Of a stretch of 64,000 nucleotides of DNA, positions 1 to 64,000 are shown piece by piece (position 1 is the first letter of the stretch; each line of letters starts with the position of its first letter). Source of the stretch: Chloroflexota bacterium (GTDB lineage Bacteria; Chloroflexota; Dehalococcoidia; JACQUA01); the NCBI GenBank assembly GCA_016210565.1, contig JACQUA010000246.1, positions 1 to 64,000 on the forward strand. The letters run 5' to 3'. The notes beneath the pieces were generated by a model. That model made no database searches. It was given only the letters and a program-made list of their open reading frames with translations, and was not told the DNA's origin. The position numbers and the translations under genes are program-made.

Positions 1-241
1 CTCGAAAGATTCTTCGACTACGCTCGCTACGCTCGCTTCGCTCAGAATGACATTTTCATCGTTCATTGTCCCGACTCGTCGGGATGGCCGATTGCTCTGA
101 AAATGTCACCCTGAGCGCAGTCGAAGGGTCTTTGGTCCGGCGCCCCACCTCGAAAGATTCTTCGACTACGCTCGCTACGCTCGCTTCGCTCAGAATGACA
201 TTTTCATCGTTCATTGTCCCGACTCGTCGGGATGGCCGATT
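1..241. repeat. 93-bp direct duplication of a dispersed repeat
   Basis: Bases 1-93 recur at 149-241 with no difference that I can see. The unit carries the motif cgctcgcttcgctcagaatg, and the 55 bases between the copies carry its inverted form (tcaccctgagcgcagtcgaa). The same family appears near 7200-7300, 17930-18110, 19725-19890, 28220-28560 and 39598-39722. The open frames crossing it are made of repeat sequence, and I see no gene here. Confidence 0.8.
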
Positions 242-255
242 GTTTGTTAACGGAC

Positions 256-457
256 TAACACAAGCGCACTAAATAATGACGAATAGTCTCACACAAAGGC
301 TCAAAGGGCACAAAGAAAACCTGCCTTGCGGACTCGCTGAAGACCAGGACACCGTATTTTACTGTTTCGTGTCCTTTGTGTCTCAGTGTGCTTTGTGTGA
401 AAACGCGCCCCTTTCTCATTAGCGGGCGATGCGGCATATATTATTGCGTTTGTGTTA
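256..457. mobile_element. 202-bp MITE-like element, copy 1
   Basis: A near-identical 202-bp sequence lies at 57420-57621, with about 9 differences by eye. Both ends carry a 13-bp imperfect inverted repeat, TAACACAAGCGCA on the left and TGCGTTTGTGTTA on the right (12 of 13 pairs). The outermost TA on each side fits a TA target duplication, as made by IS630/Tc1-mariner transposases. The interior holds a second inverted pair (tcacacaaagg and ctttgtgtga), so the unit could fold end to end. There is no transposase inside. A 60-codon minus-strand frame survives in both copies but resembles nothing I know. The element ends about 30 bp before the -35 box of the Rrf2 gene. Confidence 0.75.
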
Positions 458-485
458 ATCTTTGCATCTTCGAATCCCTGGGGGG

Positions 486-514
486 TTGACCCGGCGGTGC
501 GGGAATGCTAGTAT
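486..514 (+). promoter_or_regulatory. Promoter of the Rrf2-family gene
   Basis: TTGACC at 486-491 and TAGTAT at 509-514 are separated by 17 bp. TGC precedes the -10 box, giving an extended -10. The expected transcript start is about 35 bases before the GTG start codon at 554. Confidence 0.65.
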
Positions 515-529
515 TATCACTAAAATACT
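510..529. promoter_or_regulatory. Inverted repeat over the -10 box, candidate Rrf2 operator
   Basis: AGTATT (510-515) and AATACT (524-529) form a perfect inverted repeat with an 8-base spacer. It overlaps the -10 box and the likely transcription start. Rrf2 regulators often repress their own promoter from AT-rich dyads of this kind, so autoregulation is the simplest reading. The operator role is inferred from position and symmetry only. Confidence 0.5.
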
Positions 530-553
530 GATATTAAAAACGGAGCGTTTGCG

Positions 554-997
554 GTGAAGTTATCGACAAGAGGTAGCTACGGAACCAGGGCCATGCTGGA
601 ATTGGCCCTGCACGGGGACGAAGGTCCCGTTCAGCTTAAAGACATAGCCAAAAGGCAGGGCATATCGGAGCGCTACCTGGAGCAGCTTGTCATCGCCCTC
701 AAAGTGGCGGGGCTGGTCAAAAGCACCAGGGGCGCCAAGGGCGGCTTCGTCCTGGCCCGCCACCCCGCCGATATCAAATTGAGCGAAGTTGTCCAGGTCC
801 TGGAAGGCTCCCTGTCGCCCATGGCCTGCATCGACGAACCCGGCGTATGTAACCGGGCGCCGGGCTGCGTCACGCGGGACCTGTGGACCGAAATGAAAGA
901 CGCCATGGTCGGCGTCCTCGAACACACCACCCTGCAGGACCTGGTGCTCCGGTACCGGGTGAAAGCGCAGAAGCCGGTGGCGACGTACAGTATCTAA
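554..997 (+). CDS. Rrf2-family transcriptional regulator
   Basis: 147 aa, the usual length for the family. The N-terminus (MKLSTRGSYGTRAMLELAL) and the winged helix around residues 26-70 (ISERYLEQL, then TRGAKGGF) are classic Rrf2/IscR/CymR features. Three cysteines at 92, 99 and 105 sit where IscR-type proteins hold an Fe-S cluster, so an Fe-S or redox sensor is plausible, although CymR-like cysteine sensors share the fold. GTG start, preceded by cggag. The next genes are a sulfur carrier, its activating enzyme and serine acetyltransferase, so I infer control of sulfur or cysteine supply. A dyad overlaps its own promoter. The exact subfamily and ligand cannot be told from sequence. Confidence 0.9.
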   Translation: MKLSTRGSYGTRAMLELALHGDEGPVQLKDIAKRQGISERYLEQLVIALKVAGLVKSTRGAKGGFVLARHPADIKLSEVVQVLEGSLSPMACIDEPGVCNRAPGCVTRDLWTEMKDAMVGVLEHTTLQDLVLRYRVKAQKPVATYSI

Positions 998-1118
998 GAA
1001 GTAGTGAGTAGCCAGTAGCGAGTAGTGAGTAGCCAGTAGCCCCACCCCCCCAGGGACAGACGTCAGGGCGGGTAGCGGGGAATCTTCTAATCTTGAATCT
1101 TCAATCTTCGAATCCGTT

Positions 1119-1406
1119 ATGATTACGGTTGAGATACCTGGACTATTGAGAGAGCTCACTTCCGGCCGGGCAGAGGTGCTGGCCCGGGGAAGAGACCTCA
1201 TGGAATTGCTTGGCGACCTGGAAAGGCAGTTCCCGGGGTTCAAGGCCCGGCTCACCAACGATTCGGAACAGTTCAGCAATCTGGTCAACATCTTTGTGAA
1301 CGAGGTGGATTTCCACGACCTGGCCGGCGCGGGCACCTCTCTTAAGGACGGCGACCGGGTGCGGCTGGCCATGGCGCCCCTCATTTCCGGAGGTTCGCAA
1401 CCGTGA
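1119..1406 (+). CDS. MoaD/ThiS-family sulfur carrier protein with C-terminal extension
   Basis: 95 aa with a ubiquitin-like beta-grasp pattern (ITVEIPGLLRELT, then a GDRVRLAMAPLISGG tail). In this family the C-terminal Gly-Gly is adenylated by a ThiF/MoeB enzyme and becomes a thiocarboxylate that donates sulfur. Here GG (residues 91-92) is followed by Ser-Gln-Pro, so the carrier would need trimming, as in systems with a JAMM protease. No such protease gene is in the window. The stop overlaps the GTG of the ThiF-like gene (GTGA), which implies translational coupling. The neighbouring cysE suggests sulfur delivery for cysteine more than for molybdopterin or thiamine. Start at ATG 1119. Confidence 0.85.
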   Translation: MITVEIPGLLRELTSGRAEVLARGRDLMELLGDLERQFPGFKARLTNDSEQFSNLVNIFVNEVDFHDLAGAGTSLKDGDRVRLAMAPLISGGSQP

Positions 1407-2422
1407 TCGACCGCTACGCCCGGCAGAGGATCTTTCGGGGCATCGGCGATGCGGGTCAAAAGAAGCTCGGCGAAGGCTACGCCGTCATCATCGGCTGCGG
1501 CGCCCTGGGCTCGGCCATCGCCAGTTGCCTGGTGCGGGCCGGCGTCGGCAGGGTCCGGGTGGTGGACCGGGACTTCATCGAATACCATAATCTTCCCCGA
1601 CAACTGCTGTTCGACGAGGACGACATCGAGGAGCAACTGCCCAAGGCCATCGCCGCCGAGCGCCATCTCCGCAAAATAAACTCCTCGGTCCGGGTGGAAG
1701 GAATAGTCATGGATGTCAATAGCGGCAACATGGAAAGGCTGGTAGCGGGCGCGCACGTCATCCTTGATGGCCTGGACAACTATGAGACCCGCTATCTGAT
1801 CAACGATGTGGCGCTCAAGCTAAAGATACCCTGGATCTATGGCGGCGCTGTGGGCGCCTCGGGAATGACCATGACCGTCATTCCCGGGGAGACGCCGTGC
1901 TTTCGTTGCATTATGCCTTCGCCCCCGGGGGCGGTGCGCATCCAGACCTGCGATACCGCCGGCGTGCTGAACTCGATTCCCTTTATCATCGGGGCTTTGC
2001 AGTCGGCAGAAGCCATCAAGCTGCTGGTAGGCGACCGGGAACACCTGAACAAAGGGATTATCTCCATCGATGTCTGGGAGAATTCCTTCCATCAGACGGC
2101 CCTGGGCGCCGCCGGCCGCGCCGATTGTCCGGCCTGCCAGGGGCGCTACGAATATCTCGAGGCGGAAGAGGGGACGCGGACCACCGTCCTCTGCGGGCAC
2201 GACGCTGTGCAGATTTACAACCCGAAATCGCCCGGCGTTTCCCTGGCGGCCCTCGCCCTGAGGCTCAAAGCCGTGGGCGAGGTCACCTTCAACAACTTCA
2301 TGCTCCGCCTGCAGGTCGAGGGCAGAGAAATAGTCGTTTTCCCTGATTCCAGGGCCATCATCAAGGATACCCGGGACGAGTCCCTGGCCAGGGGGCTCTA
2401 CGCCAAGTATATAGGAATGTGA
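1403..2422 (+). CDS. ThiF/MoeB/HesA-family sulfur-carrier adenylyltransferase
   Basis: 339 aa. The ATP-binding loop GCGALG is at residues 31-36, the conserved NLPRQ arginine near 66, and DGLDNYETR near 122-130. Zinc-binding pairs CFRC (166-169) and CPAC (242-245) are present, and a candidate catalytic cysteine sits in QTCDTAGVL (183). The enzyme would adenylate the Gly-Gly tail of the carrier encoded just upstream, whose gene it overlaps by 4 bp. About 90 residues follow the second CxxC and include a segment reading FPDSRAIIKDTRDE, a C-terminal extension seen in some ThiF-like proteins. There is no rhodanese domain. Start GTG 1403. The family is certain; the pathway (cysteine, by neighbourhood) is inference. 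Confidence 0.9.
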   Translation: MIDRYARQRIFRGIGDAGQKKLGEGYAVIIGCGALGSAIASCLVRAGVGRVRVVDRDFIEYHNLPRQLLFDEDDIEEQLPKAIAAERHLRKINSSVRVEGIVMDVNSGNMERLVAGAHVILDGLDNYETRYLINDVALKLKIPWIYGGAVGASGMTMTVIPGETPCFRCIMPSPPGAVRIQTCDTAGVLNSIPFIIGALQSAEAIKLLVGDREHLNKGIISIDVWENSFHQTALGAAGRADCPACQGRYEYLEAEEGTRTTVLCGHDAVQIYNPKSPGVSLAALALRLKAVGEVTFNNFMLRLQVEGREIVVFPDSRAIIKDTRDESLARGLYAKYIGM

Positions 2423-2712
2423 GGGGGGAGTAGCGAGTAGGAAGAGTAGGAATAGGAGGAAAAGTAGGAAGAGTAGCCAGTAGCCCCGCCCCGCCCCACG
2501 CCGGACCGCCGGCTGCTGACTGCCGACCGGCCTGCCAGTAGCCAGCAGGCTGCGGTTATGGTAATATGTCGCAATCTTTGGGCCAATAGTGAGTTCATTG
2601 CGTCACTGAGTTATTGGGTTCCCCGCCGCGGGCGGCGACTGGCGGCGGGCGCGGCGACCGCGCCCCTACGGACTAACGACTATCGACTAACGACTGAAGA
2701 CTATTAGCGACT
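2423..2712. repeat. Intergenic repeat mosaic upstream of cysE
   Basis: Contains reiterated gagtagnnagtag units (2420-2490) and cgactaacgac units (2670-2705). The latter run up to the cysE start codon, leaving no visible ribosome binding site. I see no gene. Confidence 0.6.
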
Positions 2713-3429
2713 TTGTTTAACACCCTCCGTGAAGACATCCAGGTAGTTTTTGATAAGGACCCGGCGGCGAGAAGCACGCTGGAGGTCTTTCTGTGCTATC
2801 CTGGTTTTCATGCCATCTGGATGCACCGGCTGGCCCATTCTTGCTGGACGCACCGGCTATGCCTGCTGGGGCGATGGATATCGCACATGGCCAGGTTCTT
2901 CACCGGCATTGAAATACACCCGGGGGCGATGATAGGTCGCCGTTTTTTCATTGACCATGGCATGGGTATTGTCATCGGGGAAACCGCCGAAATCGGCAAC
3001 GATGTGCTGCTCTACCAGGGCGTAGTCCTGGGGGGGACTTCGCTGGAGAAAATGAAGCGCCACCCCACCCTGGGGAATGATGTCGAGGTCGGCGCCGGAG
3101 CGATCTTGCTCGGGCCCATCACCGTAGGAGATGGCGCCAGGATCGGCGCCGGGTCCGTGGTCGTCAAAGACGTGCCTCCAGGCTCAGTGGTCGTCGGCGT
3201 CCCCGGACGGGTGGTCGAAGAAAAGCGTCCCGTCATCCCTAACTTGCGCCACGGCGACCTGCCCGACCCCATCGCCGAAGCCATTCGCGTGATCTTGAAA
3301 GAGCAGGAGGCCATTAAGTCCCATCTCCAGGAGCTCGAAGCCCACGGCTTCAATCAGCACGAAGGTGAAGACCTGAAGGCCAGGCGCGAGCTGGTGGAGC
3401 GGCAGTTCAGCAACGGAGAAGGGATTTAG
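2713..3429 (+). CDS. cysE: Serine O-acetyltransferase
   Basis: 238 aa. Makes O-acetylserine from serine and acetyl-CoA, the first step of cysteine synthesis, in the cytoplasm. The N-terminal helical part (about 1-70) is followed by left-handed beta-helix hexapeptide repeats, with the catalytic-His motif [15 protein letters not shown] and then [16 protein letters not shown] and [10 protein letters not shown]. The end is longer and charged. The start is TTG at 2713, because an in-frame TGA lies at 2695-2697 and no ATG or GTG lies nearby. No Shine-Dalgarno sequence is seen. It follows the sulfur-carrier pair, in line with a cysteine-supply cluster, though a 290-bp repeat block separates them. 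Confidence 0.92.
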
Positions 3430-3682
3430 GGGGGAGTAGTGAGTAGCGAGTAGCGAGTAGCCGGTAGTGGCACGCTGCGGCGTGCCCCCGCGTCGCAAGT
3501 ACAAGGATATACGGGACCAACAAAATACAGGGAACAAACAAGCTGATAGCCGATAGCTGACAGCCGACAGCCCCTCCGGGAGATTGCTTCGTCCGGATTT
3601 GTCTGAAAGACTCATCGGGACTCGCAATGACGGCCCACAAGCTGACAGCCGTTAGCCGATAGCCAACAAAGGGAGACACATC

Positions 3683-6600
3683 ATGCAGGTGAACAACAAG
3701 ATTCCTTTCCGCGTGGAAACCGTCTACGGATGGTTTTTCTTCTCCGGAATGGCCGCCCTCATCTACCAGGTGGTCTGGGCGCGACAACTGGAGCTGATTT
3801 TCGGCAGCACCCTCTTCGCCGTGAGCGCCATCCTTTCGGCCTTCATGGCCGGCCTGGCCCTGGGCAGCTTCTACATCGGCAAGCTGGCCGATCGCAGGGG
3901 CAAACCACTGACCGTATATATTTTGCTGGAGGTCGGCATCGGGGTCTACGCCGTACTCACCCCCTACCTGTTCAAAATACTACCTTTTTTGGAGAAGAAC
4001 ATCCCTCAGATTTACTCCAGCGGGGGCCTCAGCTTCAGCCTGGTGAGCGTGGTGTTCAGCTTCGTCGTGCTCATTGTTCCAACCTTCCTGATGGGCGGCA
4101 CCCTCCCCACGGCCACCCGTTTCATCGTGGGCAACTACAGCGAGCTAGGCAAAAGAATCGGCCGCCTCTATTTCATCAACACCCTGGGGGCGGCGGCCGG
4201 GGCTTCCCTGGCCGGCTTCATCCTCATCGCCGCGTTCGGACTCGTCCTGACCACGGTTATTGCCGCCATGTTCAACTGGCTGATCGCTTTCACCGCTTTC
4301 CTGATGCTCCGCTCCATCAACCGCAGCCACATGCCTGAGATAGCGCCGTTCACGCATCCCGAGAATGACCCTCCCGCCCCGCCATCCGACCTGGAAACCC
4401 CAACCCCGGCGAGACAGCACGTCATCCTGCTGATAGGCTACGGCCTGGCCGGTTTCGCCGCCCTGGGATTGGAGGTGCTCTGGACCCGGACCCTGATCAT
4501 GTTCATCGGCAGCACGGTATATGCCTTCAGCCTGATGCTGATGGCCATCCTGTCGGGCATCGCCCTCGGCAGTCTCCTGATGGCGCCGCGGACGGATGTC
4601 AACCGCCACCGGCTGCTCATATATTTCGCTGCCATCGAGGTCGCCCTGGGGATATCCGTCATCGCCATTACGCCATTGCTGGGCCAGTATCCCCTGGTCT
4701 TCTTGAAGCTGTTCATGGAGTACGAGGACTCCTTCTGGCTCTTGCAGATACTGGAGTTCGGGCTGGTCTTCGTCACCCTGCTGGTGCCCACCACCCTGAT
4801 GGGGGCGGCCTTCCCGGTGATCAGCAAGCTGTACGCCTCTGACCTGAAACGGTTGGGGCAGCGCATCGGCGACATCTACGCCGTCAACACCTTCGGCTGC
4901 GTCCTCGGCCCCCTGGCGATGAGCTTTCTGCTTATTCCCCTCGTCGGAATTCAGAAAAGCATCGGCATCGCCGCGGTTATTTATCTGTTCGTCGGGTTCA
5001 TGGTGCTTTCCCTGTCGCCCCGCATCCGGCCCCGCGGCAAGGCGGTGACCGGCCTCGTCCTGGCGGCCATCATGGTAACCGGGATAGCCCTGCCGCAGTG
5101 GACGAAGGAGATGATTTCCAGCGGGGTGTATTTCCACGGGCAGAGCTACGCCTCGGCCGGGGGACTGGAAGAAGCTAAAGCCGTCATGCTCCAGCGGAAG
5201 ATCATCTTCTACAAAGAGGGGCAACTGGCCACCGTGGCGGTCTTTGACCACCCCACCGGCAGCCGGGTCCTGACCATCAACGGCAAGGTGGACGCCTCGA
5301 GCATCGCCGATATGGGGACCCAGCTTTATGTGGCCCACATGCCCATGCTCCTGCACCCGGACCCGAAGAAAGCCCTGATGATAGGTATCGGGAGCGGCAG
5401 CACCCTGGGCGCCATGTCCCTGCACCCGGAGGTGGAGAGGATTGACGCCGTCGAGATCGAACCCGCGGTCATCGAGGCGGCGAAATACATGAAGGAAATG
5501 AACCATGACGTGGTCAACAACCCGAGGGTAAGGATGCTGGCCGGCGACGGGCGCAACTTCATCCTCAACTCGCCGGAAAAATACGACGTCATCGTCACGC
5601 AGCCTTCGAACATGTGGGTGAGCTCCAGCTCGAACCTGTTCAGCAAGGAAGTGTTTGAGCTGTATAAAGGGCGGTTGGCCGAGAACGGCATTGTGGGGCA
5701 GTGGATGTACGTCTATCGGATAGACGAGGACGACCTGAAGACGATGATCAACACCTTCCGCTCCGTCTTTCCCAATACTATCATCTGGGGGAACTACTTT
5801 TATCCGGACATTCTCCTGATCGGGTCGCTCAAGCCCCTGGAGATAGACTATGCCAACTTCAGCGCCAGGGTGCTGCGGGAGCCAGTCAAGAGCGACCTGG
5901 GCCGCATCCAGGCCGATGACCCCATGACGATGCTGAGCTATTTCCAGATGGACGAAGCGGCCGTGGCTGGCTACACAGCCGGCGCCTCCATCAACACGGA
6001 CGACCGGCCGCGGCTGGAGTTCTCGGCGCCCAAGAACATGTATCTGGCGACCACGGAAGTGAACCTGGAGGGGATGAAGCCCTATCAGTCCAACCTGGCG
6101 CCCCGGCTCAAGAACGTGGGCGACCGGGCCATCATGGAGCGGGTGGAAAAGAGCTACCAGGCCAAGCGGCATATCATAGACGGCGTGATATTGATGGCGC
6201 AGGGCGAGACGGCCGACGCCGCCACGGCCTGGGAAGCCGCGCTGGAGCAGGACCCGGATGACCGTACCGTCAAGCGGCAACTGGCCGATACCTACCTGTC
6301 TATCGGCAAGTGGTTCTATGACAGCGGCTCTTATGAGGACGCCTTCCGCTACTACCGGCGTGTGGCCGAGCTGCAGCCGCCGAACGCGCAGACCTATCTC
6401 TATCTGGGGCTGGTGAGCAATTCCCTGGGGAGAAAAGATGATGGGGCCAAATACCTGGACATGGCGCTCAAGGTCAAACCAGGTGACGCTACCATCCACT
6501 ATGAAATAGGGCACGGCTTCCTGAGCAGCCGCCAGCTCGATGAGGCGGTCACCCACTTCACCGAAGCCGTCAGGCTGGATCCCCGGCTTTTCACGGCCCT

Positions 6601-7042
6601 GGCCAGCCGGGGCTATGCCTGGCACGAGCTGGGCAAGTATGACCAGGCCCTGTCGGACTATAATGAGGTGCTCCGGCTGGACCCGGGCTTCCTCCGCATC
6701 TACCTGGACCGGGCGCGGGCCTATTACGAGAAGGGGGATTATGCTAAGGCGCTGGCGGACCTCGATCATCTGCTGGGCAAGCAGGACATGGCCGGCGCCT
6801 ACGATCTGAGGTCGCTCATTTTGATCCACCAGAAGGAATATGACAGGGCGCTGCGGGATTCACAGAAGGCTTCCACCATGGACCCCTTGATGCCGCTGCC
6901 CTACTACCGGCGGGGGGCCATCTACCAGGGGCTGGGCAAAAAGGCCGAGGCGATAGATGCCTACGAACGGTTCCTGCTCTTTCCCGTTGACGAAGGGCTC
7001 AAGGAATCCGCCCGGCAGGAGCTGGCTAAACTGAAGAAATAA
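3683..7042 (+). CDS. Membrane-embedded spermidine-synthase-fold protein with C-terminal TPRs
   Basis: 1119 aa. Two homologous multi-helix membrane blocks (about residues 14-210 and 250-450) both open with a GLEVLWTR/ALIYQVVWAR type segment. A Rossmann SAM-binding domain follows, with its glycine motif IGIGSGSTLG near 566. At least six TPR-like repeats run from about 800 to the end. This is the fused MFS/spermidine synthase family. Where true aminopropyltransferases have a catalytic Asp (DxxDP), this one reads VTQPSNMW (about 636-643), so I do not call it a polyamine synthase. Its role is unknown. Start ATG 3683 with gggaga upstream. An 894-codon antisense frame is a shadow. Confidence 0.85.
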   Translation: MQVNNKIPFRVETVYGWFFFSGMAALIYQVVWARQLELIFGSTLFAVSAILSAFMAGLALGSFYIGKLADRRGKPLTVYILLEVGIGVYAVLTPYLFKILPFLEKNIPQIYSSGGLSFSLVSVVFSFVVLIVPTFLMGGTLPTATRFIVGNYSELGKRIGRLYFINTLGAAAGASLAGFILIAAFGLVLTTVIAAMFNWLIAFTAFLMLRSINRSHMPEIAPFTHPENDPPAPPSDLETPTPARQHVILLIGYGLAGFAALGLEVLWTRTLIMFIGSTVYAFSLMLMAILSGIALGSLLMAPRTDVNRHRLLIYFAAIEVALGISVIAITPLLGQYPLVFLKLFMEYEDSFWLLQILEFGLVFVTLLVPTTLMGAAFPVISKLYASDLKRLGQRIGDIYAVNTFGCVLGPLAMSFLLIPLVGIQKSIGIAAVIYLFVGFMVLSLSPRIRPRGKAVTGLVLAAIMVTGIALPQWTKEMISSGVYFHGQSYASAGGLEEAKAVMLQRKIIFYKEGQLATVAVFDHPTGSRVLTINGKVDASSIADMGTQLYVAHMPMLLHPDPKKALMIGIGSGSTLGAMSLHPEVERIDAVEIEPAVIEAAKYMKEMNHDVVNNPRVRMLAGDGRNFILNSPEKYDVIVTQPSNMWVSSSSNLFSKEVFELYKGRLAENGIVGQWMYVYRIDEDDLKTMINTFRSVFPNTIIWGNYFYPDILLIGSLKPLEIDYANFSARVLREPVKSDLGRIQADDPMTMLSYFQMDEAAVAGYTAGASINTDDRPRLEFSAPKNMYLATTEVNLEGMKPYQSNLAPRLKNVGDRAIMERVEKSYQAKRHIIDGVILMAQGETADAATAWEAALEQDPDDRTVKRQLADTYLSIGKWFYDSGSYEDAFRYYRRVAELQPPNAQTYLYLGLVSNSLGRKDDGAKYLDMALKVKPGDATIHYEIGHGFLSSRQLDEAVTHFTEAVRLDPRLFTALASRGYAWHELGKYDQALSDYNEVLRLDPGFLRIYLDRARAYYEKGDYAKALADLDHLLGKQDMAGAYDLRSLILIHQKEYDRALRDSQKASTMDPLMPLPYYRRGAIYQGLGKKAEAIDAYERFLLFPVDEGLKESARQELAKLKK

Positions 7043-7074
7043 CGAAACTTGTCCCCGCTCAGGCGGGGATCCGA

Positions 7075-7296
7075 ATGACGAATGACCAAACCCCGGAGGC
7101 TATGCTCGACCTGCGGAAAAAGCTGCTGGTGGCCGAGCAACAACGTCTGGCGGGAGAACCGGTGGCGCCACTTGCCGAAGCACGAAGGCTGTTGAAGGCG
7201 TGCTGTCACCCTGAGCGAAGCAAAGGGTCTTTGGTCCCCGGTCCCCCTCGAAGGATTCTTCGACTACGCTCGCTGCGCTCGCTTCGCTCAGAATGA
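7075..7296 (+). pseudogene. Possible remnant of a small antitoxin-like gene
   Basis: The segment EAMLDLRKKLLVAEQQRLAG followed by PLAEARRLLK (about 7096-7197) has the charged helical look of the C-terminal part of a Phd/RelB-type antitoxin. The N-terminus is made from the aatgacgaatgacc repeat, and the frame then runs straight into the gagcgaagcaaagggtc repeat. I think repeats have replaced both ends. The family assignment is weak. Confidence 0.25.
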
Positions 7297-7348
7297 CAGC
7301 CGTCGTTGCCGCTTTCAATAACATCGAATGTCATTCCATCCGCCCGGC

Positions 7349-7425
7349 AGTAATCCGGGGCCGAGTTCCCTGTGCATGGCGATGGCGGTATCCACCACGA
7401 TCTTCCCGATTTCGTTTTCATTCAT
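7349..7425 (-). pseudogene. GxxExxY-family gene, N-terminal fragment
   Basis: Reading from ATG 7425 gives MNENEIGKIVVDTAIAMHRE followed by LGPGLL. This matches the start of GxxExxY proteins and of the fuller copy at 7550-7931. The homology ends abruptly at GLL, exactly where the family continues ETVYEAVL, and a stop follows soon after. Only about 26 codons are left. The two copies stand in tandem on the same strand and are separated by a palindromic repeat. Confidence 0.7.
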
Positions 7426-7455
7426 TACCGGCGCTCCCACACAGACGGTACGGCC

Positions 7456-7538
7456 TCACACAAAGACACTCAGCCATAAAGAGAGTCAACGTAATTCAAA
7501 ATCCTTTGTCTCTTTTGTGTCTTTGTGTCTTGGTGTGA
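7456..7538. repeat. Palindromic tcacacaaagacac repeat
   Basis: Starts tcacacaaagacac and ends gtctttgtgtcttggtgtga, so the two ends can pair. Two relatives lie at 7939-8006 and 8031-8104, and the interior of the 202-bp element carries the same arms. Confidence 0.65.
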
Positions 7539-7549
7539 TCCCCCGGCTC

Positions 7550-7931
7550 TCACCCTAGTATTCCGTTGATGATCCTCGATATCCCGTTCTTCATCAAGGC
7601 TTCACCAAAGTTGAGCAGAAATCCCAGTTTGCAGCCGGTCAGCCGCAAGTAGGTCAGTACCTGCTTCTTATGCGCCCTGCTTACGGATTCGACGGATTTC
7701 AACTCGATTATCACTTTATCTTCAACCAGAATATCCGCCCGGAAACCCTCGTCGAATCTCATTCCGTGGTATTGTATCGGAATGCTCACCTGCCGCTTCA
7801 CTGACAACCCATGCCTTTCAAGCTCATGGGCGAGCACAGCTTCATAGACAGTCTCGAGTAACCGGGCCAAGCTCTTGGTGCACCGCGACCGCGGTGTCGA
7901 CCATGATCTTCCCGATTTCGTTTTCATTCAT
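7550..7931 (-). pseudogene. GxxExxY-family protein gene with a frameshift
   Basis: From ATG 7931 the frame reads MNENEIGKIMVDTAVAVHQE and LGP, then is lost. In the next frame LLETVYEAVLAHELERHG follows, then RFDEGFRADILVEDKVIIEL to the stop. One missing base near 7862-7868 (cccggttactcg where cccgggttactcg is expected) would restore a full protein of about 126 aa. The family has a PD-(D/E)XK-like look (ADILV, IIELK) and unknown function. It is either a recent pseudogene or an assembly error. The N-terminal fragment of a second copy lies just downstream at 7349-7425. Confidence 0.8.
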
Positions 7932-7938
7932 TGTGCAC

Positions 7939-8104
7939 TCACACAAAGACACGAAGAACACAAAGAGGCGCCAAACTTACCCGGTATCCTTTGCGTCTTT
8001 GTGTGATCACTCCTTCAAAAAGGCGTATCCTCACACAAAGACACGAAGAACACAAAGGGGGAAAGCTTTTTAAGTATTCTTTGCGCCTTTGGGTCCTGGT
8101 GTGA
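7939..8104. repeat. Two palindromic tcacacaaagacac repeats
   Basis: Units at 7939-8006 and 8031-8104 each begin tcacacaaagacacgaagaa and end in a ctttg...tgtga counterpart. They are hairpin-forming and contain no gene. Confidence 0.65.
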
Positions 8105-8141
8105 TTATCCCCGGAAACTGTGCCTTTGTGTGGACAAAAGG

Positions 8142-8175
8142 AAAGGCAGCCCTCCCCCGGGGGAGGGCTGCCTTT
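8142..8175 (-). terminator. Rho-independent terminator of the lipoprotein gene
   Basis: A perfect 34-base palindrome with 17-base half-sites (aaaggcagccctccccc and its complement) lies 28 bases past the stop of the 8204-8851 gene. In the minus direction it is followed by ccttttg. It could work in both directions. Confidence 0.75.
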
Positions 8176-8203
8176 CTGGTTTGGAGGGAAACGTGAGTGA
8201 GGA

Positions 8204-8851
8204 CTAGGGTTTTGGCTCGGCCGGCGCTGCCGGAGCGGCGGGGGCGGCCCGAGCGGCCGCGGCTGCCTTCTGGGCGTCTTCGATTCTGGTGAGCTGGGTC
8301 TTAATGTCTGCCAGAGCCTTGGAGACAGCGGCGAGGTCGCTGCCGGTGGCCAGGAGACCGGGTTTGGCCGGGATGGCCTTGCCGGTCTTGGCGTCTTTCG
8401 ATTCCGGGGTGCCAGCCAGGGTGGCCTGCAGTTTCGACAGTTGGCCGGTCAATTGAGACTCGACCAATCCGGGTTTAGCCGGGATATCGGGTTTGCCCTG
8501 CTGGCCCTTCTTCGCCGGCGTCCCGATTATCTGGGTGAGTTTGCCGTCCAGCGATTTCTTGAAGGCGTCATAGTCCATCCGGTAGTCGAGCAAGTCGGCG
8601 CGTCCCCGGATTACCTGGTCCTTGGACTCTCGCTCGATGGGCTTCGGTTCCTCGCCTGTCTTGCTCAGCTCTTCGACCTTGGCCTTCACCGCTGCGATGT
8701 CGCCCTTCAGGGCCGACACGTCGCTACTTGTCTTGGCAACATTGGCGGTAAGATCAGCGGGTACACAGGCCGCCAGGACCAGACCGGTCAGCAGGATAAG
8801 CGCCGCCGCCAAGCTCAGCTTCCAGTGTTTAAACCTCTTGACATGCAACAT
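8204..8851 (-). CDS. Predicted lipoprotein with coiled-coil and Ala/Pro-rich tail
   Basis: 215 aa from ATG 8851, chosen because AAGGAGA lies just upstream; an upstream frame adds 13 residues without a site. The signal sequence ends in a lipobox (TGLVLAAC, Cys29), so the mature protein would be lipid-anchored. Residues 30-65 have heptad-like spacing (VSALKGDIAAVKAKVEELSK). The middle has two related segments (GTPAKKGQQGKPDIPAKPGL and GTPESKDAKTGKAIPAKPGL), and the end is Ala/Pro-rich. No enzyme motif is seen. It is monocistronic, with its own promoter and terminator. Function unknown. Confidence 0.8.
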   Translation of the reverse strand: MLHVKRFKHWKLSLAAALILLTGLVLAACVPADLTANVAKTSSDVSALKGDIAAVKAKVEELSKTGEEPKPIERESKDQVIRGRADLLDYRMDYDAFKKSLDGKLTQIIGTPAKKGQQGKPDIPAKPGLVESQLTGQLSKLQATLAGTPESKDAKTGKAIPAKPGLLATGSDLAAVSKALADIKTQLTRIEDAQKAAAAARAAPAAPAAPAEPKP

Positions 8852-9066
8852 AATTGGTTCTCCTTTTCTGCAATTTTGTTTTCCCTTCACTCAATAACCT
8901 GGGTTTTCAGGTCATCGGCTCCCTCCTTAACTAATGGCCTATTCCCGAGTCATCCGAGCCATTATTTTCAGAATATAAGGAAACCAAAGATTCGCCCGCT
9001 GACCTCCGGGGGCGTCAACAGGGCAGGGTTAAGCCATCTACCAAATCTGGCTTGCCAAAGCGTCCT

Positions 9067-9097
9067 ATTATAAAACCAAATGCAGTCCTGTTGTCAA
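9067..9097 (-). promoter_or_regulatory. Candidate promoter of the lipoprotein gene
   Basis: On the minus strand, TTGACA (9092-9097) and TATAAT (9067-9072) are 19 bp apart (18 to the alternative TTATAA). Both boxes are close to consensus, but the spacing is long. It implies a leader of about 210 bases in which I recognise no riboswitch. Bases 8852-9066 otherwise hold nothing I can name. Confidence 0.45.
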
Positions 9098-9170
9098 GTG
9101 CCTTTGACCACTTTTTTGAGAAAACTGAGGGAAATTTAATGTGGTAGAATAACGAAGAAGCCAGAAGCCA

Positions 9171-9940
9171 GAATGACGAATCACGAAATTCGAATGACAA
9201 ATAAATGACGAATAACCAAGAGAATGACGAAGTCCGAATGACGAATGACCAAACAAATGACGAATGACGAAATTCGAATAACGAATAAATGACGAATGAT
9301 CAAATGAATGGCGAATGACGTAATTCGAATGACGAATCAATGACATTTGATCAAATGACGACTGATAGGAGCAGAAAATACGACTTGGAAGAGCGAACCG
9401 GGAAGTTTGGCGAGGAGGTCATCAAATTCAGCAAGACAGTCCCAGCTACCGCAATTGGCTTGCCACTGATCAGCCAATTGGTGAGGGCCGGGACGAGGGT
9501 CGGTGCTAACTATTGCCAAGCCAACGACGCCTATTCCAAAAAGGACTTCTCCTGAAGATTGCTCTTTGTCGAAAAGAGTCAAAGGAAACCATCCACTGGT
9601 TAAGAATGGTCGTTGCGGCTTTCCCGGACCTGAGAGATGCCGCGGTGAGGCCTCCGGAAGAGGCCCGCCAGTTGAACCTCATCTTGGCGGAGATTCTCAA
9701 TAGCGGCAGAGGCCACAAGTAGCTTCGCCATCCAGTCTTCGTCATTGACTCGTCATTCTGGCTTCGTCATTCGTCATTGATTCATTCGGGTTTTGTCATT
9801 CGTCATTGATTCGTCATTCGGATTTCGTCATTCGTCATTGACTCGTCATTTGGGTTTCGTCATTCGTCATTGACTCGTCATTCTGGCTTCGTCATTCGTC
9901 ATTGATTCATTCGGGTTTCGTCATTCGTCATTCTTTCCGT
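9171..9940. mobile_element. bIVP element A: four-helix-bundle gene between inverted repeat arrays
   Basis: The left arm (about 9171-9360) reiterates aatgacgaatgaccaaa-type units. The right arm (about 9735-9940) reiterates the complement, ttcgtcattcgtcattga. Between them lies the four-helix-bundle gene. The whole could fold as a long stem with the gene in the loop, the layout known for intervening sequences in 23S rRNA, but here it lies outside any rRNA. The right arm ends 5 bases before the ATG of the ABC ATPase gene. Confidence 0.65.
9355..9722 (+). pseudogene. Four-helix-bundle (23S rRNA IVS-type) protein gene, frameshifted
   Basis: The first frame gives KYDLEERTGKFGEEVIKFSK through LVRAGTRVGANYCQANDAYS and KKDF. 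A single missing base near 9549 shifts it, and the rest, LLKIALCRKESKETIHWLRM to LNLILAEILNSG, lies in the next frame. Joined, it would be about 122 aa, matching the intact paralogue at 11012-11431. Members form pentameric four-helix bundles related to the bIVP and Avd proteins, and most have no known function. The N-terminal codons come from the flanking repeat. Confidence 0.8.
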
Positions 9941-9945
9941 GAACC

Positions 9946-10929
9946 ATGCCAACCATAATCGACGTTTCCGTTTTACATAAGCACTACAAGCACATAAAAG
10001 CTCTGGACGGCCTGTCCCTGACCGTCGAGGAAGGCGAAATCCTGGGAGTGCTCGGGCCGAACGGCGCCGGCAAGACCACCCTGATCAAGTGTCTCCTGAC
10101 CCTCATCAGTCCGACCTCAGGGAGCATCAGGGTGGCCGGCATCGACGCTGCCAGGAGCTCGGACAAAGTCAGGCAGGTCTGCGGCTATGTCCCCCAGGAG
10201 GTCTCCGTCGACGGCGAGCTGACCGGATATGAGAACCTGCTGCTCTATTCCAAGTTGTATTTCATCCCCCGGTCCGAGAGGGAAAAGCGCATCGAAGATA
10301 TCCTGGACTACATGGAGCTGACCCCGCGGGCGCACGACCTGGCCAAGACCTACTCGGGCGGCATGATGAGGAGGCTGGAGCTGGCCCAGGCCATGGTGAA
10401 CCGGCCCAGGATACTCTTCCTGGACGAGCCGACCCTGGGGCTGGACCCGGCCGCGAAGCGCATGGTGTGGAAACATATCCTGCAGCTCCGGCAAGAGTTC
10501 GGCACCACCGTATTCCTCACCACCCACGATATGGCGGAGGCCGACGCCCTGTGCGACCGCATCGCCATGATCAGCAAGGGGAAGATCGCCGCCTTCAACA
10601 CGGTGGCCTACTTGAAGGACAGCGTCGGAGGCGATATCATCTCCCTGGTCACGGCCAACGGCAGCCCGGCCGGATTGCTGACCACGCTCGGTTTTACCCC
10701 GCTGGGCCCCCAGGACAATAGCTACGAGCTGGTCCACAGGGACGGGGAAAAGTCCATTCCTTCGATCCTGGAGGCGCTATCCGCCGGCGGAACAAAGGTG
10801 GAGTCGGTATCTCTGAAGAAGCCAACCCTGGATGACGTTTTTTTGAAATACGCCGGGGCGCGTCTGGACCAGGAGCAGACCTGGGACGAAAGCTGGCGCC
10901 TGCGGCGGGCAGTACGCAAGAGACACTGA
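9946..10929 (+). CDS. ABC transporter ATP-binding protein, DrrA-type
   Basis: 327 aa. Walker A GPNGAGKT is at residues 37-44, the Q-loop region reads YVPQE, the signature YSGGMMRR, Walker B ILFLDEPTLGLDP, and the H-loop TTHDMAEAD. This is the daunorubicin-resistance (DrrA) subfamily. Its C-terminal extension of about 90 residues ends in SVSLKKPTLDDVFLKY. It powers the ABC-2 permease encoded at 11548-12318, probably exporting a small hydrophobic compound or lipid. The two genes would normally be adjacent but are separated by a 617-bp bIVP element. The ATG lies immediately after the inverted repeat arm, with no visible ribosome binding site. Confidence 0.93.
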   Translation: MPTIIDVSVLHKHYKHIKALDGLSLTVEEGEILGVLGPNGAGKTTLIKCLLTLISPTSGSIRVAGIDAARSSDKVRQVCGYVPQEVSVDGELTGYENLLLYSKLYFIPRSEREKRIEDILDYMELTPRAHDLAKTYSGGMMRRLELAQAMVNRPRILFLDEPTLGLDPAAKRMVWKHILQLRQEFGTTVFLTTHDMAEADALCDRIAMISKGKIAAFNTVAYLKDSVGGDIISLVTANGSPAGLLTTLGFTPLGPQDNSYELVHRDGEKSIPSILEALSAGGTKVESVSLKKPTLDDVFLKYAGARLDQEQTWDESWRLRRAVRKRH

Positions 10930-10933
10930 GGAT

Positions 10934-11545
10934 AAATGACGAATGACGACCCCCGACTTGATCGGGGGCGAATGACGAATGACCAAACGCAGAAGAAATG
11001 ACTAAGTCCGAATGACGAATGACCAAACAAATGACGAAGTCCGAATGACGAATGACCAAACGAAGAGGGATGGCAAAGACAGGAAGTTCGACCTGGCGGA
11101 ACGTACCGCGAAATTCGGGGAGGAAATAGTCAGGTTCAGCAAACAGGTTCCGCTGACGGTGGTGACCACGCCTTTGGTGAGTCAGTTAGTCAGAGCCGGA
11201 ACGAGCATTGGGGCAAATTACTGCGAAGCTAATGATGCCTATTCCAAGAAGGACTTCCTGCTAAAGATTGGCCTTTGCAAAAAGGAGTCGAGAGAAACTA
11301 TGTACTGGCTCAGAATGACAGTGGCCGCTTTCCCGGATCTAAAGGAGACAGCCAGGAAACACTGGGACGAAGCTCACCAACTTAATCTCATCTTTGCTAC
11401 CATTCTCAATAAAGGAAGGGCTGGAGAATAGTTTTGATCATTTGAATCCCCGCCGACGCGGGGACAAGCTCAGTCATTGGTTTGGTCATTCGTCATTCGG
11501 GCTTCGTCATTCGTCATTGATTTGTCATTCGGACTTCGTCATTTC
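10934..11545. mobile_element. bIVP element B, between the two ABC transporter genes
   Basis: The left arm (about 10934-11060) carries forward aatgacgaatgaccaaa units, and the right arm (about 11465-11545) their complement. The intact four-helix-bundle gene lies between. It separates the ATPase from its permease, and its right arm ends just before the permease ATG. The architecture matches element A. Confidence 0.65.
11012..11431 (+). CDS. Four-helix-bundle (23S rRNA IVS-type) protein, intact copy
   Basis: 139 aa if read from ATG 11012; ATG 11045 is an alternative. The first 25 or so residues (MTNDQTNDEVRMTNDQTK) are translated repeat. The conserved core runs from KFDLAERTAKFGEEIVRFSK through LVRAGTSIGANYCEANDAYS and KKDFLLKIGLCKKESRETMY to LNLIFATILNKG. 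The family (bIVP/S23, Avd-like fold) is small, helical and often basic. A role in nucleic acid binding has been proposed but not settled. No ribosome binding site is visible. It is a close paralogue of the broken copy at 9355-9722 and of the deleted copy at 37487-37590. Confidence 0.85.
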   Translation: MTNDQTNDEVRMTNDQTKRDGKDRKFDLAERTAKFGEEIVRFSKQVPLTVVTTPLVSQLVRAGTSIGANYCEANDAYSKKDFLLKIGLCKKESRETMYWLRMTVAAFPDLKETARKHWDEAHQLNLIFATILNKGRAGE

Positions 11546-11547
11546 CT

Positions 11548-12318
11548 ATGATCGGTTATAGACACATCTCCAGCACCCTGGCTCTGACTGAAGTCGAGCT
11601 GCGCAAGCTCCGGCACGACCCCTCTGAAGTGCTGGTGCGTTCGGTCCAGCCCGCTCTCTGGCTGCTCATCTTCGGCGAGGTGCTGAATGTGGCCCGCGCC
11701 ATCCCCACCGGCCCGTTCACCTATCTCCAGTTCCTGACGCCCGGTATACTGGCCCAATCGGTGATGTTCATCGCCATCTTCTACGGCCTGGCGATCGTCT
11801 GGGAGCGCGACTTCGGCATTCTGAACAAGCTGCTCTCCACACCCGTCCCCCGGTCGGCCATCGTCATGGGCAAGGCCCTGTCCGCCGGCGCGCGCGGCAT
11901 CTTCCAGGCGCTGGTGATTCTACTCCTCGCCTGGGTCATGAGGGTACCCCTCTATCTGGGGGCCGCCAATATCGCCGGGGTGTTTATCGTCATCGTGCTC
12001 TTCGGCATATGCATTGCCAGCCTCTCCATCCTCCTGGCCTCCCTGTTGAAGACCAGGGAGCGGGTGATGGGGATTGCCCAGGCCATCATCATGCCTCTGT
12101 TCTTTGCCAGCAATGCCATCTACCCGGTGGAAATAATGCCCCGCTGGCTGCAGGCCGTGGTGATTTTCAACCCGTTGACGTACGTGGTGGATGCGATGAG
12201 GGCGTTGCTGGTGACCGGCGACTATTCGAAACTGCCGCTCGACGTAATCATCCTATCGGTAACCACCGTTGTCTTCGTGGCCCTGGCGACGGTGGCTTTC
12301 AAGAGGGTGATCGATTGA
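11548..12318 (+). CDS. ABC-2 type permease, DrrB-type
   Basis: 256 aa with about six membrane helices. It opens in the usual way (ALTEVELRKLRHDPSEVLVR, then QPALWLLIFGEV) and carries the ABC-2 signature around FASNAIYPVEIMPRWLQAV and NPLTYVVDAMRALL. It forms the membrane channel for the ATPase encoded at 9946-10929. Start ATG 11548, which follows directly on the inverted arm of bIVP element B with no clear ribosome binding site. Its translation may therefore depend on an upstream signal or on a leaderless start. Confidence 0.92.
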   Translation: MIGYRHISSTLALTEVELRKLRHDPSEVLVRSVQPALWLLIFGEVLNVARAIPTGPFTYLQFLTPGILAQSVMFIAIFYGLAIVWERDFGILNKLLSTPVPRSAIVMGKALSAGARGIFQALVILLLAWVMRVPLYLGAANIAGVFIVIVLFGICIASLSILLASLLKTRERVMGIAQAIIMPLFFASNAIYPVEIMPRWLQAVVIFNPLTYVVDAMRALLVTGDYSKLPLDVIILSVTTVVFVALATVAFKRVID

Positions 12319-12597
12319 GAAGGGCTGTCATTGCGAGCGAAGCGAAGCAATCTCCCGGAAAGGCTTCCAGCTAACAGCCTACAGCTAACAGCCTACAGCT
12401 ACCAGCTTACAGCTAAGAACCGTCGGCAGCCCGGGGGTGGGGCTACTGACTACTGAGGCAGGCGGCAGCGTGCCGCTACGGTTCTGACTACTGAGGCATG
12501 CCGCAGCGTGCCGCTACGGCTACTGACCGCTGCCGCTATTGGCTTTCTGTGGTAGAATATCCAGGCAAACGAAGTGAAAGAGTGAAGGTAGTTCGAT
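12319..12597. repeat. Intergenic repeat mosaic before the VapBC-like pair
   Basis: Contains a gagcgaagcgaagcaatc unit, several agctaacagcctac units (12368-12415), and gcagcgtgccgctacgg units (12465-12520). No gene is seen. Confidence 0.6.
12548..12558 (+). promoter_or_regulatory. Extended -10 of the antitoxin gene
   Basis: TGTGGTAGAAT gives an extended -10 (TGG + TAGAAT) about 40 bases before the ATG at 12598. No good -35 box is seen. The same string occurs at 9140-9150. Confidence 0.4.
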
Positions 12598-12792
12598 ATG
12601 CAAACAAAACGTCTTGAAGAGGGATTCGCCCTTACTGCTGGCGGGAAGGAACAACGGGAACTGAAAGCCCTCATCCACAGGATGCTGGGCAACCCCCCAC
12701 CACCCAGGAGACCGTTGCGACAGACCAGACAGGAGGTCTCAAAGCAGCTTGACGGTATTTCAGTCAGTCGCCTGATTATCGAGGCGCGTTAG
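12598..12792 (+). CDS. Small antitoxin-like protein upstream of a PIN toxin
   Basis: 64 aa, basic and helical (MQTKRLEEGFALTAGGKEQR ... VSRLIIEAR). It ends 1 base before the GTG of a PIN-domain gene, the layout of VapBC-type toxin-antitoxin pairs, and the ending VSRLIIEAR resembles the hinge where such antitoxins meet their toxin. I do not recognise a DNA-binding fold with certainty. The role is inferred mainly from position. The partner toxin is frameshifted, so this antitoxin may be an orphan. Confidence 0.5.
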   Translation: MQTKRLEEGFALTAGGKEQRELKALIHRMLGNPPPPRRPLRQTRQEVSKQLDGISVSRLIIEAR

Positions 12793-12793
12793 A

Positions 12794-13293
12794 GTGTCGC
12801 TTTTATATCTGGATACCTCGGCCCTGGTAAAGGCTACGTTGCCGAAAGGGGGACCGAGGTGCTGGACGAACTGTTCGATGGTCGTCGTCCGGCAGAACTG
12901 TTTTCCACTTCCGTTTTCGGCGTGCTTGAGTTGAAGTCAGCTTTGAAAAGGCTGGCAAGGGCCCGGAAGATAGCGGCTGTTCAATATCGGGAGTTGATTG
13001 CGGACTTCGCCACGGATTCGGAACTTATGTCCCTCTTGACGCCGGTAGACAATCTACTCATGGACGAAGCGGCAGCGATTCTGGACAGGCATCCCCTGAG
13101 GGCCGGCGATGCGGTGCATTTCGCATCTATCTTGAGGGTGAAGCAAGTTGCGGAGCGCCGGCAGGAGAAGGTCATCGTTGTGTCGAGCGACCGTGACCTG
13201 CTTGACGCCTGCATGCAAGAAGGAATCACCGTCTTCGACCCGCAAGACAAAGGGGCCATGGCGCAACTGAAAGATTCGAGGGATGGGTCGTGA
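12794..13293 (+). pseudogene. PIN-domain (VapC-like) toxin gene with a frameshift
   Basis: From GTG 12794 the frame reads VSLLYLDTSALVK, the PIN start with its first metal-binding Asp. A base is missing near 12834, and the next frame continues YVAERGTEVLDELFDGR, then VLELKSALKRLARARKI, RAGDAVHFAS and VVSSDRDLLDA, which supply the other acidic residues. Repaired, it would be about 166 aa and a likely ribonuclease toxin. Either the toxin is inactivated or the base was lost in assembly. Bases 13294-13381 hold nothing I can name. Confidence 0.8.
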
Positions 13294-13381
13294 TTGAACC
13301 CTGCATAAGAGGGCATGGTGAAGAAGAGGGTGGAGCCTTTGCCCGGCACGGATCCAGCCCCGGGTGGCAAGCCTGCGGACA

Positions 13382-13411
13382 TTGACAGGGGCCGTACGTG
13401 TGTGCTAGAGT
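13382..13411 (+). promoter_or_regulatory. Promoter of the first solute-binding protein gene
   Basis: TTGACA (13382-13387) and TAGAGT (13406-13411) are 18 bp apart, with TGC in front of the -10 box. They lie about 70 bases before the ATG at 13478. Confidence 0.55.
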
Positions 13412-13477
13412 TTTGAGATCAAAAGCGTTTGGTTTTGATGGGTAGAAACCGTGCAAACGTCAAGAAGGAGGACACTC

Positions 13478-14641
13478 ATGAAGATATTGGCCGGTCCATT
13501 GTTGCGAATGGCAACGGTAGTGCTGGCGCTGTTGGGCAGCGTGGCGCTGCTGGCCTGCGGGCCGGGAACGTCGCCTGCCCCGGAGGTAACCGCTCCTCCG
13601 GCGGCAAAAAGCGCTCCGGAGGCAGCCGCCTGGCAGCAGAAATGGGAAAGCACGCTGGCCGAAGCGAGGAAAGAGGGGAATCTGACCGTGCTCACCGCGG
13701 CTTCCAGCGAGGCCCGCCAGGAGATTACGAAGGCGTTCAAAGAACTGACCGGCATAACGACAGAATGGGTTGCCGGCAGGCCCGCGGAGCTGGTGACCAA
13801 GCTGGAGAGGGAGCGCGTGGCCGGAATTTACTCGACCGACGTGTATTATGGGTCGCCTGAGCCGGCGTTGATAATATTCAAGAGCCGGGGGATGATAGCG
13901 CCGTTCCCGCCGATGCTGCTGCCCGAGGTCGCCTCGCCCCAGGGATGGTACGGAGGCAAGATGCCTTTCCTGGATAAAGACAACACGGCTCTCGCGGCGG
14001 CCCTTTACCCCTTCGCGCCATTGCTGGTGAACACCGACCTGGTCAAGTCCGGCGAAGTGAAGTCCTATCAGGACCTCTTGAGTCCCAGGTGGAAGGGGAA
14101 GGTCGCCATGAACGACCCGTCCGTCGGAGTGGGCGGCGGCTGGTTTCACGGCGTCATGTATGCGAAGATACTGACCCCCGAGTTCATGCGGGCGCTGGCC
14201 AAACAGGACCCGGCGATCACCAGGGATTTCGCGCTGGCCACGGAGTGGCTGGCCAGGGGCAAGTATCCCGTCCTGACCGCCCCTCAAATGACCATCACCG
14301 CGGAGTTCATGGACAAAGGGGCCCCGATCGGGCACGTCATTCCCAGCGAAGGCGTCTTCCTGTGGTCAGCCATGGGCACGATCAGCGCCTTTGACAGAGC
14401 GCCCCATCCCAAAGCTACCCAGGTCTTCGTCAACTGGTTCCTGAGCAAGGAAGGGCAGAAGCTCATCTCGAAGGTTAACCAGATCGATTCGTCCCGGGTG
14501 GATATCGACACCGGTTTCTTGCCCGGTTTCCTCAGGAGGCAGCAGGGCGTCAAGTACTATGTCGATACCGACAACGAGGAGGCCCTGAAAGCCCGGCCTG
14601 ACAACGACAAGCTGTCCCGGGAGATTTTCGGGATAAAATGA
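13478..14641 (+). CDS. Extracellular solute-binding lipoprotein, Fe3+/AfuA-type
   Basis: 387 aa from ATG 13478, with AAGGAGGA 6 bases upstream. Signal peptide and lipobox (SVALLAC, Cys27), then an Ala/Pro tether. The body reads KWESTLAEARKEGNLTVLTA, then ELVTKLERERVAGIYSTDVY, KSYQDLLSPRWKGKVAMNDP, and FVNWFLSKEGQKLIS near the end, the pattern of type 2 periplasmic binding proteins of the ferric-iron/thiamine/putrescine group. No permease or ATPase is adjacent. The gene is followed by UbiD and then by a second binding protein of the same family, so the ligand may be linked to a carboxylated substrate. That link is inference. Confidence 0.88.
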   Translation: MKILAGPLLRMATVVLALLGSVALLACGPGTSPAPEVTAPPAAKSAPEAAAWQQKWESTLAEARKEGNLTVLTAASSEARQEITKAFKELTGITTEWVAGRPAELVTKLERERVAGIYSTDVYYGSPEPALIIFKSRGMIAPFPPMLLPEVASPQGWYGGKMPFLDKDNTALAAALYPFAPLLVNTDLVKSGEVKSYQDLLSPRWKGKVAMNDPSVGVGGGWFHGVMYAKILTPEFMRALAKQDPAITRDFALATEWLARGKYPVLTAPQMTITAEFMDKGAPIGHVIPSEGVFLWSAMGTISAFDRAPHPKATQVFVNWFLSKEGQKLISKVNQIDSSRVDIDTGFLPGFLRRQQGVKYYVDTDNEEALKARPDNDKLSREIFGIK

Positions 14642-14651
14642 CGAATGATCT

Positions 14652-14720
14652 CGGGTGGCGCAGGCCTCCGTGCCTGCGCGCTCGCGTCCCCCGCGCAGGC
14701 ACGGAGGCCTGCGCCACCCG
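14652..14720. repeat. Perfect 29-bp-arm palindrome (caggcacggaggcctg family)
   Basis: Bases 14652-14680 are the exact reverse complement of 14692-14720, with an 11-base loop. The core gcaggcctccgtgcctgc recurs singly near 16400, 41320 and 44790. It lies 10 bases past the stop of the binding-protein gene. It could act as a terminator-like hairpin but lacks a T tract. Confidence 0.8.
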
Positions 14721-14913
14721 GCCATTGGAGAAGACCACCGGTAGCGCGGGCGTCAGCCTGTCTCAAAACCGGTAGAACGGGCATTTTGCCCGTTCGCCCA
14801 TCTTGCCTCGTGCGAGGCCATGTGAGAGTCAACGCCGGCGCGAATTTGCCCCTCACCTTAATCCTCTCCCACAAAGGGGAGAGGAAACCCATTTTTGCTT
14901 GCAGGAGACACCG

Positions 14914-16359
14914 ATGGACCTCAGACCCTACCTCACCAGGTTGGAATCCCTGAACGAGGTGCAGCGCGTCGAGGGGGCTGATTGGGACCTTGAGATCGGG
15001 GCTCTCAGCGAATTGTCCAACGAGAGAAACGGCCCCGCGCTTCTCTTCGATAAGATTAAGGACTATCCCCCCGGCTACCGGGTGGTCAGCAACCTCATAG
15101 CTACTCCCCGCCGTCTGGCCATCACCCTCGGCTATCCGCCCGACATTCCGAATGTGGAACTGGTGCGCGGCATCAAGGATAAGTTCAATAATCTCGAGCC
15201 CATGCCCCCAACCATGGTGTCCGGAGGCCCCGTATTGGAGAATGCCATGAGGGATGACGAAGTCGACCTTCTAAAATTCCCCACACCCAAATGGCACGAG
15301 CATGACGGGGGACGTTATATCGGCACCGCCGACATGGTCATCATGAGAGACCCTAAGGACAACTGGGTCAACGCGGGGACTTACCGGATCCAGCTCCACG
15401 ATAAGGACACCCTCGCGCTCTACATCTCTCCGGGGCACCACGGACGCATAATCCGGGAGATGTACTGGGCGCAGGGCAAATCGTGCCCCGTAGCCATGGT
15501 TTTCGGGGGACATCCCCTGCCGTGGATGCCCTGCTTTGTGACTTTTCCCTGGGGAACCGGGGAATTCGGGGTTGCCGGCGCTCTCCTTGGCGAGCCCCTT
15601 CAGTTGGTCCGGGGCGAATATACCGGGTTGCCGTTTCCCGCCCACGCCGAAATTGTGGTAGAGGGTGAAGCCCCGCCGCCTCACATTGAATCCAGGAAAG
15701 AGGGACCCTTCGGTGAAGGGAACGGCTATTACGGGTCCGCAGAGCGCATCGAGCCGGTAGTCAAAGTAAAAAGGGTCTTCTTTCGAAACGATCCGGTCCT
15801 GTGTGGCGCCCCCCCGATGAGGCCGCCGGCCAGCGGCACCCCTACCTTCGTCCTGCGCGCCAGCAACCTCTGGTACGAGCTGGAGAAGCTGGGCATTCCC
15901 GGCATCAAGGGCGTTTGGGCCACGAGGTCCGGCGGCTCCCGGTTCATCAATGTCATCGCCATCGAGCAGAAATACGCCGGCCATGCCATGCAGGTCGGCA
16001 TGGCGGCCATGTGCGGGGCCGAGGGAGCGTACCACGGACGGTTCATCATCGTCGTGGATGACGATGTCGATCCCTCTAATGATGAAGACGTGCTGTGGGC
16101 GCTGGCGACCCGGTGCGACCCGGCGACCTCCATTCAAATAGTCCGGCAGTGCTGGAGCACCCCCCTTGACCCTACCATTCCGCCTGAAAAGAAAGCGAGG
16201 GGCGAATTCACTAATTCCCGGGCCATCATGCTGGCGGTTCGGCCCTTCCATTGGAGGAACGAATTCCCCAGGGTCAACCGGGCCAGCAATGAGCTGAGAG
16301 AGAAGACCCTCAGAAAGTGGAAGCACCTGTTCAATCCCTCTCCCCCTTTGAAAAACTGA
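14914..16359 (+). CDS. UbiD-family prenylated-FMN-dependent decarboxylase
   Basis: 481 aa from ATG 14914, preceded by gcaggaga. The UbiD family decarboxylates (or carboxylates) aromatic and unsaturated acids with prenylated FMN. Conserved pieces include NAGTYRIQLHDKD, with the prFMN-contacting Asn and Arg, and ESRKEGPFGEGNGYYG, with the catalytic glutamates of the E-x4-E type. A long C-terminal domain follows (VVDDDVDPSNDEDVLWALAT). No UbiX-type prenyltransferase gene is in the window. The gene is bracketed by two solute-binding lipoproteins and followed by a radical SAM gene. I infer processing of an imported aromatic acid, with the substrate unknown. Confidence 0.92.
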   Translation: MDLRPYLTRLESLNEVQRVEGADWDLEIGALSELSNERNGPALLFDKIKDYPPGYRVVSNLIATPRRLAITLGYPPDIPNVELVRGIKDKFNNLEPMPPTMVSGGPVLENAMRDDEVDLLKFPTPKWHEHDGGRYIGTADMVIMRDPKDNWVNAGTYRIQLHDKDTLALYISPGHHGRIIREMYWAQGKSCPVAMVFGGHPLPWMPCFVTFPWGTGEFGVAGALLGEPLQLVRGEYTGLPFPAHAEIVVEGEAPPPHIESRKEGPFGEGNGYYGSAERIEPVVKVKRVFFRNDPVLCGAPPMRPPASGTPTFVLRASNLWYELEKLGIPGIKGVWATRSGGSRFINVIAIEQKYAGHAMQVGMAAMCGAEGAYHGRFIIVVDDDVDPSNDEDVLWALATRCDPATSIQIVRQCWSTPLDPTIPPEKKARGEFTNSRAIMLAVRPFHWRNEFPRVNRASNELREKTLRKWKHLFNPSPPLKN

Positions 16360-16748
16360 TCGTGTCCCACATCTCGGGCTGGACACAGAGGGCCGGTACC
16401 GCAGGCCTCCGTGCCTGCGAGAGTTGGACCTTGTACGGCGCCTTCTTGCGCCAATGACCGTTTCCGGAACGAATTGGAGGCTTGCCATTCGTCACTAACG
16501 GATTAAGTTTGCCTTGTTCAAGATCCAGCGCTCACAGGCAGGGACGCCTGTGGTACCGGTTATTCGCAACCTCGTCTGGAGCAATCAAACTATTGGCTGC
16601 GCCTATGTTCCACATCTCAAGAGGCGCTCTGTGTCCAGCCGTCGAGATGTGGGTAAGGACCGGTTTGCGAAAGGGGGAGATTCTGGAATCCCCCTTGGTC
16701 CCCCTTTTTCAAAGGAGGAGAAGGACAGTAAGTTCCCCGGAGGAACAC
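16360..16748. repeat. Composite dispersed repeats upstream of the second binding protein
   Basis: Contains one half of the gtcccacatctc/gagatgtggg palindrome at 16363, an 80-base unit at about 16480-16560 (also at 25697-25773 and inverted at 30773-30855), and a full palindrome at 16610-16656 (ccacatctcaagaggcgctc to gtcgagatgtgggtaag). A frame stays open through it, but I take it to be non-coding. Confidence 0.65.
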
Positions 16749-17924
16749 ATGAAAGCAGTCATGTTGTCATTCATGGCAATTATCCTGGCGCTGGGGTTAG
16801 TATTGCCGGCTTGTTCGCCTCTGCCTGCCTCAACTCCCGCGGCAACCGCTCCTCCCGAGAAGCCTGTCCCTGCGCCTGGGGCTGCCTGGGAGCAGACCTG
16901 GGCAAATACCCTGGCCGCAGCCAGGAAAGAAGCAGTAGTAAGTATCTATTGCACTGGCTGGGGGCCGCAAACCCAGCGGGCTTTGACCGAGGCTTTCAAG
17001 AACAAATTCGGGGTTGACCTGGAATTTATCCTTTTTGGCCGGGGAGTGGAGCTGGTAGCACGCGTGCAGACGGAAAAGTCCGCCCGGCTAAACATTGTAG
17101 ACGTTATCGGTACCGGCTCGGGTACCTTGCTGCCGGTCATGAAGCCTCAGGGCCTGCTTGGAGACATAGGGGCCCTCCTCATCCTGCCGGAGGCGACAGA
17201 TCCCGGGGCGTGGGGTGGAAGATTGCCCTTTATCGACAAGGACAGGACCGCCATAGGCATGGTGGCCAACACGCAGCGCTACATGATTTACAATACCGAT
17301 CTGGTGAAGAAGGGGGAAGTCACCTCATACAAGGACGCCCTGAAACCGCAGTACAAGGGCAAGATCGTGCTGAATGATCCTACCATCTCCGGCGGCGGGA
17401 ATGTCCTGTTTTCGTTCCTTTCCCTTGACGCCTGGAATCCGGAGGAAGCCCAGGACTTTTTGCGCCAGTTGATCAAGCAACAGGAGGCAGTTATCACGAG
17501 GGATGCCTGGCTGATGGTGGAAACGGTGGCTCGGGGCAAATACGCCATTGCCCTGGGCCCGGATGCTGCGGTGGTGAGGGAGTTTCTCAAGGCTGGAGCG
17601 CCTATCGAAGTGGCCTTTCTCAAGGAGGGCACGGGTGTGGCAGCAACTAACGGCACCATGGGCGTGCCGGCCAATATCGCCAATCCCAATGCCGCCCGGG
17701 TTTTCGTCAACTGGCTACTGACCAGAGAGGGACAAACCGTGTTCAGCCGGGCCCAGGGTCTTCCCAGTGGGCGCACCGACGTTCCGGCAGAGGGCATAGT
17801 GCCTCAATTCCTGCCCCAACCGGGAGAAAAGCTCTATTTCGATGAAAATGAAGAAATGGTGCTCATCCGGGGCGCCAAGATGACCGGCATGTTGACGGAA
17901 GTGATTCGCCAGGCCGGAAGATGA
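16749..17924 (+). CDS. Extracellular solute-binding lipoprotein, Fe3+/AfuA-type, second copy
   Basis: 391 aa from ATG 16749 with GGAGG just upstream. An upstream frame adds 89 residues of translated repeat and is rejected. Lipobox LGLVLPAC (Cys22), then a Pro-rich tether. The body matches the protein at 13478-14641 in plan: WANTLAAARKEAVVSIYCTG, TSYKDALKPQYKGKIVLNDP, FVNWLLTREGQTVFS. The sequence is clearly diverged, so the pair is an old duplication or they have different ligands. It lies just past UbiD, on the same strand. No transport permease is seen nearby. Confidence 0.88.
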   Translation: MKAVMLSFMAIILALGLVLPACSPLPASTPAATAPPEKPVPAPGAAWEQTWANTLAAARKEAVVSIYCTGWGPQTQRALTEAFKNKFGVDLEFILFGRGVELVARVQTEKSARLNIVDVIGTGSGTLLPVMKPQGLLGDIGALLILPEATDPGAWGGRLPFIDKDRTAIGMVANTQRYMIYNTDLVKKGEVTSYKDALKPQYKGKIVLNDPTISGGGNVLFSFLSLDAWNPEEAQDFLRQLIKQQEAVITRDAWLMVETVARGKYAIALGPDAAVVREFLKAGAPIEVAFLKEGTGVAATNGTMGVPANIANPNAARVFVNWLLTREGQTVFSRAQGLPSGRTDVPAEGIVPQFLPQPGEKLYFDENEEMVLIRGAKMTGMLTEVIRQAGR

Positions 17925-18205
17925 AAATGTCATTCTGAGCGAAGACGAGTCCCGGTAGTATCGGGACGAGTCGCAGTCGAAGAATCTTTCGGGCGGGGGA
18001 GCAAAGACCCTTCGCCTCCCGCTTCGCTTCGCTCAGGGCTCCGGCTCTCCGAAACGGAGCATGCTCCGTTTCGAGAGTCCCGACGTGTCGGGACAGGGTG
18101 ACAGTTTTCAAACCAGGCCGGCGACTTTCAGAAGCTCGCCGCTACAATCCTTCAGGCATTGCCAGAGGTTCATCTCTCACAGGCACGGTGGCCTGTGTGG
18201 TACCG
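17925..18205. repeat. Dispersed palindromic repeats before the radical SAM gene
   Basis: Includes gtcattctgagcgaagacga and its inverted partner near 18090, a gaaacggagcatgctccgtttc palindrome (18051-18072), and the unit ctcacaggcacggtggcctg near 18175. No gene is seen. Confidence 0.6.
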
Positions 18206-18221
18206 GGGAGGAAAAAATTCA

Positions 18222-19487
18222 ATGACCATAGAAACCCTGTGCAAAATCTATCCGGGTGTGCCGGTGAACATCCTCATCAAGCAGGACGCGCTCCGGTTGG
18301 GGGTGCGTTTCAGCCAGGCGGCCCGGGACGCGGCCAGGAACGTGGACACGCAGTTCAAGGGCTACCACATTTTTTCCCAGGACCAGGGCGAGGCCACCAA
18401 ACACGAGGAAAAGATACCCGATACCATCTTCCTGAGGAGCGACGATTCCCCCTGGCAAACCCGGGTGAACCAGGGCTCGCCCTACTTCATCGATTACAAA
18501 GACGGGAAATTCGCATTTTGCGATGAGACGGGAGCCGTGGCGGAGGTCTACTTTGAACCCGCGCCGGCGTGGCTGCACTATGTCTTCGAGGATGGCGTGC
18601 CCATGCAGGCGGTCGTCCGGCAGGTGGGGAAGGATAAGACCCTGGCGCACATCGATTACTTCTGCGAGTACTGGTTGACGAAGGAGCAGTGCCTTTTCTG
18701 TGACATAGGCCCCCATCTGCGTTCCAAGAAGCAAGAGGGTACGCCGGCCCCCCGCCGGCACAGCCCGGAAAGGCTGGCCACGGCCCACGCCATGGCCCTG
18801 AAGGAACCGGGCTACCGCCATTTTGACATCAGTTCCGGCTCGGTCCTCAGGGAGAGGGACGGGAAGGGCGAGACCGAGTGGTTTTGCCAGTATTTCTATG
18901 CCATCAAGGAAGCGCTGCACGGGCTTAGGTGGCCCAGCATGTTTCAGATAGTCGCCAAGCCCAGGGACGAGATCAAGATGCTCTATGACGCCGGCCTGAC
19001 CTCGGTGTGCATGAACATGGAAGTATGGGATGAGAGGCTGTTCAACATCATCTGTCCGGGCAAGGCAAGGACCATAGTCTGGAAGGAATGGGTCAGGCGG
19101 CTATTTGACGCCGTGGATGTCTTCGGGAAGGGCGGGGTGTTGACAAACTTCGTCAACGGGGTGGAACTCGCCCGGCCGTGGGGGTTCCAGGACGCGCGGG
19201 AAGCCGTGAAGTCCACCCTGGGCGGATTCGACTACCTCATGGCCCACGGCGTTTTGCCGCGGACGAGCGTCTGGACCGTCGAGCCGAACTCCGCGCTGGG
19301 CGGGCAGCCGCCGGCGCCGCTGGATTATTACATCGAGGTGGAACGCGGCTACCTGGAGCTTCGCGAGAAATACGGCTTTCCCTTCCCCCTGCAACCCTAC
19401 TGTCACGGCTGCACCACCATCAACTGCTCGGCGGACTGGGACTACTACTTTGGCAAAGACCTGCCCAACCCGCGGCTTATCGGTTAG
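18222..19487 (+). CDS. Radical SAM protein with unusual CX8CX2C motif
   Basis: 421 aa from ATG 18222, preceded by GGGAGG. Cysteines 148, 157 and 160 (CEYWLTKEQCLFCDIG) give CX8CX2C, not the usual CX3CX2C, and lie unusually far into the protein after a 145-residue N-terminal domain. A barrel-like core follows (FDISSGSVLRERDGKGETEW, GLTSVCMNMEVWDERLFN, GGVLTNFVNGVE). The end has YCHGCTTINCSADW, three more cysteines that could bind an extra cluster or zinc. It lies downstream of the SBP-UbiD-SBP genes, probably expressed with them. I recognise the superfamily, not the reaction. Confidence 0.75.
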   Translation: MTIETLCKIYPGVPVNILIKQDALRLGVRFSQAARDAARNVDTQFKGYHIFSQDQGEATKHEEKIPDTIFLRSDDSPWQTRVNQGSPYFIDYKDGKFAFCDETGAVAEVYFEPAPAWLHYVFEDGVPMQAVVRQVGKDKTLAHIDYFCEYWLTKEQCLFCDIGPHLRSKKQEGTPAPRRHSPERLATAHAMALKEPGYRHFDISSGSVLRERDGKGETEWFCQYFYAIKEALHGLRWPSMFQIVAKPRDEIKMLYDAGLTSVCMNMEVWDERLFNIICPGKARTIVWKEWVRRLFDAVDVFGKGGVLTNFVNGVELARPWGFQDAREAVKSTLGGFDYLMAHGVLPRTSVWTVEPNSALGGQPPAPLDYYIEVERGYLELREKYGFPFPLQPYCHGCTTINCSADWDYYFGKDLPNPRLIG

Positions 19488-20365
19488 AAGATTCCACGCT
19501 CCAAACCACAAGGCTGAAGCCATGGGCTACGTCCCGCCCAAGGCGCGGGGCGGGGAATCTTCGGTGTTGAATAGCCGGCGCCTGGCCACGCAGACCCGCG
19601 TGACGATGTTTCTCGTAGCCGAACCCTTCATGGGTGCGTGTTTGCGCCCCGATGCATCCTCATCGTGTTCCACGTCTTTGCTGGAAAGAGAACAAAGCCG
19701 CTTCTGCGGAATGGCGGTTGCGGAAGGTTGTCACCCTGAGCCGAAGCCCTGAGCGAAGGGAAGGGGCAGTCGAAGGGTCTTTCCTCCCCGGCGCCAGGCA
19801 AGGGAAAGAACCTGTCCTGAGCAGAGCGAAGGATTCTTCGACTCCGACTGGTCCCGATAGCATCGGGACTCGTCTCCGCTCAGAGTTTGTGAATTTATTG
19901 AAAGCCCAGATACAAAACTAATTGTTTGCCAGATAGGGCCTGACCAATTTCTTCACAAGCTCTCAGAATGACATCATCCGATTGTGTCTCTCCATATTTC
20001 GCATGTCCCACATCTCAACAGACGGTCTGTGTCCATCGCTCGAGATGTGGGTAAAGATGAGGATGCATCGCGGCGGCGACGGGCGGCCTGATCACTGCGG
20101 CTATTTCCAGAATTAAGTACTAGTACAACTTAGTTCGGACTATTGACCGGGGGCGCGCCGTGTGATACCATTAGGGCCGTTTCCTGGTTAATGTGCCTGT
20201 AGATCATGTCTCTGTCGTCTGGAATATCACTGGTGCGGGCAGGACAAACCTGCTTTCTCTATCCGGTCAAGGAGGCCCTGTATGGTTTGAACTGGTCTCG
20301 GAACAGGACTGGCGCCGGCAATCTCCCGGCGCATCATATTCGGCGTATTCTGGAAAGGAGGATTC
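19488..20365. other. 878-bp gap: repeats, a palindrome and a promoter
   Basis: Bases 19600-19700 hold a gatgcatcctcatcg repeat and 19725-19890 the tcgaagggtc family. 20003-20049 is a tcccacatctc/gagatgtggg palindrome followed by taaagatgaggatgca. The promoter at 20143-20171 precedes a leader of about 190 bases that contains a small gcaggacaaacctgc hairpin. No gene is seen. Confidence 0.6.
20143..20171 (+). promoter_or_regulatory. Promoter of the PKD-domain propeller gene
   Basis: TTGACC (20143-20148) and TACCAT (20166-20171) are separated by 17 bp, with TGA preceding the -10 box. Confidence 0.5.
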
Positions 20366-22981
20366 ATGCTGACTAAGAAAACGATTCTTCAAAAGACGGG
20401 CCTCATAGCCCTCGCGTTGCTTATCGCCGCCGCCGGAATCCTGACGGCAACCCGGTTGAGCAAAACGCAACTGGTGACCCGGACCTGGACGGTAAACAAT
20501 GATTTCAATCAGGGTGTGTTGCAGGGCGTGGAATACACTACGGTCGCCGACCAGCTACAGTTGAGCAAAGGCACCAGCACCTTCCCCATTATGTGGGTGG
20601 CGAATGCCGGGGAGGATACAGTCTCCAAGATTGACACCAATACGGGAAGGGAGTTGGCGCGCTACCGCACCTGGTTCAACGTGGGCACCCACGACGCCTG
20701 GACGGGGCCGGCCCCATCCCGGACGGCGGTGGACTCCGACGGCAACGTGTACGTGCTCAACCGCGTCTTCCCTAATCTCACTAGCACTCAGAACAAGGCC
20801 CCATTGCTCATGAAGATACTGGCCACCGGGGGCATCGACCGCAACGGCAATGGGCAGATTGACACTTCGGTTGACTCGGACAACAATGGCGTCATTTCCG
20901 GCACTGAGATGAAGGGGCTGACCGACACCAACGGGAACGGCATTGTCGATGCTGCCGATCTCCAGGATGAGAGAATAGTCTGGGTAGCGCAGGTGGGCGA
21001 CCCCGCGTCGAGGGGGATGATCGGGCGTTCCCTGGCCATGGGCATCGACGGCAACGTCTGGGTGGGGACCTGGGGTGACAGGAAATACTACAAGGTCAGT
21101 TCCGCCAACGGGGCCCTGCTGGCCGGCCCGTACAGTATCCCATTCCCCGTTAATGGGCCCTATGGGAGCGCCATGGACAGCAACGGCATCCTGTGGAGCG
21201 CTTCCATTAGCGACCGGCTGGGCAAGCTGGACCCGGCTACCGGGAATGCATGGATATTCCAGCACGCTGGCAACCACTATGGCATAACTGTCGGCGGTGG
21301 TCAAGTCTATCTTTCCAGCTACGGCGGCGGCCGCACCTACGTTCAGTTTGACCCGGCTACCAGTACTTTCAGCTATCCCGCCTGGAGCAAGGGGGTTGGG
21401 GTAAACACATTCAGTGTGGGTATAGACCAGAACGGCGACATTTTCGTGACCGAGCTGAACGGAGCAGTGCGGAAGTTCAAGCCGGATGGGACCCAGATAT
21501 GGGCGGCGCTGCCGCAACAGAATACGGACTCGCGGGGCGCGATCATAGACAGCAACGGCGATGTCTGGGTCAACCACCTCGGCACTAACAGGATTTCCAA
21601 GTTCAGGGGGACCGATGGCGCACCCCTGGGGCATTTCCCCATCGGCTATCGTCCCTATACCTATAGCGATGCCACCGGTCTGACCGCCCTCAGCACTACG
21701 ACTCCCACCGGCTACTGGACGGTCATCCAGGACGGCGGCGGCGCCAATACCACCTGGGGCAAGGTCAGTTGGCAGGGAGCCATCCCCAATAACACCTCCC
21801 TGGAGATGAAGGTCCGCGCCGCCAACACGATACCCGATCTGGAATTCCAGACTTATCAGATCGTATCGAACGGCATCCAGTTCAGCGCCACCGGCCAGTA
21901 CATTCAAATCCAGGTGAAGTTCAGCGCCAACCAGGCCGGTACCTCACCAATCCTGTACGATCTGACAGTGGAGTCGCTCGTTACCAACCAGCCTCCGACG
22001 GCCAATGCCGGCGGGCCGTACAACGTTCCCGAAGGCGGCTCGGTAGTCCTCAACGGCTCCGGCAGCGACCCGGACGGAGATCCGCTGGTTTACTCCTGGG
22101 ACCTTGACAACAACGGCGTCTTCGAGACCCTGGGGCAGAATCCCACCTTCTCGGCGGCGGGGCGCGACGGCCCCGGCAGCCAGATCGTGGTGCTCAAAGT
22201 AAGCGATAACAAGGGCGCCTCGGCCACTTCGAGCGCCACGGTCAACATCCAGAACGTGGCGCCGGTGATCACCGGGCTAACGGCGCCGCTCCTGGTCGTT
22301 CTCGGCAGTCCGTTGAACCTCAACGGCACGTTTACCGATGCCGGTATCCCCGATACCCACACCGCCTCGGCGAACTGGGGCGATACCACTTCATCCGCCG
22401 CGACTGTAACCGAAGCCGGCGGGTCGGGTTCGTTCACGGCGCAGCACACCTATGCCGCCGCCCAGTTCTACACGATAGCCGTGACCGTGACGGACGACGA
22501 CGGGGGTACCGCAGTCCAGACGATTCAAGTCGCGGTGACGGCAACGGGCAAGATGACCGGCGGCGGCAGGGTCGAATCCGGCGCGGCGCCGCCACCGGCG
22601 GCAAAAGGCAAGCCCCAGGCCGTTCATACCACCCACGGCTTCGAGCTCGTTCTGAACGCCGACCTTTCGCGGAGCGGTAACCTCCAGTATAACGACCACC
22701 GGAACGGCGATAATTTCCATGCCACGAGCGTCACCTCGCTTGTCCTGGTGAACGACCCGGCGCTCAACCCCGGAAACCCGGCGGCCATGTTTGACACGGC
22801 CTACGTCAAGGGGGTTGGCCGGCTGAACGGCGTGGATGGGGTGCCGTTCGCAGCGGTGATCACCGATAACGGAGAGCCAGGGAGAACGGACAAATTCACC
22901 ATCAGCTTCCCCGGCGGCCAGAGCCCCGGCATTTCCGGCGTGCTATCCCAGGGAAACCACCAGGCCCACCCGCTACCCTAG
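20366..22981 (+). CDS. Secreted beta-propeller protein with calcium loops and PKD domains
   Basis: 871 aa from ATG 20366 with AAGGAGGA upstream. A hydrophobic segment at residues 13-29 serves as signal or anchor. Residues about 75-430 form NHL/YVTN-like propeller blades (FPIMWVANAGEDTVSKIDTN, MGIDGNVWVGTWGDRKYYKV). Between blades lie Asp-rich EF-hand-like loops (DRNGNGQID, DSDNNGV, DTNGNGIVDAADL). Two PKD-type Ig folds follow (PPTANAGGPYNVPEGGSVVL at about 545-630; a second to about 725). The last 140 residues (KMTGGGRVESG to DKFTISFPGG) resemble a domain often placed after such repeats. It probably lies on the cell surface; no catalytic site is seen. The role is unknown. Confidence 0.82.
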   Translation: MLTKKTILQKTGLIALALLIAAAGILTATRLSKTQLVTRTWTVNNDFNQGVLQGVEYTTVADQLQLSKGTSTFPIMWVANAGEDTVSKIDTNTGRELARYRTWFNVGTHDAWTGPAPSRTAVDSDGNVYVLNRVFPNLTSTQNKAPLLMKILATGGIDRNGNGQIDTSVDSDNNGVISGTEMKGLTDTNGNGIVDAADLQDERIVWVAQVGDPASRGMIGRSLAMGIDGNVWVGTWGDRKYYKVSSANGALLAGPYSIPFPVNGPYGSAMDSNGILWSASISDRLGKLDPATGNAWIFQHAGNHYGITVGGGQVYLSSYGGGRTYVQFDPATSTFSYPAWSKGVGVNTFSVGIDQNGDIFVTELNGAVRKFKPDGTQIWAALPQQNTDSRGAIIDSNGDVWVNHLGTNRISKFRGTDGAPLGHFPIGYRPYTYSDATGLTALSTTTPTGYWTVIQDGGGANTTWGKVSWQGAIPNNTSLEMKVRAANTIPDLEFQTYQIVSNGIQFSATGQYIQIQVKFSANQAGTSPILYDLTVESLVTNQPPTANAGGPYNVPEGGSVVLNGSGSDPDGDPLVYSWDLDNNGVFETLGQNPTFSAAGRDGPGSQIVVLKVSDNKGASATSSATVNIQNVAPVITGLTAPLLVVLGSPLNLNGTFTDAGIPDTHTASANWGDTTSSAATVTEAGGSGSFTAQHTYAAAQFYTIAVTVTDDDGGTAVQTIQVAVTATGKMTGGGRVESGAAPPPAAKGKPQAVHTTHGFELVLNADLSRSGNLQYNDHRNGDNFHATSVTSLVLVNDPALNPGNPAAMFDTAYVKGVGRLNGVDGVPFAAVITDNGEPGRTDKFTISFPGGQSPGISGVLSQGNHQAHPLP

Positions 22982-23016
22982 CTGCCTGGTCGGATCCCCA
23001 CTGGCGTTACAACAGA

Positions 23017-23049
23017 CTGGCCGGAGAGGTTACCTCTCCGGCCAGTTTC
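23017..23049 (+). terminator. Rho-independent terminator
   Basis: The stem ctggccggagagg/cctctccggccag with a 3-base loop is followed by tttcgtcttt, 36 bases past the stop of the propeller gene. Confidence 0.75.
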
Positions 23050-23255
23050 GTCTTTGCGAGGAGCGAAGCGACGAAGCAATCCCCCAGTTGGCTGACCGGG
23101 CCGGGAGATAGCCTCGTCCCGAGGAAATCGGGACTCCCAATGACACTTTCTTAGCAAGAGTAGAACATTCCCCGCCCCGGCTGGCGTCAGTAGCCAGCTA
23201 TCTCCCGTGAGACGACTGGGGCCGGGCAGCCGCACTGAAAGCCGATAGCCGATAG

Positions 23256-24206
23256 CTACCGCAGGTCCAGCCGGGCGACGGTGTTGTCCCCCTGGTTGGC
23301 GACCCACAAGGTGGCGCCATCATAAGCCAGGGCCACGGGCCGCGATCCAACCGGGACCGCCACCGGAGGGTCTGTTGCCCTATTGAGATCCAGGCGCGCT
23401 ACGGCGCCTTCCCCGGTGTTGGCGACCCACAGAAAACCACTCCCAATGGCCAGGGCCCGCGGCTCACCGGGCAGAGGAAAATAAGCAAGGGCCACCCCGT
23501 TCGTGTCTAGCTGCGTCAGGGCGTCCATCTCCGGGTGAGCGAGCCAGATGGACTTCCCATCGTAGGCTATGGCGGCCGGGCCGGGTTCTTTTTCGGGGGA
23601 CGCGATCGGGGAGGGAGCGCCAAAAGCCCTCATTCCGGCGACCATGACCGCTTCCCGGTTGAACGCGGCCACAGAGCTGTCCCCCTGGCTCGCCACCCAC
23701 AACTGGGCGCCGACCACCGCCAGCGCCCCCGGATGCTTCCCCGCCACCGCCCTGGCCATGACTGCGCCATCGGCGGATAGCTTCACCAGGGACCCATCCC
23801 CGTGGTTCACGATCCAGAGCGCCCCTTCCCAGTAAGTGACGGCCGCCGGTCCGTCTCCGGCCCGGAAAGCCCCCACTGCCTGGCCGCCCAGGGTGAGTTT
23901 GGTCACCGTTCCATCGCCGGAGTTGGCTACCCAGACATAACCACCCCCGTAAGCAATCGCCGCCGGGCTCTTGCCCACCGGGTAGATGCCCAGGATTCCG
24001 CCGTCGCGGCGCAACCGCATGACTGTATTGTCATCCCGATTGGCCACCCAGACGCTTTCGCCGTCAAAGGCAAGGGCGGAAGGTCCCCTCCCCACCGGAA
24101 ACACGGCGACGGCGGGCGGGGGCGCCGGGGTGGGCCCGGCTTCTTTCCTGCACCCGATGGTCGCTGCCAGAAGGACCAGGGCCGCCGCAAGCAGCGGGCG
24201 CGTCAC
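23256..24206 (-). CDS. YVTN-type beta-propeller lipoprotein
   Basis: 316 aa if it starts at GTG 24206, which has ggagaa 8 bases upstream and gives a compact signal peptide ending in a lipobox-like ATIGC. A longer frame reaches 24344 but lacks a signal-like start. About seven blades of the form GPSALAFDGESVWVANRDDN, TVMRL follow, each of about 40 residues: a YncE-like propeller. It is presumably lipid-anchored outside the membrane. No active-site residues are recognised. It lies next to another propeller lipoprotein on the same strand, but with a gap of about 220 bases. Confidence 0.8.
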   Translation of the reverse strand: MTRPLLAAALVLLAATIGCRKEAGPTPAPPPAVAVFPVGRGPSALAFDGESVWVANRDDNTVMRLRRDGGILGIYPVGKSPAAIAYGGGYVWVANSGDGTVTKLTLGGQAVGAFRAGDGPAAVTYWEGALWIVNHGDGSLVKLSADGAVMARAVAGKHPGALAVVGAQLWVASQGDSSVAAFNREAVMVAGMRAFGAPSPIASPEKEPGPAAIAYDGKSIWLAHPEMDALTQLDTNGVALAYFPLPGEPRALAIGSGFLWVANTGEGAVARLDLNRATDPPVAVPVGSRPVALAYDGATLWVANQGDNTVARLDLR

Positions 24207-24428
24207 GAGCCGTTTCTCCGCCAGGGTTCGTCGCCCCCAGGCCTGAGACCGGCGGGCCAAGGATAAGCCGGCCGTCAACGGGAAGAGCAAACCACGGGAT
24301 CGACACAAGAGCCTCACAAGATACGGCACTGACAATCTCTTCATTTGAATCTGGTGTTCAACTCGTGAAATCGCGTGGTTCCATTCATGAGAACGTACCG
24401 CAGATTACGGCGGTTACGGGAGATCGAC

Positions 24429-25487
24429 CTACCTGGCCGGACTGCCCGGTGTTGGAGATGGCAGGCGTGGCCTCGGTAGAGGCAGCGATTCATTGGCGGT
24501 GTTTTCGGTGAGCCTGGTCTCCCCCGTGCCATCCCCGTTAATAATGTAGATTTCGGCGTTGCCACCTTGCTCCAAACGGAGGAAGACAATGCGCGAGCCG
24601 TCAGGCCACCAGGCAGGCTGAAAATCTTCCACTTCGTTTGCCGTCAGCCGCCGCAGACCAAAACCATCTGCGTTTACCATATAGATTTCCCCCCGGGGGC
24701 CATCCCTCGTGGTGGAAAAGACGATCCTGTCGCCGTCGGGCGACCATATCCCCGAGGTCTCCTCTTCGGGATGGTCGGTAAGCCGCGTCAAACCCGAGCC
24801 ATCGCTATTGATAACATACAGGTCAAGATTCCTGTCCCGTTCCGCAGTGAACAGAATTTTCCGGCCGTCGGGCGACCATTCCGGCAGAATGTTTACCGAG
24901 TTGCTGTTGGTCACATTGGTCAGACCGGAACCGTCGCTCCTGACCTTCCATATATCTGAAGTGCGCCCCAACGATTGGGCAAAGGCCAACCACGCGCCAT
25001 CGGGGGACCAGCGAGCGTGATTGATGCCTTCCTGGGGATTGCCGGTCAATTTTGTTACACCGGTCCCGTCTGACCTCATAGCAAACAGTTGCTGGTTTCC
25101 ATCCCTGGTAGAAATAAAGGCGATGCGAGACCCGTCGGGAGACCACCGGGGCGAGAGGTCCTCGCGAGGGTGGTTGCTCAGCCGGGTCTGTGACGAGCCG
25201 TCGGCGTTCATGACATAGATTTCCCAGTTGCCGTCGCGGTTGGAGCTGAAAACTATGCGATTGCCATCGGGCGACCAGTCGGGTTCGAGGTCCTGGGCCT
25301 GGTTATCCGTCAACTGTATGACGCCGGAACCGTCTGGATGCATGAGGTATATCTCGGGGTCCCCGTCCCGGTCGGAAATGAACAGCAGTTCCCTGGGCGT
25401 GCTGTCGCGGCAGGAGACCGCGGCAGCGATCATGGCCGCTCCCAGTAAAAGCCCAACGATGGAACCCAGGTGGTTCATTTTGCGCAC
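24429..25487 (-). CDS. TolB-like (PD40) beta-propeller lipoprotein
   Basis: 352 aa from GTG 25487; ATG 25478 is an alternative. Signal peptide with lipobox AAAVSC (Cys26). Seven repeats of the WSPDGNRIVFSSNRDGNWEI type follow, the PD40/TolB C-terminal propeller, and a short Pro-rich tail ends the protein. Unlike TolB it lacks the N-terminal domain, and no tol-pal genes are near. It probably binds partners at the cell envelope. Monocistronic; function not assignable. Confidence 0.85.
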   Translation of the reverse strand: MRKMNHLGSIVGLLLGAAMIAAAVSCRDSTPRELLFISDRDGDPEIYLMHPDGSGVIQLTDNQAQDLEPDWSPDGNRIVFSSNRDGNWEIYVMNADGSSQTRLSNHPREDLSPRWSPDGSRIAFISTRDGNQQLFAMRSDGTGVTKLTGNPQEGINHARWSPDGAWLAFAQSLGRTSDIWKVRSDGSGLTNVTNSNSVNILPEWSPDGRKILFTAERDRNLDLYVINSDGSGLTRLTDHPEEETSGIWSPDGDRIVFSTTRDGPRGEIYMVNADGFGLRRLTANEVEDFQPAWWPDGSRIVFLRLEQGGNAEIYIINGDGTGETRLTENTANESLPLPRPRLPSPTPGSPAR

Positions 25488-25843
25488 GATATCTCCGGTC
25501 CTTTGTTGCTATCAAGCTTCAACGAATTTGCCTCCGCAGGGAGAACGGTGGTAATCATACAGAACCCCGTCAGGGCTGTCAACGTGCTCTTTCTGCCTTC
25601 GGGTGATTATCGGGACCATCCCGAAGCATCGGGGTGAACCCCGGACTCTGAGACGGTGACGCATCGTATAGAAGGGCATTATTGGAGCACGAATCGGAGG
25701 CGTGCTATCCGTCGTTAGCAGACTAATCCGTCTTGTTCAAAATACAAGGCTCACAGGCACGGTGGCCTGTGGTACCGGCAAGGCAGCGGTGGGGCGGGGA
25801 ATCTCTGAATCTTGAATCTCGGAATCTTGAATCGTCCTATGGT
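25488..25843. repeat. Intergenic repeats including an 80-base dispersed unit
   Basis: Bases 25697-25773 (tgctatccgtcgttagcaga ... cctgtggtaccgg) repeat at 16480-16560 and, inverted, at 30773-30855. Short gaatcttgaatct units follow at 25800-25835. No gene is seen. Confidence 0.65.
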
Positions 25844-25872
25844 TTGACATACGTTCCGTTTGCTGGTACAAT
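25844..25872 (+). promoter_or_regulatory. Promoter of the rplU-rpmA-rpmE operon
   Basis: TTGACA (25844-25849) and TACAAT (25867-25872) are 17 bp apart, with TGG before the -10 box. This is the strongest promoter in the window. The leader would be only about 18 bases, leaving room for the GGAGG but not for an autoregulatory structure. Confidence 0.85.
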
Positions 25873-25896
25873 TTTGAATCCTGGAGGTATACGAAC

Positions 25897-26250
25897 ATTT
25901 ACGCGATAGTTGAAACCGGTAGCAAGCAGTACAAGGTTTCCCCGGGCCAGACCATCGAGGTGGAGAGCTTGCCCGTTGCCGAAGGGGACAAAGTAGAACT
26001 GGATAGAGTTCTCATGGTGTCCGATGGAGACAAGGTCGCCATCGGCAACCCGGTTGTCGCCGGGGCCAAAGTCCTGGCCACCTCCCTCGGCACTAATAAA
26101 GGGGAAAAGGTCATCATTTTCAGGTATAAGTCCAAGGTCCGCTCCCGCCGCAAGAAGGGCCATCGCCAGCTTCTGACTAAGCTGGCCATCGACCGGATCA
26201 CCACTTCCGGCGGGGAAGCCAAAGAGGAGATAAGTTCCCATGGCGCATAA
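25897..26250 (+). CDS. rplU: 50S ribosomal protein L21, apparent AUU start
   Basis: 117 aa. Binds 23S rRNA in the large subunit. The conserved N-terminus ([20 protein letters not shown]) is in frame only if translation begins at ATT 25897, which has GGAGG at 25883-25887, 9 bases upstream. The next in-frame candidate (GTG 25960) would delete the conserved start. The rest ([40 protein letters not shown]) is typical, and the C-terminus is slightly extended. The stop overlaps the rpmA start by 11 bases. First gene of an rplU-rpmA-rpmE operon. Confidence 0.93.
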
Positions 26251-26503
26251 AAAGGGCGGCGGCAGTTCCCGGCTGGGCCGCGACAGCAAGCCCAAGAACC
26301 TCGGAGTCAAACGGCAGGACGGCGCCACCGTCCGGGCCGGGACTATCATCGTAAGGCAGAGGGGCACCAAAATCCACCCCGGCGACAATGTCGGGCTTGG
26401 CCGCGACCATACGATTTATGCCCTTGTCGATGGCGTCGTCAAGTTCGGCCACTATGACAAAGAGCGGAAGAAGGTCTCCGTCCACGGAGCCGGCCAGTCA
26501 TGA
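26240..26503 (+). CDS. rpmA: 50S ribosomal protein L27
   Basis: 87 aa, standard length. The N-terminus [20 protein letters not shown], which reaches toward the peptidyl transferase centre, is fully conserved, and there is no Firmicutes-type cleavable extension. [20 protein letters not shown] follows. ATG 26240 lies inside the end of rplU with ggaga upstream, and the stop overlaps rpmE (ATGA), so the three genes are translationally coupled. Confidence 0.97.
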
Positions 26504-26790
26504 AAGAGAAAATCCATCCCAAATACTTCCCCGAGGCGAAGGTCGTTTGCGCCTGCGGCAACACCTTTGTCACCGGGTCAACACGGAAAGAACTCCGCGT
26601 CGAAATATGCAGCAAGTGTCATCCTTTCTACACCGGAGAGAAAAGGATGATGGACGCCGCCGGTAGAGTGGAACGCTTCCGTAAGCGCTACGCGGCGACA
26701 ACCAAAGCAAAGGAAGAAAAGGCGGGCAGAGAGGCGAAAGCCAAGGAAAAGAAAGCCGCGGCTGAAGAAGCGGCCCCGGCAGCGGGCTAA
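26500..26790 (+). CDS. rpmE: 50S ribosomal protein L31, zinc-binding form, with long tail
   Basis: 96 aa. The zinc-type L31 signature is present: [20 protein letters not shown] with cysteines 17 and 19, then [20 protein letters not shown] with two more. The core ends near residue 70. A Lys/Ala/Glu-rich tail of about 25 residues ([20 protein letters not shown]) is extra compared with most L31 proteins. Start ATG 26500 overlaps the rpmA stop. A strong terminator follows. Confidence 0.96.
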
Positions 26791-26815
26791 GCACACCGGC
26801 TCACGCCAGCATTCT

Positions 26816-26848
26816 CAGAGGCCCCGGCTAACCGGGGCCTCTGTTTTT
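26816..26848 (+). terminator. Rho-independent terminator of the ribosomal operon
   Basis: The 12-bp stem cagaggccccgg/ccggggcctctg with loop ctaa is followed at once by TTTTT. Confidence 0.93.
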
Positions 26849-26891
26849 GCGGAGGGCTGACAGCACTCAGCCGTCAGCTATCAGCAGCAGT

Positions 26892-27092
26892 GTAGGGTGG
26901 GTTAAGCACAGTCGGGCACCGGGGAAGCTGGGCAGAGCGAACCCACCATGAGGGATTGAAGATTACAGATTCAAGATTAAGGATTCCCCACCCGCTATTG
27001 GTCATTCGTCATTCGGATTTTGTCATTTCAAATGGTGGGTTCGCACAACCGCCCTCCGACGGCGCCACCCCGTTGCGCGTAACCCACCCTAC
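26892..27092. mobile_element. gtagggtgggttaag inverted-repeat element
   Basis: Begins gtagggtgggttaagcaca and ends gcgcgtaacccaccctac. A second inverted pair (gcgaacccacca and tggtgggttcgc) lies inside, and nested between is a ttcgtcattcggattttgtc unit of the bIVP-arm family. A relative with the same nested pairs is at 45763-45927, with shorter forms at 28078-28150 and 47170-47234. It is MITE-like, with no gene. Confidence 0.6.
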
Positions 27093-27126
27093 ACCTGACT
27101 ACTTGCTACTCACTACTTGATTTCTG

Positions 27127-28062
27127 ATGGCTAAACCATTTTACTACGGCGGCCAGGCGGTTATGGAAGGGGTGATGATGCGGGGAAAGAAGGCGATCGC
27201 CGTCGCCGTCCGCCGTGAAGACGGTTCCATATCTACTGTGGTAGAGCCTCTGGACCCGCTGTTCACCGGCAAACTGCGCGAGATACCCTTCGTGAGGGGA
27301 ATAACCGTGCTCACGGAGGCCCTCATCGTGGGAGTGCGGTCCATCATGGTTTCCGCCCGGGAATACGCCGGACCCGAAGAAAAGATCACCGGGTTGTACT
27401 TCTGGGGCGCCATGGCCGTCGGCCTGGGCCTGGCCGTAGGGCTTTTCTTTGTCCTGCCGCTGGTTATTGTCCAGTTCTTCGATGCCTTCCTGTCCTCCTC
27501 CTTCTTGAGCAACCTGATCGAAGGACTTGTCCGCCTGGGCCTTTTTGTCGCCTACCTCTTTTCGGTCTCTTTCATGCGGGACATCAGGCGTGTCTTTGCC
27601 TACCACGGCGCCGAACACAAGGTGGTCAACGCCCACGAAGCCGGCGCTACCCTGGAGGTAGCCAGCGTCAGGGAATACAGCACCGCCCACAAGCGTTGCG
27701 GCACCGGCTTCATCCTGGTGGTCCTGCTGCTGTCCATCATTGTCTTCGCCCTTCTCGGCAGGCCATCGATGCCTTTCCGCATTGCCTCGAGGATAGTGTT
27801 CATCCCCGTTATCGCCGCCGCCGGCTACGAGTTTATCCGTTTCGCCGCCGGGCACAGCGCGGCCCGGCTGATAAGAATGTTGCTGGCCCCCGGGCTGGCC
27901 CTGCAGGCCATGACCACCCGCCAGCCTGACGACGGCCAGATCGAAGTGGCCCTGACCGCGTTCAAGCGGGTCCTGGCAGAGGATGAAGGCGGGTCAGCAG
28001 TCTGGAGTCCGGAGTCCGGGGCTGCCGTAGCGACACCCCTTGCGGGTGTCGAGGAAACGTAG
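27127..28062 (+). CDS. DUF1385 family membrane protein
   Basis: 311 aa. The DUF1385/YqhQ start (FYYGGQAVMEGVMMRGKKAI) is unmistakable. Three to four membrane helices follow (about 98-125, 140-165, 200-220, 235-250), with the conserved FAYHGAEHKVVNAHEAG and HKRCGTGFILVVLL motifs, whose His and Cys residues suggest a metal site. The function is unknown. In Chloroflexota-like genomes it often sits between rpmE and prfA/prmC; here rpmE is upstream but prfA is not seen. The last 20 or so residues read into repeat-like sequence (TPLAGVEET), so the C-terminus may be altered. Start ATG 27127, with no clear ribosome binding site. Confidence 0.9.
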   Translation: MAKPFYYGGQAVMEGVMMRGKKAIAVAVRREDGSISTVVEPLDPLFTGKLREIPFVRGITVLTEALIVGVRSIMVSAREYAGPEEKITGLYFWGAMAVGLGLAVGLFFVLPLVIVQFFDAFLSSSFLSNLIEGLVRLGLFVAYLFSVSFMRDIRRVFAYHGAEHKVVNAHEAGATLEVASVREYSTAHKRCGTGFILVVLLLSIIVFALLGRPSMPFRIASRIVFIPVIAAAGYEFIRFAAGHSAARLIRMLLAPGLALQAMTTRQPDDGQIEVALTAFKRVLAEDEGGSAVWSPESGAAVATPLAGVEET

Positions 28063-28077
28063 CTGACAGCCGCAGCC

Positions 28078-28150
28078 GTAGGGTGGGTGAAGCGCCCCCT
28101 CAGCCTACCCGGCGTAGCGACCATGTCCGGTTTGGGGCGCGTAACCCACC
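28078..28150. mobile_element. Short gtagggtgggt inverted-repeat element
   Basis: Starts gtagggtgggtgaagcgccc and ends ggggcgcgtaacccacc. It is a reduced relative of the element at 26892-27092. Confidence 0.45.
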
Positions 28151-28155
28151 GGCCG

Positions 28156-28960
28156 GAATGTTGAATGACGAAACTCGAATGACGAAGCAATCACCCATGC
28201 GTCGGTGGCGCACCATCACGGATGAAAATGTCTTTCTGAGCGAAGACGAGCGTAAGCGAGTCGGAGTCGAAGAATCTTTCCCGGGCGGGGAGAGCAAAGA
28301 CCCTTCGACTTCGCTCAGGGTGACATTTTCGTAGCAATCACCCATGCGCCCAGGGCCGCGCCATGAAGGATGAAAATGGCTGCGCCATCTGTCATTCTGA
28401 GCGAAGCGAGCGCAGTCCCGATAGAATCGGAATAGTCGAAGAATCCTTCGCTTCGCTCAGGACAAGTTCTTTCGAGGTGGGGTGAAAGGCGATCCCGACC
28501 AGTCGGGACGCCTGCCCCTTCGCTTCGCTCAGGTCTCCGGCTCAGGGTGACATTTTCCTAATACAAAAGCAATAAATGTTGGAGCATGTCCAAACCGTAG
28601 CGGCTTGATTCATCAAGCCTTGAAGAGGGTTTGATGAATCAAACCGCTACGGCCCTGGAGCATGGAACATGATGCTGCAACAATTCCTGCCTTCGTATTA
28701 GCAATGACAAATGACCAAATTCCTAAACAGAGAGTCAGATGAAGGAAGTCTCAGGTCGGGAGACTGACGCGCACTCCGTTTGGCTGTTTGAACGTTCGGA
28801 TTTCGGGATTGTTTGGCACTTGGTACTTGGAGCTTGGAACTTCAGGTGTGGTGGGTTACGCTCGTGGTGTGGAGTCACGCCGTGCCGGCGCCGCTTGGCC
28901 AGGGATGTCTGAGGGGAGATTTATGGCATGTCCGCTCGCTTCACCCACCGTACGGATTTC
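28156..28960. repeat. Long repeat-filled gap
   Basis: Contains bIVP-arm units (28163-28190), two tcattctgagcgaag blocks with inverted partners (28215-28335 and 28380-28560), and a palindrome with arms of about 23 bp at 28595-28652 (ccgtagcggcttgattcatc to gatgaatcaaaccgctacgg). No gene is seen. Confidence 0.65.
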
Positions 28961-28971
28961 TGTGGTATAAT
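28961..28971 (+). promoter_or_regulatory. Extended -10 of the BPL_N-like gene
   Basis: TGTGGTATAAT (TGG + perfect TATAAT) lies about 64 bases before the TTG start at 29035. No convincing -35 box is seen. Confidence 0.5.
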
Positions 28972-29034
28972 CGTTGCATCGCGGCAGCCTGCCCGAGATC
29001 GCTGCCGAATGTCCTCCACCGGACGAGGTAACCT

Positions 29035-30564
29035 TTGAAACTGGTCAAGGTCTTAGCGGCTGTTCTTCTCGCTGTCTTCCCGCTCCTGGGCCTCATCCCC
29101 GTGCCCGGCCTCAACACGGCCATGGCCCTCAGGGGCGCCACGGTGGCGGTATACAACGGCCGCGGCGCCTGGGCCGAATCGGTGGTCGCTTTCGAACGCT
29201 TCCTGGACTGGAAAGGCATTAGCTGGGAGGAAGTGCGGGCCAGGGACATTAACAGCAACGACCTCCGACCTTTGTACCGGGCGCTGTTCATGCCCGGGGG
29301 CTACGCCGCGGAGTACAACAAGGGCTTCAACGGGCGGGGCCTGCAGAACATCAGGGATTTCGTCGCTGGCGGAGGGGGTTACATCGGCGCCTGCGCGGGG
29401 GCCTATTTCGCTTCCAATTACAATGTCTCAGAGGGAATGACCTACGATTATCCCCTGGACCTGTTCAAGGGATACGTCATGGGGGCCAACGATGAAATCG
29501 CGCCGGGAGACCTGTGGGTGATGGCCCTGCTGCGCATGAACAAAGAGAACATTATCAATACTTATGAGCCGAGCACCGGGTTCATGCTCTATTACGGGGG
29601 CCCTACCTTTTACCCCGATCCGGACCAGCCGGTGGATATCCTGGCGACTTACGACGTCAGCGGCGAACCAGCCGCCGTTAACTTCCGTTACGGCGAGGGC
29701 CGGGTGGTCCTGCTGGGGACGCACCCTGAAATCGAGGAAGACGACTCCGGGGTGCCGAATATCTTCCAGCCTGGGTTCAACGATTATGGCTCGGACTGGC
29801 CCTTCCTCTGGGCAGCCATGGACTGGCTCTTCGGGGAAACCATAACCAGACCACCTTTTTCCGGCGACGCCGTCGCGCCGGTGGTATCTTCTGTGAGCCC
29901 CGGCGCCCGGCGTTTAAGCCCGGGAACGCCCCTGGAAATAGCGGCCAGGGTCACCGACAACGATGCTGTGAAGAGGGTGACGGTTACCGTCCAGGGGAAC
30001 AAATACAGGATGGCCCCCAGGACGGCCACCTCGGTGCTGCTGCATGAAAGTCTGAAGACTGGAAGCTTCAACGTTGACGCGGCCGGGTCCGGAGGGAATC
30101 CACGGGGAGGGGGGCGGCCGGGTTCCGGAGGGATGGCGTATTTCGAGAGAAGCCTGAACACTGCGGGATACCGGGACATTGAAATAATGTACCGGCGTCC
30201 GGCGGCCGGGCCGGAGGAATTCCGGTTGGAGTGGAGCGACGGGACCAAGTGGAACTATCTGGAAAGGCCCAGCGGAGAGATAAGCGACGGCCCTCCCGCG
30301 CCCGGCGAAGTCTTCCGGAGATTCCGTCTGCCCGGGGTCGCCAGCGGCAATCCTGCTTTGAAGATAAGTCTGGGTGTGTGGAGCCCTTTGTTGCTGCGCT
30401 GGGACGGGGCCAGTCACATCACGGTGATGGGCAAGTCCTCACAATGGGACTATTCCTTCGACACCTCTAACATGCCTCCCGGGACCTACAGCTACACGGT
30501 AACGGCCTTGGACCATGCCGGCAATCAGTCAACACCCGTCAACGGGCAGTTCGTAATACGGTAA
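29035..30564 (+). CDS. Secreted BPL_N/glutamine-amidotransferase-like protein
   Basis: 509 aa from TTG 29035, with GAGG upstream. A signal peptide occupies residues 1-31. Residues about 35-275 resemble the class I amidotransferase fold found in biotin-protein-ligase N-terminal (BPL_N) proteins: PGGYAAEYN, a nucleophile elbow GGGYIGACAGAYFAS (Cys120), and GRVVLLGTHPEIEE with a His-x-Glu near 230. That makes a possible Cys-His-Glu triad outside the cytoplasm. The rest (about 290-509) is beta-rich, with an Ig-like final domain (ALDHAGNQSTPVNGQFVIR). Reaction unknown; hydrolase-like activity is possible. Confidence 0.75.
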   Translation: MKLVKVLAAVLLAVFPLLGLIPVPGLNTAMALRGATVAVYNGRGAWAESVVAFERFLDWKGISWEEVRARDINSNDLRPLYRALFMPGGYAAEYNKGFNGRGLQNIRDFVAGGGGYIGACAGAYFASNYNVSEGMTYDYPLDLFKGYVMGANDEIAPGDLWVMALLRMNKENIINTYEPSTGFMLYYGGPTFYPDPDQPVDILATYDVSGEPAAVNFRYGEGRVVLLGTHPEIEEDDSGVPNIFQPGFNDYGSDWPFLWAAMDWLFGETITRPPFSGDAVAPVVSSVSPGARRLSPGTPLEIAARVTDNDAVKRVTVTVQGNKYRMAPRTATSVLLHESLKTGSFNVDAAGSGGNPRGGGRPGSGGMAYFERSLNTAGYRDIEIMYRRPAAGPEEFRLEWSDGTKWNYLERPSGEISDGPPAPGEVFRRFRLPGVASGNPALKISLGVWSPLLLRWDGASHITVMGKSSQWDYSFDTSNMPPGTYSYTVTALDHAGNQSTPVNGQFVIR

Positions 30565-31140
30565 TCCCGGGTCTGGGGTCCCGAGGAGTGAGCCGAGCGG
30601 GCAGGCTGCTGCGTGCCGCTACGGATTGACATCAGGCCCGGTACGTACCACCCCGATGCACCCTGATCATGTCCCACATTTCTGCTGGGCAGAGGCTGGT
30701 AACCGCTCCGTAGCTGGTCTCTGGGCGGTCCGATCATGGTCACTGACTATCCGACCTGGCGTTGCCCGCTACCCGGTACCACAGGCCGCCGTGCCTGTGA
30801 CCGCTGGATTTTGAACAAGGCAAATCTAAACTTGCTAACGACGGATAGCAGGGCTCCGATTGGTACTCCCAGAATGGTCATTGGCACAAAGACCACCGTC
30901 TCAAAGTTCGGGGCTCATCCCGATGCACCGGGGTGGTACCGGTTGTCCGCCACATTGCCTTAGAGCAGTCAACCTATTGGCCACCCTATGTCCCACATTT
31001 CAAGAAGTGTACTGTGTCCAGCACCGGAGATGTGGGTAAAGATGAGGATGCGTCGGGGTGAGCGCTGGATATTCTGCCTGGCGGGATCCCACACCACGGG
31101 GCGCGGTGGGACTGTTTTCGACAGGCTGAGATTCAGCGGG
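30565..31140. repeat. Composite dispersed repeats between surface-protein genes
   Basis: Bases 30773-30855 are an inverted copy of the 80-base unit at 16480 and 25697. 30938-31060 parallels 16553-16665 (ggtaccggtt ... ttggcc ... tgtcccacat ... gagatgtgggtaaagatgag), including the tcccacat/atgtggg palindrome at 30989-31038. No gene is seen. Confidence 0.7.
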
Positions 31141-31160
31141 GGGCATGGGTTTGACTGGGA

Positions 31161-31169
31161 TGATATAAT
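31161..31169 (+). promoter_or_regulatory. Extended -10 of the first dockerin gene
   Basis: TGA + TATAAT, about 85 bases before the ATG at 31254. No good -35 box is seen. Confidence 0.4.
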
Positions 31170-31253
31170 ACCGAATAACGTGTTCTCGGTGCGGCAAAAC
31201 GGAAAGTCAAGCTGCCTGCAATACTCAATGCTTTCAGCTAGAAGGGGAACTGT

Positions 31254-32999
31254 ATGCCGGGGCAGCGGCGTCTATGCCTGGTCGTCACGGTAGCATTCAT
31301 CTTTATTCTACCGTCTGTGCCCGTCTGGCCGCCGCCGCAGACCGAAGCCGCCGGATTGAATCCCCTTTTTGAACCCCAAACCGCCCCCGGATCTGCCCAG
31401 GTTGCCACTCCTACATTCGGGTTCCGGCCCCAGGACATTTCACCGACACCGCCCACAGGCCCCGGGCCGGCCATCGCCTGGATCAGGGAGTTTGGCACGG
31501 ATAACACGGACGGCGCTCTGGCCGTCGCCGCCTTTGGCCCGGGGAGTGTCTATGTGGCCGGTTATGCCTATGGCGCCTTCCCCGGCGAGACCGCCCTGGG
31601 CGGCAGGGATGCCTTTCTCGCTAAATTAGACGGCTCGGGGAATGTGCTGTGGGCAAGGCAATTCGGCGCCTCTCAGGAGGACTATGCCACCGCCGTAGCT
31701 GTGGATGGCCCCGGAAACGTTTACGTGGCCGGCGACAGAGATGGCTATTATGTCCAGGGGCCGCAGTCCCTGATAGGGGGCTTCAACGGGTTTATCTGCA
31801 AGTATGACAGTTCAGGTAATCAATTGTGGGCGAGGACTTTCAGCAGCGGCAACACCCAGTATACCTATGGTGTAGCTGTGGATAGCTACGGGAATGTCTA
31901 TGCGGCAGGGTACACCTACGGCGTCTTCGAGGGACAGATCCCGTCCGGTGGTTCGCAAGATGCCTTTGTTGTGAGCTATGATAGCGTGGGGAACATGCGG
32001 TGGGCAAGGCAGTTCGGCACCGGCAGGTTTGACGCCGCCTCCGGCATAGCCGCCGACGGCGCCGGAAACGTCTATGTGACGGGATCTACCGGAGGGACCT
32101 ACCCCGGCCAGGTCCCCGCCGGTGGCAATGACGCTTACATACGCAAGTATGACAGCGCCGGGTATGCACAGTGGACAAAGCAATTCGGGACAAGTTTACC
32201 CGACTATGCCCAGGGGATAGCAGTGGATGGCTCAGGCAACATTTACGTGACCGGGGACACCTATGGCGCTTTCCCCGGTCAGGCCCACCTGGGCCTTCAA
32301 GATGCTTTTGTGGCCAGGTTTGACAGCTATGGCAATCTGATATGGACGAGGCAGTTCGGTACGGACGCTAACGAATATGCCAAAGGGATAGCGGTGGACG
32401 GCTCGGGCAATATCTTCTTGGCAGGTGAGACATACGGGAGTTTCCCGTTTAATCTGCCCTCATCGGGTGGTTGGGATATCTACATCAGCAGCTACAACAA
32501 CCTGGGCGACTGGTTGTGGAGCAGGCAGTTCGGCACCAGCCTCGACGACCACATCGGTGGCATAACGCGTGGCAGCCCTGGAAACGTCTATGTAGCAGGC
32601 TCCACCAATGGGGTTTTCCCCGGCCAGACACGTTCAGGTTGGTGGGACGCCTTTGTCGCTGGGATTCCGGGATCGGTCCCGGCCACGCCAACCCCATCAC
32701 CCTTTCCAAGCCTGACGCCGATGCCTTCGCCGTTAGCCAGCCCCACGCCGGCGCCGACTCCTTTCCCATCTCCCACACCGGGGCCATTCCCAACCCCTAC
32801 TCTCACGCCTGGCTACCTTCCTGGTGATGTTAACCGGGACGGCCGGGTCGATGCCGCCGACCTGAACCTGCTGATGGCTTCGTTCAACAAACGCGCCGGC
32901 GATGCCGGTTTTGACCCGAACGCCGACTTCAACGGCGACGGCATCGTTGACGTCTTTGACCTCGCCACAATAGGACTTAACTTTGGGAGAACACAATAG
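31254..32999 (+). CDS. Secreted SBBP-repeat protein with C-terminal dockerin
   Basis: 581 aa from ATG 31254 with aagggg upstream. Signal peptide about 1-32. Residues about 70-465 hold seven or so SBBP (PF06739) propeller repeats of about 55 aa, each with a core like [20 protein letters not shown] and ending RQFGT. A Pro/Thr/Ser linker (about 478-517) leads to a type I dockerin: [20 protein letters not shown] and [20 protein letters not shown], two F-hand calcium loops in tandem. Dockerins bind cohesins, and a cohesin-like protein is encoded at 62654 onward. No enzyme domain is present. It is probably a surface scaffold or adhesion protein. Confidence 0.88.
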
Positions 33000-33105
33000 A
33001 CAATCCTGAGACCCCACGAGCCGGTTGCAATCAGCCCGGTCCCACTGAGTTGAACGTACGTATTGCGCGGGGAGACCTGAAATGCATACGAGCCAGGAGT
33101 GCAAC

Positions 33106-36100
33106 ATGAGGTACTCATTGAGAAGATTGGTGTCCGTCGCGCTGCTCCTGTTCTTGCTATTCCCTCTGGTTGCACAGCCTCCGTACGAAGCGGGGGCTTC
33201 CAGCAATATCGCGCCATTGGTTCCGGCCTCCAGGTCCGGTCCCCAGGATACGGCTCCCGGCACGGCGTGGACGCGGCAGTTCGGCACCGGCGCTGCGGAC
33301 CACGCTAATGCAGTGGCAACGGACAGCTCCGGTAATGTCTATGTGGTGGGTAGCACAAACGCCGCCCTGCTTGACCAGACTTTCTATGGCGCGTCTGATG
33401 CCTATATCCGCAAGTATGACGCCTCGGGAGTTGAGTTGTGGACCCGCCAGTTCGGCGGTACTGCGGCCGGTGATTCCGACTCCGCTTTTGGGGTGGTCGT
33501 AGACGGCTCGGGCAATCCCTACGTGGTCGGGCATACCACAGGCGCTTTGCCGCTCCAGACCCATTTGGGCGCCGCCGGCGCTATGGATGCCTTCATACGA
33601 AAATATAATAGCGCCGGGACGGAGCAATGGACACGCCAGTTCGGCTCCACCGCCGACGACTATGCTTTTGGCGTGGCCCTGGACGCTTCGGGCAATGTCT
33701 ATGTGGCAGGCCATACCTACGGCGCCATGCCCGGCAAGCCTTACTATGGTAATAGTGATGCCTATGTTCGCAAATACAACCCGTCGGGAGTGGAGCAATG
33801 GACCAGGCAATTCGGCGCCAGCGGTTACGAGTTTGTTAGCGCCATCGCCCTGGATGGCTCGGGAAATGTCTATGTGGGGGGTTCGGCTTCCGGTAATTTA
33901 AGCGGAACTTCTGCCGGAGGTTATGACGCTTTTCTGGCATCTCTTTTTGGCAGCACCGGGACCACGCAGTGGCTCGATCAATTCGGCACTGCCGGCAGCG
34001 ACCAGGTCAGCGGTGTTGGCGCCGACGCTGCCGGAAACATCTATGTGGCCGGTCATACCTCGGGCGCCCTCCCGGGACAGACATCTTCCGGCAACTACGA
34101 CATATTTGTGCGCAAGTACGATGATTGGGGTATTGAGCAATGGACCAGCCAGTTTGGCAGCAGTCTGGATGACCAATGTTTCGGTGCAGCCGTGGACGGT
34201 TCGGGAAATATTCATCTGACTGGCTATGCCCCTGCCGCCCTGCCCGGGCAAACATTCCTTGGCGGCAAGGATGCCTTTGCAAGCAGGTATGACAGCGCCG
34301 GTAAAAGGCTATGGACCCTCCAGTTCGGCAATAGTAGTGATAACTATGCTCGCGGTGTCGCCACGGATGGGACGGGAAACGTCTACGTAGCGGGGTCTAC
34401 CGACGGCGCACTCTCAGAACAGACCTCATCGGGTGGGACGGATGCTTTCATCCTGAAGCTGGCAGCGGCGCCGGTCCCTACCCCCTCGCCTTCGCCGTTT
34501 CCCACACCGTCTCCGTCGCCCACACCAACAGCTTCGCCGTCACCCAATCCTTCACCAACTCCCGCGCCCACGCCCACGCTTACGGCTACACCATCTCCAT
34601 CGCCGGTTCCGTCACCTTCCCCATCGCCCACACCTACACCCTCTCCGTCTTCTTCTCCGTCGCCGCCGCCAAGCCCGACGCTATCTCCCACCCCAACTCC
34701 TTCACCTACGGCAAGCCCTACGCCATCTCCGTCTCCAGGTCCGACTGCCACACCATCGCCAACCCCGTCACCTACGCCTTCACTGATGTTCACGGTCCTG
34801 CCGCTGCCAAACGCAACTTTGTGGCCTATGTGGGACGTGGGATGGAAACCCGACGGCAGCTATGCCCTGGTCACCGGCTGGGGAGGCAAGGCCTTCAAAT
34901 TTGATGGCGCCAATGTCAGTCCCCTGAATTCAGAAACCACCGGGGACCTGTACGGCGTTAGCTGGAAACCAGATGGTTCCTACGCCATCATTACAGGGGG
35001 ATCCGGCGGGGTCCAGAGGGTTATCTTGAAATTCGACGGCGACTCCTTTACCCCCCTGACCAGCGACCCTGGTTACACTGTCACCGACGTCGCCTGGAAG
35101 CCCGACGGCAGCTATGCCCTGGTGGTCGGTGAAGTCAACCTTATTCAGAAATATGACGGGGCTACTTTTACTGACCTCGTGGCTCCCGAGAATGGTATCA
35201 GTCTATTCGCGGTCGCATGGAAACCTGATGGCAGCTATGCCCTGATCGCTGGCGCGGGCGGTAGAGTTGTTAAATACGATGGGACCAGCGTAACTACCCT
35301 TGTTTCAGGCGGTGGGTATGACCTGCGCAGCATCACCTGGAAGCCGGATGGTAGCTATGCTCTACTGGTAGGTGACGGCGGGACGGTCATTAAGTACGAT
35401 GGCTCCTCTTTTTCGACCCTTCGCGAAGGAACAGGGTCCACCCCATACCGTTACAGCCGGGCCGTGGCATGGGCAGGTGATGGCAGCGCTCCCCTGATTG
35501 TGGGCTTCGTAACTCCGGATCCCTTTTTGGCCGGTGTGGGTTCAATAGAGCGGTTCAATGGCGCGACCTTCGAGACGATCGACACCGGTCCCCTGACCCC
35601 GGGACTGTTCGGTCTGGGATGGAAACCCGACGGCAGTTGTGCACTGATGGTCGGCAGTAATGGGACTATCCTCAAATACCTGCCGACAGGTATACCAAAC
35701 ACGCCGTTTCCGCTGCCTCCGCTTCCAGCGGGACTAACCGTCTTGACGAGTGGAGCGAACGCCAGTCTAAGAGACGTGGGGTGGAAACCCGATGGCAGCT
35801 ACGCCCTCATCGTTGGCAATGGAGGTACGGTCCTGAAATATGACGGGGCCAGCTTTACCAGCCTCACTTCCGGAACTACTATGGATCTCTTCAGCATAAG
35901 CTGGAAACCGGACGGCGGTTACGCGCTTATCACGGGGGGATATGGCGGCACCCAGAAGCTGGTCCTCAAGTACGACGGGGATTCCTTCACAACCATTGCC
36001 AGTGACAGCGGGTCCTGGGTTTATGACGGCGCCTGGAAACCTGACGGCAGCTATGCCATCGTGGTCGGTTACAACGGTTTTGTCCAGAAGTACGATGGAA

Positions 36101-36894
36101 CATCACTATCCGACCTTGCTCCTCCTTCCGGATCCTATTCGGCGGTTGCCTTCAATCCTGCGGCGCCCCGATATGCTTTAATAACCGACACAAGCGCTAC
36201 CAACAGGCGGATTCTGAGGTTTGACGGTAATACTTCCACTTTCACCTCAATATCCTCCCCCGTTTCTGGAAACCTGCAAGGCGTATCCTGGGCTTTGGAT
36301 AATACCGCCACCATTGTTGGCTCCGGCGGCCATGTGCTGGTATACGACGGGGGGAGCCTCACCGCCCTCAACTCGGGAACTAGCGAAACGCTTAGCGATG
36401 TGGCCTGGAAAGGCGACGGCGGCTACGCCTTGATTGTTGGCTCGGCGGGTACAATTCTGAAATTCACCGGCTTCACCTTTCAGTCTATCTCCTGGGGATT
36501 CGCGTCCCTATCCGGAGTGGACTGGAAGCGTGACGGGACCATCGCTCTCATGGTTGGCTCGAACGGAACAGTCTATCAATACAGTCCGGCCGGACCTGCG
36601 CCAACTCCCACTCCCACACCTTCCCCAACACCATCGCCAACCCCCACAGCGACACCCACGCCAGGCCCGACGCCTGCGGTAACGCCCACTCCAACGCCGG
36701 CAGCGGGCTATTTGCCCGGCGATGTGACCCGGGACGGCCGGGTGGATGCCGCCGACCTGAACCTGCTGATGGCTTCATTCAACAAACGCGCCGGCGATGC
36801 CGGTTTCAACCCGAACGCCGACTTCAACGGCGACGGTATTGTTGACCTCTTTGACCTGGCTGCGGTGGGCCTCAATTTCGGCAGGACGGCGTGA
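33106..36894 (+). CDS. Large secreted two-propeller protein with dockerin
   Basis: 1262 aa from ATG 33106 with AGGAG upstream. Signal peptide about 1-28. SBBP repeats occupy about 47-450 ([20 protein letters not shown]). A low-complexity Pro/Thr/Ser linker of about 100 residues follows (456-557). A second, different propeller type (about 560-1160) is built from a dozen or more repeats of the [20 protein letters not shown] kind. A shorter linker (about 1162-1200) precedes a type I dockerin nearly identical to that of the upstream protein ([20 protein letters not shown]). The paralogous ends suggest duplication. It is a likely long stalked surface protein; no catalytic site is seen. Confidence 0.86.
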
Positions 36895-37024
36895 ACCGGT
36901 AGCAAACTTATCGGGTAAGATGACACTCGAGGAAGGTCAAAACGGATAAACGGGGTTGGGTCTGTTTCAGCTTGCCGATTTGTGAGACAGTCCGTGGCCC
37001 CCGGTGTCCGTAACTCGCTACTTG

Positions 37025-37357
37025 CTACTCGCTAGTTACCCCCATATCGTCCGCTTTCAGCGGTTCGAAAAAGCAGCTCCGGTTGCCGGTATGGCACACC
37101 GGACCCGCCGGGTCCACCCTCAAGAGGATGCAGTCCTCATCGCAATCTTTCCACATGGCGCGCACCTTCAAAACGCTGCCTGAGGTATCCCCCTTGTGCC
37201 ATAGCTCCTGCCGGCTCCGGCTGTAGAACCAGGCCTCTCTGCTGGCGATGGTCCGGCGGAGCGCCTCTTCATTCATGTAGGCCACCATCAACACGTCCCC
37301 TGTTTTGTCGTCCTGCACCACGGCAGGGACCAGACCGTTGTCCTTGAACTGTATCAC
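37025..37357 (-). CDS. hisI: Phosphoribosyl-AMP cyclohydrolase
   Basis: 110 aa. Opens the purine ring of phosphoribosyl-AMP, the third step of histidine synthesis, as a metal-dependent cytoplasmic enzyme. Characteristic motifs are present: TGDVLMVAYMNEEALRRTI, FYSRSRQELWHKGDTSG, the DCDEDCILLRVD metal site and CHTGNRSCFF. The HisE pyrophosphohydrolase domain is absent, so hisE must lie elsewhere. Start GTG 37357 with ggag upstream. It is the last gene of a minus-strand his group, separated from hisF by a decayed bIVP element. Confidence 0.96.
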   Translation of the reverse strand: MIQFKDNGLVPAVVQDDKTGDVLMVAYMNEEALRRTIASREAWFYSRSRQELWHKGDTSGSVLKVRAMWKDCDEDCILLRVDPAGPVCHTGNRSCFFEPLKADDMGVTSE

Positions 37358-37365
37358 CTTAGCTC

Positions 37366-37688
37366 CAATGACGAATGACGAAACTCGAATGACGAATCAA
37401 TGATGAAGTCCGAATGAAGAATGGCGAAACGAATGACAATATCCGAATGGCGAATGCAAAACAATTACGAAATGAGGCCATCAAAACTGTTCTCTAGCCC
37501 GTCCTTTCTCGAGATGGCAGCGAAGATTAGACCAGGTTGGTGTCCTCCCCGAATTCCGCAGTGCGTTCCCCAAGGTCGAACTTCCTGCCCTATCGTTCGT
37601 CATTTGATCATTCGTCATATATTCGTCATTCGAATTTCGTCATTCGTCGTTCGTTTGGTCATTCGTCATTCGGACTTCGTCATTTCCC
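37366..37688. mobile_element. bIVP element C with internally deleted gene
   Basis: The forward arm (about 37366-37465, aatgacgaatgacgaaactc units) and the complementary arm (about 37600-37688, ttcgtcattcgaatttcgtc units) flank a 104-base remnant of a four-helix-bundle gene on the minus strand. It lies between hisF and hisI, starting just past the hisF stop. Confidence 0.65.
37487..37590 (-). pseudogene. Internally deleted four-helix-bundle gene
   Basis: On the minus strand, aggaagttcgaccttgggga gives KFDLGERTAEFGED, the start of the family. It then joins directly to caccaacctggtctaatctt ... gggctagagaac, which aligns base for base with the last 55 bases of the intact gene at 11012-11431 (caccaacttaatctcatctt ...). 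About 80 codons between FGE and the HQLNLIF region are gone, and the frame is lost after the junction. Confidence 0.75.
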
Positions 37689-37689
37689 A

Positions 37690-38490
37690 CTATAGGCGTA
37701 CCGGTATCCCCCTGGCTGCCAGGTACTCCTTGGCCTGCCTGATCGAGTATGTCCCATAGTGGAAGATGCTGGCCGCCAGCACCGCATCAGCCTTGCCGGC
37801 GACTATTCCGTCGTACAGGTGTTCCAGCTTGCCGGCGCCGCCGCTGGCGATGACGGGTATGTTTACCGCTTCACACACCGCCCGGGTAAGCTCCAGGTCA
37901 TAACCCGTCAGGTGGCCGTCGGCGTCCATGCTGGTCAGAAGGATCTCCCCGGCACCGAGTTCCGCCGCCCGGACGGCCCATTTTAAGGCGTCGATCCCCA
38001 TGGGCGTCCGTCCGCCGTTGATATAGACTTCCCAGCGCGTCCTGTCGTCCAGCCCGAGGGGACCGGGGGAAACGGCCGCAGTCTTCCCGACGCGTTTGGC
38101 ATCGATAGCCACCACCACGCACTGGCTGCCGAATTTCCTGGCCCCGTCCGTTATCAGGCCGGGGTTTTTTATGGCCGCGCTGTTTACGCCGACCTTATCG
38201 GCCCCGGACTCCAGTATGTGTCTCATATCGTCCAGGGTGCGCAGGCCCCCGCCAACGGTCAAAGGGATGAATACCTGGGCGGCCACCCTGGACACAACGT
38301 CGACCATGATATTGCGGTTGTCGGAGGAGGCCGTGATGTCCAGGAATACCAGCTCGTCGGCGCCTTCCTTATCATAGAAAGCCGCCAGTTCCGCCGGGTC
38401 GCCGGCGTCCCGCAACTGGACGAAGCTTATGCCCTTGACCACCCGCCCGCCGGTAACGTCAAGGCAGGGAATGATGCGTTTGGTTAACAT
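37690..38490 (-). CDS. hisF: Imidazole glycerol phosphate synthase cyclase subunit
   Basis: 266 aa TIM barrel. With HisH it makes imidazole glycerol phosphate and AICAR. The catalytic Asp of [51 protein letters not shown] and [14 protein letters not shown] (second catalytic Asp) are all present. It is slightly longer than usual because of a [19 protein letters not shown] insertion near residue 140. Start ATG 38490. The upstream sequence is repeat (gctactgactacttccc) without a ribosome binding site. Confidence 0.97.
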
Positions 38491-38837
38491 GGGAAGTAGT
38501 CAGTAGCGAGTAGCGAGGAGTGAGTAGCCGGCAGACCGTAGCGGCACGCTGCCGCGTGCCCGGCAACCAGTCGTCAGCAGTCAGTATCACGTTCAAATCT
38601 TCCAACCCTGATGCTTTGAAACCTTCTAACCTGAGACCTTTCCAGGGGCAAGGCCGAAGCCGCCGGCACGTTCGAACTTCCTAACCTTCAAACCCTCGAA
38701 ACTTTCAAACCTTATAAACCTTATAGACCTTATAACCTTATAACTTTCTAGCTTTCAAACTCTCCCCCCGGCAAGGCTGAAGCCATGGGCTACGCCCCCC
38801 CAACCTTATAAACTTTATGAACCTTACGAACCGGTGC
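38491..38837. repeat. Repeat mosaic between hisA and hisF
   Basis: Contains gtagcgagtag units, gcggcacgctgccgcgtgcc (38540-38560), and many aaccttataaaccttatag units (38600-38835). The last family also flanks the HEPN-like gene and precedes the bioF stop. No gene is seen. Confidence 0.65.
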
Positions 38838-39551
38838 TTACCATTTCCTCGCCAGGACCTCCCCGGCGTCCAGCGTCCCGGCATAGAAGGCCTTGCCGAT
38901 AATGACGCCTTCCATCCCCAGAGCCGCCAGCTTTTCCAGGTGCTGGACCGAAGCAACACCCCCGGAGGCGATGATGGGTAGCGTCGTCGTCTTCTTCAAC
39001 TGCGCCAGCGCCTGGAAATTGGGACCCTCCAGCGTGCCGTCTCTGCTGATGTCGGTGTAGATGATCCGCTGTACGCCCAGGTCCGCCATCCTGGCAACCA
39101 GGTCTTCCGGACGCATCTGCGTGTTGTCTGTCCAGCCCTTCACCGAGGCCATACCGTTCCTGGCGTCAACCCCTACGACGACGGCGGGGCCGAATCTGCG
39201 ACAGGCTTCCTTGACCAGGGCGGGATCCTCGATGGCGGCAGTACCCAGGACAACCCTCTGGACACCCGTGTCCAGGGCTCTGACAATGGCTTCGATGTCC
39301 CGCAGCCCACCCCCCAGTTCCACTGGCGCTTTCACCGCGGCGACGATTTCCCGTATCACGGGCCAGTTTTGCGGGGCGCCTTTCGCCGCCCCGTCCAGGT
39401 CGACAACGTGCAGGCGCGGCGCCCCCAGCGATTCCCATTTGCGGGCAAAGTCCACCGGGTCGTTGCCGAAGACAGTTTGGAGGTTGAAGTCCCCCTGGTA
39501 GAGGCGGACGCAACGCCCGTCCCTGATGTCAATAGCAGGTATGATTTCGAT
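38838..39551 (-). CDS. hisA: HisA isomerase, apparent AUC start
   Basis: 237 aa TIM barrel that isomerises ProFAR to PRFAR in histidine synthesis. The conserved start IEIIPAIDIRDGRCVRLYQG is in frame only from ATC 39551. Three codons further upstream is a TGA, and the next in-frame start (GTG 39455) would delete the catalytic-Asp strand. GAGG lies 7 bases before the ATC. Other motifs are LHVVDLDGA, VELGGGLRDIEAI, YTDISRDGTLEGPN (second catalytic Asp) and IIASGGVASVQHLEKL. It lies between a flavodoxin-like gene and hisF. Confidence 0.94.
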   Translation of the reverse strand: MEIIPAIDIRDGRCVRLYQGDFNLQTVFGNDPVDFARKWESLGAPRLHVVDLDGAAKGAPQNWPVIREIVAAVKAPVELGGGLRDIEAIVRALDTGVQRVVLGTAAIEDPALVKEACRRFGPAVVVGVDARNGMASVKGWTDNTQMRPEDLVARMADLGVQRIIYTDISRDGTLEGPNFQALAQLKKTTTLPIIASGGVASVQHLEKLAALGMEGVIIGKAFYAGTLDAGEVLARKW

Positions 39552-39711
39552 GGATGATCCTCAGTTAGTGACTGAATCCGAATGACGAATGAGCAATCTG
39601 TCATTCTGAGCGAAGACGAGCGCCAGCGAGTCGCAGTCGAAGAATCTTTCCGGGAGGGGCGTCGGACGAAAGACCCTTCGCCTGCGCCTTCGCTTCGCTC
39701 AGGACTCCGGC

Positions 39712-40275
39712 TCAGGGTGACACCTGGCGTAGCTCCCGCGCCATTTGCCGGCCCAGCGCCCTGGCTTCTTCGATGAGCGCCGCGTTGGACCTGGCCGCCA
39801 TGGGTGGTTTCGTTAAACCCATAGCCACCAGGATTCTGTCCTGGGGAACGTCGCTCACGGACCGGAGAAACCGCTTCAGCGCGTCCCTCGTTGATTCCGT
39901 GCCCGAATTGTTGGCTACCACGATGATGCCCGCCGACCTGGCGGCGATCTTCTTCTGTTGCCGGTAATAAAAGCGGTTGCGGTCGATGAATATCTTCATC
40001 TGCCCGCTAACATTTCCGAAGAAGGTGGGGCTGCCCAGGATGATGCCGTCGGCGGTGAGAAACCTCTGCAGGACCAGCCCCATGTCGTCTACGAGGTGGC
40101 AGGCCGGGACCATGCCGCAATCGTCATGACCAAGGCAGGGGTCGATCTTCTGCTCGCTCACGGTGACCTTTTCGGTCTCGATGCCGGCGCGTCCGATTTC
40201 GTTCAGTGCTTCCTGCACCAGGAAGTTGGTGTTACCTCCGGCGCGGGGACTGCCCACAATAGCCATGACTCTCAT
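39712..40275 (-). CDS. Flavodoxin-fold NAD(P)H-dependent FMN reductase family protein
   Basis: 187 aa from ATG 40275. A longer frame upstream is repeat-derived. It starts with the FMN phosphate loop MAIVGSPRAGGNTNFL, followed by ADGIILGSPTFFGNVSGQMK, the family signature. A cysteine-rich stretch (PCLGHDDCGMVPACHLVDDM) is where iron-sulfur flavoproteins bind a cluster, but the spacing (C-x5-C-x5-C) does not match the compact four-Cys motif, so a cluster is doubtful. It is embedded in the his operon between hisH and hisA without an obvious role there. Confidence 0.85.
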   Translation of the reverse strand: MRVMAIVGSPRAGGNTNFLVQEALNEIGRAGIETEKVTVSEQKIDPCLGHDDCGMVPACHLVDDMGLVLQRFLTADGIILGSPTFFGNVSGQMKIFIDRNRFYYRQQKKIAARSAGIIVVANNSGTESTRDALKRFLRSVSDVPQDRILVAMGLTKPPMAARSNAALIEEARALGRQMARELRQVSP

Positions 40276-40345
40276 TTCAGACGCCTGGACCCCTTGTCGG
40301 GTGTAACCACGAATGAACACGAATAGACACCGCTTGACTCTCCAG

Positions 40346-40455
40346 AAATGACGAAATTCGAAGCCCGAATGACGAATCAAATTCCAATGACCAATGACGA
40401 ATGTGTGCGTCGTTTGAGCATTTGGGTTTGGAGCATTGATTCGTCATTCGTCATT
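40346..40455. mobile_element. Gene-less bIVP-type inverted repeat
   Basis: Forward units (aatgacgaaattcgaagccc, aatgacgaatcaaattcc) at 40346-40402 face the complementary gattcgtcattcgtcattt at 40437-40455, with only about 35 bases between. It looks like an arm pair that has lost its gene. It overlaps the last codons of hisH. Confidence 0.5.
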
Positions 40456-41068
40456 TAAGCCCGCGGAGGTGCATTTTCAAGAAGTTGCCGTACAGCTTGA
40501 GTCCCAGCTCCCCGCTTTTTTCCGGGTGAAACTGGGTGGCCACCAGGTTATCCTTGACGAGTACCGTGGGGAAGGAAATCCCGTATCCGGTCTGGCCGGC
40601 GACCATGCTGCAATCTTTGACATCGGCGTAGTAGCTGTGGACAAAATAGAAATTAGCCCCATCGGGCACGCCGTCGAAAATAGGGTGTTTCATCATCTGC
40701 CTGACCTGGTTCCAGCCCATGTGGGGGATTTTCTGGCCGGGGGGCAGCTTTTTTACGTCACCCGGGAGAAGACCGAGGCAATCGTAGCCTCCATCTTCGT
40801 CGCTGTGGCGGAAGAGGAGCTGGAGGCCCAGGCAGACGCCCATGAGGGGCCTTTTATCCTCGTAAAGCCTTTTGAGAGTGGCATCCAGGCGTAGGTCCAC
40901 CAATTTCTTCATGGCGTCACCCGCCGAGCCGACGCCTGGAAGGATGACTGCCTGGGCCTGGAGCACCTCATCGGGCCGGCTCACGATGCTGGCTTCGTAG
41001 CCGAGCCGGGCGATGGCTTTGGCCACGCTGTACAGGTTGCCCGCGCCGTAGTCAATTATCGCTATCAT
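40451..41068 (-). CDS. hisH: Imidazole glycerol phosphate synthase glutaminase subunit
   Basis: 205 aa class I glutamine amidotransferase that supplies ammonia to HisF. The start MIAIIDYGAGNLYSVAKAI, oxyanion-strand region ILPGVGSAG, nucleophile elbow LMGVCLGLQLLF (Cys79), and His181/Glu183 in ATQFHPEKSG give a full triad. ATG 41068 has ggagaggaaagg upstream, provided by a dispersed repeat. It is the first gene of the minus-strand his group as seen here. Confidence 0.97.
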   Translation of the reverse strand: MIAIIDYGAGNLYSVAKAIARLGYEASIVSRPDEVLQAQAVILPGVGSAGDAMKKLVDLRLDATLKRLYEDKRPLMGVCLGLQLLFRHSDEDGGYDCLGLLPGDVKKLPPGQKIPHMGWNQVRQMMKHPIFDGVPDGANFYFVHSYYADVKDCSMVAGQTGYGISFPTVLVKDNLVATQFHPEKSGELGLKLYGNFLKMHLRGLK

Positions 41069-41469
41069 ATGCCTTTCCTCTCCCTCGATGGGAGAGGACT
41101 AAGGAGAGGGTGAACTAACCCCCTCTCTTTCCTCTGATCGGGGAAGACCGAGGTACAAATCCCCCTTAGTCCCCCTTTCAAGAAGGGGGAGACTTTCCTC
41201 TCCCTCGATGGGAGAGGACTAAGGAGAGGGTGAATACCCCACAGGCATAGTTTACCAGAGCCTCGATTCTTCGTCACCTTTCACCGCCACAAAGAACGGG
41301 GGCGCGGGGCCGGTGCCGCAGGCCTCCGTGCCTGCGCGAGCCGTAGCAGACCAGGGCCGCCCCGCCCTGCAAGGCTAAAGCCATGGGCTACACCCCCCCG
41401 CCACTGGCTACTCGCTACTGCCACAGGCGGGACGCCTGTGCTACTGACTACTCGCTACTGCCTACTTCC
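41069..41469. repeat. Repeat-filled gap upstream of hisH
   Basis: Two copies of cctctccctcgatgggagag + gactaaggagagggtgaa lie at about 41074-41113 and 41194-41233, with a cccccttagtcccccttt unit between. A gcaggcctccgtgcctgcg unit is at 41318 and ctactcgctactg units at 41405-41465. No gene is seen. Confidence 0.65.
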
Positions 41470-43026
41470 CTAAAGGTTAATGTTCGAATACTTCCGCCAC
41501 GGCCGGGCGACGGTCTTCCAGCTTTTGTTGGCCAGTAAATCGAGCGCCCGGTTTATCATCTTCCTGGTGTCGGCCGGCATAATGACATCGTCCGTGTAGC
41601 CCCTTTCCGCGGAACGGTAGGGGTTCTCGTAAATCTCGCTGTACTCCCTTATTCGCTGCTCTTTCGTTTCGGCGGGGGTCTTGGATTCCTTTATTTCCCT
41701 GGCAAAAATAACGCTGGCGGCGGTGTCGGCGCCAACGATCGTTATCCGGGAAGACGGCCAGGCGAAGACCATGTCCGCGCCAATGCTCTTGTCCAGCATT
41801 CCGTAGTGAGCGCCGGCGAAGGACTTCCGTAGAATCACCGAGATGAGCGGAACAGTAGCGTCGGCCCAGGCGTATAGCATCTTGGCGCCGTGTCGCAGAA
41901 TGCCCTTCCAGTCCTGGTCGGAGCCGATCAGGTAGCCGGGGCAGTCCGTCAGGGAGACCAGGGGGATGCCGAACAGGTCGCAGAACCGGATGAACCGGGC
42001 TGCCTTGTCCGTGGCGTCGATGTCCAGGCACCCCGCCGCCCACGTGGGCTGGTTGGCGACAATCCCCACCGGGCGGCCGTTGAAACGGGCGAAGCCGGTG
42101 ATGATATTGACCGCATGGTCCTTGAGCGTCTCGAAGAAGTAACCGTTGTCGACCACGCGGCTGATAACGTCGTGCATGTTGAATGGTTTGAAGGCCTCGG
42201 CGGGCACGATGGCATCGAAATCGGGAATGCCCCGCTCGGGGTCGTCATCGCAGGCTATCCGCGGCGGCTTCTCCTTATTGTTCGAAGGGAAGAATGAAAG
42301 CAGGTCTTTCGTTTTGTCCAGGGCGTCCTTGTCATCCTCCGCCACCACATGGGTCTGGCCGGACTTGACGGCATGGGCCCTCCAACCGGAAAGCTCCTGA
42401 AGGGTGATATCCTCACCGACCTGCGTTCTGACGATGGCCGGACCGGCGATGCCCATGAACCCGGTCTTGCGGCACTGGACCAGGAAGTCCTGCATAATGG
42501 GATGATAGGCCTGCCCGCCGAGACAGGGGCCCATCAACAGCGCGATCTGGGGGATGATTCCGGAGGCCAGTATCTGAGCGTGGAAGAGCCAGCCGTAGGC
42601 TTCGAGGGTGTCCATCCCTTCCTGGAGCCGGGCGCCGCCGGAATCGTTCATGCCCACGAAGGGGATTCCCATCTCTTTGGCCAGCTCGATGGCGCGCACG
42701 AACTTCTTGCCGTGATATTCTCCAAAAGTCCCCGCCATGGCGGTGTAGTCTTCCGCGGCCACCATGACCAGGCGTCCGTTGACTTTGCCGTAGCCGGTCA
42801 CCACGCCCTCGGCCGGCACTTCCCTTTTGTCCATGCCGAAGTTTACGGTGCGGCCCTTGACAAATAGACCGATCTCGTTGAAAGTGCCGGGGTCAAAGAA
42901 GTAATCGACCCTTTCCCTCGCCGTCAACTTCCCCTCTTTGTGCTGCGCATCCGCATTGATCGCTTTTGCTTTCTCCACCTTCTGCCGGTATTGCTCGTAC
43001 AGCTCGGGGTAGGCCTTGTAGACCAT
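41470..43026 (-). CDS. Acyl-CoA carboxylase carboxyltransferase (PccB/MmdA type)
   Basis: 518 aa, full length. Carboxyltransferase beta subunits move the carboxyl group between biotin and propionyl-, acetyl- or methylmalonyl-CoA. The N-half motif GMNDSGGARLQEGMDTLEAY and the C-half RKSFAGAHYGMLDKSIGADM, with its oxyanion glycines, are present. KLTARERVDYFFDPGTFNEI near the start is typical. ATG 43026 has AAGGAGG upstream. No biotin carboxylase or biotin carrier gene is adjacent, so the partner subunits and exact substrate are unknown. The biotin operon 6 kb away would supply the cofactor. Confidence 0.94.
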   Translation of the reverse strand: MVYKAYPELYEQYRQKVEKAKAINADAQHKEGKLTARERVDYFFDPGTFNEIGLFVKGRTVNFGMDKREVPAEGVVTGYGKVNGRLVMVAAEDYTAMAGTFGEYHGKKFVRAIELAKEMGIPFVGMNDSGGARLQEGMDTLEAYGWLFHAQILASGIIPQIALLMGPCLGGQAYHPIMQDFLVQCRKTGFMGIAGPAIVRTQVGEDITLQELSGWRAHAVKSGQTHVVAEDDKDALDKTKDLLSFFPSNNKEKPPRIACDDDPERGIPDFDAIVPAEAFKPFNMHDVISRVVDNGYFFETLKDHAVNIITGFARFNGRPVGIVANQPTWAAGCLDIDATDKAARFIRFCDLFGIPLVSLTDCPGYLIGSDQDWKGILRHGAKMLYAWADATVPLISVILRKSFAGAHYGMLDKSIGADMVFAWPSSRITIVGADTAASVIFAREIKESKTPAETKEQRIREYSEIYENPYRSAERGYTDDVIMPADTRKMINRALDLLANKSWKTVARPWRKYSNINL

Positions 43027-43378
43027 AAAAGATTCCTCCTTATTGAATTAAAAGGCTGGTGGATTGCTATGAGTTTAGCCTTTTTGGGGGTAAATTGTCA
43101 ATCTGGAGGTGCGGCTTGTGTGGTGCGGTTTGTGGCTGAAAATGAGCGCGCCCGGCCGAGCACCGTAGGGGCAGACCCATGGGTCTGCCCGCCGGTGGGC
43201 GAACCAGTGTGTTCGCCCCGAACGGTTGGACCAACCGCCGCAGCCAGCTTCTGAGGGATAATGGGGCAAGGAATGACAGGATGAGGAAGACGAGAAGAAG
43301 ATCCTGAACTGAAAACCCCACCGCCACCCCTTCGGTTTCCACGAAGTTGGTTGACCTACTCCGGGCGTAGTTCCGGCA

Positions 43379-43660
43379 TCAGCGGGCTCCGACAGAAGCA
43401 TCCGGGGAAGAGAGATATACCGTCGGCGAAGATTCACGCGAGCTCATGACCGGAACCCCTTTTCCCCCCAGCCACTGCTCCCTTTTCCCGATTTCTTCCA
43501 GGGTGTCTATATACAGCTATACTGCATCGCTAAGGTTTCTGTAAGCCTCATTGACCGACTCCCCGAAGCTCGCCACGTCAAGCTCCGGGCGCCAGGCAAT
43601 GTAATACTTCCCTTCCTGGCGGACTATCCCCGATACTTTTATATATGTTTCCTGCGCCAT
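43379..43660 (-). pseudogene. HicB-like antitoxin gene with in-frame amber codon
   Basis: From ATG 43660 the frame reads MAQETYIKVSGIVRQEGKYY, IAWRPELDVASFGESVNEAY, RNLSDAV, then TAG at 43517-43519. It continues in the same frame LYIDTLEEIGKREQWLGGKG to a TGA at 43379-43381. HicB-family proteins read EAV-E-LYLETLEELG here, so the TAG most likely replaced a GAG. Without it the product would be 93 aa. No HicA toxin is seen beside it. It is a nonsense mutant, or less likely a readthrough gene. Confidence 0.7.
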
Positions 43661-43703
43661 GTGTTCGCTCGTTGGATCGAATTGTATCACATCCTCATTG
43701 GCG

Positions 43704-43863
43704 TCATTTTCGGGCTCCGGGTGTGGTTGTTTCAGTTTCGTCCGGGTGAACCCCCACCGGAATCGGGTCTGCCTGTTTGGTCAATGACCGCGTGTAGGCC
43801 GTAATGGCGTCCCGGGCATGTTGTAGAGCTTCCCCCTTTGTGACCCGCGCCGGGTTGTGTCAG
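43704..43863 (-). pseudogene. Second HicB-like fragment, 5' end missing
   Basis: Minus-strand reading gives ARVTKGEALQHARDAITAYT, then RSLTKQADPIPVGVHPDETE and a TGA at 43704-43706. This is the C-terminal half of a HicB-like antitoxin (EALxxARDAIxxYxxSLxK). An in-frame stop lies just upstream and no start is available. It is 44 bases from the fragment at 43379-43660. Confidence 0.55.
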
Positions 43864-43899
43864 TCTGCGCCCCATTATATAATCAGTGCAGGCAAAACC

Positions 43900-44616
43900 A
43901 TGAATCTATTCCGACCCAGAATGTCCCCCATCTACTATTCGGCCAGGCCGGTATGCTCGGTGCTCCTATTTCTCTTCACCAGGTGGCGCGTCATCGGAAG
44001 GGACAATATCCCGCGCCGGGGGCCCGTCATCGTGGTATCGAACCACCTGAATAACGCCGACCCGCCCCTCGTCGCCGCCGCCGTGTGGCCGAGGGAAATA
44101 TCCTTCATGGCCAAAGAAGAGCTCTTTCGCGACCCGGTGTCCCGCTTCTTTGTCTGCGCCTTCGGCGCCTTCCCCGTCAGCCGCGGGAAGTTCGACCGCG
44201 AAGCCTTTCGTAAGGCGGGCGAAGTTCTCGAGAAAGGCATGTTGCTCGGCCTGTTCCCCGAAGGCAGCCGCAGCAAGACCGGCGGCCTTCAGGCCGCCAT
44301 GCCCGGACCCGCGCTTATCGCCCGTCATTTCAAGAGACCTATTCTGCCGGTAGCCATCTATGGCTCTGAGGAGATAGGGGGAAGCCTCTGGTTCTTGAAG
44401 CGTCCCCGGGTAACGATCAACATAGGTCCCGCCTTCGAGCTTCCGGCGCCGGTGGGTCCTTCAAGAGACGACCTCAGGTCCGCCACCGACATCATCATGC
44501 GGCGCATTGCCGGGCTGCTGCCCGAGAGGTACCACGGTATCTATGGCAACGGTACCCCGGGGGAAGTCGGCGCCGGGACAATGTTCCATGCGCCGACGGC
44601 GCCCCATCAACGATGA
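43900..44616 (+). CDS. 1-acyl-sn-glycerol-3-phosphate acyltransferase (PlsC family)
   Basis: 238 aa from ATG 43900; a longer frame lacks family residues. Transfers an acyl chain to lysophosphatidate at the inner face of the membrane. Both acyltransferase motifs are present: HLNNAD in VSNHLNNADPPL (HX4D) and FPEGSRSKTGGL. An N-terminal hydrophobic stretch (VCSVLLFLFTRW) is the likely membrane contact. In related bacteria plsC often precedes ispH, and ispH does follow here after a 219-base repeat gap. Confidence 0.93.
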   Translation: MNLFRPRMSPIYYSARPVCSVLLFLFTRWRVIGRDNIPRRGPVIVVSNHLNNADPPLVAAAVWPREISFMAKEELFRDPVSRFFVCAFGAFPVSRGKFDREAFRKAGEVLEKGMLLGLFPEGSRSKTGGLQAAMPGPALIARHFKRPILPVAIYGSEEIGGSLWFLKRPRVTINIGPAFELPAPVGPSRDDLRSATDIIMRRIAGLLPERYHGIYGNGTPGEVGAGTMFHAPTAPHQR

Positions 44617-44835
44617 AAGTGGACGCTCATTTTCCGGACGCCGTAGGGGCGAGGTTCCCTCGACCGGGGTGGTAGGCGCCCCCAGCCGGGCGCGGTGACC
44701 GCGCCCCTGCGGTATCCGGGTGTCGATCCGTTCTCTGAGCGATCTTCCATGTCTGGCAGCACGAGGACAATGAACGACGAAAGCAACCCACAGGCACGGA
44801 GGCCTGTGCCACCCGGGGGTTTGCCAGAGCCGGAA

Positions 44836-45693
44836 GTGCATATCGAAAAGTCTTCCCTCATGGGTTTTTGCTCCGGGGTCAAGCGCGCTGTGACCATCCT
44901 GGAGAGGGAGGCGAGGGAACGGGGGCCGCTGCAAACGCTCGGTCCGGCGGTCCATAACCGGCTCGTGGTGGAGAGGCTGGCCTCCCTGGGTGTGGGTGTG
45001 GCAGCGGGGCCGGACGAGATCACCGGGGACCGCGCGGCTATCCCTTCGCACGGGGCAGCGCCGCAGGTGCTGGACGATCTGAAAAGCAAAGGCGTGGGAT
45101 TGGTGGATGCCACCTGCCCCATCGTGCATAAGGCGCAACTGGCGGCAGAGAAGCTGGGCAAAGCGGGCTTCTTCGTGGTGGTCTTCGGCGACGCCGGTCA
45201 CCCGGAGGTGAAGGGGCTGCTGGGATGGGCGGGCAGCCGGAGCCTGGCTGCCAGGGATGTCTCAGCCCTGTCCCGGCTGGAGAAGTGGCCGCGTAAGATC
45301 GGAATTCTCTGCCAGACCACCCAGAGCGCCGACGACTTCCGCCAGTTTGTCAAGGCCATCCTGGACCTGGCGGGGGACCGCTTTGCCGAGGTGCGTATCA
45401 TCAACACCGTATGCAATGTAACGCACCGGCAGCAGGAGGCGGCAGGAAAACTCGCCGCCAGAGTGGACCTGGTCCTGGTGGTGGGAGGAAAGACCAGCAG
45501 CAATGCCCGCAGGCTGGCCGAAAGGTGCCAGGCGGGAGGCGTGGAAACCAGGCAAATCGAGGAAGCGGGGGAGATTGACCCGGAGTGGCTCCGGGGGAAG
45601 AAACGTATCGGCATTACCGCCGGCGCTTCCACCCCGGACTGGTCCGTGGACGAGGTGATCGCCAGGGTCATGGAATTAATACAGAGGCAATGA
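44836..45693 (+). CDS. ispH: 4-hydroxy-3-methylbut-2-enyl diphosphate reductase
   Basis: 285 aa from GTG 44836, which begins HIEKSSLMGFCSGVKRAVTI as the family does. ATG 44770 with gagga is an alternative, but it would translate a dispersed palindromic repeat. IspH is a 4Fe-4S enzyme making IPP and DMAPP in the MEP isoprenoid pathway. The three cluster cysteines are seen in GFCSGVKRA, VDATCPIVHK and NTVCNVTHRQ, along with the histidine of GHPEVKG. The usual IRSHG is IPSHG here. KTSSNARRLAERC near residue 220 binds diphosphate. Confidence 0.93.
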   Translation: MHIEKSSLMGFCSGVKRAVTILEREARERGPLQTLGPAVHNRLVVERLASLGVGVAAGPDEITGDRAAIPSHGAAPQVLDDLKSKGVGLVDATCPIVHKAQLAAEKLGKAGFFVVVFGDAGHPEVKGLLGWAGSRSLAARDVSALSRLEKWPRKIGILCQTTQSADDFRQFVKAILDLAGDRFAEVRIINTVCNVTHRQQEAAGKLAARVDLVLVVGGKTSSNARRLAERCQAGGVETRQIEEAGEIDPEWLRGKKRIGITAGASTPDWSVDEVIARVMELIQRQ

Positions 45694-45762
45694 CTGAAGA
45701 CAGATGTTTTCACCGCAGAGGCGCAGGGAGCGCCGAGGAATTCCTTAACCACAAAAAGAAGG

Positions 45763-45927
45763 GTAGGGTGGGTTAAGCGCGCAGGGGTCAGGCGGGAGGA
45801 GTTGCTGGCGCGCGAACCCACCACAAAAGGAGTCAAGAGACCAGGGTGACCACACAACCCGTCGAAACGGTGGGTTCGCGCAACCACCCCGTTGAACCCC
45901 ACCCCGTCTGCGCTTAACCCACCCTAC
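45763..45927. mobile_element. gtagggtgggttaag inverted-repeat element, second large copy
   Basis: Starts gtagggtgggttaagcgcgc and ends tgcgcttaacccaccctac. A nested inverted pair (gcgcgaacccacca and tggtgggttcgcgc) has the same order as at 26892-27092. Confidence 0.6.
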
Positions 45928-45975
45928 AGTTGGCTCTCCCCCTTTGCCAGAGGGAGAGGTGAGGGGAATACAACA

Positions 45976-47025
<1,050 letters not shown>

Positions 47026-47255
47026 CAGTAGCGGCACGCTGCCGCGTGCCTCAATAGTGAGTAGACAGTAGCAAGTAGCCCCCCCCCGCACCACCCACAG
47101 CCGACCGCCGATGGCCGACAGCAGATAACAGATAGCTGTTGGCTGTTGGCTGTCAGCCGGCCGCCCACTGCAGGTGGGTTCGCGCAGCCCCCCACGCCAC
47201 CAGACGCCCCTTCTGCGCTTAACCCACCCTACACCTCTACTCGCTACTCGCTACA
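47026..47255. repeat. Repeat mosaic between mtnA and the aldolase gene
   Basis: Contains gcggcacgctgccgcgtgcc, gccgatggccgacagcag units, and a half element of the gtagggtgggtt family (47170-47234). There is no terminator hairpin between the convergent genes that I can see. Confidence 0.55.
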
Positions 47256-47951
47256 CTACCTCGTCTTCTTCTCAAACAGATCGAAGACCCTGCGCCACTG
47301 GTTCTCTATTTTCGACCTTTCGGCGATCTGGGCATTCCGCTCTCTGATCTCGGTGACGGTCAGGGGGACCATCTTGCCGCTGGCTTTGGAAACTTCCATG
47401 ATGTACCGGCAGTTCTCCTCCAGGTAGATGGTGTGGTGCGTGGCCTCTTCAATGCTTTCCCCCAGGGTAACCACGCCGTGACCCCGCAGCAGGATGGCTT
47501 TGGCCTTCCCCATGGCCCGGACCAGCATCTTCCCGTGGTCGTCGTTAATCAGCAACTCCGCCTTCTTGTAAACGGGGATGTTTCTCCCCAGCGGGGCGCC
47601 CTGGATGGTTACGGGTGTGAAAGGGATGCCGGCGATGGCCAGCGCCATGGAGTAGAAGGGATGAACATGCACTATGCAGCCGGCGTCCTCCCGGCCCTCG
47701 TGGAGGGCGCTGTGCAGGACCGCCTCGAGGGGCACCGTGCCGTTCCCCGAAATCTTCTTCCTCCTGTAATCGCACAGCACCAGACTGTCGGGAGAGAAGG
47801 GATCGGTGGTGCTGCCCAGGGTGGCAGTGATGTAGAACCGGTCCTGCCCCGGCACCCGGGCGCTGATATGCCCGTAAATGTCGAATAGCCCCACCCGGTT
47901 CAGTATCCGGGCGCAGGTTGCCAGTGTTTTCCTGAGTTCCTCGTCAGCCAT
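47256..47951 (-). CDS. Class II aldolase/adducin family protein
   Basis: 231 aa. Zinc-dependent sugar-phosphate aldolase fold, as in fuculose- or ribulose-phosphate aldolases and some decarboxylases. Metal-ligand histidines are seen in HVHPFYSMALA and LRGHGVVTLG, and the substrate loop region in GHISARVPGQDRFYIT. A class II aldolase is the step after MtnA in the DHAP shunt, which splits methylthioribulose 1-phosphate. The convergent mtnA neighbour makes that substrate a reasonable guess, not a proof. ATG 47951 has AAGGAGG upstream and its own promoter. Confidence 0.88.
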   Translation of the reverse strand: MADEELRKTLATCARILNRVGLFDIYGHISARVPGQDRFYITATLGSTTDPFSPDSLVLCDYRRKKISGNGTVPLEAVLHSALHEGREDAGCIVHVHPFYSMALAIAGIPFTPVTIQGAPLGRNIPVYKKAELLINDDHGKMLVRAMGKAKAILLRGHGVVTLGESIEEATHHTIYLEENCRYIMEVSKASGKMVPLTVTEIRERNAQIAERSKIENQWRRVFDLFEKKTR

Positions 47952-47989
47952 GGAAACAGTCCTCCTTTTTTGGATTAGCGTGGAATGGA

Positions 47990-48000
47990 ATTATACCACA
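47990..48000 (-). promoter_or_regulatory. Extended -10 of the aldolase gene
   Basis: TGTGGTATAAT on the minus strand, with a leader of about 33 bases to ATG 47951. It is the same string as at 28961-28971. Confidence 0.6.
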
Positions 48001-48145
48001 GGTACGGCGATGGGCGGGGATTGTAAGCTCCCCTGTAATGTTCGGGTTGTATAATCCGCGCGTAACTACCGGCGCTGGGTGGCCGGCCACGTATTGGCGG
48101 CACAGCGTGGTGTCCCGTTGTTAAGGCACCAAGGAGGCAAGAAAG

Positions 48146-48838
48146 GTGCAAATGAGTCATACCTTCGTAAGGTTATCGGGAGTGGTTGTGGCGGCTGCGT
48201 TGACGGCTTCGCTTCTGGCGGCGTGCACCCCGGCCGCCCCGCCGGCCGCGGTCGAAACCAAGATGGACGTTAGCTATGGAAGTCCGCCCGCAGGCGGCTG
48301 GACATGGGGCGTCGCGGACATCAGCACCGGCCCGCAGGAACGGGCCGAGGACACGAACAATCACGGATTCCCCTGGGTATTCTACGTCGTTCGCGGTTCG
48401 ACGGAACTGGGCACCGCCGAGGGGAAGAAGACCCTTGCCGCCGGCGAGGCCATGATGATATCAACGAGACAGGACCACAGCCACCGGTTTTTCGCGCAGA
48501 GCCAGGTGCTGGCTTTTCGCCCCACCCCACAGCGCATGGCCGAGTTCCATCGCGGGACCAAGCTGCATGAGTCGGCCGCATCGCTGGGTGTGAAACCCGG
48601 ACAGAACTACTCGCTGCGAATAAGAAACTTCACGATTCCCCCGCGGGGGTCGGAAAGCATCACCGCCGAAGCCAGCTTCGGCTACGTGGTGGAGGGAACG
48701 CTCAGCATCCGCTCCGGCGACAACACGACGACCCAGGAAGCGGGCAAAGCCTTCGAACTGCCGTCCAACGTGGAGCAGGTCTTGAGCAACGAAGGGGCTG
48801 CGCCGGTGAAGTTCATGCTGGCAGACCTGCGCCCATAA
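48146..48838 (+). CDS. Cupin-like lipoprotein
   Basis: 230 aa from GTG 48146 (GGAGG 8 bases upstream); ATG 48152 is an alternative. Lipobox LTASLLAAC (Cys27). Two cupin-like barrels are suggested: about 65-130 (FYVVRGSTELGTAEGKKTLA, TRQDHSHRFFA) and about 155-230 (SFGYVVEGTLSIRSGDNTTT). The usual metal-binding His pair is incomplete, with only HSH in the first barrel, so a binding role is as likely as catalysis. Monocistronic; function unknown. Confidence 0.75.
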   Translation: MQMSHTFVRLSGVVVAAALTASLLAACTPAAPPAAVETKMDVSYGSPPAGGWTWGVADISTGPQERAEDTNNHGFPWVFYVVRGSTELGTAEGKKTLAAGEAMMISTRQDHSHRFFAQSQVLAFRPTPQRMAEFHRGTKLHESAASLGVKPGQNYSLRIRNFTIPPRGSESITAEASFGYVVEGTLSIRSGDNTTTQEAGKAFELPSNVEQVLSNEGAAPVKFMLADLRP

Positions 48839-48987
48839 AGGGGACCACAGGATCTGGGGAGGGGTCACCACCGTAGCGGCACGCTGACGCGTGCCCTGCC
48901 CGGGGCGGCGAACGCGGGTTCGCCCCTGCGCCCATTTCGTCCGTCCTTATTCCGCCGCCGACAGGCACGGTGGCCTGTCGTACCGGT

Positions 48988-49983
48988 CTAGCGAACGGCG
49001 ATTTCGCCGCTGACTTCCTGCTGCACCTCGAAGCCGAGGTCCGTGATCATCCGCCAGGCCTCCTCGGGCGATTGCCCCGGCGTGGTCAAGTAGCCGGAGA
49101 CGAAAAGGGAGTTGGCCGGATAAAGCGCCAGGGGCTGGAGCATCCTCAGGTGGTACTCCCGTCCTCCCGCCACCCTTATTTCGTTGGCGGGATTCAAGAA
49201 CCGCACCAGGCTGAGAATGGCCAGGCACTTCAAAGGCGTCAGGTATTCAACCTTTTCCAGCGGGGTGCCGGGGACGGGGTGAAAAAAGTTGATGGGGATG
49301 GATTCCGGATTCAGCTCCCGAAAGGCCAGACAGCTATCGATGATATCATCCTCCGTTTCCCCCATGCCAAAGATTCCCCCGCAGCAGAGCTCCAGGCCGG
49401 CCCGCCTGGCCGCCCTGAGGGTCTCCACGCGGTCCTGGTAGCCATGGCTGGTGCAGATGGTGGAATAGAAGCGCCGGCTGGCATTGAAATTGTGATTGTA
49501 GCGGTTGACGCCAGCATCTTTGAGGGCTCTGGCCGCCGCGTCGTCGAGGAATCCCAGGGAGGTGCAGATGCTGATGCCGACGGTCTCCTTGACGCGCTTC
49601 ACCGCGCGGCAAAGCCGGTCCAGCTCCCCGGGGGTGGGCGACTGGCCGCTGGTGACGATGCAGTAGCGGACGGCCTTTGACTCCCGCGCCTGCCTGGCGC
49701 CTTCCACCATGGCCTCTTCATCCAGCAGGGGATAGGCGTCGATGGGCGCCGCCGATACCGCCGACTGGGAGCAGTATGAGCAGTCTTCGGTGCAGAGGCC
49801 GCTCTTGGCGTTGAGAATCAGGTGGAGCATTACCCTGTTGGAAAAGTAGGTCTTGCGGACCCGGTAGGCGGCGTCCAGCAGTCCCAATAGCTCTCCGGCC
49901 GGCGCAGCCAGCGCCTGCCGGCACTCTTCCCGGCTCAGAGCCTCGCCTCTAAGGGCTTTTTCGGCGAAATCAAGGTATTTCAT
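48988..49983 (-). CDS. bioB: Biotin synthase
   Basis: 331 aa radical SAM enzyme that inserts sulfur into dethiobiotin. The 4Fe-4S motif CTEDCSYC is at Cys64, 68 and 71. Also typical are YCIVTSGQSPTPGELDRLCR, GVNRYNHNFNASRRFYSTIC, the LELCCGGIFGMGETEDDIID region, and the RVAGGREYHLR arginine that binds the auxiliary 2Fe-2S cluster. ATG 49983 has caggag upstream. Last gene of the birA-bioF-bioA-bioD-bioB group. A gacaggcacggtggcctgtc hairpin follows it at 48959. Confidence 0.97.
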   Translation of the reverse strand: MKYLDFAEKALRGEALSREECRQALAAPAGELLGLLDAAYRVRKTYFSNRVMLHLILNAKSGLCTEDCSYCSQSAVSAAPIDAYPLLDEEAMVEGARQARESKAVRYCIVTSGQSPTPGELDRLCRAVKRVKETVGISICTSLGFLDDAAARALKDAGVNRYNHNFNASRRFYSTICTSHGYQDRVETLRAARRAGLELCCGGIFGMGETEDDIIDSCLAFRELNPESIPINFFHPVPGTPLEKVEYLTPLKCLAILSLVRFLNPANEIRVAGGREYHLRMLQPLALYPANSLFVSGYLTTPGQSPEEAWRMITDLGFEVQQEVSGEIAVR

Positions 49984-50127
49984 GTGCTACTCCTGGACCG
50001 GACAAGCCGGAGAAATGACGAAGTCCGAATGACGAGTGACCAAACGAATTTGAAGGAGGCCACCTGACCAACGTAGTGGCACGCTGCCGCGTGCCCTGTC
50101 CGGGCGGGCGAACACACGGGTTCGCCC

Positions 50128-50847
50128 CTACGGGCATTTCGGCTTTGGTGCGTTTTCCACGATGCTCGTCAGGTCCAGGTGCTGTTCCACGGCCTGCCGT
50201 ATCATGGTACTGTCGGGCCGTTCCATGTATGGTATGAGGCCCAGCAACGGCGCTTTAGCCCAACGCCGCAGCGCCTCCGCATTCAGGGCTTCGGCCAGCC
50301 CGCATGCGGGCGCTGTGCGGTTAACCACGAGGCCGAGGACCGGAATCCGTTCCTTGCGGGCGTAGTAAAGCGCCAGCAGGGTATGATTGATGGTACCCAG
50401 GCTGCCCCGGGTCACGATGACCAGCGGCAGGCGCAGTTTCTTGGCGAGATCGGCCACCACCAGTTCTTTCCACAGCGGCGAAAGCAGTCCCCCGGCCCCC
50501 TCGACGATCACCAGTCCATGACGGCCGGCGAGGATCTGGAAGGCCGAGCTTATGCGTGCCGTGTCTATTGCCACCCCCGCCCGTTCCGCCGCCAGGGCGG
50601 GCGTCAGGGCCTCCTCGAAGGCATAGGGATTGATCAGGTCCATCTCATCCCGGCACTGGGCCATTTCCTTCAGAAAAAGGGCATCCTGGGCCACCAGCCG
50701 CCCGCCCTCCTTCGGGCAGCCGCTTTCCACCGGCTTCATCACCCCCACGTCCGCCCCCCGCTTCCTCAAAGCCGCGGCCATGCCTCCGGCGACGAGGGTC
50801 TTGCCCACCCCGGTGTCAGTGCCCGCGATGAAAATGCCGTTCGTCAT
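50128..50847 (-). CDS. bioD: Dethiobiotin synthetase
   Basis: 239 aa. ATP-dependent ureido-ring closure that converts DAPA to dethiobiotin. Walker-A-like GTDTGVGKT is at residues 9-17, the substrate loop MKPVESGCP follows, then IVEGAGGLLSPL and LGLVVNRTAP. ATG 50847 lies directly after an aaccttccaaccttc repeat (minus strand), with no ribosome binding site seen. It precedes bioB by 144 bases and is separated from bioA by the HEPN-like gene. Confidence 0.96.
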   Translation of the reverse strand: MTNGIFIAGTDTGVGKTLVAGGMAAALRKRGADVGVMKPVESGCPKEGGRLVAQDALFLKEMAQCRDEMDLINPYAFEEALTPALAAERAGVAIDTARISSAFQILAGRHGLVIVEGAGGLLSPLWKELVVADLAKKLRLPLVIVTRGSLGTINHTLLALYYARKERIPVLGLVVNRTAPACGLAEALNAEALRRWAKAPLLGLIPYMERPDSTMIRQAVEQHLDLTSIVENAPKPKCP

Positions 50848-51039
50848 GATGGTTTGAAGGTTGGAAGGTTCGTAAGGTTCACAAAGTTTATAAGGTTCGT
50901 AAGGTTAGAAAGTTTCAAGGTTAGAAAGTTAGAATGGGACCATACAATTGCCCTAAGTGTTCAAGTTAATTATAGACAGTTCCTAAGTGGTGAGGTTCAG
51001 CAGTTTCCTGATTCCACCGTAGCCAATGCTGTCTGCCCA

Positions 51040-52836
51040 TTAGACGCTAGAAATCTGAGCCACATTCGAGAAGACTGCTTGCCGGATTGTTTCATGAGTC
51101 GCCATTGGGTCTCTGAGCGATTTCACGACAAGATCATAACTCGTAGCTGAGCGCAAGAACAATTCGTCTAGACTCGCAATATGATCATAATGGTTGAAAA
51201 TGTCCAGACATAAGAGGATTGTCCGTTGAAGGTAGTATTCCAAGTTCGCAGTAAACAGTCGCAGCCTGAATTGGACTTCCGTGCCATGAACAATACAGCA
51301 ACGAATTCTGTAGAGGCGAGCTAGGTGACACTCCAGATGTTTCACATGGAGTTGAAGATACTCGGCGGTCTTCCCGGGATCAGACAGTATCTCTATAAGT
51401 GCCTTGCCTGTTTGAAAAAGAACAGGGTGATTGGCAAGGGACTCGATTAGTTTTGGACGTGCGGTGGAGTGAACAACCGATAATAGTTGTGAAGGAGTAA
51501 GGCTAGCTAGCGCGGCGGAGCCTGAGGCATTAACTAGCTCGTCGGACCACTCGATTGTAGAGTATTTCAGCGTTAGAGAGAGGTCGTTTAATAACTTTGA
51601 CAAGTAACTAATTACCATTGATCGGCTTATGTTGAAAGCGACTGTATCTCCAATATCGCCGGCGCTTCTTTTTCCGCAGCAGGCGATTTCTTCCAGTCCC
51701 ATCCACCAAAAGAGAAATTTGTCCTCATAGTGCTCGCTGTCTCGTCCGAAGCGGTACTGGCGTATCGACGCCTGCAATTGTCTCTTGGTGATTTCTTCAA
51801 CAGAAGCTTTCGCGTAAACTGCTTCGAAATCCTTTCCAAATGAAATAAGGTCCTCTCGGGTCGTGTCCTCTCGGGGGTTTGGAGGGACGTGAGAGAAACG
51901 AGGGGTCATTTCTCTGCCATCACCGAGTCGCTTTACGTAGCAAACTGGACCGATGACTATGGCATCAGGCTCGTAAGCGAACCTGATTAAGTCGGCCAGT
52001 TGCTCGAAAGATTCGCGCGCGTTTATTGCTGCCGATGTGAACTCAAAATCGCTAACCTTAGTCTTCGCGTAGCATACATAAGATGGCGGCGATTTGGAAA
52101 AGGGTTGCAGTTTGCTATGTTCAAGATCGGCTTTGCTGGCAAATTCAAAGCTGCCGAGCTTTCGAAGAGAAGGGAGCTTTGTGCTCTTCGAAAGTTCCAG
52201 GACGACCTCAAACTCCTGTCGGGGCAGTTTGAAGATTGAAATCATGAACTTCAGGTTATCATCGAAGGAATGCCCCTCCTTCGTGGATGTCAGAAGTTTC
52301 TTGTGCCAAACATGAAGTGTTTCAAGAGGCCAGCCGCGCGCAACAAGATCGCTTAAGAGGCTCGCCGTCAACTTGGCAATTTCTGCCTCACAGTTCGGTT
52401 TCATTGCCGATACCAAGCTATCGCACAGATTGTTGAAATAGGACTTTTCAAGGGCAACAGAAAAATCGGTGACTATTAGGCGGCAACTGGTCATGTCACC
52501 GTCAAACTTGGGCTTCTTGGTATCCGATTTCTTGGGGCGATCGGCAAAAAAGGGTGACAAAGCCTTTACAAAACCTGGGAAATATTGGGTGCAAACAGAG
52601 TCTTGGTCAATTATGGTTTTTGTCTCATCCCACAAGCCTTCAAACTCTTTATCATTAAGAAGGTCGAGGCGCATTTCATGCCTAAGTTCTTGGATAATCG
52701 TCCTGGAATTCATGCACTTAACTCGGTATGAGTCCAATGACCCTATGTGGGTCATGCTGTACCAAAGCTCGACAAAGAAGAGTTCATGGGGTGCAAGTTC
52801 TAGCGAGGCAAGGATATCGTGTTTGAACACTCTCAT
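51040..52836 (-). CDS. Large protein with C-terminal HEPN-like domain
   Basis: 598 aa from ATG 52836 (aagaggg upstream; a longer frame to 52950 is less likely). The first 400 residues match nothing I know. Near the C-terminus, LARLYRIRCCIVHGTEVQF contains an RX4H motif (Arg512 and His517), as in HEPN ribonuclease domains of the Apea type. Base composition is visibly more AT-rich than its neighbours, and codon choice differs. The gene sits between bioA and bioD and is bordered by degenerate aaggttcgtaaggtt-type repeats. I infer a transferred gene, possibly in defence or RNA cleavage. Evidence for function is limited to the motif. Confidence 0.6.
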   Translation of the reverse strand: MRVFKHDILASLELAPHELFFVELWYSMTHIGSLDSYRVKCMNSRTIIQELRHEMRLDLLNDKEFEGLWDETKTIIDQDSVCTQYFPGFVKALSPFFADRPKKSDTKKPKFDGDMTSCRLIVTDFSVALEKSYFNNLCDSLVSAMKPNCEAEIAKLTASLLSDLVARGWPLETLHVWHKKLLTSTKEGHSFDDNLKFMISIFKLPRQEFEVVLELSKSTKLPSLRKLGSFEFASKADLEHSKLQPFSKSPPSYVCYAKTKVSDFEFTSAAINARESFEQLADLIRFAYEPDAIVIGPVCYVKRLGDGREMTPRFSHVPPNPREDTTREDLISFGKDFEAVYAKASVEEITKRQLQASIRQYRFGRDSEHYEDKFLFWWMGLEEIACCGKRSAGDIGDTVAFNISRSMVISYLSKLLNDLSLTLKYSTIEWSDELVNASGSAALASLTPSQLLSVVHSTARPKLIESLANHPVLFQTGKALIEILSDPGKTAEYLQLHVKHLECHLARLYRIRCCIVHGTEVQFRLRLFTANLEYYLQRTILLCLDIFNHYDHIASLDELFLRSATSYDLVVKSLRDPMATHETIRQAVFSNVAQISSV

Positions 52837-53060
52837 AAGCGCCCTCTTGAAACAAATTGTTAGGCGTGCTATTATAACACCGTAGTTAATTGCTAGTAAG
52901 GGAGTAAAGGGTTGCCGAGTAGAAACGATTTCGTTCCTCGCACCAAACACTCCCTTTTTTTATGGGTTCTAGTTGTGCTGTCTGGATAGGAGAAAGTTGC
53001 ACGTACTCAACAACTCTATAACGCAATAACTCCATGAACTCAACAAACTTTATGAACCTG

Positions 53061-54422
53061 CTAACCGCCTTCGGTTACCGAGCGTATTGATTCAAACGTT
53101 ATCTGCAGGAGTTGCTCCAGCTCCGGCCCCGATATGCCCAGCGGAGGCATCAGAACGATGACGTTTTCCAGGGGGCGAATGATGAGTCCCCGTTTCCTGG
53201 CCTCCTGGATCACCCTGATGCCCATCTTGTCCTCATAGGGGTACTCTTCCTTCGTATCAGGGTCTTTCACCAGCTCGATTCCCACCATGAAACCGAGCTG
53301 GCGGACATCTCCCACGTGGCGCAGCCGCCGGAACTCTTGCAGTTCCTGGTTGAGGAGAAAGACCTTGTCGCGGAGTTTTTCCAGCGTCCGTTCTTTCTCG
53401 AAAATCTCAAGGTTGGCAATGGCGGCGGCGCAGGCCAGGGGGTTGGCGGTATAAGTATGGCCGTGAAAGAAGGTTATCTTATCTCTGTATTCGCCGCAGA
53501 AGGCATCGAAGACCCGCTTTGTGGTCAGGGTAGCGGCCAGGGGCAAGTAGCCGCCGGTAATGCCCTTGGCTGCCGCCATGAAGTCCGGCTCGATCCCTTC
53601 CTGCTGGCAGGCGAACATCGTGCCGGTGCGCCCGAACCCCGTGGCCACCTCGTCTGCGATGAAGAAAAGGCCGTATTGGGCCGCCAGGTCTCGGACGTGC
53701 CTGGTATATCCCTGCGGGTAGACGATCATCCCGCCGGCGGCCTGGACCAGGGGCTCCATGACCACCGCGGCGGCTTTGTCGCGGTTCTTGCGGATAACGT
53801 CTTCCACGTCGCCCAGGCAGGTCATGCCGCAGTCCGGATATTCCCGGTCCAGGTAGCAGCGATAGCAGTAAGCCGAAGGCGCCTGCACGGTCGAGAACAG
53901 CAGCGGCCGGTAGATGCGGTGGAACAGGTCGATTCCCCCCACGCTCACCGAGCCGATGGTATCGCCGTGGTAGCCATTGACAAAGGAGATGAACGTGTTC
54001 CGGACGGGTTCCGGGCCGGGGCGCTGCTTCAAGTACTGGAAGGCCATCTTCAGGGCCACTTCGACCGCCGTGGAGCCATTATCCGAGTAGAAGACCTTCG
54101 TCAGTCCCGCGGGGGAAAGGCTGACGAGCTTCCGGGCCAGCTCGATGGCCGGCTGGTGGGAAAGTCCCAGGAAGGTGGAATGGGCCACCCGTCCCAGTTG
54201 GGCGATGATGGCCTCGTCGATTTCCCGGCGACGGTGTCCGTGCACGGTGACCCAGAGTGAGGACACGCCGTCCAGGTAGCGGCGGCCTTCGACATCAACC
54301 AGGTAGCTTCCTTCGCCCGCTGCGATGACAAGCGGTTTCTCCTGGAGCCAGTCTCCCATCTGGGTGAAAGGGTGCCAGACCAGCTCTTTATCGAGTTGTT
54401 CCCAGTTCGGTTCGTCTGTCAC
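53061..54422 (-). CDS. bioA: Adenosylmethionine-8-amino-7-oxononanoate aminotransferase
   Basis: 453 aa from GTG 54422; the longer frame to 54497 is repeat. PLP-dependent transamination of KAPA to DAPA. Motifs are LVWHPFTQMGDWLQEKPLVI, DGVSSLWVTVHGH, YSDNGSTAVEVALKMA, FISFVNGYHGDTIGSVSV, FIADEVATGFGRTGTMFACQ with the cofactor Asp, and AAAKGITGGYLPLAAT with the PLP Lys. The start has only a weak upstream purine run. It follows bioF in the biotin operon. Confidence 0.96.
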   Translation of the reverse strand: MTDEPNWEQLDKELVWHPFTQMGDWLQEKPLVIAAGEGSYLVDVEGRRYLDGVSSLWVTVHGHRRREIDEAIIAQLGRVAHSTFLGLSHQPAIELARKLVSLSPAGLTKVFYSDNGSTAVEVALKMAFQYLKQRPGPEPVRNTFISFVNGYHGDTIGSVSVGGIDLFHRIYRPLLFSTVQAPSAYCYRCYLDREYPDCGMTCLGDVEDVIRKNRDKAAAVVMEPLVQAAGGMIVYPQGYTRHVRDLAAQYGLFFIADEVATGFGRTGTMFACQQEGIEPDFMAAAKGITGGYLPLAATLTTKRVFDAFCGEYRDKITFFHGHTYTANPLACAAAIANLEIFEKERTLEKLRDKVFLLNQELQEFRRLRHVGDVRQLGFMVGIELVKDPDTKEEYPYEDKMGIRVIQEARKRGLIIRPLENVIVLMPPLGISGPELEQLLQITFESIRSVTEGG

Positions 54423-54634
54423 GATTGTTCTTATGTCTTTCCTTTCCCTCGATGGGCATAGGCGCCAATGAAACCACGAATGAACACGAATTAACACGAA
54501 CCAACAGGTGAATAACCACCACGGGGGTGCGGAGAGACCTGTCTCTCTATTCGTGTCAATTCGTGTTTATTCGTGGTTCGAAGTTACAAACCCCGTGAAC
54601 CTTCCAACCTTGAAACCTTCTAACCTTATGAACC

Positions 54635-55825
54635 TTATAAACCTTCTTCCCGCCCCGCCTTCCCGATCGCCGCGAGGGCGAAGTTCAGGTCCTCAAGGGT
54701 GTGATTCGCCATGACCGAAAGGCGCAGCCGGCTGGTCCCCTTCGGGACCGTCGGCGGGCGCAGGGCCGAAACCAGCACGCCCTCTTGCAGCAGGCGACCC
54801 GCCTGCTCCATGGTCGGCGCCGGTCCCCCGATAAGCACCGGGATGATCTGCGTTTCGCTCCGGAGCGTATTGAAACCGAGGCGGTGCAGCCCTTCCCGCA
54901 GGTAGGCCGCCCGAGCCTGGAGCGTTTCCGCCAGCGAAGGGTCTTCTTCAAGGATGTTGAGCGCCTCCAGGGCCGCCGACGCGGCCGGGGGAGGCAGGGC
55001 GGTGCTGAAGATGAAGCTGCGCGAATGGTTCGTCAGGAACCTGACCAGGTCGGCGCTGCCGGCGATAAACCCGCCCAGGCTGCCCAGGGCCTTGCTCAGG
55101 GTACCCATGATGATGGGCACCCGGTCCTCCAGCCCGAAGTGCGCCGCCACCCCCCGGCCACCGGGGCCAAAGGTCCCCGTCGCGTGGGCCTCGTCAACCA
55201 TCAGGATGGCACGGTACTTCTCCGCCAGATCAACCAGCCCCGGCAGCGGCGCGATATCTCCGTCCATGCTGAAGACGCCATCGACCACGATCAGCCGGCG
55301 GGCCTGCGGCGCTTCTGCGAGCGCCCGCCGCAGTCCTGCTTCCAGGGCGGCCAGGTCTTTGTGCGGATAGACTTCTGTTTTCGCCCGGCTCAGCCGGCAG
55401 CCGTCGATGATGCTGGCGTGGTTCAATTCGTCGCTGAAGACGCTGTCGCCGCGCCCCACCAGGCAGGACAGCGCGCCCACGTTGGCCGCGTAACCGCTGC
55501 TGTAGACCAGGGCCGCCTCTTTCCCTTTGAAAACCGCCAGGCGCTCCTCCAGCTCCCGGTGCAGCGCCATGTTCCCGCAGAGCAGGCGGGAGGCCCCGCT
55601 GCCGCAGCCGTAGAGACGGGCGGCGCGGGCGGCGGTCTCCTTGACCCGGGGATGAGCCGCCAGGCCGAGGTAGTTGTTGGAGGACAGGTTCAATAGCCGC
55701 CTGCCATCCATCTCCACCCACGGCCCCTGCTCGCCGGTCAAGACCTTGAGCTTTCTTTCCAGGTGGTTGGTGGCCAGGTTATCGAGGGAATCCCTCAAAC
55801 GTAGATTGAAAGCGCTTTCAGCCAT
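54635..55825 (-). CDS. bioF: 8-amino-7-oxononanoate synthase
   Basis: 396 aa PLP enzyme condensing pimeloyl thioester with alanine. NYLGLAAHPRVKETA, FSDELNHASIIDGCRLSRAK, MVDEAHATGTFGPGGRGVAA and MGTLSKALGSLGGFIAGS (PLP Lys) are all in place. ATG 55825. Bases 54423-54634 upstream of bioA hold ttcgtgtcaattcgtgttta repeats and aaccttatgaacctt units. No bioC, bioH or bioW gene is present, so the pimeloyl donor is made elsewhere. Confidence 0.96.
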   Translation of the reverse strand: MAESAFNLRLRDSLDNLATNHLERKLKVLTGEQGPWVEMDGRRLLNLSSNNYLGLAAHPRVKETAARAARLYGCGSGASRLLCGNMALHRELEERLAVFKGKEAALVYSSGYAANVGALSCLVGRGDSVFSDELNHASIIDGCRLSRAKTEVYPHKDLAALEAGLRRALAEAPQARRLIVVDGVFSMDGDIAPLPGLVDLAEKYRAILMVDEAHATGTFGPGGRGVAAHFGLEDRVPIIMGTLSKALGSLGGFIAGSADLVRFLTNHSRSFIFSTALPPPAASAALEALNILEEDPSLAETLQARAAYLREGLHRLGFNTLRSETQIIPVLIGGPAPTMEQAGRLLQEGVLVSALRPPTVPKGTSRLRLSVMANHTLEDLNFALAAIGKAGREEGL

Positions 55826-55969
55826 TCCTATGAAAAATTAAAAATGAGAAATCAAAATGAGAAATCAAAATGCAAAAAGGGCTATCGGCTGTTAGCTATC
55901 GGCTGTCGGCTATCGGCTGCCGGCTGTCTACTGTCTACTGTCTGCTCACTACTGTCTACTCACTACTCG

Positions 55970-57016
55970 CTACTTCGTCCTTCCTACTTCCCTGACGAGC
56001 CTGACATCTCCCGCCATAATGTGTTTGATGCCATCGCTGGTCTGGATGAGCAAGGCTCCCTGCTCGTCGATGTCCATCGCTGTTCCCTCCCACACCCCTT
56101 CCGGGGTTTCAGCGCGCACCGGACATCCCAGGGTGCCCGGCAGGGCGCGCCAGGCGGCGAGGACCGGACCGGGACCGCGCGCCAGAAGAAGCCCATAATA
56201 GTGCTCGAACCGCTCCATGACATGGCAGAGCAGGTCGCCGCGGCTTACCCGTCGCCCCAGTTCGAGGCTCAGGGAAGTGGCGATATCTTTCAGGTCGTTA
56301 GGGAAAGCTGCGATGTTGACATTAATTCCGATCCCCAGGATAACAAACCGCAGGGCGTCCACTTCGGCGATCATCTCTCCCAGGATGCCGGCGGTCTTCC
56401 TGTCCCCGATGAGCACGTCGTTGGGCCACTTCAAGCGCACCGGCAACTTTGCCAGCTCCTGGACGGCTTCGGCCACGGCCACGCCGGCCAGCAGCGTGAT
56501 GGCCAGGGCGCCCTGCGGCGGCAGGTCGGGTTTCAGGATAAGGGAGAACCAGAGCCCGCCGCGGGGAGAAAAGAAGGAGCGCCCCAACCGCCCCCGGCCC
56601 AGCCCCTGCTCCTCAGCGACGACCAGCGCGCCGTCCGGCGCTCCCTTCTGAGCCAGCCCGTAGGCAAGGGGCTGGGTGGACTCTACCGCGTCGAAATGGT
56701 GGACCTGTCGTCCCATGATCTTCGTCTTGAGTTTTTCCTTCAGAGCGAAGGGCAGCAGCAGGTCGGGGTCTTCCACCAGGCAGTAGCCCCGGTTGGGAAT
56801 GGCGTCAATGCGGCAGCCGTCGTTTCGCAGCGCCCGGACGTATTTCCAGACCGCGGTGCGGGAAACGCCCATTTCCCGGCTGACCTCCTCGCCGGAAATG
56901 AAACCGCCTGCTGCCATGAGCTTGCGCAGCATGGCGGCCTTCAGTTCGTCTTGTTCCAGGTAATCCCTCTCTCCGACGAAGATAGTTTGACAGGCGTCTC
57001 CGGCGTGTCGGGGCAC
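55970..57016 (-). CDS. birA: Biotin-[acetyl-CoA-carboxylase] ligase and repressor
   Basis: 348 aa from GTG 57016. Bifunctional BirA: a winged helix (about 30-65, SGEEVSREMGVSRTAVWKYV) and a ligase domain with GLGRGRLGRSF (GRGRLGR at 140-146), KWPNDV (196-201) and a C-terminal SH3-like part. It biotinylates carboxylase carriers and represses bio genes. A CTG or ATG start nearer residue 20-29 is possible, since ggagagagg precedes CTG there. The BirA operator lies just upstream. First gene of the operon. Confidence 0.95.
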   Translation of the reverse strand: MPRHAGDACQTIFVGERDYLEQDELKAAMLRKLMAAGGFISGEEVSREMGVSRTAVWKYVRALRNDGCRIDAIPNRGYCLVEDPDLLLPFALKEKLKTKIMGRQVHHFDAVESTQPLAYGLAQKGAPDGALVVAEEQGLGRGRLGRSFFSPRGGLWFSLILKPDLPPQGALAITLLAGVAVAEAVQELAKLPVRLKWPNDVLIGDRKTAGILGEMIAEVDALRFVILGIGINVNIAAFPNDLKDIATSLSLELGRRVSRGDLLCHVMERFEHYYGLLLARGPGPVLAAWRALPGTLGCPVRAETPEGVWEGTAMDIDEQGALLIQTSDGIKHIMAGDVRLVREVGRTK

Positions 57017-57030
57017 GGTTGCCAGGATAA

Positions 57031-57061
57031 TGTTAACCTTGATAAATCCAGCCGGTTAACA
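57031..57061. promoter_or_regulatory. BirA operator
   Basis: TGTTAACC (57031-57038) and GGTTAACA (57054-57061) form a perfect inverted repeat with a 15-base spacer. This is the layout of BirA sites in other bacteria (TTGTAAACC-type half-sites). It overlaps the expected transcription start of the birA-bio operon, so biotin-bound BirA would block the promoter. Confidence 0.88.
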
Positions 57062-57070
57062 ATTCAGCCA

Positions 57071-57099
57071 ATTATACTAGGACCCTTTAAGGAATTCAA
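57071..57099 (-). promoter_or_regulatory. Promoter of the biotin operon
   Basis: On the minus strand, TTGAAT (57094-57099) and TATAAT (57071-57076) are 17 bp apart and lie directly upstream of the BirA operator. Confidence 0.8.
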
Positions 57100-57418
57100 A
57101 AGGTGAACGAGAACTGGCGCCGTCCCCTCTGCCTGTTCGCCCCAGGTCCCTGCATACCACCTTTCTTCCCGGGACAAGGACGCGGTAACACTCGCTGAAA
57201 ACCCTGGGTGATCTCTGAAAGTAGTGTGTTATAGTCTGCGACATTGCCTGGTTGATCGGTCCCTTCTGGATAACCCTTCAAATTCCAGTACGGGGGCGAT
57301 GTCACAACCAAATGCACCGATGCGTCCCTGAGAAAGCCCACATTGCGGCAATCTCCCGTTATCAGTCGATGCCTGGTAGGGAGCACCACGATTTCCTCCC
57401 GGACGCTATCAACCGTGA
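57077..57418 (-). pseudogene. DNA methyltransferase remnant
   Basis: Minus-strand reading gives VTVDSVREEIVVLPTRHRLI, TGDCRNVGFLRDASVHLVVT, then SPPYWNLKGYPEG with the catalytic (T)SPPYW motif IV of beta-class N4/N6 methyltransferases, then DYNTLLSEITQGF. One extra base shifts the frame; the next frame continues SECYRVLVPGRKVVC and ends at a TAG inside the bio promoter. Only about 110 of the usual 250-350 residues are left. The 5' end abuts the 202-bp element at 57420, which may have cut it. Confidence 0.8.
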
Positions 57419-57419
57419 C

Positions 57420-57621
57420 TAATACAAGCGCACTAAATAATGACGAATAGTCTCACACAAAGGCTCAAAAGGCACCAAGAAGACCTGCCTTGCGGACTCG
57501 CTGAAGACCAAGACACCGTATTTTACTGTTTCGTGTCCTTTGTGTCTCTGTGTGCTTTGTGTGAAAACGCGCCCCTTTCTGATTAGTGGGCGATGCGGCA
57601 TATATTATTGCGTTTGTATTA
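57420..57621. mobile_element. 202-bp MITE-like element, copy 2
   Basis: Same length and about 95 percent identical to 256-457. Ends are TAATACAAGCGCA and TGCGTTTGTATTA. Where copy 1 has C/G at the fourth position from each end, this copy has T/A, so the terminal pairing is kept. It lies directly at the broken 5' end of the methyltransferase remnant. Confidence 0.75.
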
Positions 57622-57640
57622 ATGTTTCAGGCATCCGAGT

Positions 57641-59707
57641 TTACGGAGTAGCCGTTTCCCTCTGCCGCCGGCCGATTGCGGTTCGCCGCAGGCTTGATAG
57701 CTTTTGTTCAGCTTCCCGTATGAGTGATGCGTTGAAAGGCTCCGGATCATAAGCAGCGTTGCTTGCCGCCCTGGTTAGCCAGGCAACCGTTTCCGCTATG
57801 AGAGGACATTGGGAACTGACCGCGGCAGCATATTCCAGGGGAGACTGGTGGGGCTGCCGTTCAGGTAAACCCTTTCTGACCAGCATCATTTCCATTCTGC
57901 GGTAGAGTTTTAACATGGTTTGCCGTGATTCCCCTTTTAGTGGAGTATATTCCCTCACCGTTTTCCTGTTTATTCTTCGCCGTCTCATGAGCAAGACAGC
58001 GGCTAAAGCTGCAACCGCCGCGCCGGGCAAAACAGCCCAAATCCACTGTGAAATCGAGAGCTGTGCAAAAGAGAAGGTTCCCTTAAGCATGGAGAGTATA
58101 CCGGTGAAGGTTATGCCGCTAATATTCTGCAATCCCCAGTAGAGCCAGCTATGCCCGCTGCCGAATCCTGACGTAGCGTCGGCTCGTGGGGTGGGGTCAA
58201 AAGCCACCCATCCGTATCGCCGGAAATTGATTTCGACCCAGGCATGGGCATCGGCTGCCCGCACAATGTGCGCCCCGGTCATGGTATCGATCGTCCCGGG
58301 CAGGTAACCTGCTGCCACCCTGGCCGGCAGGCCGACATGTCGTGCCATAACCGCCATTGCCGTCGCAAAATGAGAACAATAGCCCGCCTTCTTTTCAAAA
58401 AGGAAGAAGTCTACGGCATCACTTCCCGGGGGTAGTGCTTCCACCGTCAGGTCGTATGAATACGTTGTAATGAGAAACCGCTCCAGCCTGGCCGCTTTAT
58501 CATAATCGTTGCGAGCACCTTGAACGATGGATTCTGCCAGAGCTGCTACCCGATCACTGACCGGGGGTAACGCTGTATTCTTGATATCATTGTTGACGGC
58601 ACGGTCCGCTCTTAACTGCTCGGGTCTAAGGTTTGGCACGACAGAAAACGCCCGGTACAATGCGCCCTCTTCCAGAAAAGCCTGAACGGTCGTCGGCAAA
58701 TAGATTCTTCTCGGACTGTAACCCGCGAAGATGGCGTTTGGTTGGTCGCTAAGCAAATAGTATATCTGCCAATATGCGTTCTCTTCTCCTCCAGTCCTTC
58801 TTGCGTCGGGCACGACGAACTCGCCCTGAGTTCCGCTAAGTCGACTGATTTCGGGAAAGGATGAAAGCCAACCTCGACCGTCGTACTCGTCCAGAGTTAA
58901 CCCACGCCAGTAGCTTGAGATTCGACTCCGCACGTACATTACCGGCTCATCAGGCGAAGAACCCGTATAGCCCAGAGTGGCGTATCTTCCGCCAGATGAG
59001 TCGACTTGCGATGGGAACATTCCCGGCGTTGCCGGGACGCTGGGTTCGGAGGGAAGAAGAGAAAGTCCAGCCAAACTCAGGTCCAATCGGCTTGGCAGCC
59101 AGCTTGCCTGCGTTACCTGATTGATCGCCAGCCTGGGCATCAGCAGGAAGAAGACGGCTGAAATCAAGACAAATGCTGTACCGAAGCTTAACCAGAGCTT
59201 ACCGAGGTCACGCCAGCCGAACTCACCTATCAGCACGGTCTGGCCTCGTGTGGTATCAAAGCGGCTCACAATAATCGCATTTAGCGCCAGAAAAGTAAAT
59301 AACAGACAAAAGATAACAAACCACCAGCTCAAAGCAAACTCGCTTACAAGGATGAGGACCAGCGCCCCCAGAATCACGCTCGCGATAACATTTCGCCGTA
59401 GCATCAGATCAAAGCTGCCAATAACCAGTCCGAAAACGAGGTAGCGCGACAGCAGCAGCCGGTCGCTGAATCCCGAAAGTAGAATGTCGGACCCCAGGAA
59501 CACTGTAAGCACCATGAAGAGGACCAGTATCAAACTGCGCCTTAGCGAGAAATCCCTTCGGACCCAACTGTAGAAATGTCCCGCTGCCAGTCCTGATATG
59601 CCCACCACCGCCACCAGGGGGTCTCTGGTTGTCCAGGCTACAGCAGCTATTGAGATGCTTACCGCAAAATAAGCAAAAAGGCGGGAGAGAAATGAATGAT
59701 TCCCCAT
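57641..59707 (-). CDS. Transglutaminase-like membrane protein (TgpA family)
   Basis: 688 aa from ATG 59707; GTG 59716 is possible. Six or so N-terminal helices (about 1-200), an extracytoplasmic part, then a transglutaminase core with the triad in KAGYCSHFATAMAVMARHVG (Cys), DAHAWVEI (His) and FDPTP (Asp). One more membrane helix (about 560-585) precedes a cytoplasmic DUF4129-like tail (MLVRKGLPERQPHQSPLEYA). It is a probable cysteine protease or cross-linking enzyme at the envelope. It overlaps or abuts the DUF58 gene, completing a MoxR-DUF58-TgpA operon. Confidence 0.92.
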   Translation of the reverse strand: MGNHSFLSRLFAYFAVSISIAAVAWTTRDPLVAVVGISGLAAGHFYSWVRRDFSLRRSLILVLFMVLTVFLGSDILLSGFSDRLLLSRYLVFGLVIGSFDLMLRRNVIASVILGALVLILVSEFALSWWFVIFCLLFTFLALNAIIVSRFDTTRGQTVLIGEFGWRDLGKLWLSFGTAFVLISAVFFLLMPRLAINQVTQASWLPSRLDLSLAGLSLLPSEPSVPATPGMFPSQVDSSGGRYATLGYTGSSPDEPVMYVRSRISSYWRGLTLDEYDGRGWLSSFPEISRLSGTQGEFVVPDARRTGGEENAYWQIYYLLSDQPNAIFAGYSPRRIYLPTTVQAFLEEGALYRAFSVVPNLRPEQLRADRAVNNDIKNTALPPVSDRVAALAESIVQGARNDYDKAARLERFLITTYSYDLTVEALPPGSDAVDFFLFEKKAGYCSHFATAMAVMARHVGLPARVAAGYLPGTIDTMTGAHIVRAADAHAWVEINFRRYGWVAFDPTPRADATSGFGSGHSWLYWGLQNISGITFTGILSMLKGTFSFAQLSISQWIWAVLPGAAVAALAAVLLMRRRRINRKTVREYTPLKGESRQTMLKLYRRMEMMLVRKGLPERQPHQSPLEYAAAVSSQCPLIAETVAWLTRAASNAAYDPEPFNASLIREAEQKLSSLRRTAIGRRQRETATP

Positions 59708-59708
59708 T

Positions 59709-60920
59709 TCAAACACCCGATGCCGGCTTATTCCCGAAGAACCGCGACTTACCCAACCTGTTAATTCCTGCCTCCAGATTGCCTGAGATGCAGCTTACTA
59801 TGTCAATGTTATCCCCTCTTAATCTGGAACTGAACTCCTGAGGTTTTTCGTCTGCTGCAAATCCTTCCAAAAGCACCAGCACTTCCCTGCCCGTTGTCGC
59901 CAGCTTTGACAGCAGTGGAATGAGACTGACTTCTTTCGCCGAGATGATAGCAACAGTTATGTGTCCGGGGTCCGGCGCCGAAGCCAACTCCAAACCGGCG
60001 TCAGGCTCTATCTCCAGTCGTGCCAGGTAGTCCATCGCGTCTTGCCAGCCAGCATGATACAGAGCCCTTTCACCGGCGATGATGTTTGTGCTCCACCCTG
60101 AGTCGGTAGATAGCCTGGCCAGGCTGGCGGCAATCCGGATGCTGTATTCCAGAGTCGTCTCTTTGTTGCTACCCAACTCATACCGGGTATCGAAAACGGC
60201 AGTTATCGCACCCTGGCGGGATTGCTCAAATTCCCTGAGCATAAACCGCCCTCGCCGCGCTGTATTGTTCCAATGGATATGTTTCAGCGGGTCGCCGTAC
60301 TGATATTCTCTCGACCCGTACAGCTCCTGGGCCGTGCTTGACTTAATCAAGGGTCCCCACTCACTCAGGGCAGTATCGGCTGCGGGCAGCGCTTCCAACC
60401 GATAGTAAGCAGGGTAAACGGTCAAGTTCAGCGGCAATTCAAAAGAGCGTTTTCTTACCATCAACCGCAGAGGATCGCTAACTTGAAGGGTGATAGCTGC
60501 TGAAGGATAGTACCCTCGCTTGTGGCAGACAGTTTCATAATAGAATGAGACGGTTGATCCTGGTTCAAGTCTGGTAATAAGGAAGTTCCGGTGGCGTTTC
60601 TCCGGGGGAGCGAAAGGGCAATGCTCAAGCGCTTCGATAGAATGTCTGGTAAAACGCCCGGAATTGGTCACGGTAACCTTGACCTCGGTCGTCTCGTCTT
60701 CAAGCGGACCATTGAGCTGTGTTTGATTTGATTTGGACAGTAATACATGGCGCTCTGCGCTTAACGACTTGAGGCTGCGCCCCGCGGTTACGGCTGATAA
60801 CACCAGCAGGCTCCAGATGAAGGCATCAAACAGGTATACCCAGCCAATCTGGGTCTGACTGGCGAGAAGATAGACAAGGACGCCCGTGATGACAAAGACG
60901 AAGCCCGTTTTGGTCATCAT
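59709..60920 (-). CDS. DUF58 family protein
   Basis: 403 aa. Two N-terminal membrane helices (about 5-50), an Ig-like middle, then the DUF58 signature YGSREYQYGDPLKHIHWNNT and ARRGRFMLREFEQSRQGAI, followed by a von Willebrand A-like fold. It works with MoxR AAA+ ATPases in an unknown envelope or complex-assembly role. ATG 60920 is 2 bases after the moxR stop, so the two are coupled. Confidence 0.92.
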   Translation of the reverse strand: MMTKTGFVFVITGVLVYLLASQTQIGWVYLFDAFIWSLLVLSAVTAGRSLKSLSAERHVLLSKSNQTQLNGPLEDETTEVKVTVTNSGRFTRHSIEALEHCPFAPPEKRHRNFLITRLEPGSTVSFYYETVCHKRGYYPSAAITLQVSDPLRLMVRKRSFELPLNLTVYPAYYRLEALPAADTALSEWGPLIKSSTAQELYGSREYQYGDPLKHIHWNNTARRGRFMLREFEQSRQGAITAVFDTRYELGSNKETTLEYSIRIAASLARLSTDSGWSTNIIAGERALYHAGWQDAMDYLARLEIEPDAGLELASAPDPGHITVAIISAKEVSLIPLLSKLATTGREVLVLLEGFAADEKPQEFSSRLRGDNIDIVSCISGNLEAGINRLGKSRFFGNKPASGV

Positions 60921-60922
60921 CG

Positions 60923-61846
60923 TTATGGCGGAAGCGGGATGGAGTTAAGAATTGATTCCAGGGAGTTTGCGGAGGCGTCCTGGGCTGAAGACCGGGAAAT
61001 GATGCGGTGGCGGAGGATGGGCAAGGCTACCTTTTTGATATCATCAGGGGTGACAAAACTTCTGCCTTCCATGGCAGCGGAAGCTTGAGCCGCACGCTGG
61101 AGAAAAACGGCGCCGCGCGGGCTGACGCCCACGGCAATCTCTTTGTGGGCTCTGGTCTCAGCAACAATGTTGGCGATGTATTCCTTTACCGGGCGAGCCA
61201 CCCGGACTGAATTCACCTGTTCCTGCATCTCCACAATTTCTGTGGCGGTAACCACTGGCTTGAGACTACTCATGCGGTGCTCGTTTTTATCCAGAATTTC
61301 CACTTCTTGCTCCAGATCAGGGTAACCAATGCTCAAAGAAAGCAGAAACCTATCCAATTGACTCTGGGGAAGGGGAAAGACCCCGTGCATTTCAGAAACA
61401 TTGCGGGTAGCGATAACAAAGAAAGGCTGGGGAAGCCGGTGGGCCACTCCGTCAAAAGTGACAAATCCCTCCCCCATCGCTTCAAGAAGCGCGGACTGGG
61501 TGCGTGGACTGGACCGGTTGATTTCATCCGCCAGCACAACATTGGCGAAGATCGGACCCCGCATGAATTTGAAGCTGGCCTCGTTCGGGTAGTAAATTGA
61601 TGACCCTGTGATATCGGTCGGAAGTAAATCAGGGGTGAATTGAATGCGCTTGAAGCTGGCCTGCAGCGACTGTGCCAGCGCGTTTGCCAATAATGTTTTG
61701 CCTACGCCGGGGAGGTCATCAAGGAGAACATGCCCTTTACAGAGCAGTCCAATCAGGCAAAGGCGGATTACTTCGGCGTCTACGACTACTGCAAGACGAA
61801 CGTTGTCGACAATCACCTGCACTCGGTGGACGAATTCCTGGCTCAT
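60923..61846 (-). CDS. MoxR-family AAA+ ATPase
   Basis: 307 aa. Walker A DLPGVGKT (about 44-51), Walker B VVLADEINRSSPRTQSALLE, sensor 1 FFVIATRNVSEMHG and a C-terminal lid (SPRGAVFLQRAAQASAAMEG). MoxR proteins act as chaperone-like ATPases for partner complexes with VWA/DUF58 proteins. ATG 61846 with cggaga upstream. First gene of the three-gene operon. Confidence 0.95.
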   Translation of the reverse strand: MSQEFVHRVQVIVDNVRLAVVVDAEVIRLCLIGLLCKGHVLLDDLPGVGKTLLANALAQSLQASFKRIQFTPDLLPTDITGSSIYYPNEASFKFMRGPIFANVVLADEINRSSPRTQSALLEAMGEGFVTFDGVAHRLPQPFFVIATRNVSEMHGVFPLPQSQLDRFLLSLSIGYPDLEQEVEILDKNEHRMSSLKPVVTATEIVEMQEQVNSVRVARPVKEYIANIVAETRAHKEIAVGVSPRGAVFLQRAAQASAAMEGRSFVTPDDIKKVALPILRHRIISRSSAQDASANSLESILNSIPLPP

Positions 61847-61923
61847 TTGGTCATTTTCTCTCCGTTTGTTCGGTTATCTATATATTACACCTTACTTGAA
61901 TTGAATGTAGGAAAGCCAGGAAA

Positions 61924-62650
61924 GGTCAGATGAAAGCGCTCGAATCCGTCCGAATCACCCGGATATCGGACCGTACGGAAGGAACAAGGGGGGTGGCCGT
62001 CATTGCGAGCGAAGCGAAGCAATCCCCCGGCAGACCGGCCGGGCTATCGGCTGTCGGCTGACGGCCCGCGGGCCGTCATTGCGAGTCCCGATTCGTCTGG
62101 AAGACTCATCGGGACGAAGCCGTCCCCTGGTCGCAGAGGCGAACCCGTGTGTTCGCCCGCCGGCGGGCAGACACGTGGGTCTGCCCCTACGGTAGCGGGA
62201 CTTTTCCGGCTTTTGGTCATTTGGATTTGTTTGGAACTTCGACTTTGGGATTTGTTACTTCTCGTCAGGAGAACCTGACGAGCTTGACATTCCCGGCATG
62301 ACCAGCCACCCCAGCTTCCCCACCCCCGTCTGTGCTCAACCCACCCTGCAGGGTTGCTAACCGGTGGGGAAATGCCAAACGGCGTGGGCCCCTCGATGCC
62401 CTGCAACTCAGACACCAGGGGAGACTTTGGTGAACTGTAGCGACCCGCGATGCATCGAGGTCGTGCCAGTCTGAGCACCAGGTTTTCGACCCCGACGCGT
62501 CGGGACAAGGGGTGTCGCTACGAAGTTTCCCAGTGTCTGAGTTGCAGCACGATGCCGAAAACCACGATGCCGAAAACCCTTGCGTTTCTTCCTCGAATGT
62601 TCTAAACTCTACTTTTCAACTCGCTGCTTCCGGGCAGTTTGAGGAGGATT
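61924..62650. repeat. Repeat-filled gap before the cohesin-like gene
   Basis: Contains tcattgcgagcgaagcgaag units (61999-62030, 62077-62115), a gggcgaacccgtgtgttcgc-like block (62138-62195; relatives at 43165-43225 and 50105-50135), and a tgtgctcaacccaccctgca fragment. No gene is seen. Confidence 0.6.
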
Positions 62651-62653
62651 TGC

Positions 62654-64000
62654 ATTAACAGGACCTATCGCGGCGTTACTGTCATTGTCGTTTTGCTGGC
62701 GGTCTGGTCCCTTTTCCCCGGTCGCTCTCTCACAGGCCCGGACCGCTCTCTGGCGGCGGCCCCTCTAGACGTCGCCGCGTCGGCCGCCACCATCGGGTCA
62801 GCCGTCATTCCCGGAGTGGGAGCAACCGGCGTCACCAGCATCCGGCTGGAGGGTTATACAGGGTCAGGCGGAAGTTTTTTTCATTATTACGGGAGGGTAA
62901 ACTACAATCCAGCCATTGCAAAGGTGAAGGGCGTACAGTTCCCGGCCCCCTTCCGTGGAACTGCACACAGCGAGACGCCCGGGGCGCTCTTCATCGACGC
63001 CGATATATGGCCGGAGGCCGGCCCCACCGGTCCGCTGGTGGTCCTGGCCACGATCACCTGGGAAGGCGTGGCTCCGGGTACCACGGCTCTTGACCTCAAG
63101 TTGGAGGCCGGGTACACCGGATTCGTTAGTTATCAAGCGGTGACCGCCCCCGGGGGTGGACCTCTAACCATCAACAACGGCTCGGTGACAGTTTCAGGCT
63201 CGGCGGCGACGCCAACGCCAACGCCCACCGGCACTCCGCCGCCAACGCCGGACCCGCAGGCGCGGGTGGGAATGGATAACATCAGGATTCCGCTTTTCGG
63301 GACGGGGAAGAACGTGGTCTACATGACCCCGCCCACGGGCGGCGAATACGTACTTTCCAGGTACGACCTTACTATTACGTTCGACAAGACCATAGTCCAG
63401 GTCGTGGGCGTGGAGTCAGGACAATCCCTCAGTGATTACGGCGTCACGCCGACCACCAATCCCCTCGCCGAGGCGAATTCAGAAGGCCGCCTCTCGCTGA
63501 ATGCGAGTCAGGCCGAAAACCGAGTCCGCCGGGGGCCGGTCATACTGGCCACTGTCACCTTCAAGGGAATCAGGGAAGGCCTGACTTCGAACGGTGCAAT
63601 ATTCATCAATCTTAAGGATGGCAACAACGAATTATACCCCGCCCCCGCGCATGCCTGGAATATCGGGAGCGAAGAAGTGTACGGACCCTTCGAAATGCAG
63701 TTCGGCCCGGGCATTCAACTGGACGTCAACGGGGCGGCTGCCAGCAACGCGCCGGCGCCGTATCTGCCAGGCGCTATGTCCCCGGCCGGGGCGCGGCCAT
63801 TGACCGCCGGGGCCGCGGGCGACGCGTATGTCGCGGGAACCATTGCCGGCGGAGGCGCCTTCCCCGGTCAAACGGCGTCCGGCGGCGCCGACGCTTTCGT
63901 ACGTAAATACGATAACTCCGGCAATGCCCTGTGGACCAGGCAGTTCGGATCCGGCGCGGACGATTTTGCCTACTCGCTGGCCACGAATACCACGGGCGCT
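62654..64000 (+). CDS. Secreted cohesin-like/SBBP protein, apparent AUU start, 3' end cut
   Basis: At least 449 aa; runs off the window with no stop. ATT 62654 is taken as the start: GAGGAGG (62641-62647) lies 6 bases upstream, a signal peptide follows at once (NRTYRGVTVIVVLLAVWSLF), and no ATG, GTG or TTG sits there in frame downstream of the site. Residues about 40-182 (RVNYNPAIAKVKGVQFP, VVLATITWEGVAPGTTALDL, INNGSVTVSG) and, after a Thr/Pro linker, about 200-355 (YDLTITFDKTIVQVVGVESG, VILATVTFKGI) look like two cohesin-type modules. SBBP repeats begin near 382 (GDAYVAGTIAGGGAFPGQTA). Dockerin proteins at 31254 and 33106 are possible partners. Confidence 0.75.
   Translation, partial: MNRTYRGVTVIVVLLAVWSLFPGRSLTGPDRSLAAAPLDVAASAATIGSAVIPGVGATGVTSIRLEGYTGSGGSFFHYYGRVNYNPAIAKVKGVQFPAPFRGTAHSETPGALFIDADIWPEAGPTGPLVVLATITWEGVAPGTTALDLKLEAGYTGFVSYQAVTAPGGGPLTINNGSVTVSGSAATPTPTPTGTPPPTPDPQARVGMDNIRIPLFGTGKNVVYMTPPTGGEYVLSRYDLTITFDKTIVQVVGVESGQSLSDYGVTPTTNPLAEANSEGRLSLNASQAENRVRRGPVILATVTFKGIREGLTSNGAIFINLKDGNNELYPAPAHAWNIGSEEVYGPFEMQFGPGIQLDVNGAAASNAPAPYLPGAMSPAGARPLTAGAAGDAYVAGTIAGGGAFPGQTASGGADAFVRKYDNSGNALWTRQFGSGADDFAYSLATNTTGA

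Follow-up and report, generated by a model that had tools for sequence, protein, structure and literature searches.

AUU and AUC start codons at rplU and hisA, and probably at a cohesin-like gene, in a Dehalococcoidia genome

The window analyzed in this study is a stretch of 64,000 nucleotides (positions 1 to 64,000 of contig JACQUA010000246.1) from a Chloroflexota bacterium. As shown in Table 1, it contains rplU, which encodes ribosomal protein L21 and is followed by rpmA, as well as hisA and a cohesin-like gene at its right end. The start region of rplU is GGAGG-TATACGAAC-ATT-TAC-GCG, and the 22 open codons upstream of it contain no ATG, GTG or TTG in frame. The start region of hisA is TGA GGA TCA TCC ATC GAA ATC ATA CCT. 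No in-frame ATG, GTG or TTG precedes the conserved N-terminus of HisA, and the next conventional start would delete the conserved EIIPAIDI motif. The family profiles of both genes begin at residue 2 or 3. The closest named relatives of this hisA are from Chloroflexota. In the only same-family genome compared (G001), hisA (59% protein identity) likewise starts at AUC, behind AGGAGG. In the case of the cohesin-like gene, the bases were read directly: GAGGAGG is followed by ATTTGC (6 nt) and then by ATT, all within GGGCAGTTTGAGGAGGATTTGCATTAACAGG. A preliminary description of the window had placed a GAGGAGG 6 bases before ATT 62654, and this is confirmed in the sequence; the frame from this ATT is open for 887 codons. 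The product shows a weak match to Pfam Cohesin (E=4.7e-4; 20.8 bits, under the 24.1 cut-off), similarity to SBBP propeller repeats and a C-terminal Dockerin_1 domain (Pfam, 1.4e-10). Its N-terminus appears to resemble a signal peptide.

Table 1 Features of the window that bear on the start codons of rplU, hisA and the cohesin-like gene
Feature	Position	Strand	Evidence or remark
rplU promoter TTGACA-17-TACAAT, 11/12 matches	25844..25872	+	leader of ~18 nt predicted (inferred)
Shine-Dalgarno (SD) GGAGG of rplU	25883..25887	+	sequence
rplU (L21), AUU start at 25897	25897..26250	+	no in-frame ATG/GTG/TTG upstream; Pfam L21 from residue 2
rpmA (L27) ATG start, conventional; internal control gene	26240..26242	+	sequence
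hisA, AUC start at 39551	38838..39551	-	in-frame TGA 3 codons upstream; GAGG at 39562-39559
Rival in-frame TTG, cohesin-like gene	62639..62641	+	without SD, overlaps SD of ATT; posterior 0.06 or 0.38 by prior
SD GAGGAGG, cohesin-like gene	62641..62647	+	log-odds +3.9 for ATT 62654 vs -1.3 for TTG 62639
AUU start codon, cohesin-like gene, proposed, probable	62654..62656	+	6-nt spacing; posterior 0.88 or 0.33 by prior
Cohesin-like/SBBP/dockerin gene	62654..64000, runs past window to stop at contig 65317	+	Pfam, SBBP similarity

We infer that the class of this genome is Dehalococcoidia, because the closest named hisA relatives are from Chloroflexota and because two closed class-mate genomes (1.5-1.7 Mb) contain 27 and 21 reductive-dehalogenase matches. 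These class mates, G013 and G087, are rich in reductive dehalogenases and resemble Dehalococcoides/Dehalogenimonas. The start codon of rplU was surveyed in 393 genomes of the class with the pattern GAGG-N4..12-DTN-TAY-GCN...GG(K)Q; one codon per genome was read by eye from the matched strings. The 141 matched genomes, which are related and hence non-independent, had ATT (100), ATC (15), ATA (2), ATG (12), GTG (7), TTG (3), GTT (1) and GTC (1). Thus, rplU starts with AUH (AUU, AUC or AUA) in 117 of 141 matched Dehalococcoidia genomes, spanning dozens of families; the pattern searches used here detect rplU, hisA and rpmA only where a GAGG SD and the specified residues are both present. Within the other Chloroflexota classes, AUH was found in 0 of 28 rplU matches, all of which had ATG, GTG or TTG, and an ATH-only rplU pattern matched 0 of 263 genomes outside the class. 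The neighboring gene rpmA showed AUH in 0 of 101 class matches. Fisher p values were 3e-45 for rplU versus rpmA and 6e-18 for the class versus other classes; these values are inflated by relatedness, though the families are many.

For hisA, 72 class genomes matched, with ATG (33), ATA (14), TTC (9), ATC (8), GTG (7), TTG (1) and ATT (0). AUH is therefore present in 22 of 72, and AUU never. In the nine TTC matches, translation presumably begins at another codon, upstream of the TTC. Sixteen genomes have AUH at both genes: in these, rplU has ATT in 16/16 and hisA has ATA in 11 and ATC in 5. The AUH starts sit about 6-10 nt behind a strong SD (GGAGG, GAGG or GAGGAGG). At both rplU and hisA, the AUH start is forced or conserved and gene-specific, and that of rplU is class-specific within the phylum. 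In four genomes (G042, G037, G012 and G026), an ATG lies 1-5 codons upstream of the usual rplU start; here the start seems to have shifted upstream, as though escaping the AUH codon.

Next to conservation stands frequency. Among the 372 genes called in about 600 kb of this genome, rplU, hisA and infC have no usable conventional start. Further candidates are the cohesin-like gene and one ACG gene, and the total is 4-5/372. Outside the window (about 537 kb, about 330 called genes), only infC, which has AUA, and the ACG candidate were found. With three cases in its 64 kb, the window holds them at a higher density than the genome does, and this density is not typical. In the closed Dehalococcoides-like genome (G013), 400 kb with 341 genes gave five cases, namely infC, rplU, hisA, RuvX and a phosphoglucomutase/GlmM-like gene. 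AUH starts are accordingly not used by a large share of genes in either genome; they are rare, at about 1 to 1.5% of genes. The comparison for this genome-wide rate was E. coli, and beyond that only the counts for single genes in other classes. In E. coli regions chosen for infC and pcnB, the unsupervised scan flagged infC and missed pcnB; therefore, the power of the scan is limited and the AUH frequency is underestimated. A published reconstruction found one AUG-to-AUU switch among 61,358 AUG starts (PMC5622118). The AUA of infC was left out as lineage evidence because infC is atypical in many bacteria (PMC5472188).

Several by-products of the scan should be mentioned. An EM fit of start codons with all codons free was undiscriminating, since any codon gained likelihood. 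A class mate with 70% GC (G059) was discarded as a control because the frame model chose wrong frames, and an apparent additional AUH gene (L120:115) is a COX1 fragment. The ACG gene of this genome encodes a queuosine precursor transporter (L113:3671, + strand), with the ACG 8 nt behind GAGGAGG; this start is only a lead, because a GTG 12 codons later also yields the full domain. In G013, the phosphoglucomutase/GlmM-like gene (L249, ~11016, - strand) and ruvX (L244, ~16836, + strand) have no usable ATG, GTG or TTG and apparently start at AUA.

We consider it very probable that Dehalococcoidia start a small set of genes naturally at AUH codons through the ordinary fMet tRNA and a strong SD, and that the cohesin-like gene is most likely one of these genes. 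The set would comprise infC, rplU, hisA and a few others. In this mechanism, the strong SD would place the fMet initiator tRNA (anticodon CAU) on the AUH codon despite the third-base mismatch, and the proteins would begin with fMet. By analogy with infC elsewhere, a weak AUH start at rplU or hisA would give a lower, IF3-sensitive output; in the case of rplU, the near-consensus promoter directly upstream would compensate for the weak start. IF3-sensitive regulation is thus a plausible function of the AUH starts by this analogy. More specifically, the discrimination of AUU (or AUA/AUC) by IF3 might control L21, together with HisA, and so couple the supply of L21 to the levels of IF3 and free 30S subunits, much as IF3 controls its own synthesis, while the AUU of the cohesin-like gene would use the same tolerance. 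We put this forward tentatively. The other view of the same codons is that they are neutral leftovers, tolerated as weak starts in slow-growing lineages and without a regulatory role. This is a serious possibility, though we stop short of calling it probable. Merely about 1% of genes are affected, and hisA mixes AUH with AUG and GUG across the class, as expected from neutrality. However, simple drift should mix the three AUH codons (chi-square 87, inflated by relatedness), whereas rplU keeps AUU in 100 of the 117 AUH genomes over dozens of families and AUU is not used at hisA in those genomes. The constant ATT at rplU and the ATA or ATC at hisA within the same 16 genomes therefore speak against plain drift.

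The inclusion of the cohesin-like gene depends on the choice between two codons. TTG 62639 lies in frame, five codons before ATT 62654, and a product started there would begin MRRICINRTYRG. Because this TTG adds only the residues MRRIC, the signal peptide fits both starts and does not discriminate between them; the earlier proposal that the signal peptide begins at the ATT holds for that codon and equally for the TTG. Orthologs of the N-terminal part were absent among 60 relatives, where matches were only to SBBP repeats, and conservation therefore cannot decide this start. A start model, for which 372 genes of this genome served as the training set, was run with an AUH prior of 0.8% (as found here) or 0.05% (E. 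coli-like). The posterior of ATT 62654 was 0.88 with the former and 0.33 with the latter, and that of TTG 62639 was 0.06 and 0.38, respectively. A start at TTG 62639, or at an internal TTG or GTG, with the GAGGAGG coincidental or merely internal, has in its favor that about 14% of the starts in this genome are TTG, that no ortholog is available for comparison and that with the E. coli-like prior its posterior equals that of ATT. In contrast, TTG 62639 has no SD, ATT 62654 lies behind a full GAGGAGG at optimal spacing, and the class-informed posterior favors ATT. We regard the TTG or internal start as unlikely, and AUU 62654 is the probable start on this moderate evidence. With this TTG as a possible start, the case for the cohesin-like gene is weaker than that for rplU or hisA.

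The preliminary description had counted three AUU/AUC starts in 64 kb and had taken them as a sign of relaxed or specialized initiation in this lineage rather than isolated errors. The count stands for rplU and hisA, which have no alternative, and is only probable for the third gene. Specialization is what the data support, since the starts are class-wide, gene-specific and rare. A lineage trait is likewise borne out, though not one peculiar to this organism, given the 117 of 141 rplU genes. A general loss of initiation stringency, by an altered IF3 or by an initiator tRNA with another anticodon, is very unlikely. AUH starts do look commoner than in E. coli. However, almost all other genes, including rpmA, retain ATG, GTG or TTG, and IF3 is intact: a profile search found both Pfam domains, and the protein aligned over its full length to E. 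coli IF3, so that IF3 is neither missing nor lacking a domain in this genome. By pattern search, this genome has one normal CAU initiator-type anticodon stem, GGGCTCATAACCC; other pattern matches are unconfirmed tRNA candidates. With IF3 complete and this stem present, the ordinary machinery would read AUH with the help of the SD. The third-base pairs that IF3 accepts in vitro are limited to certain ones (PMC10158994).

It might also be argued that L21 is N-terminally extended from an upstream conventional start, so that the Ile is internal. We consider this highly improbable. In some genomes an in-frame ATG, TTG or GTG is present upstream of rplU, and a few (G042, G037 and G012) seem to have an upstream-shifted start. 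However, the upstream frame has no ATG, GTG or TTG in 22 of the 56 rplU loci inspected, many loci have stops 1-5 codons upstream, and the SD spacing suits the ATH codon. Moreover, 39 of 46 AUH rplU loci have a -10 hexamer with at least 5/6 matches in the interval from -60 to -14, against a mean of 4.9 and a maximum of 10 loci in shuffles, and in most cases a good -35 is present at 17-18 nt. The promoters are so close that the predicted transcripts begin near the SD. The -10 box is usually 28-47 nt upstream, so that a large part of the frame before the AUH codon is probably untranscribed. For example, in the window, the usual transcription start about 7 nt past the -10 box gives the short leader listed in Table 1, and the upstream frame would therefore go untranscribed. 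As for sequencing or assembly errors that changed ATG to ATT or ATC, the genome is a MAG (419 contigs, 6.4% contamination), but identical codons occur in independent genomes, single-contig class mates included, and for rplU, conserved over dozens of families, and hisA, with AUC also in G001, this conservation refutes an error; we give this explanation hardly any weight.

AUU is the start codon of pcnB in E. coli, outside infC. This is similar to our cases in that AUU starts a gene other than infC, and differs in that, to our knowledge, it is a single gene from one lineage. As far as we know, non-canonical starts occur very rarely, and only in infC, pcnB and a few regulators. The infC genes of E. 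coli, Streptomyces and S. aureus, which start at AUU, AUC or AUA and are autoregulated, share with rplU and hisA a conserved AUH codon behind a good SD, and infC of this genome belongs to the same type. In contrast to infC, one of the genes described here encodes a ribosomal protein and the other is biosynthetic; repression by IF3, known for infC, is a possibility for these two. The S. aureus genes cvfC1 and ccpN also combine a conserved, clade-shared AUU or AUA with a strong (extended) SD; their products are a putative regulator of small size and a repressor of transcription, whereas rplU encodes a stoichiometric ribosomal protein and its AUH is conserved class-wide (PMC13009471). The S. aureus starts gave about 10% of the AUG output in poor medium (PMC13009471). 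Streptomyces sigR resembles our cases in that a non-canonical start was overlooked by annotation pipelines; it differs in the gene and in the codon, GTC, whose repression by IF3 was demonstrated experimentally (PMC5472188). Among the papers searched, none describes AUU at rplU, and none describes it in Dehalococcoides. At rplU, which encodes a universal ribosomal protein, AUH is fixed across most of the class Dehalococcoidia. Consequently, gene callers that accept only ATG, GTG and TTG should mis-set or miss the L21 and HisA starts there. Dehalococcoidia rplU is also a naturally occurring case in which to test whether start codons can control ribosome assembly.

On this contig, three SBBP beta-propeller proteins (31254-32999, 33082-36894 and 62654-64000) each terminate in a dockerin type I domain; a cohesin-like domain is also present in one of the three. 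A non-cellulosomal cohesin-dockerin network in this Dehalococcoidia lineage is possible. In the window, an intergenic dispersed repeat of the TCATTGCGAGCGAAGCGAAGCAATCCC type is present at 62000-62180.
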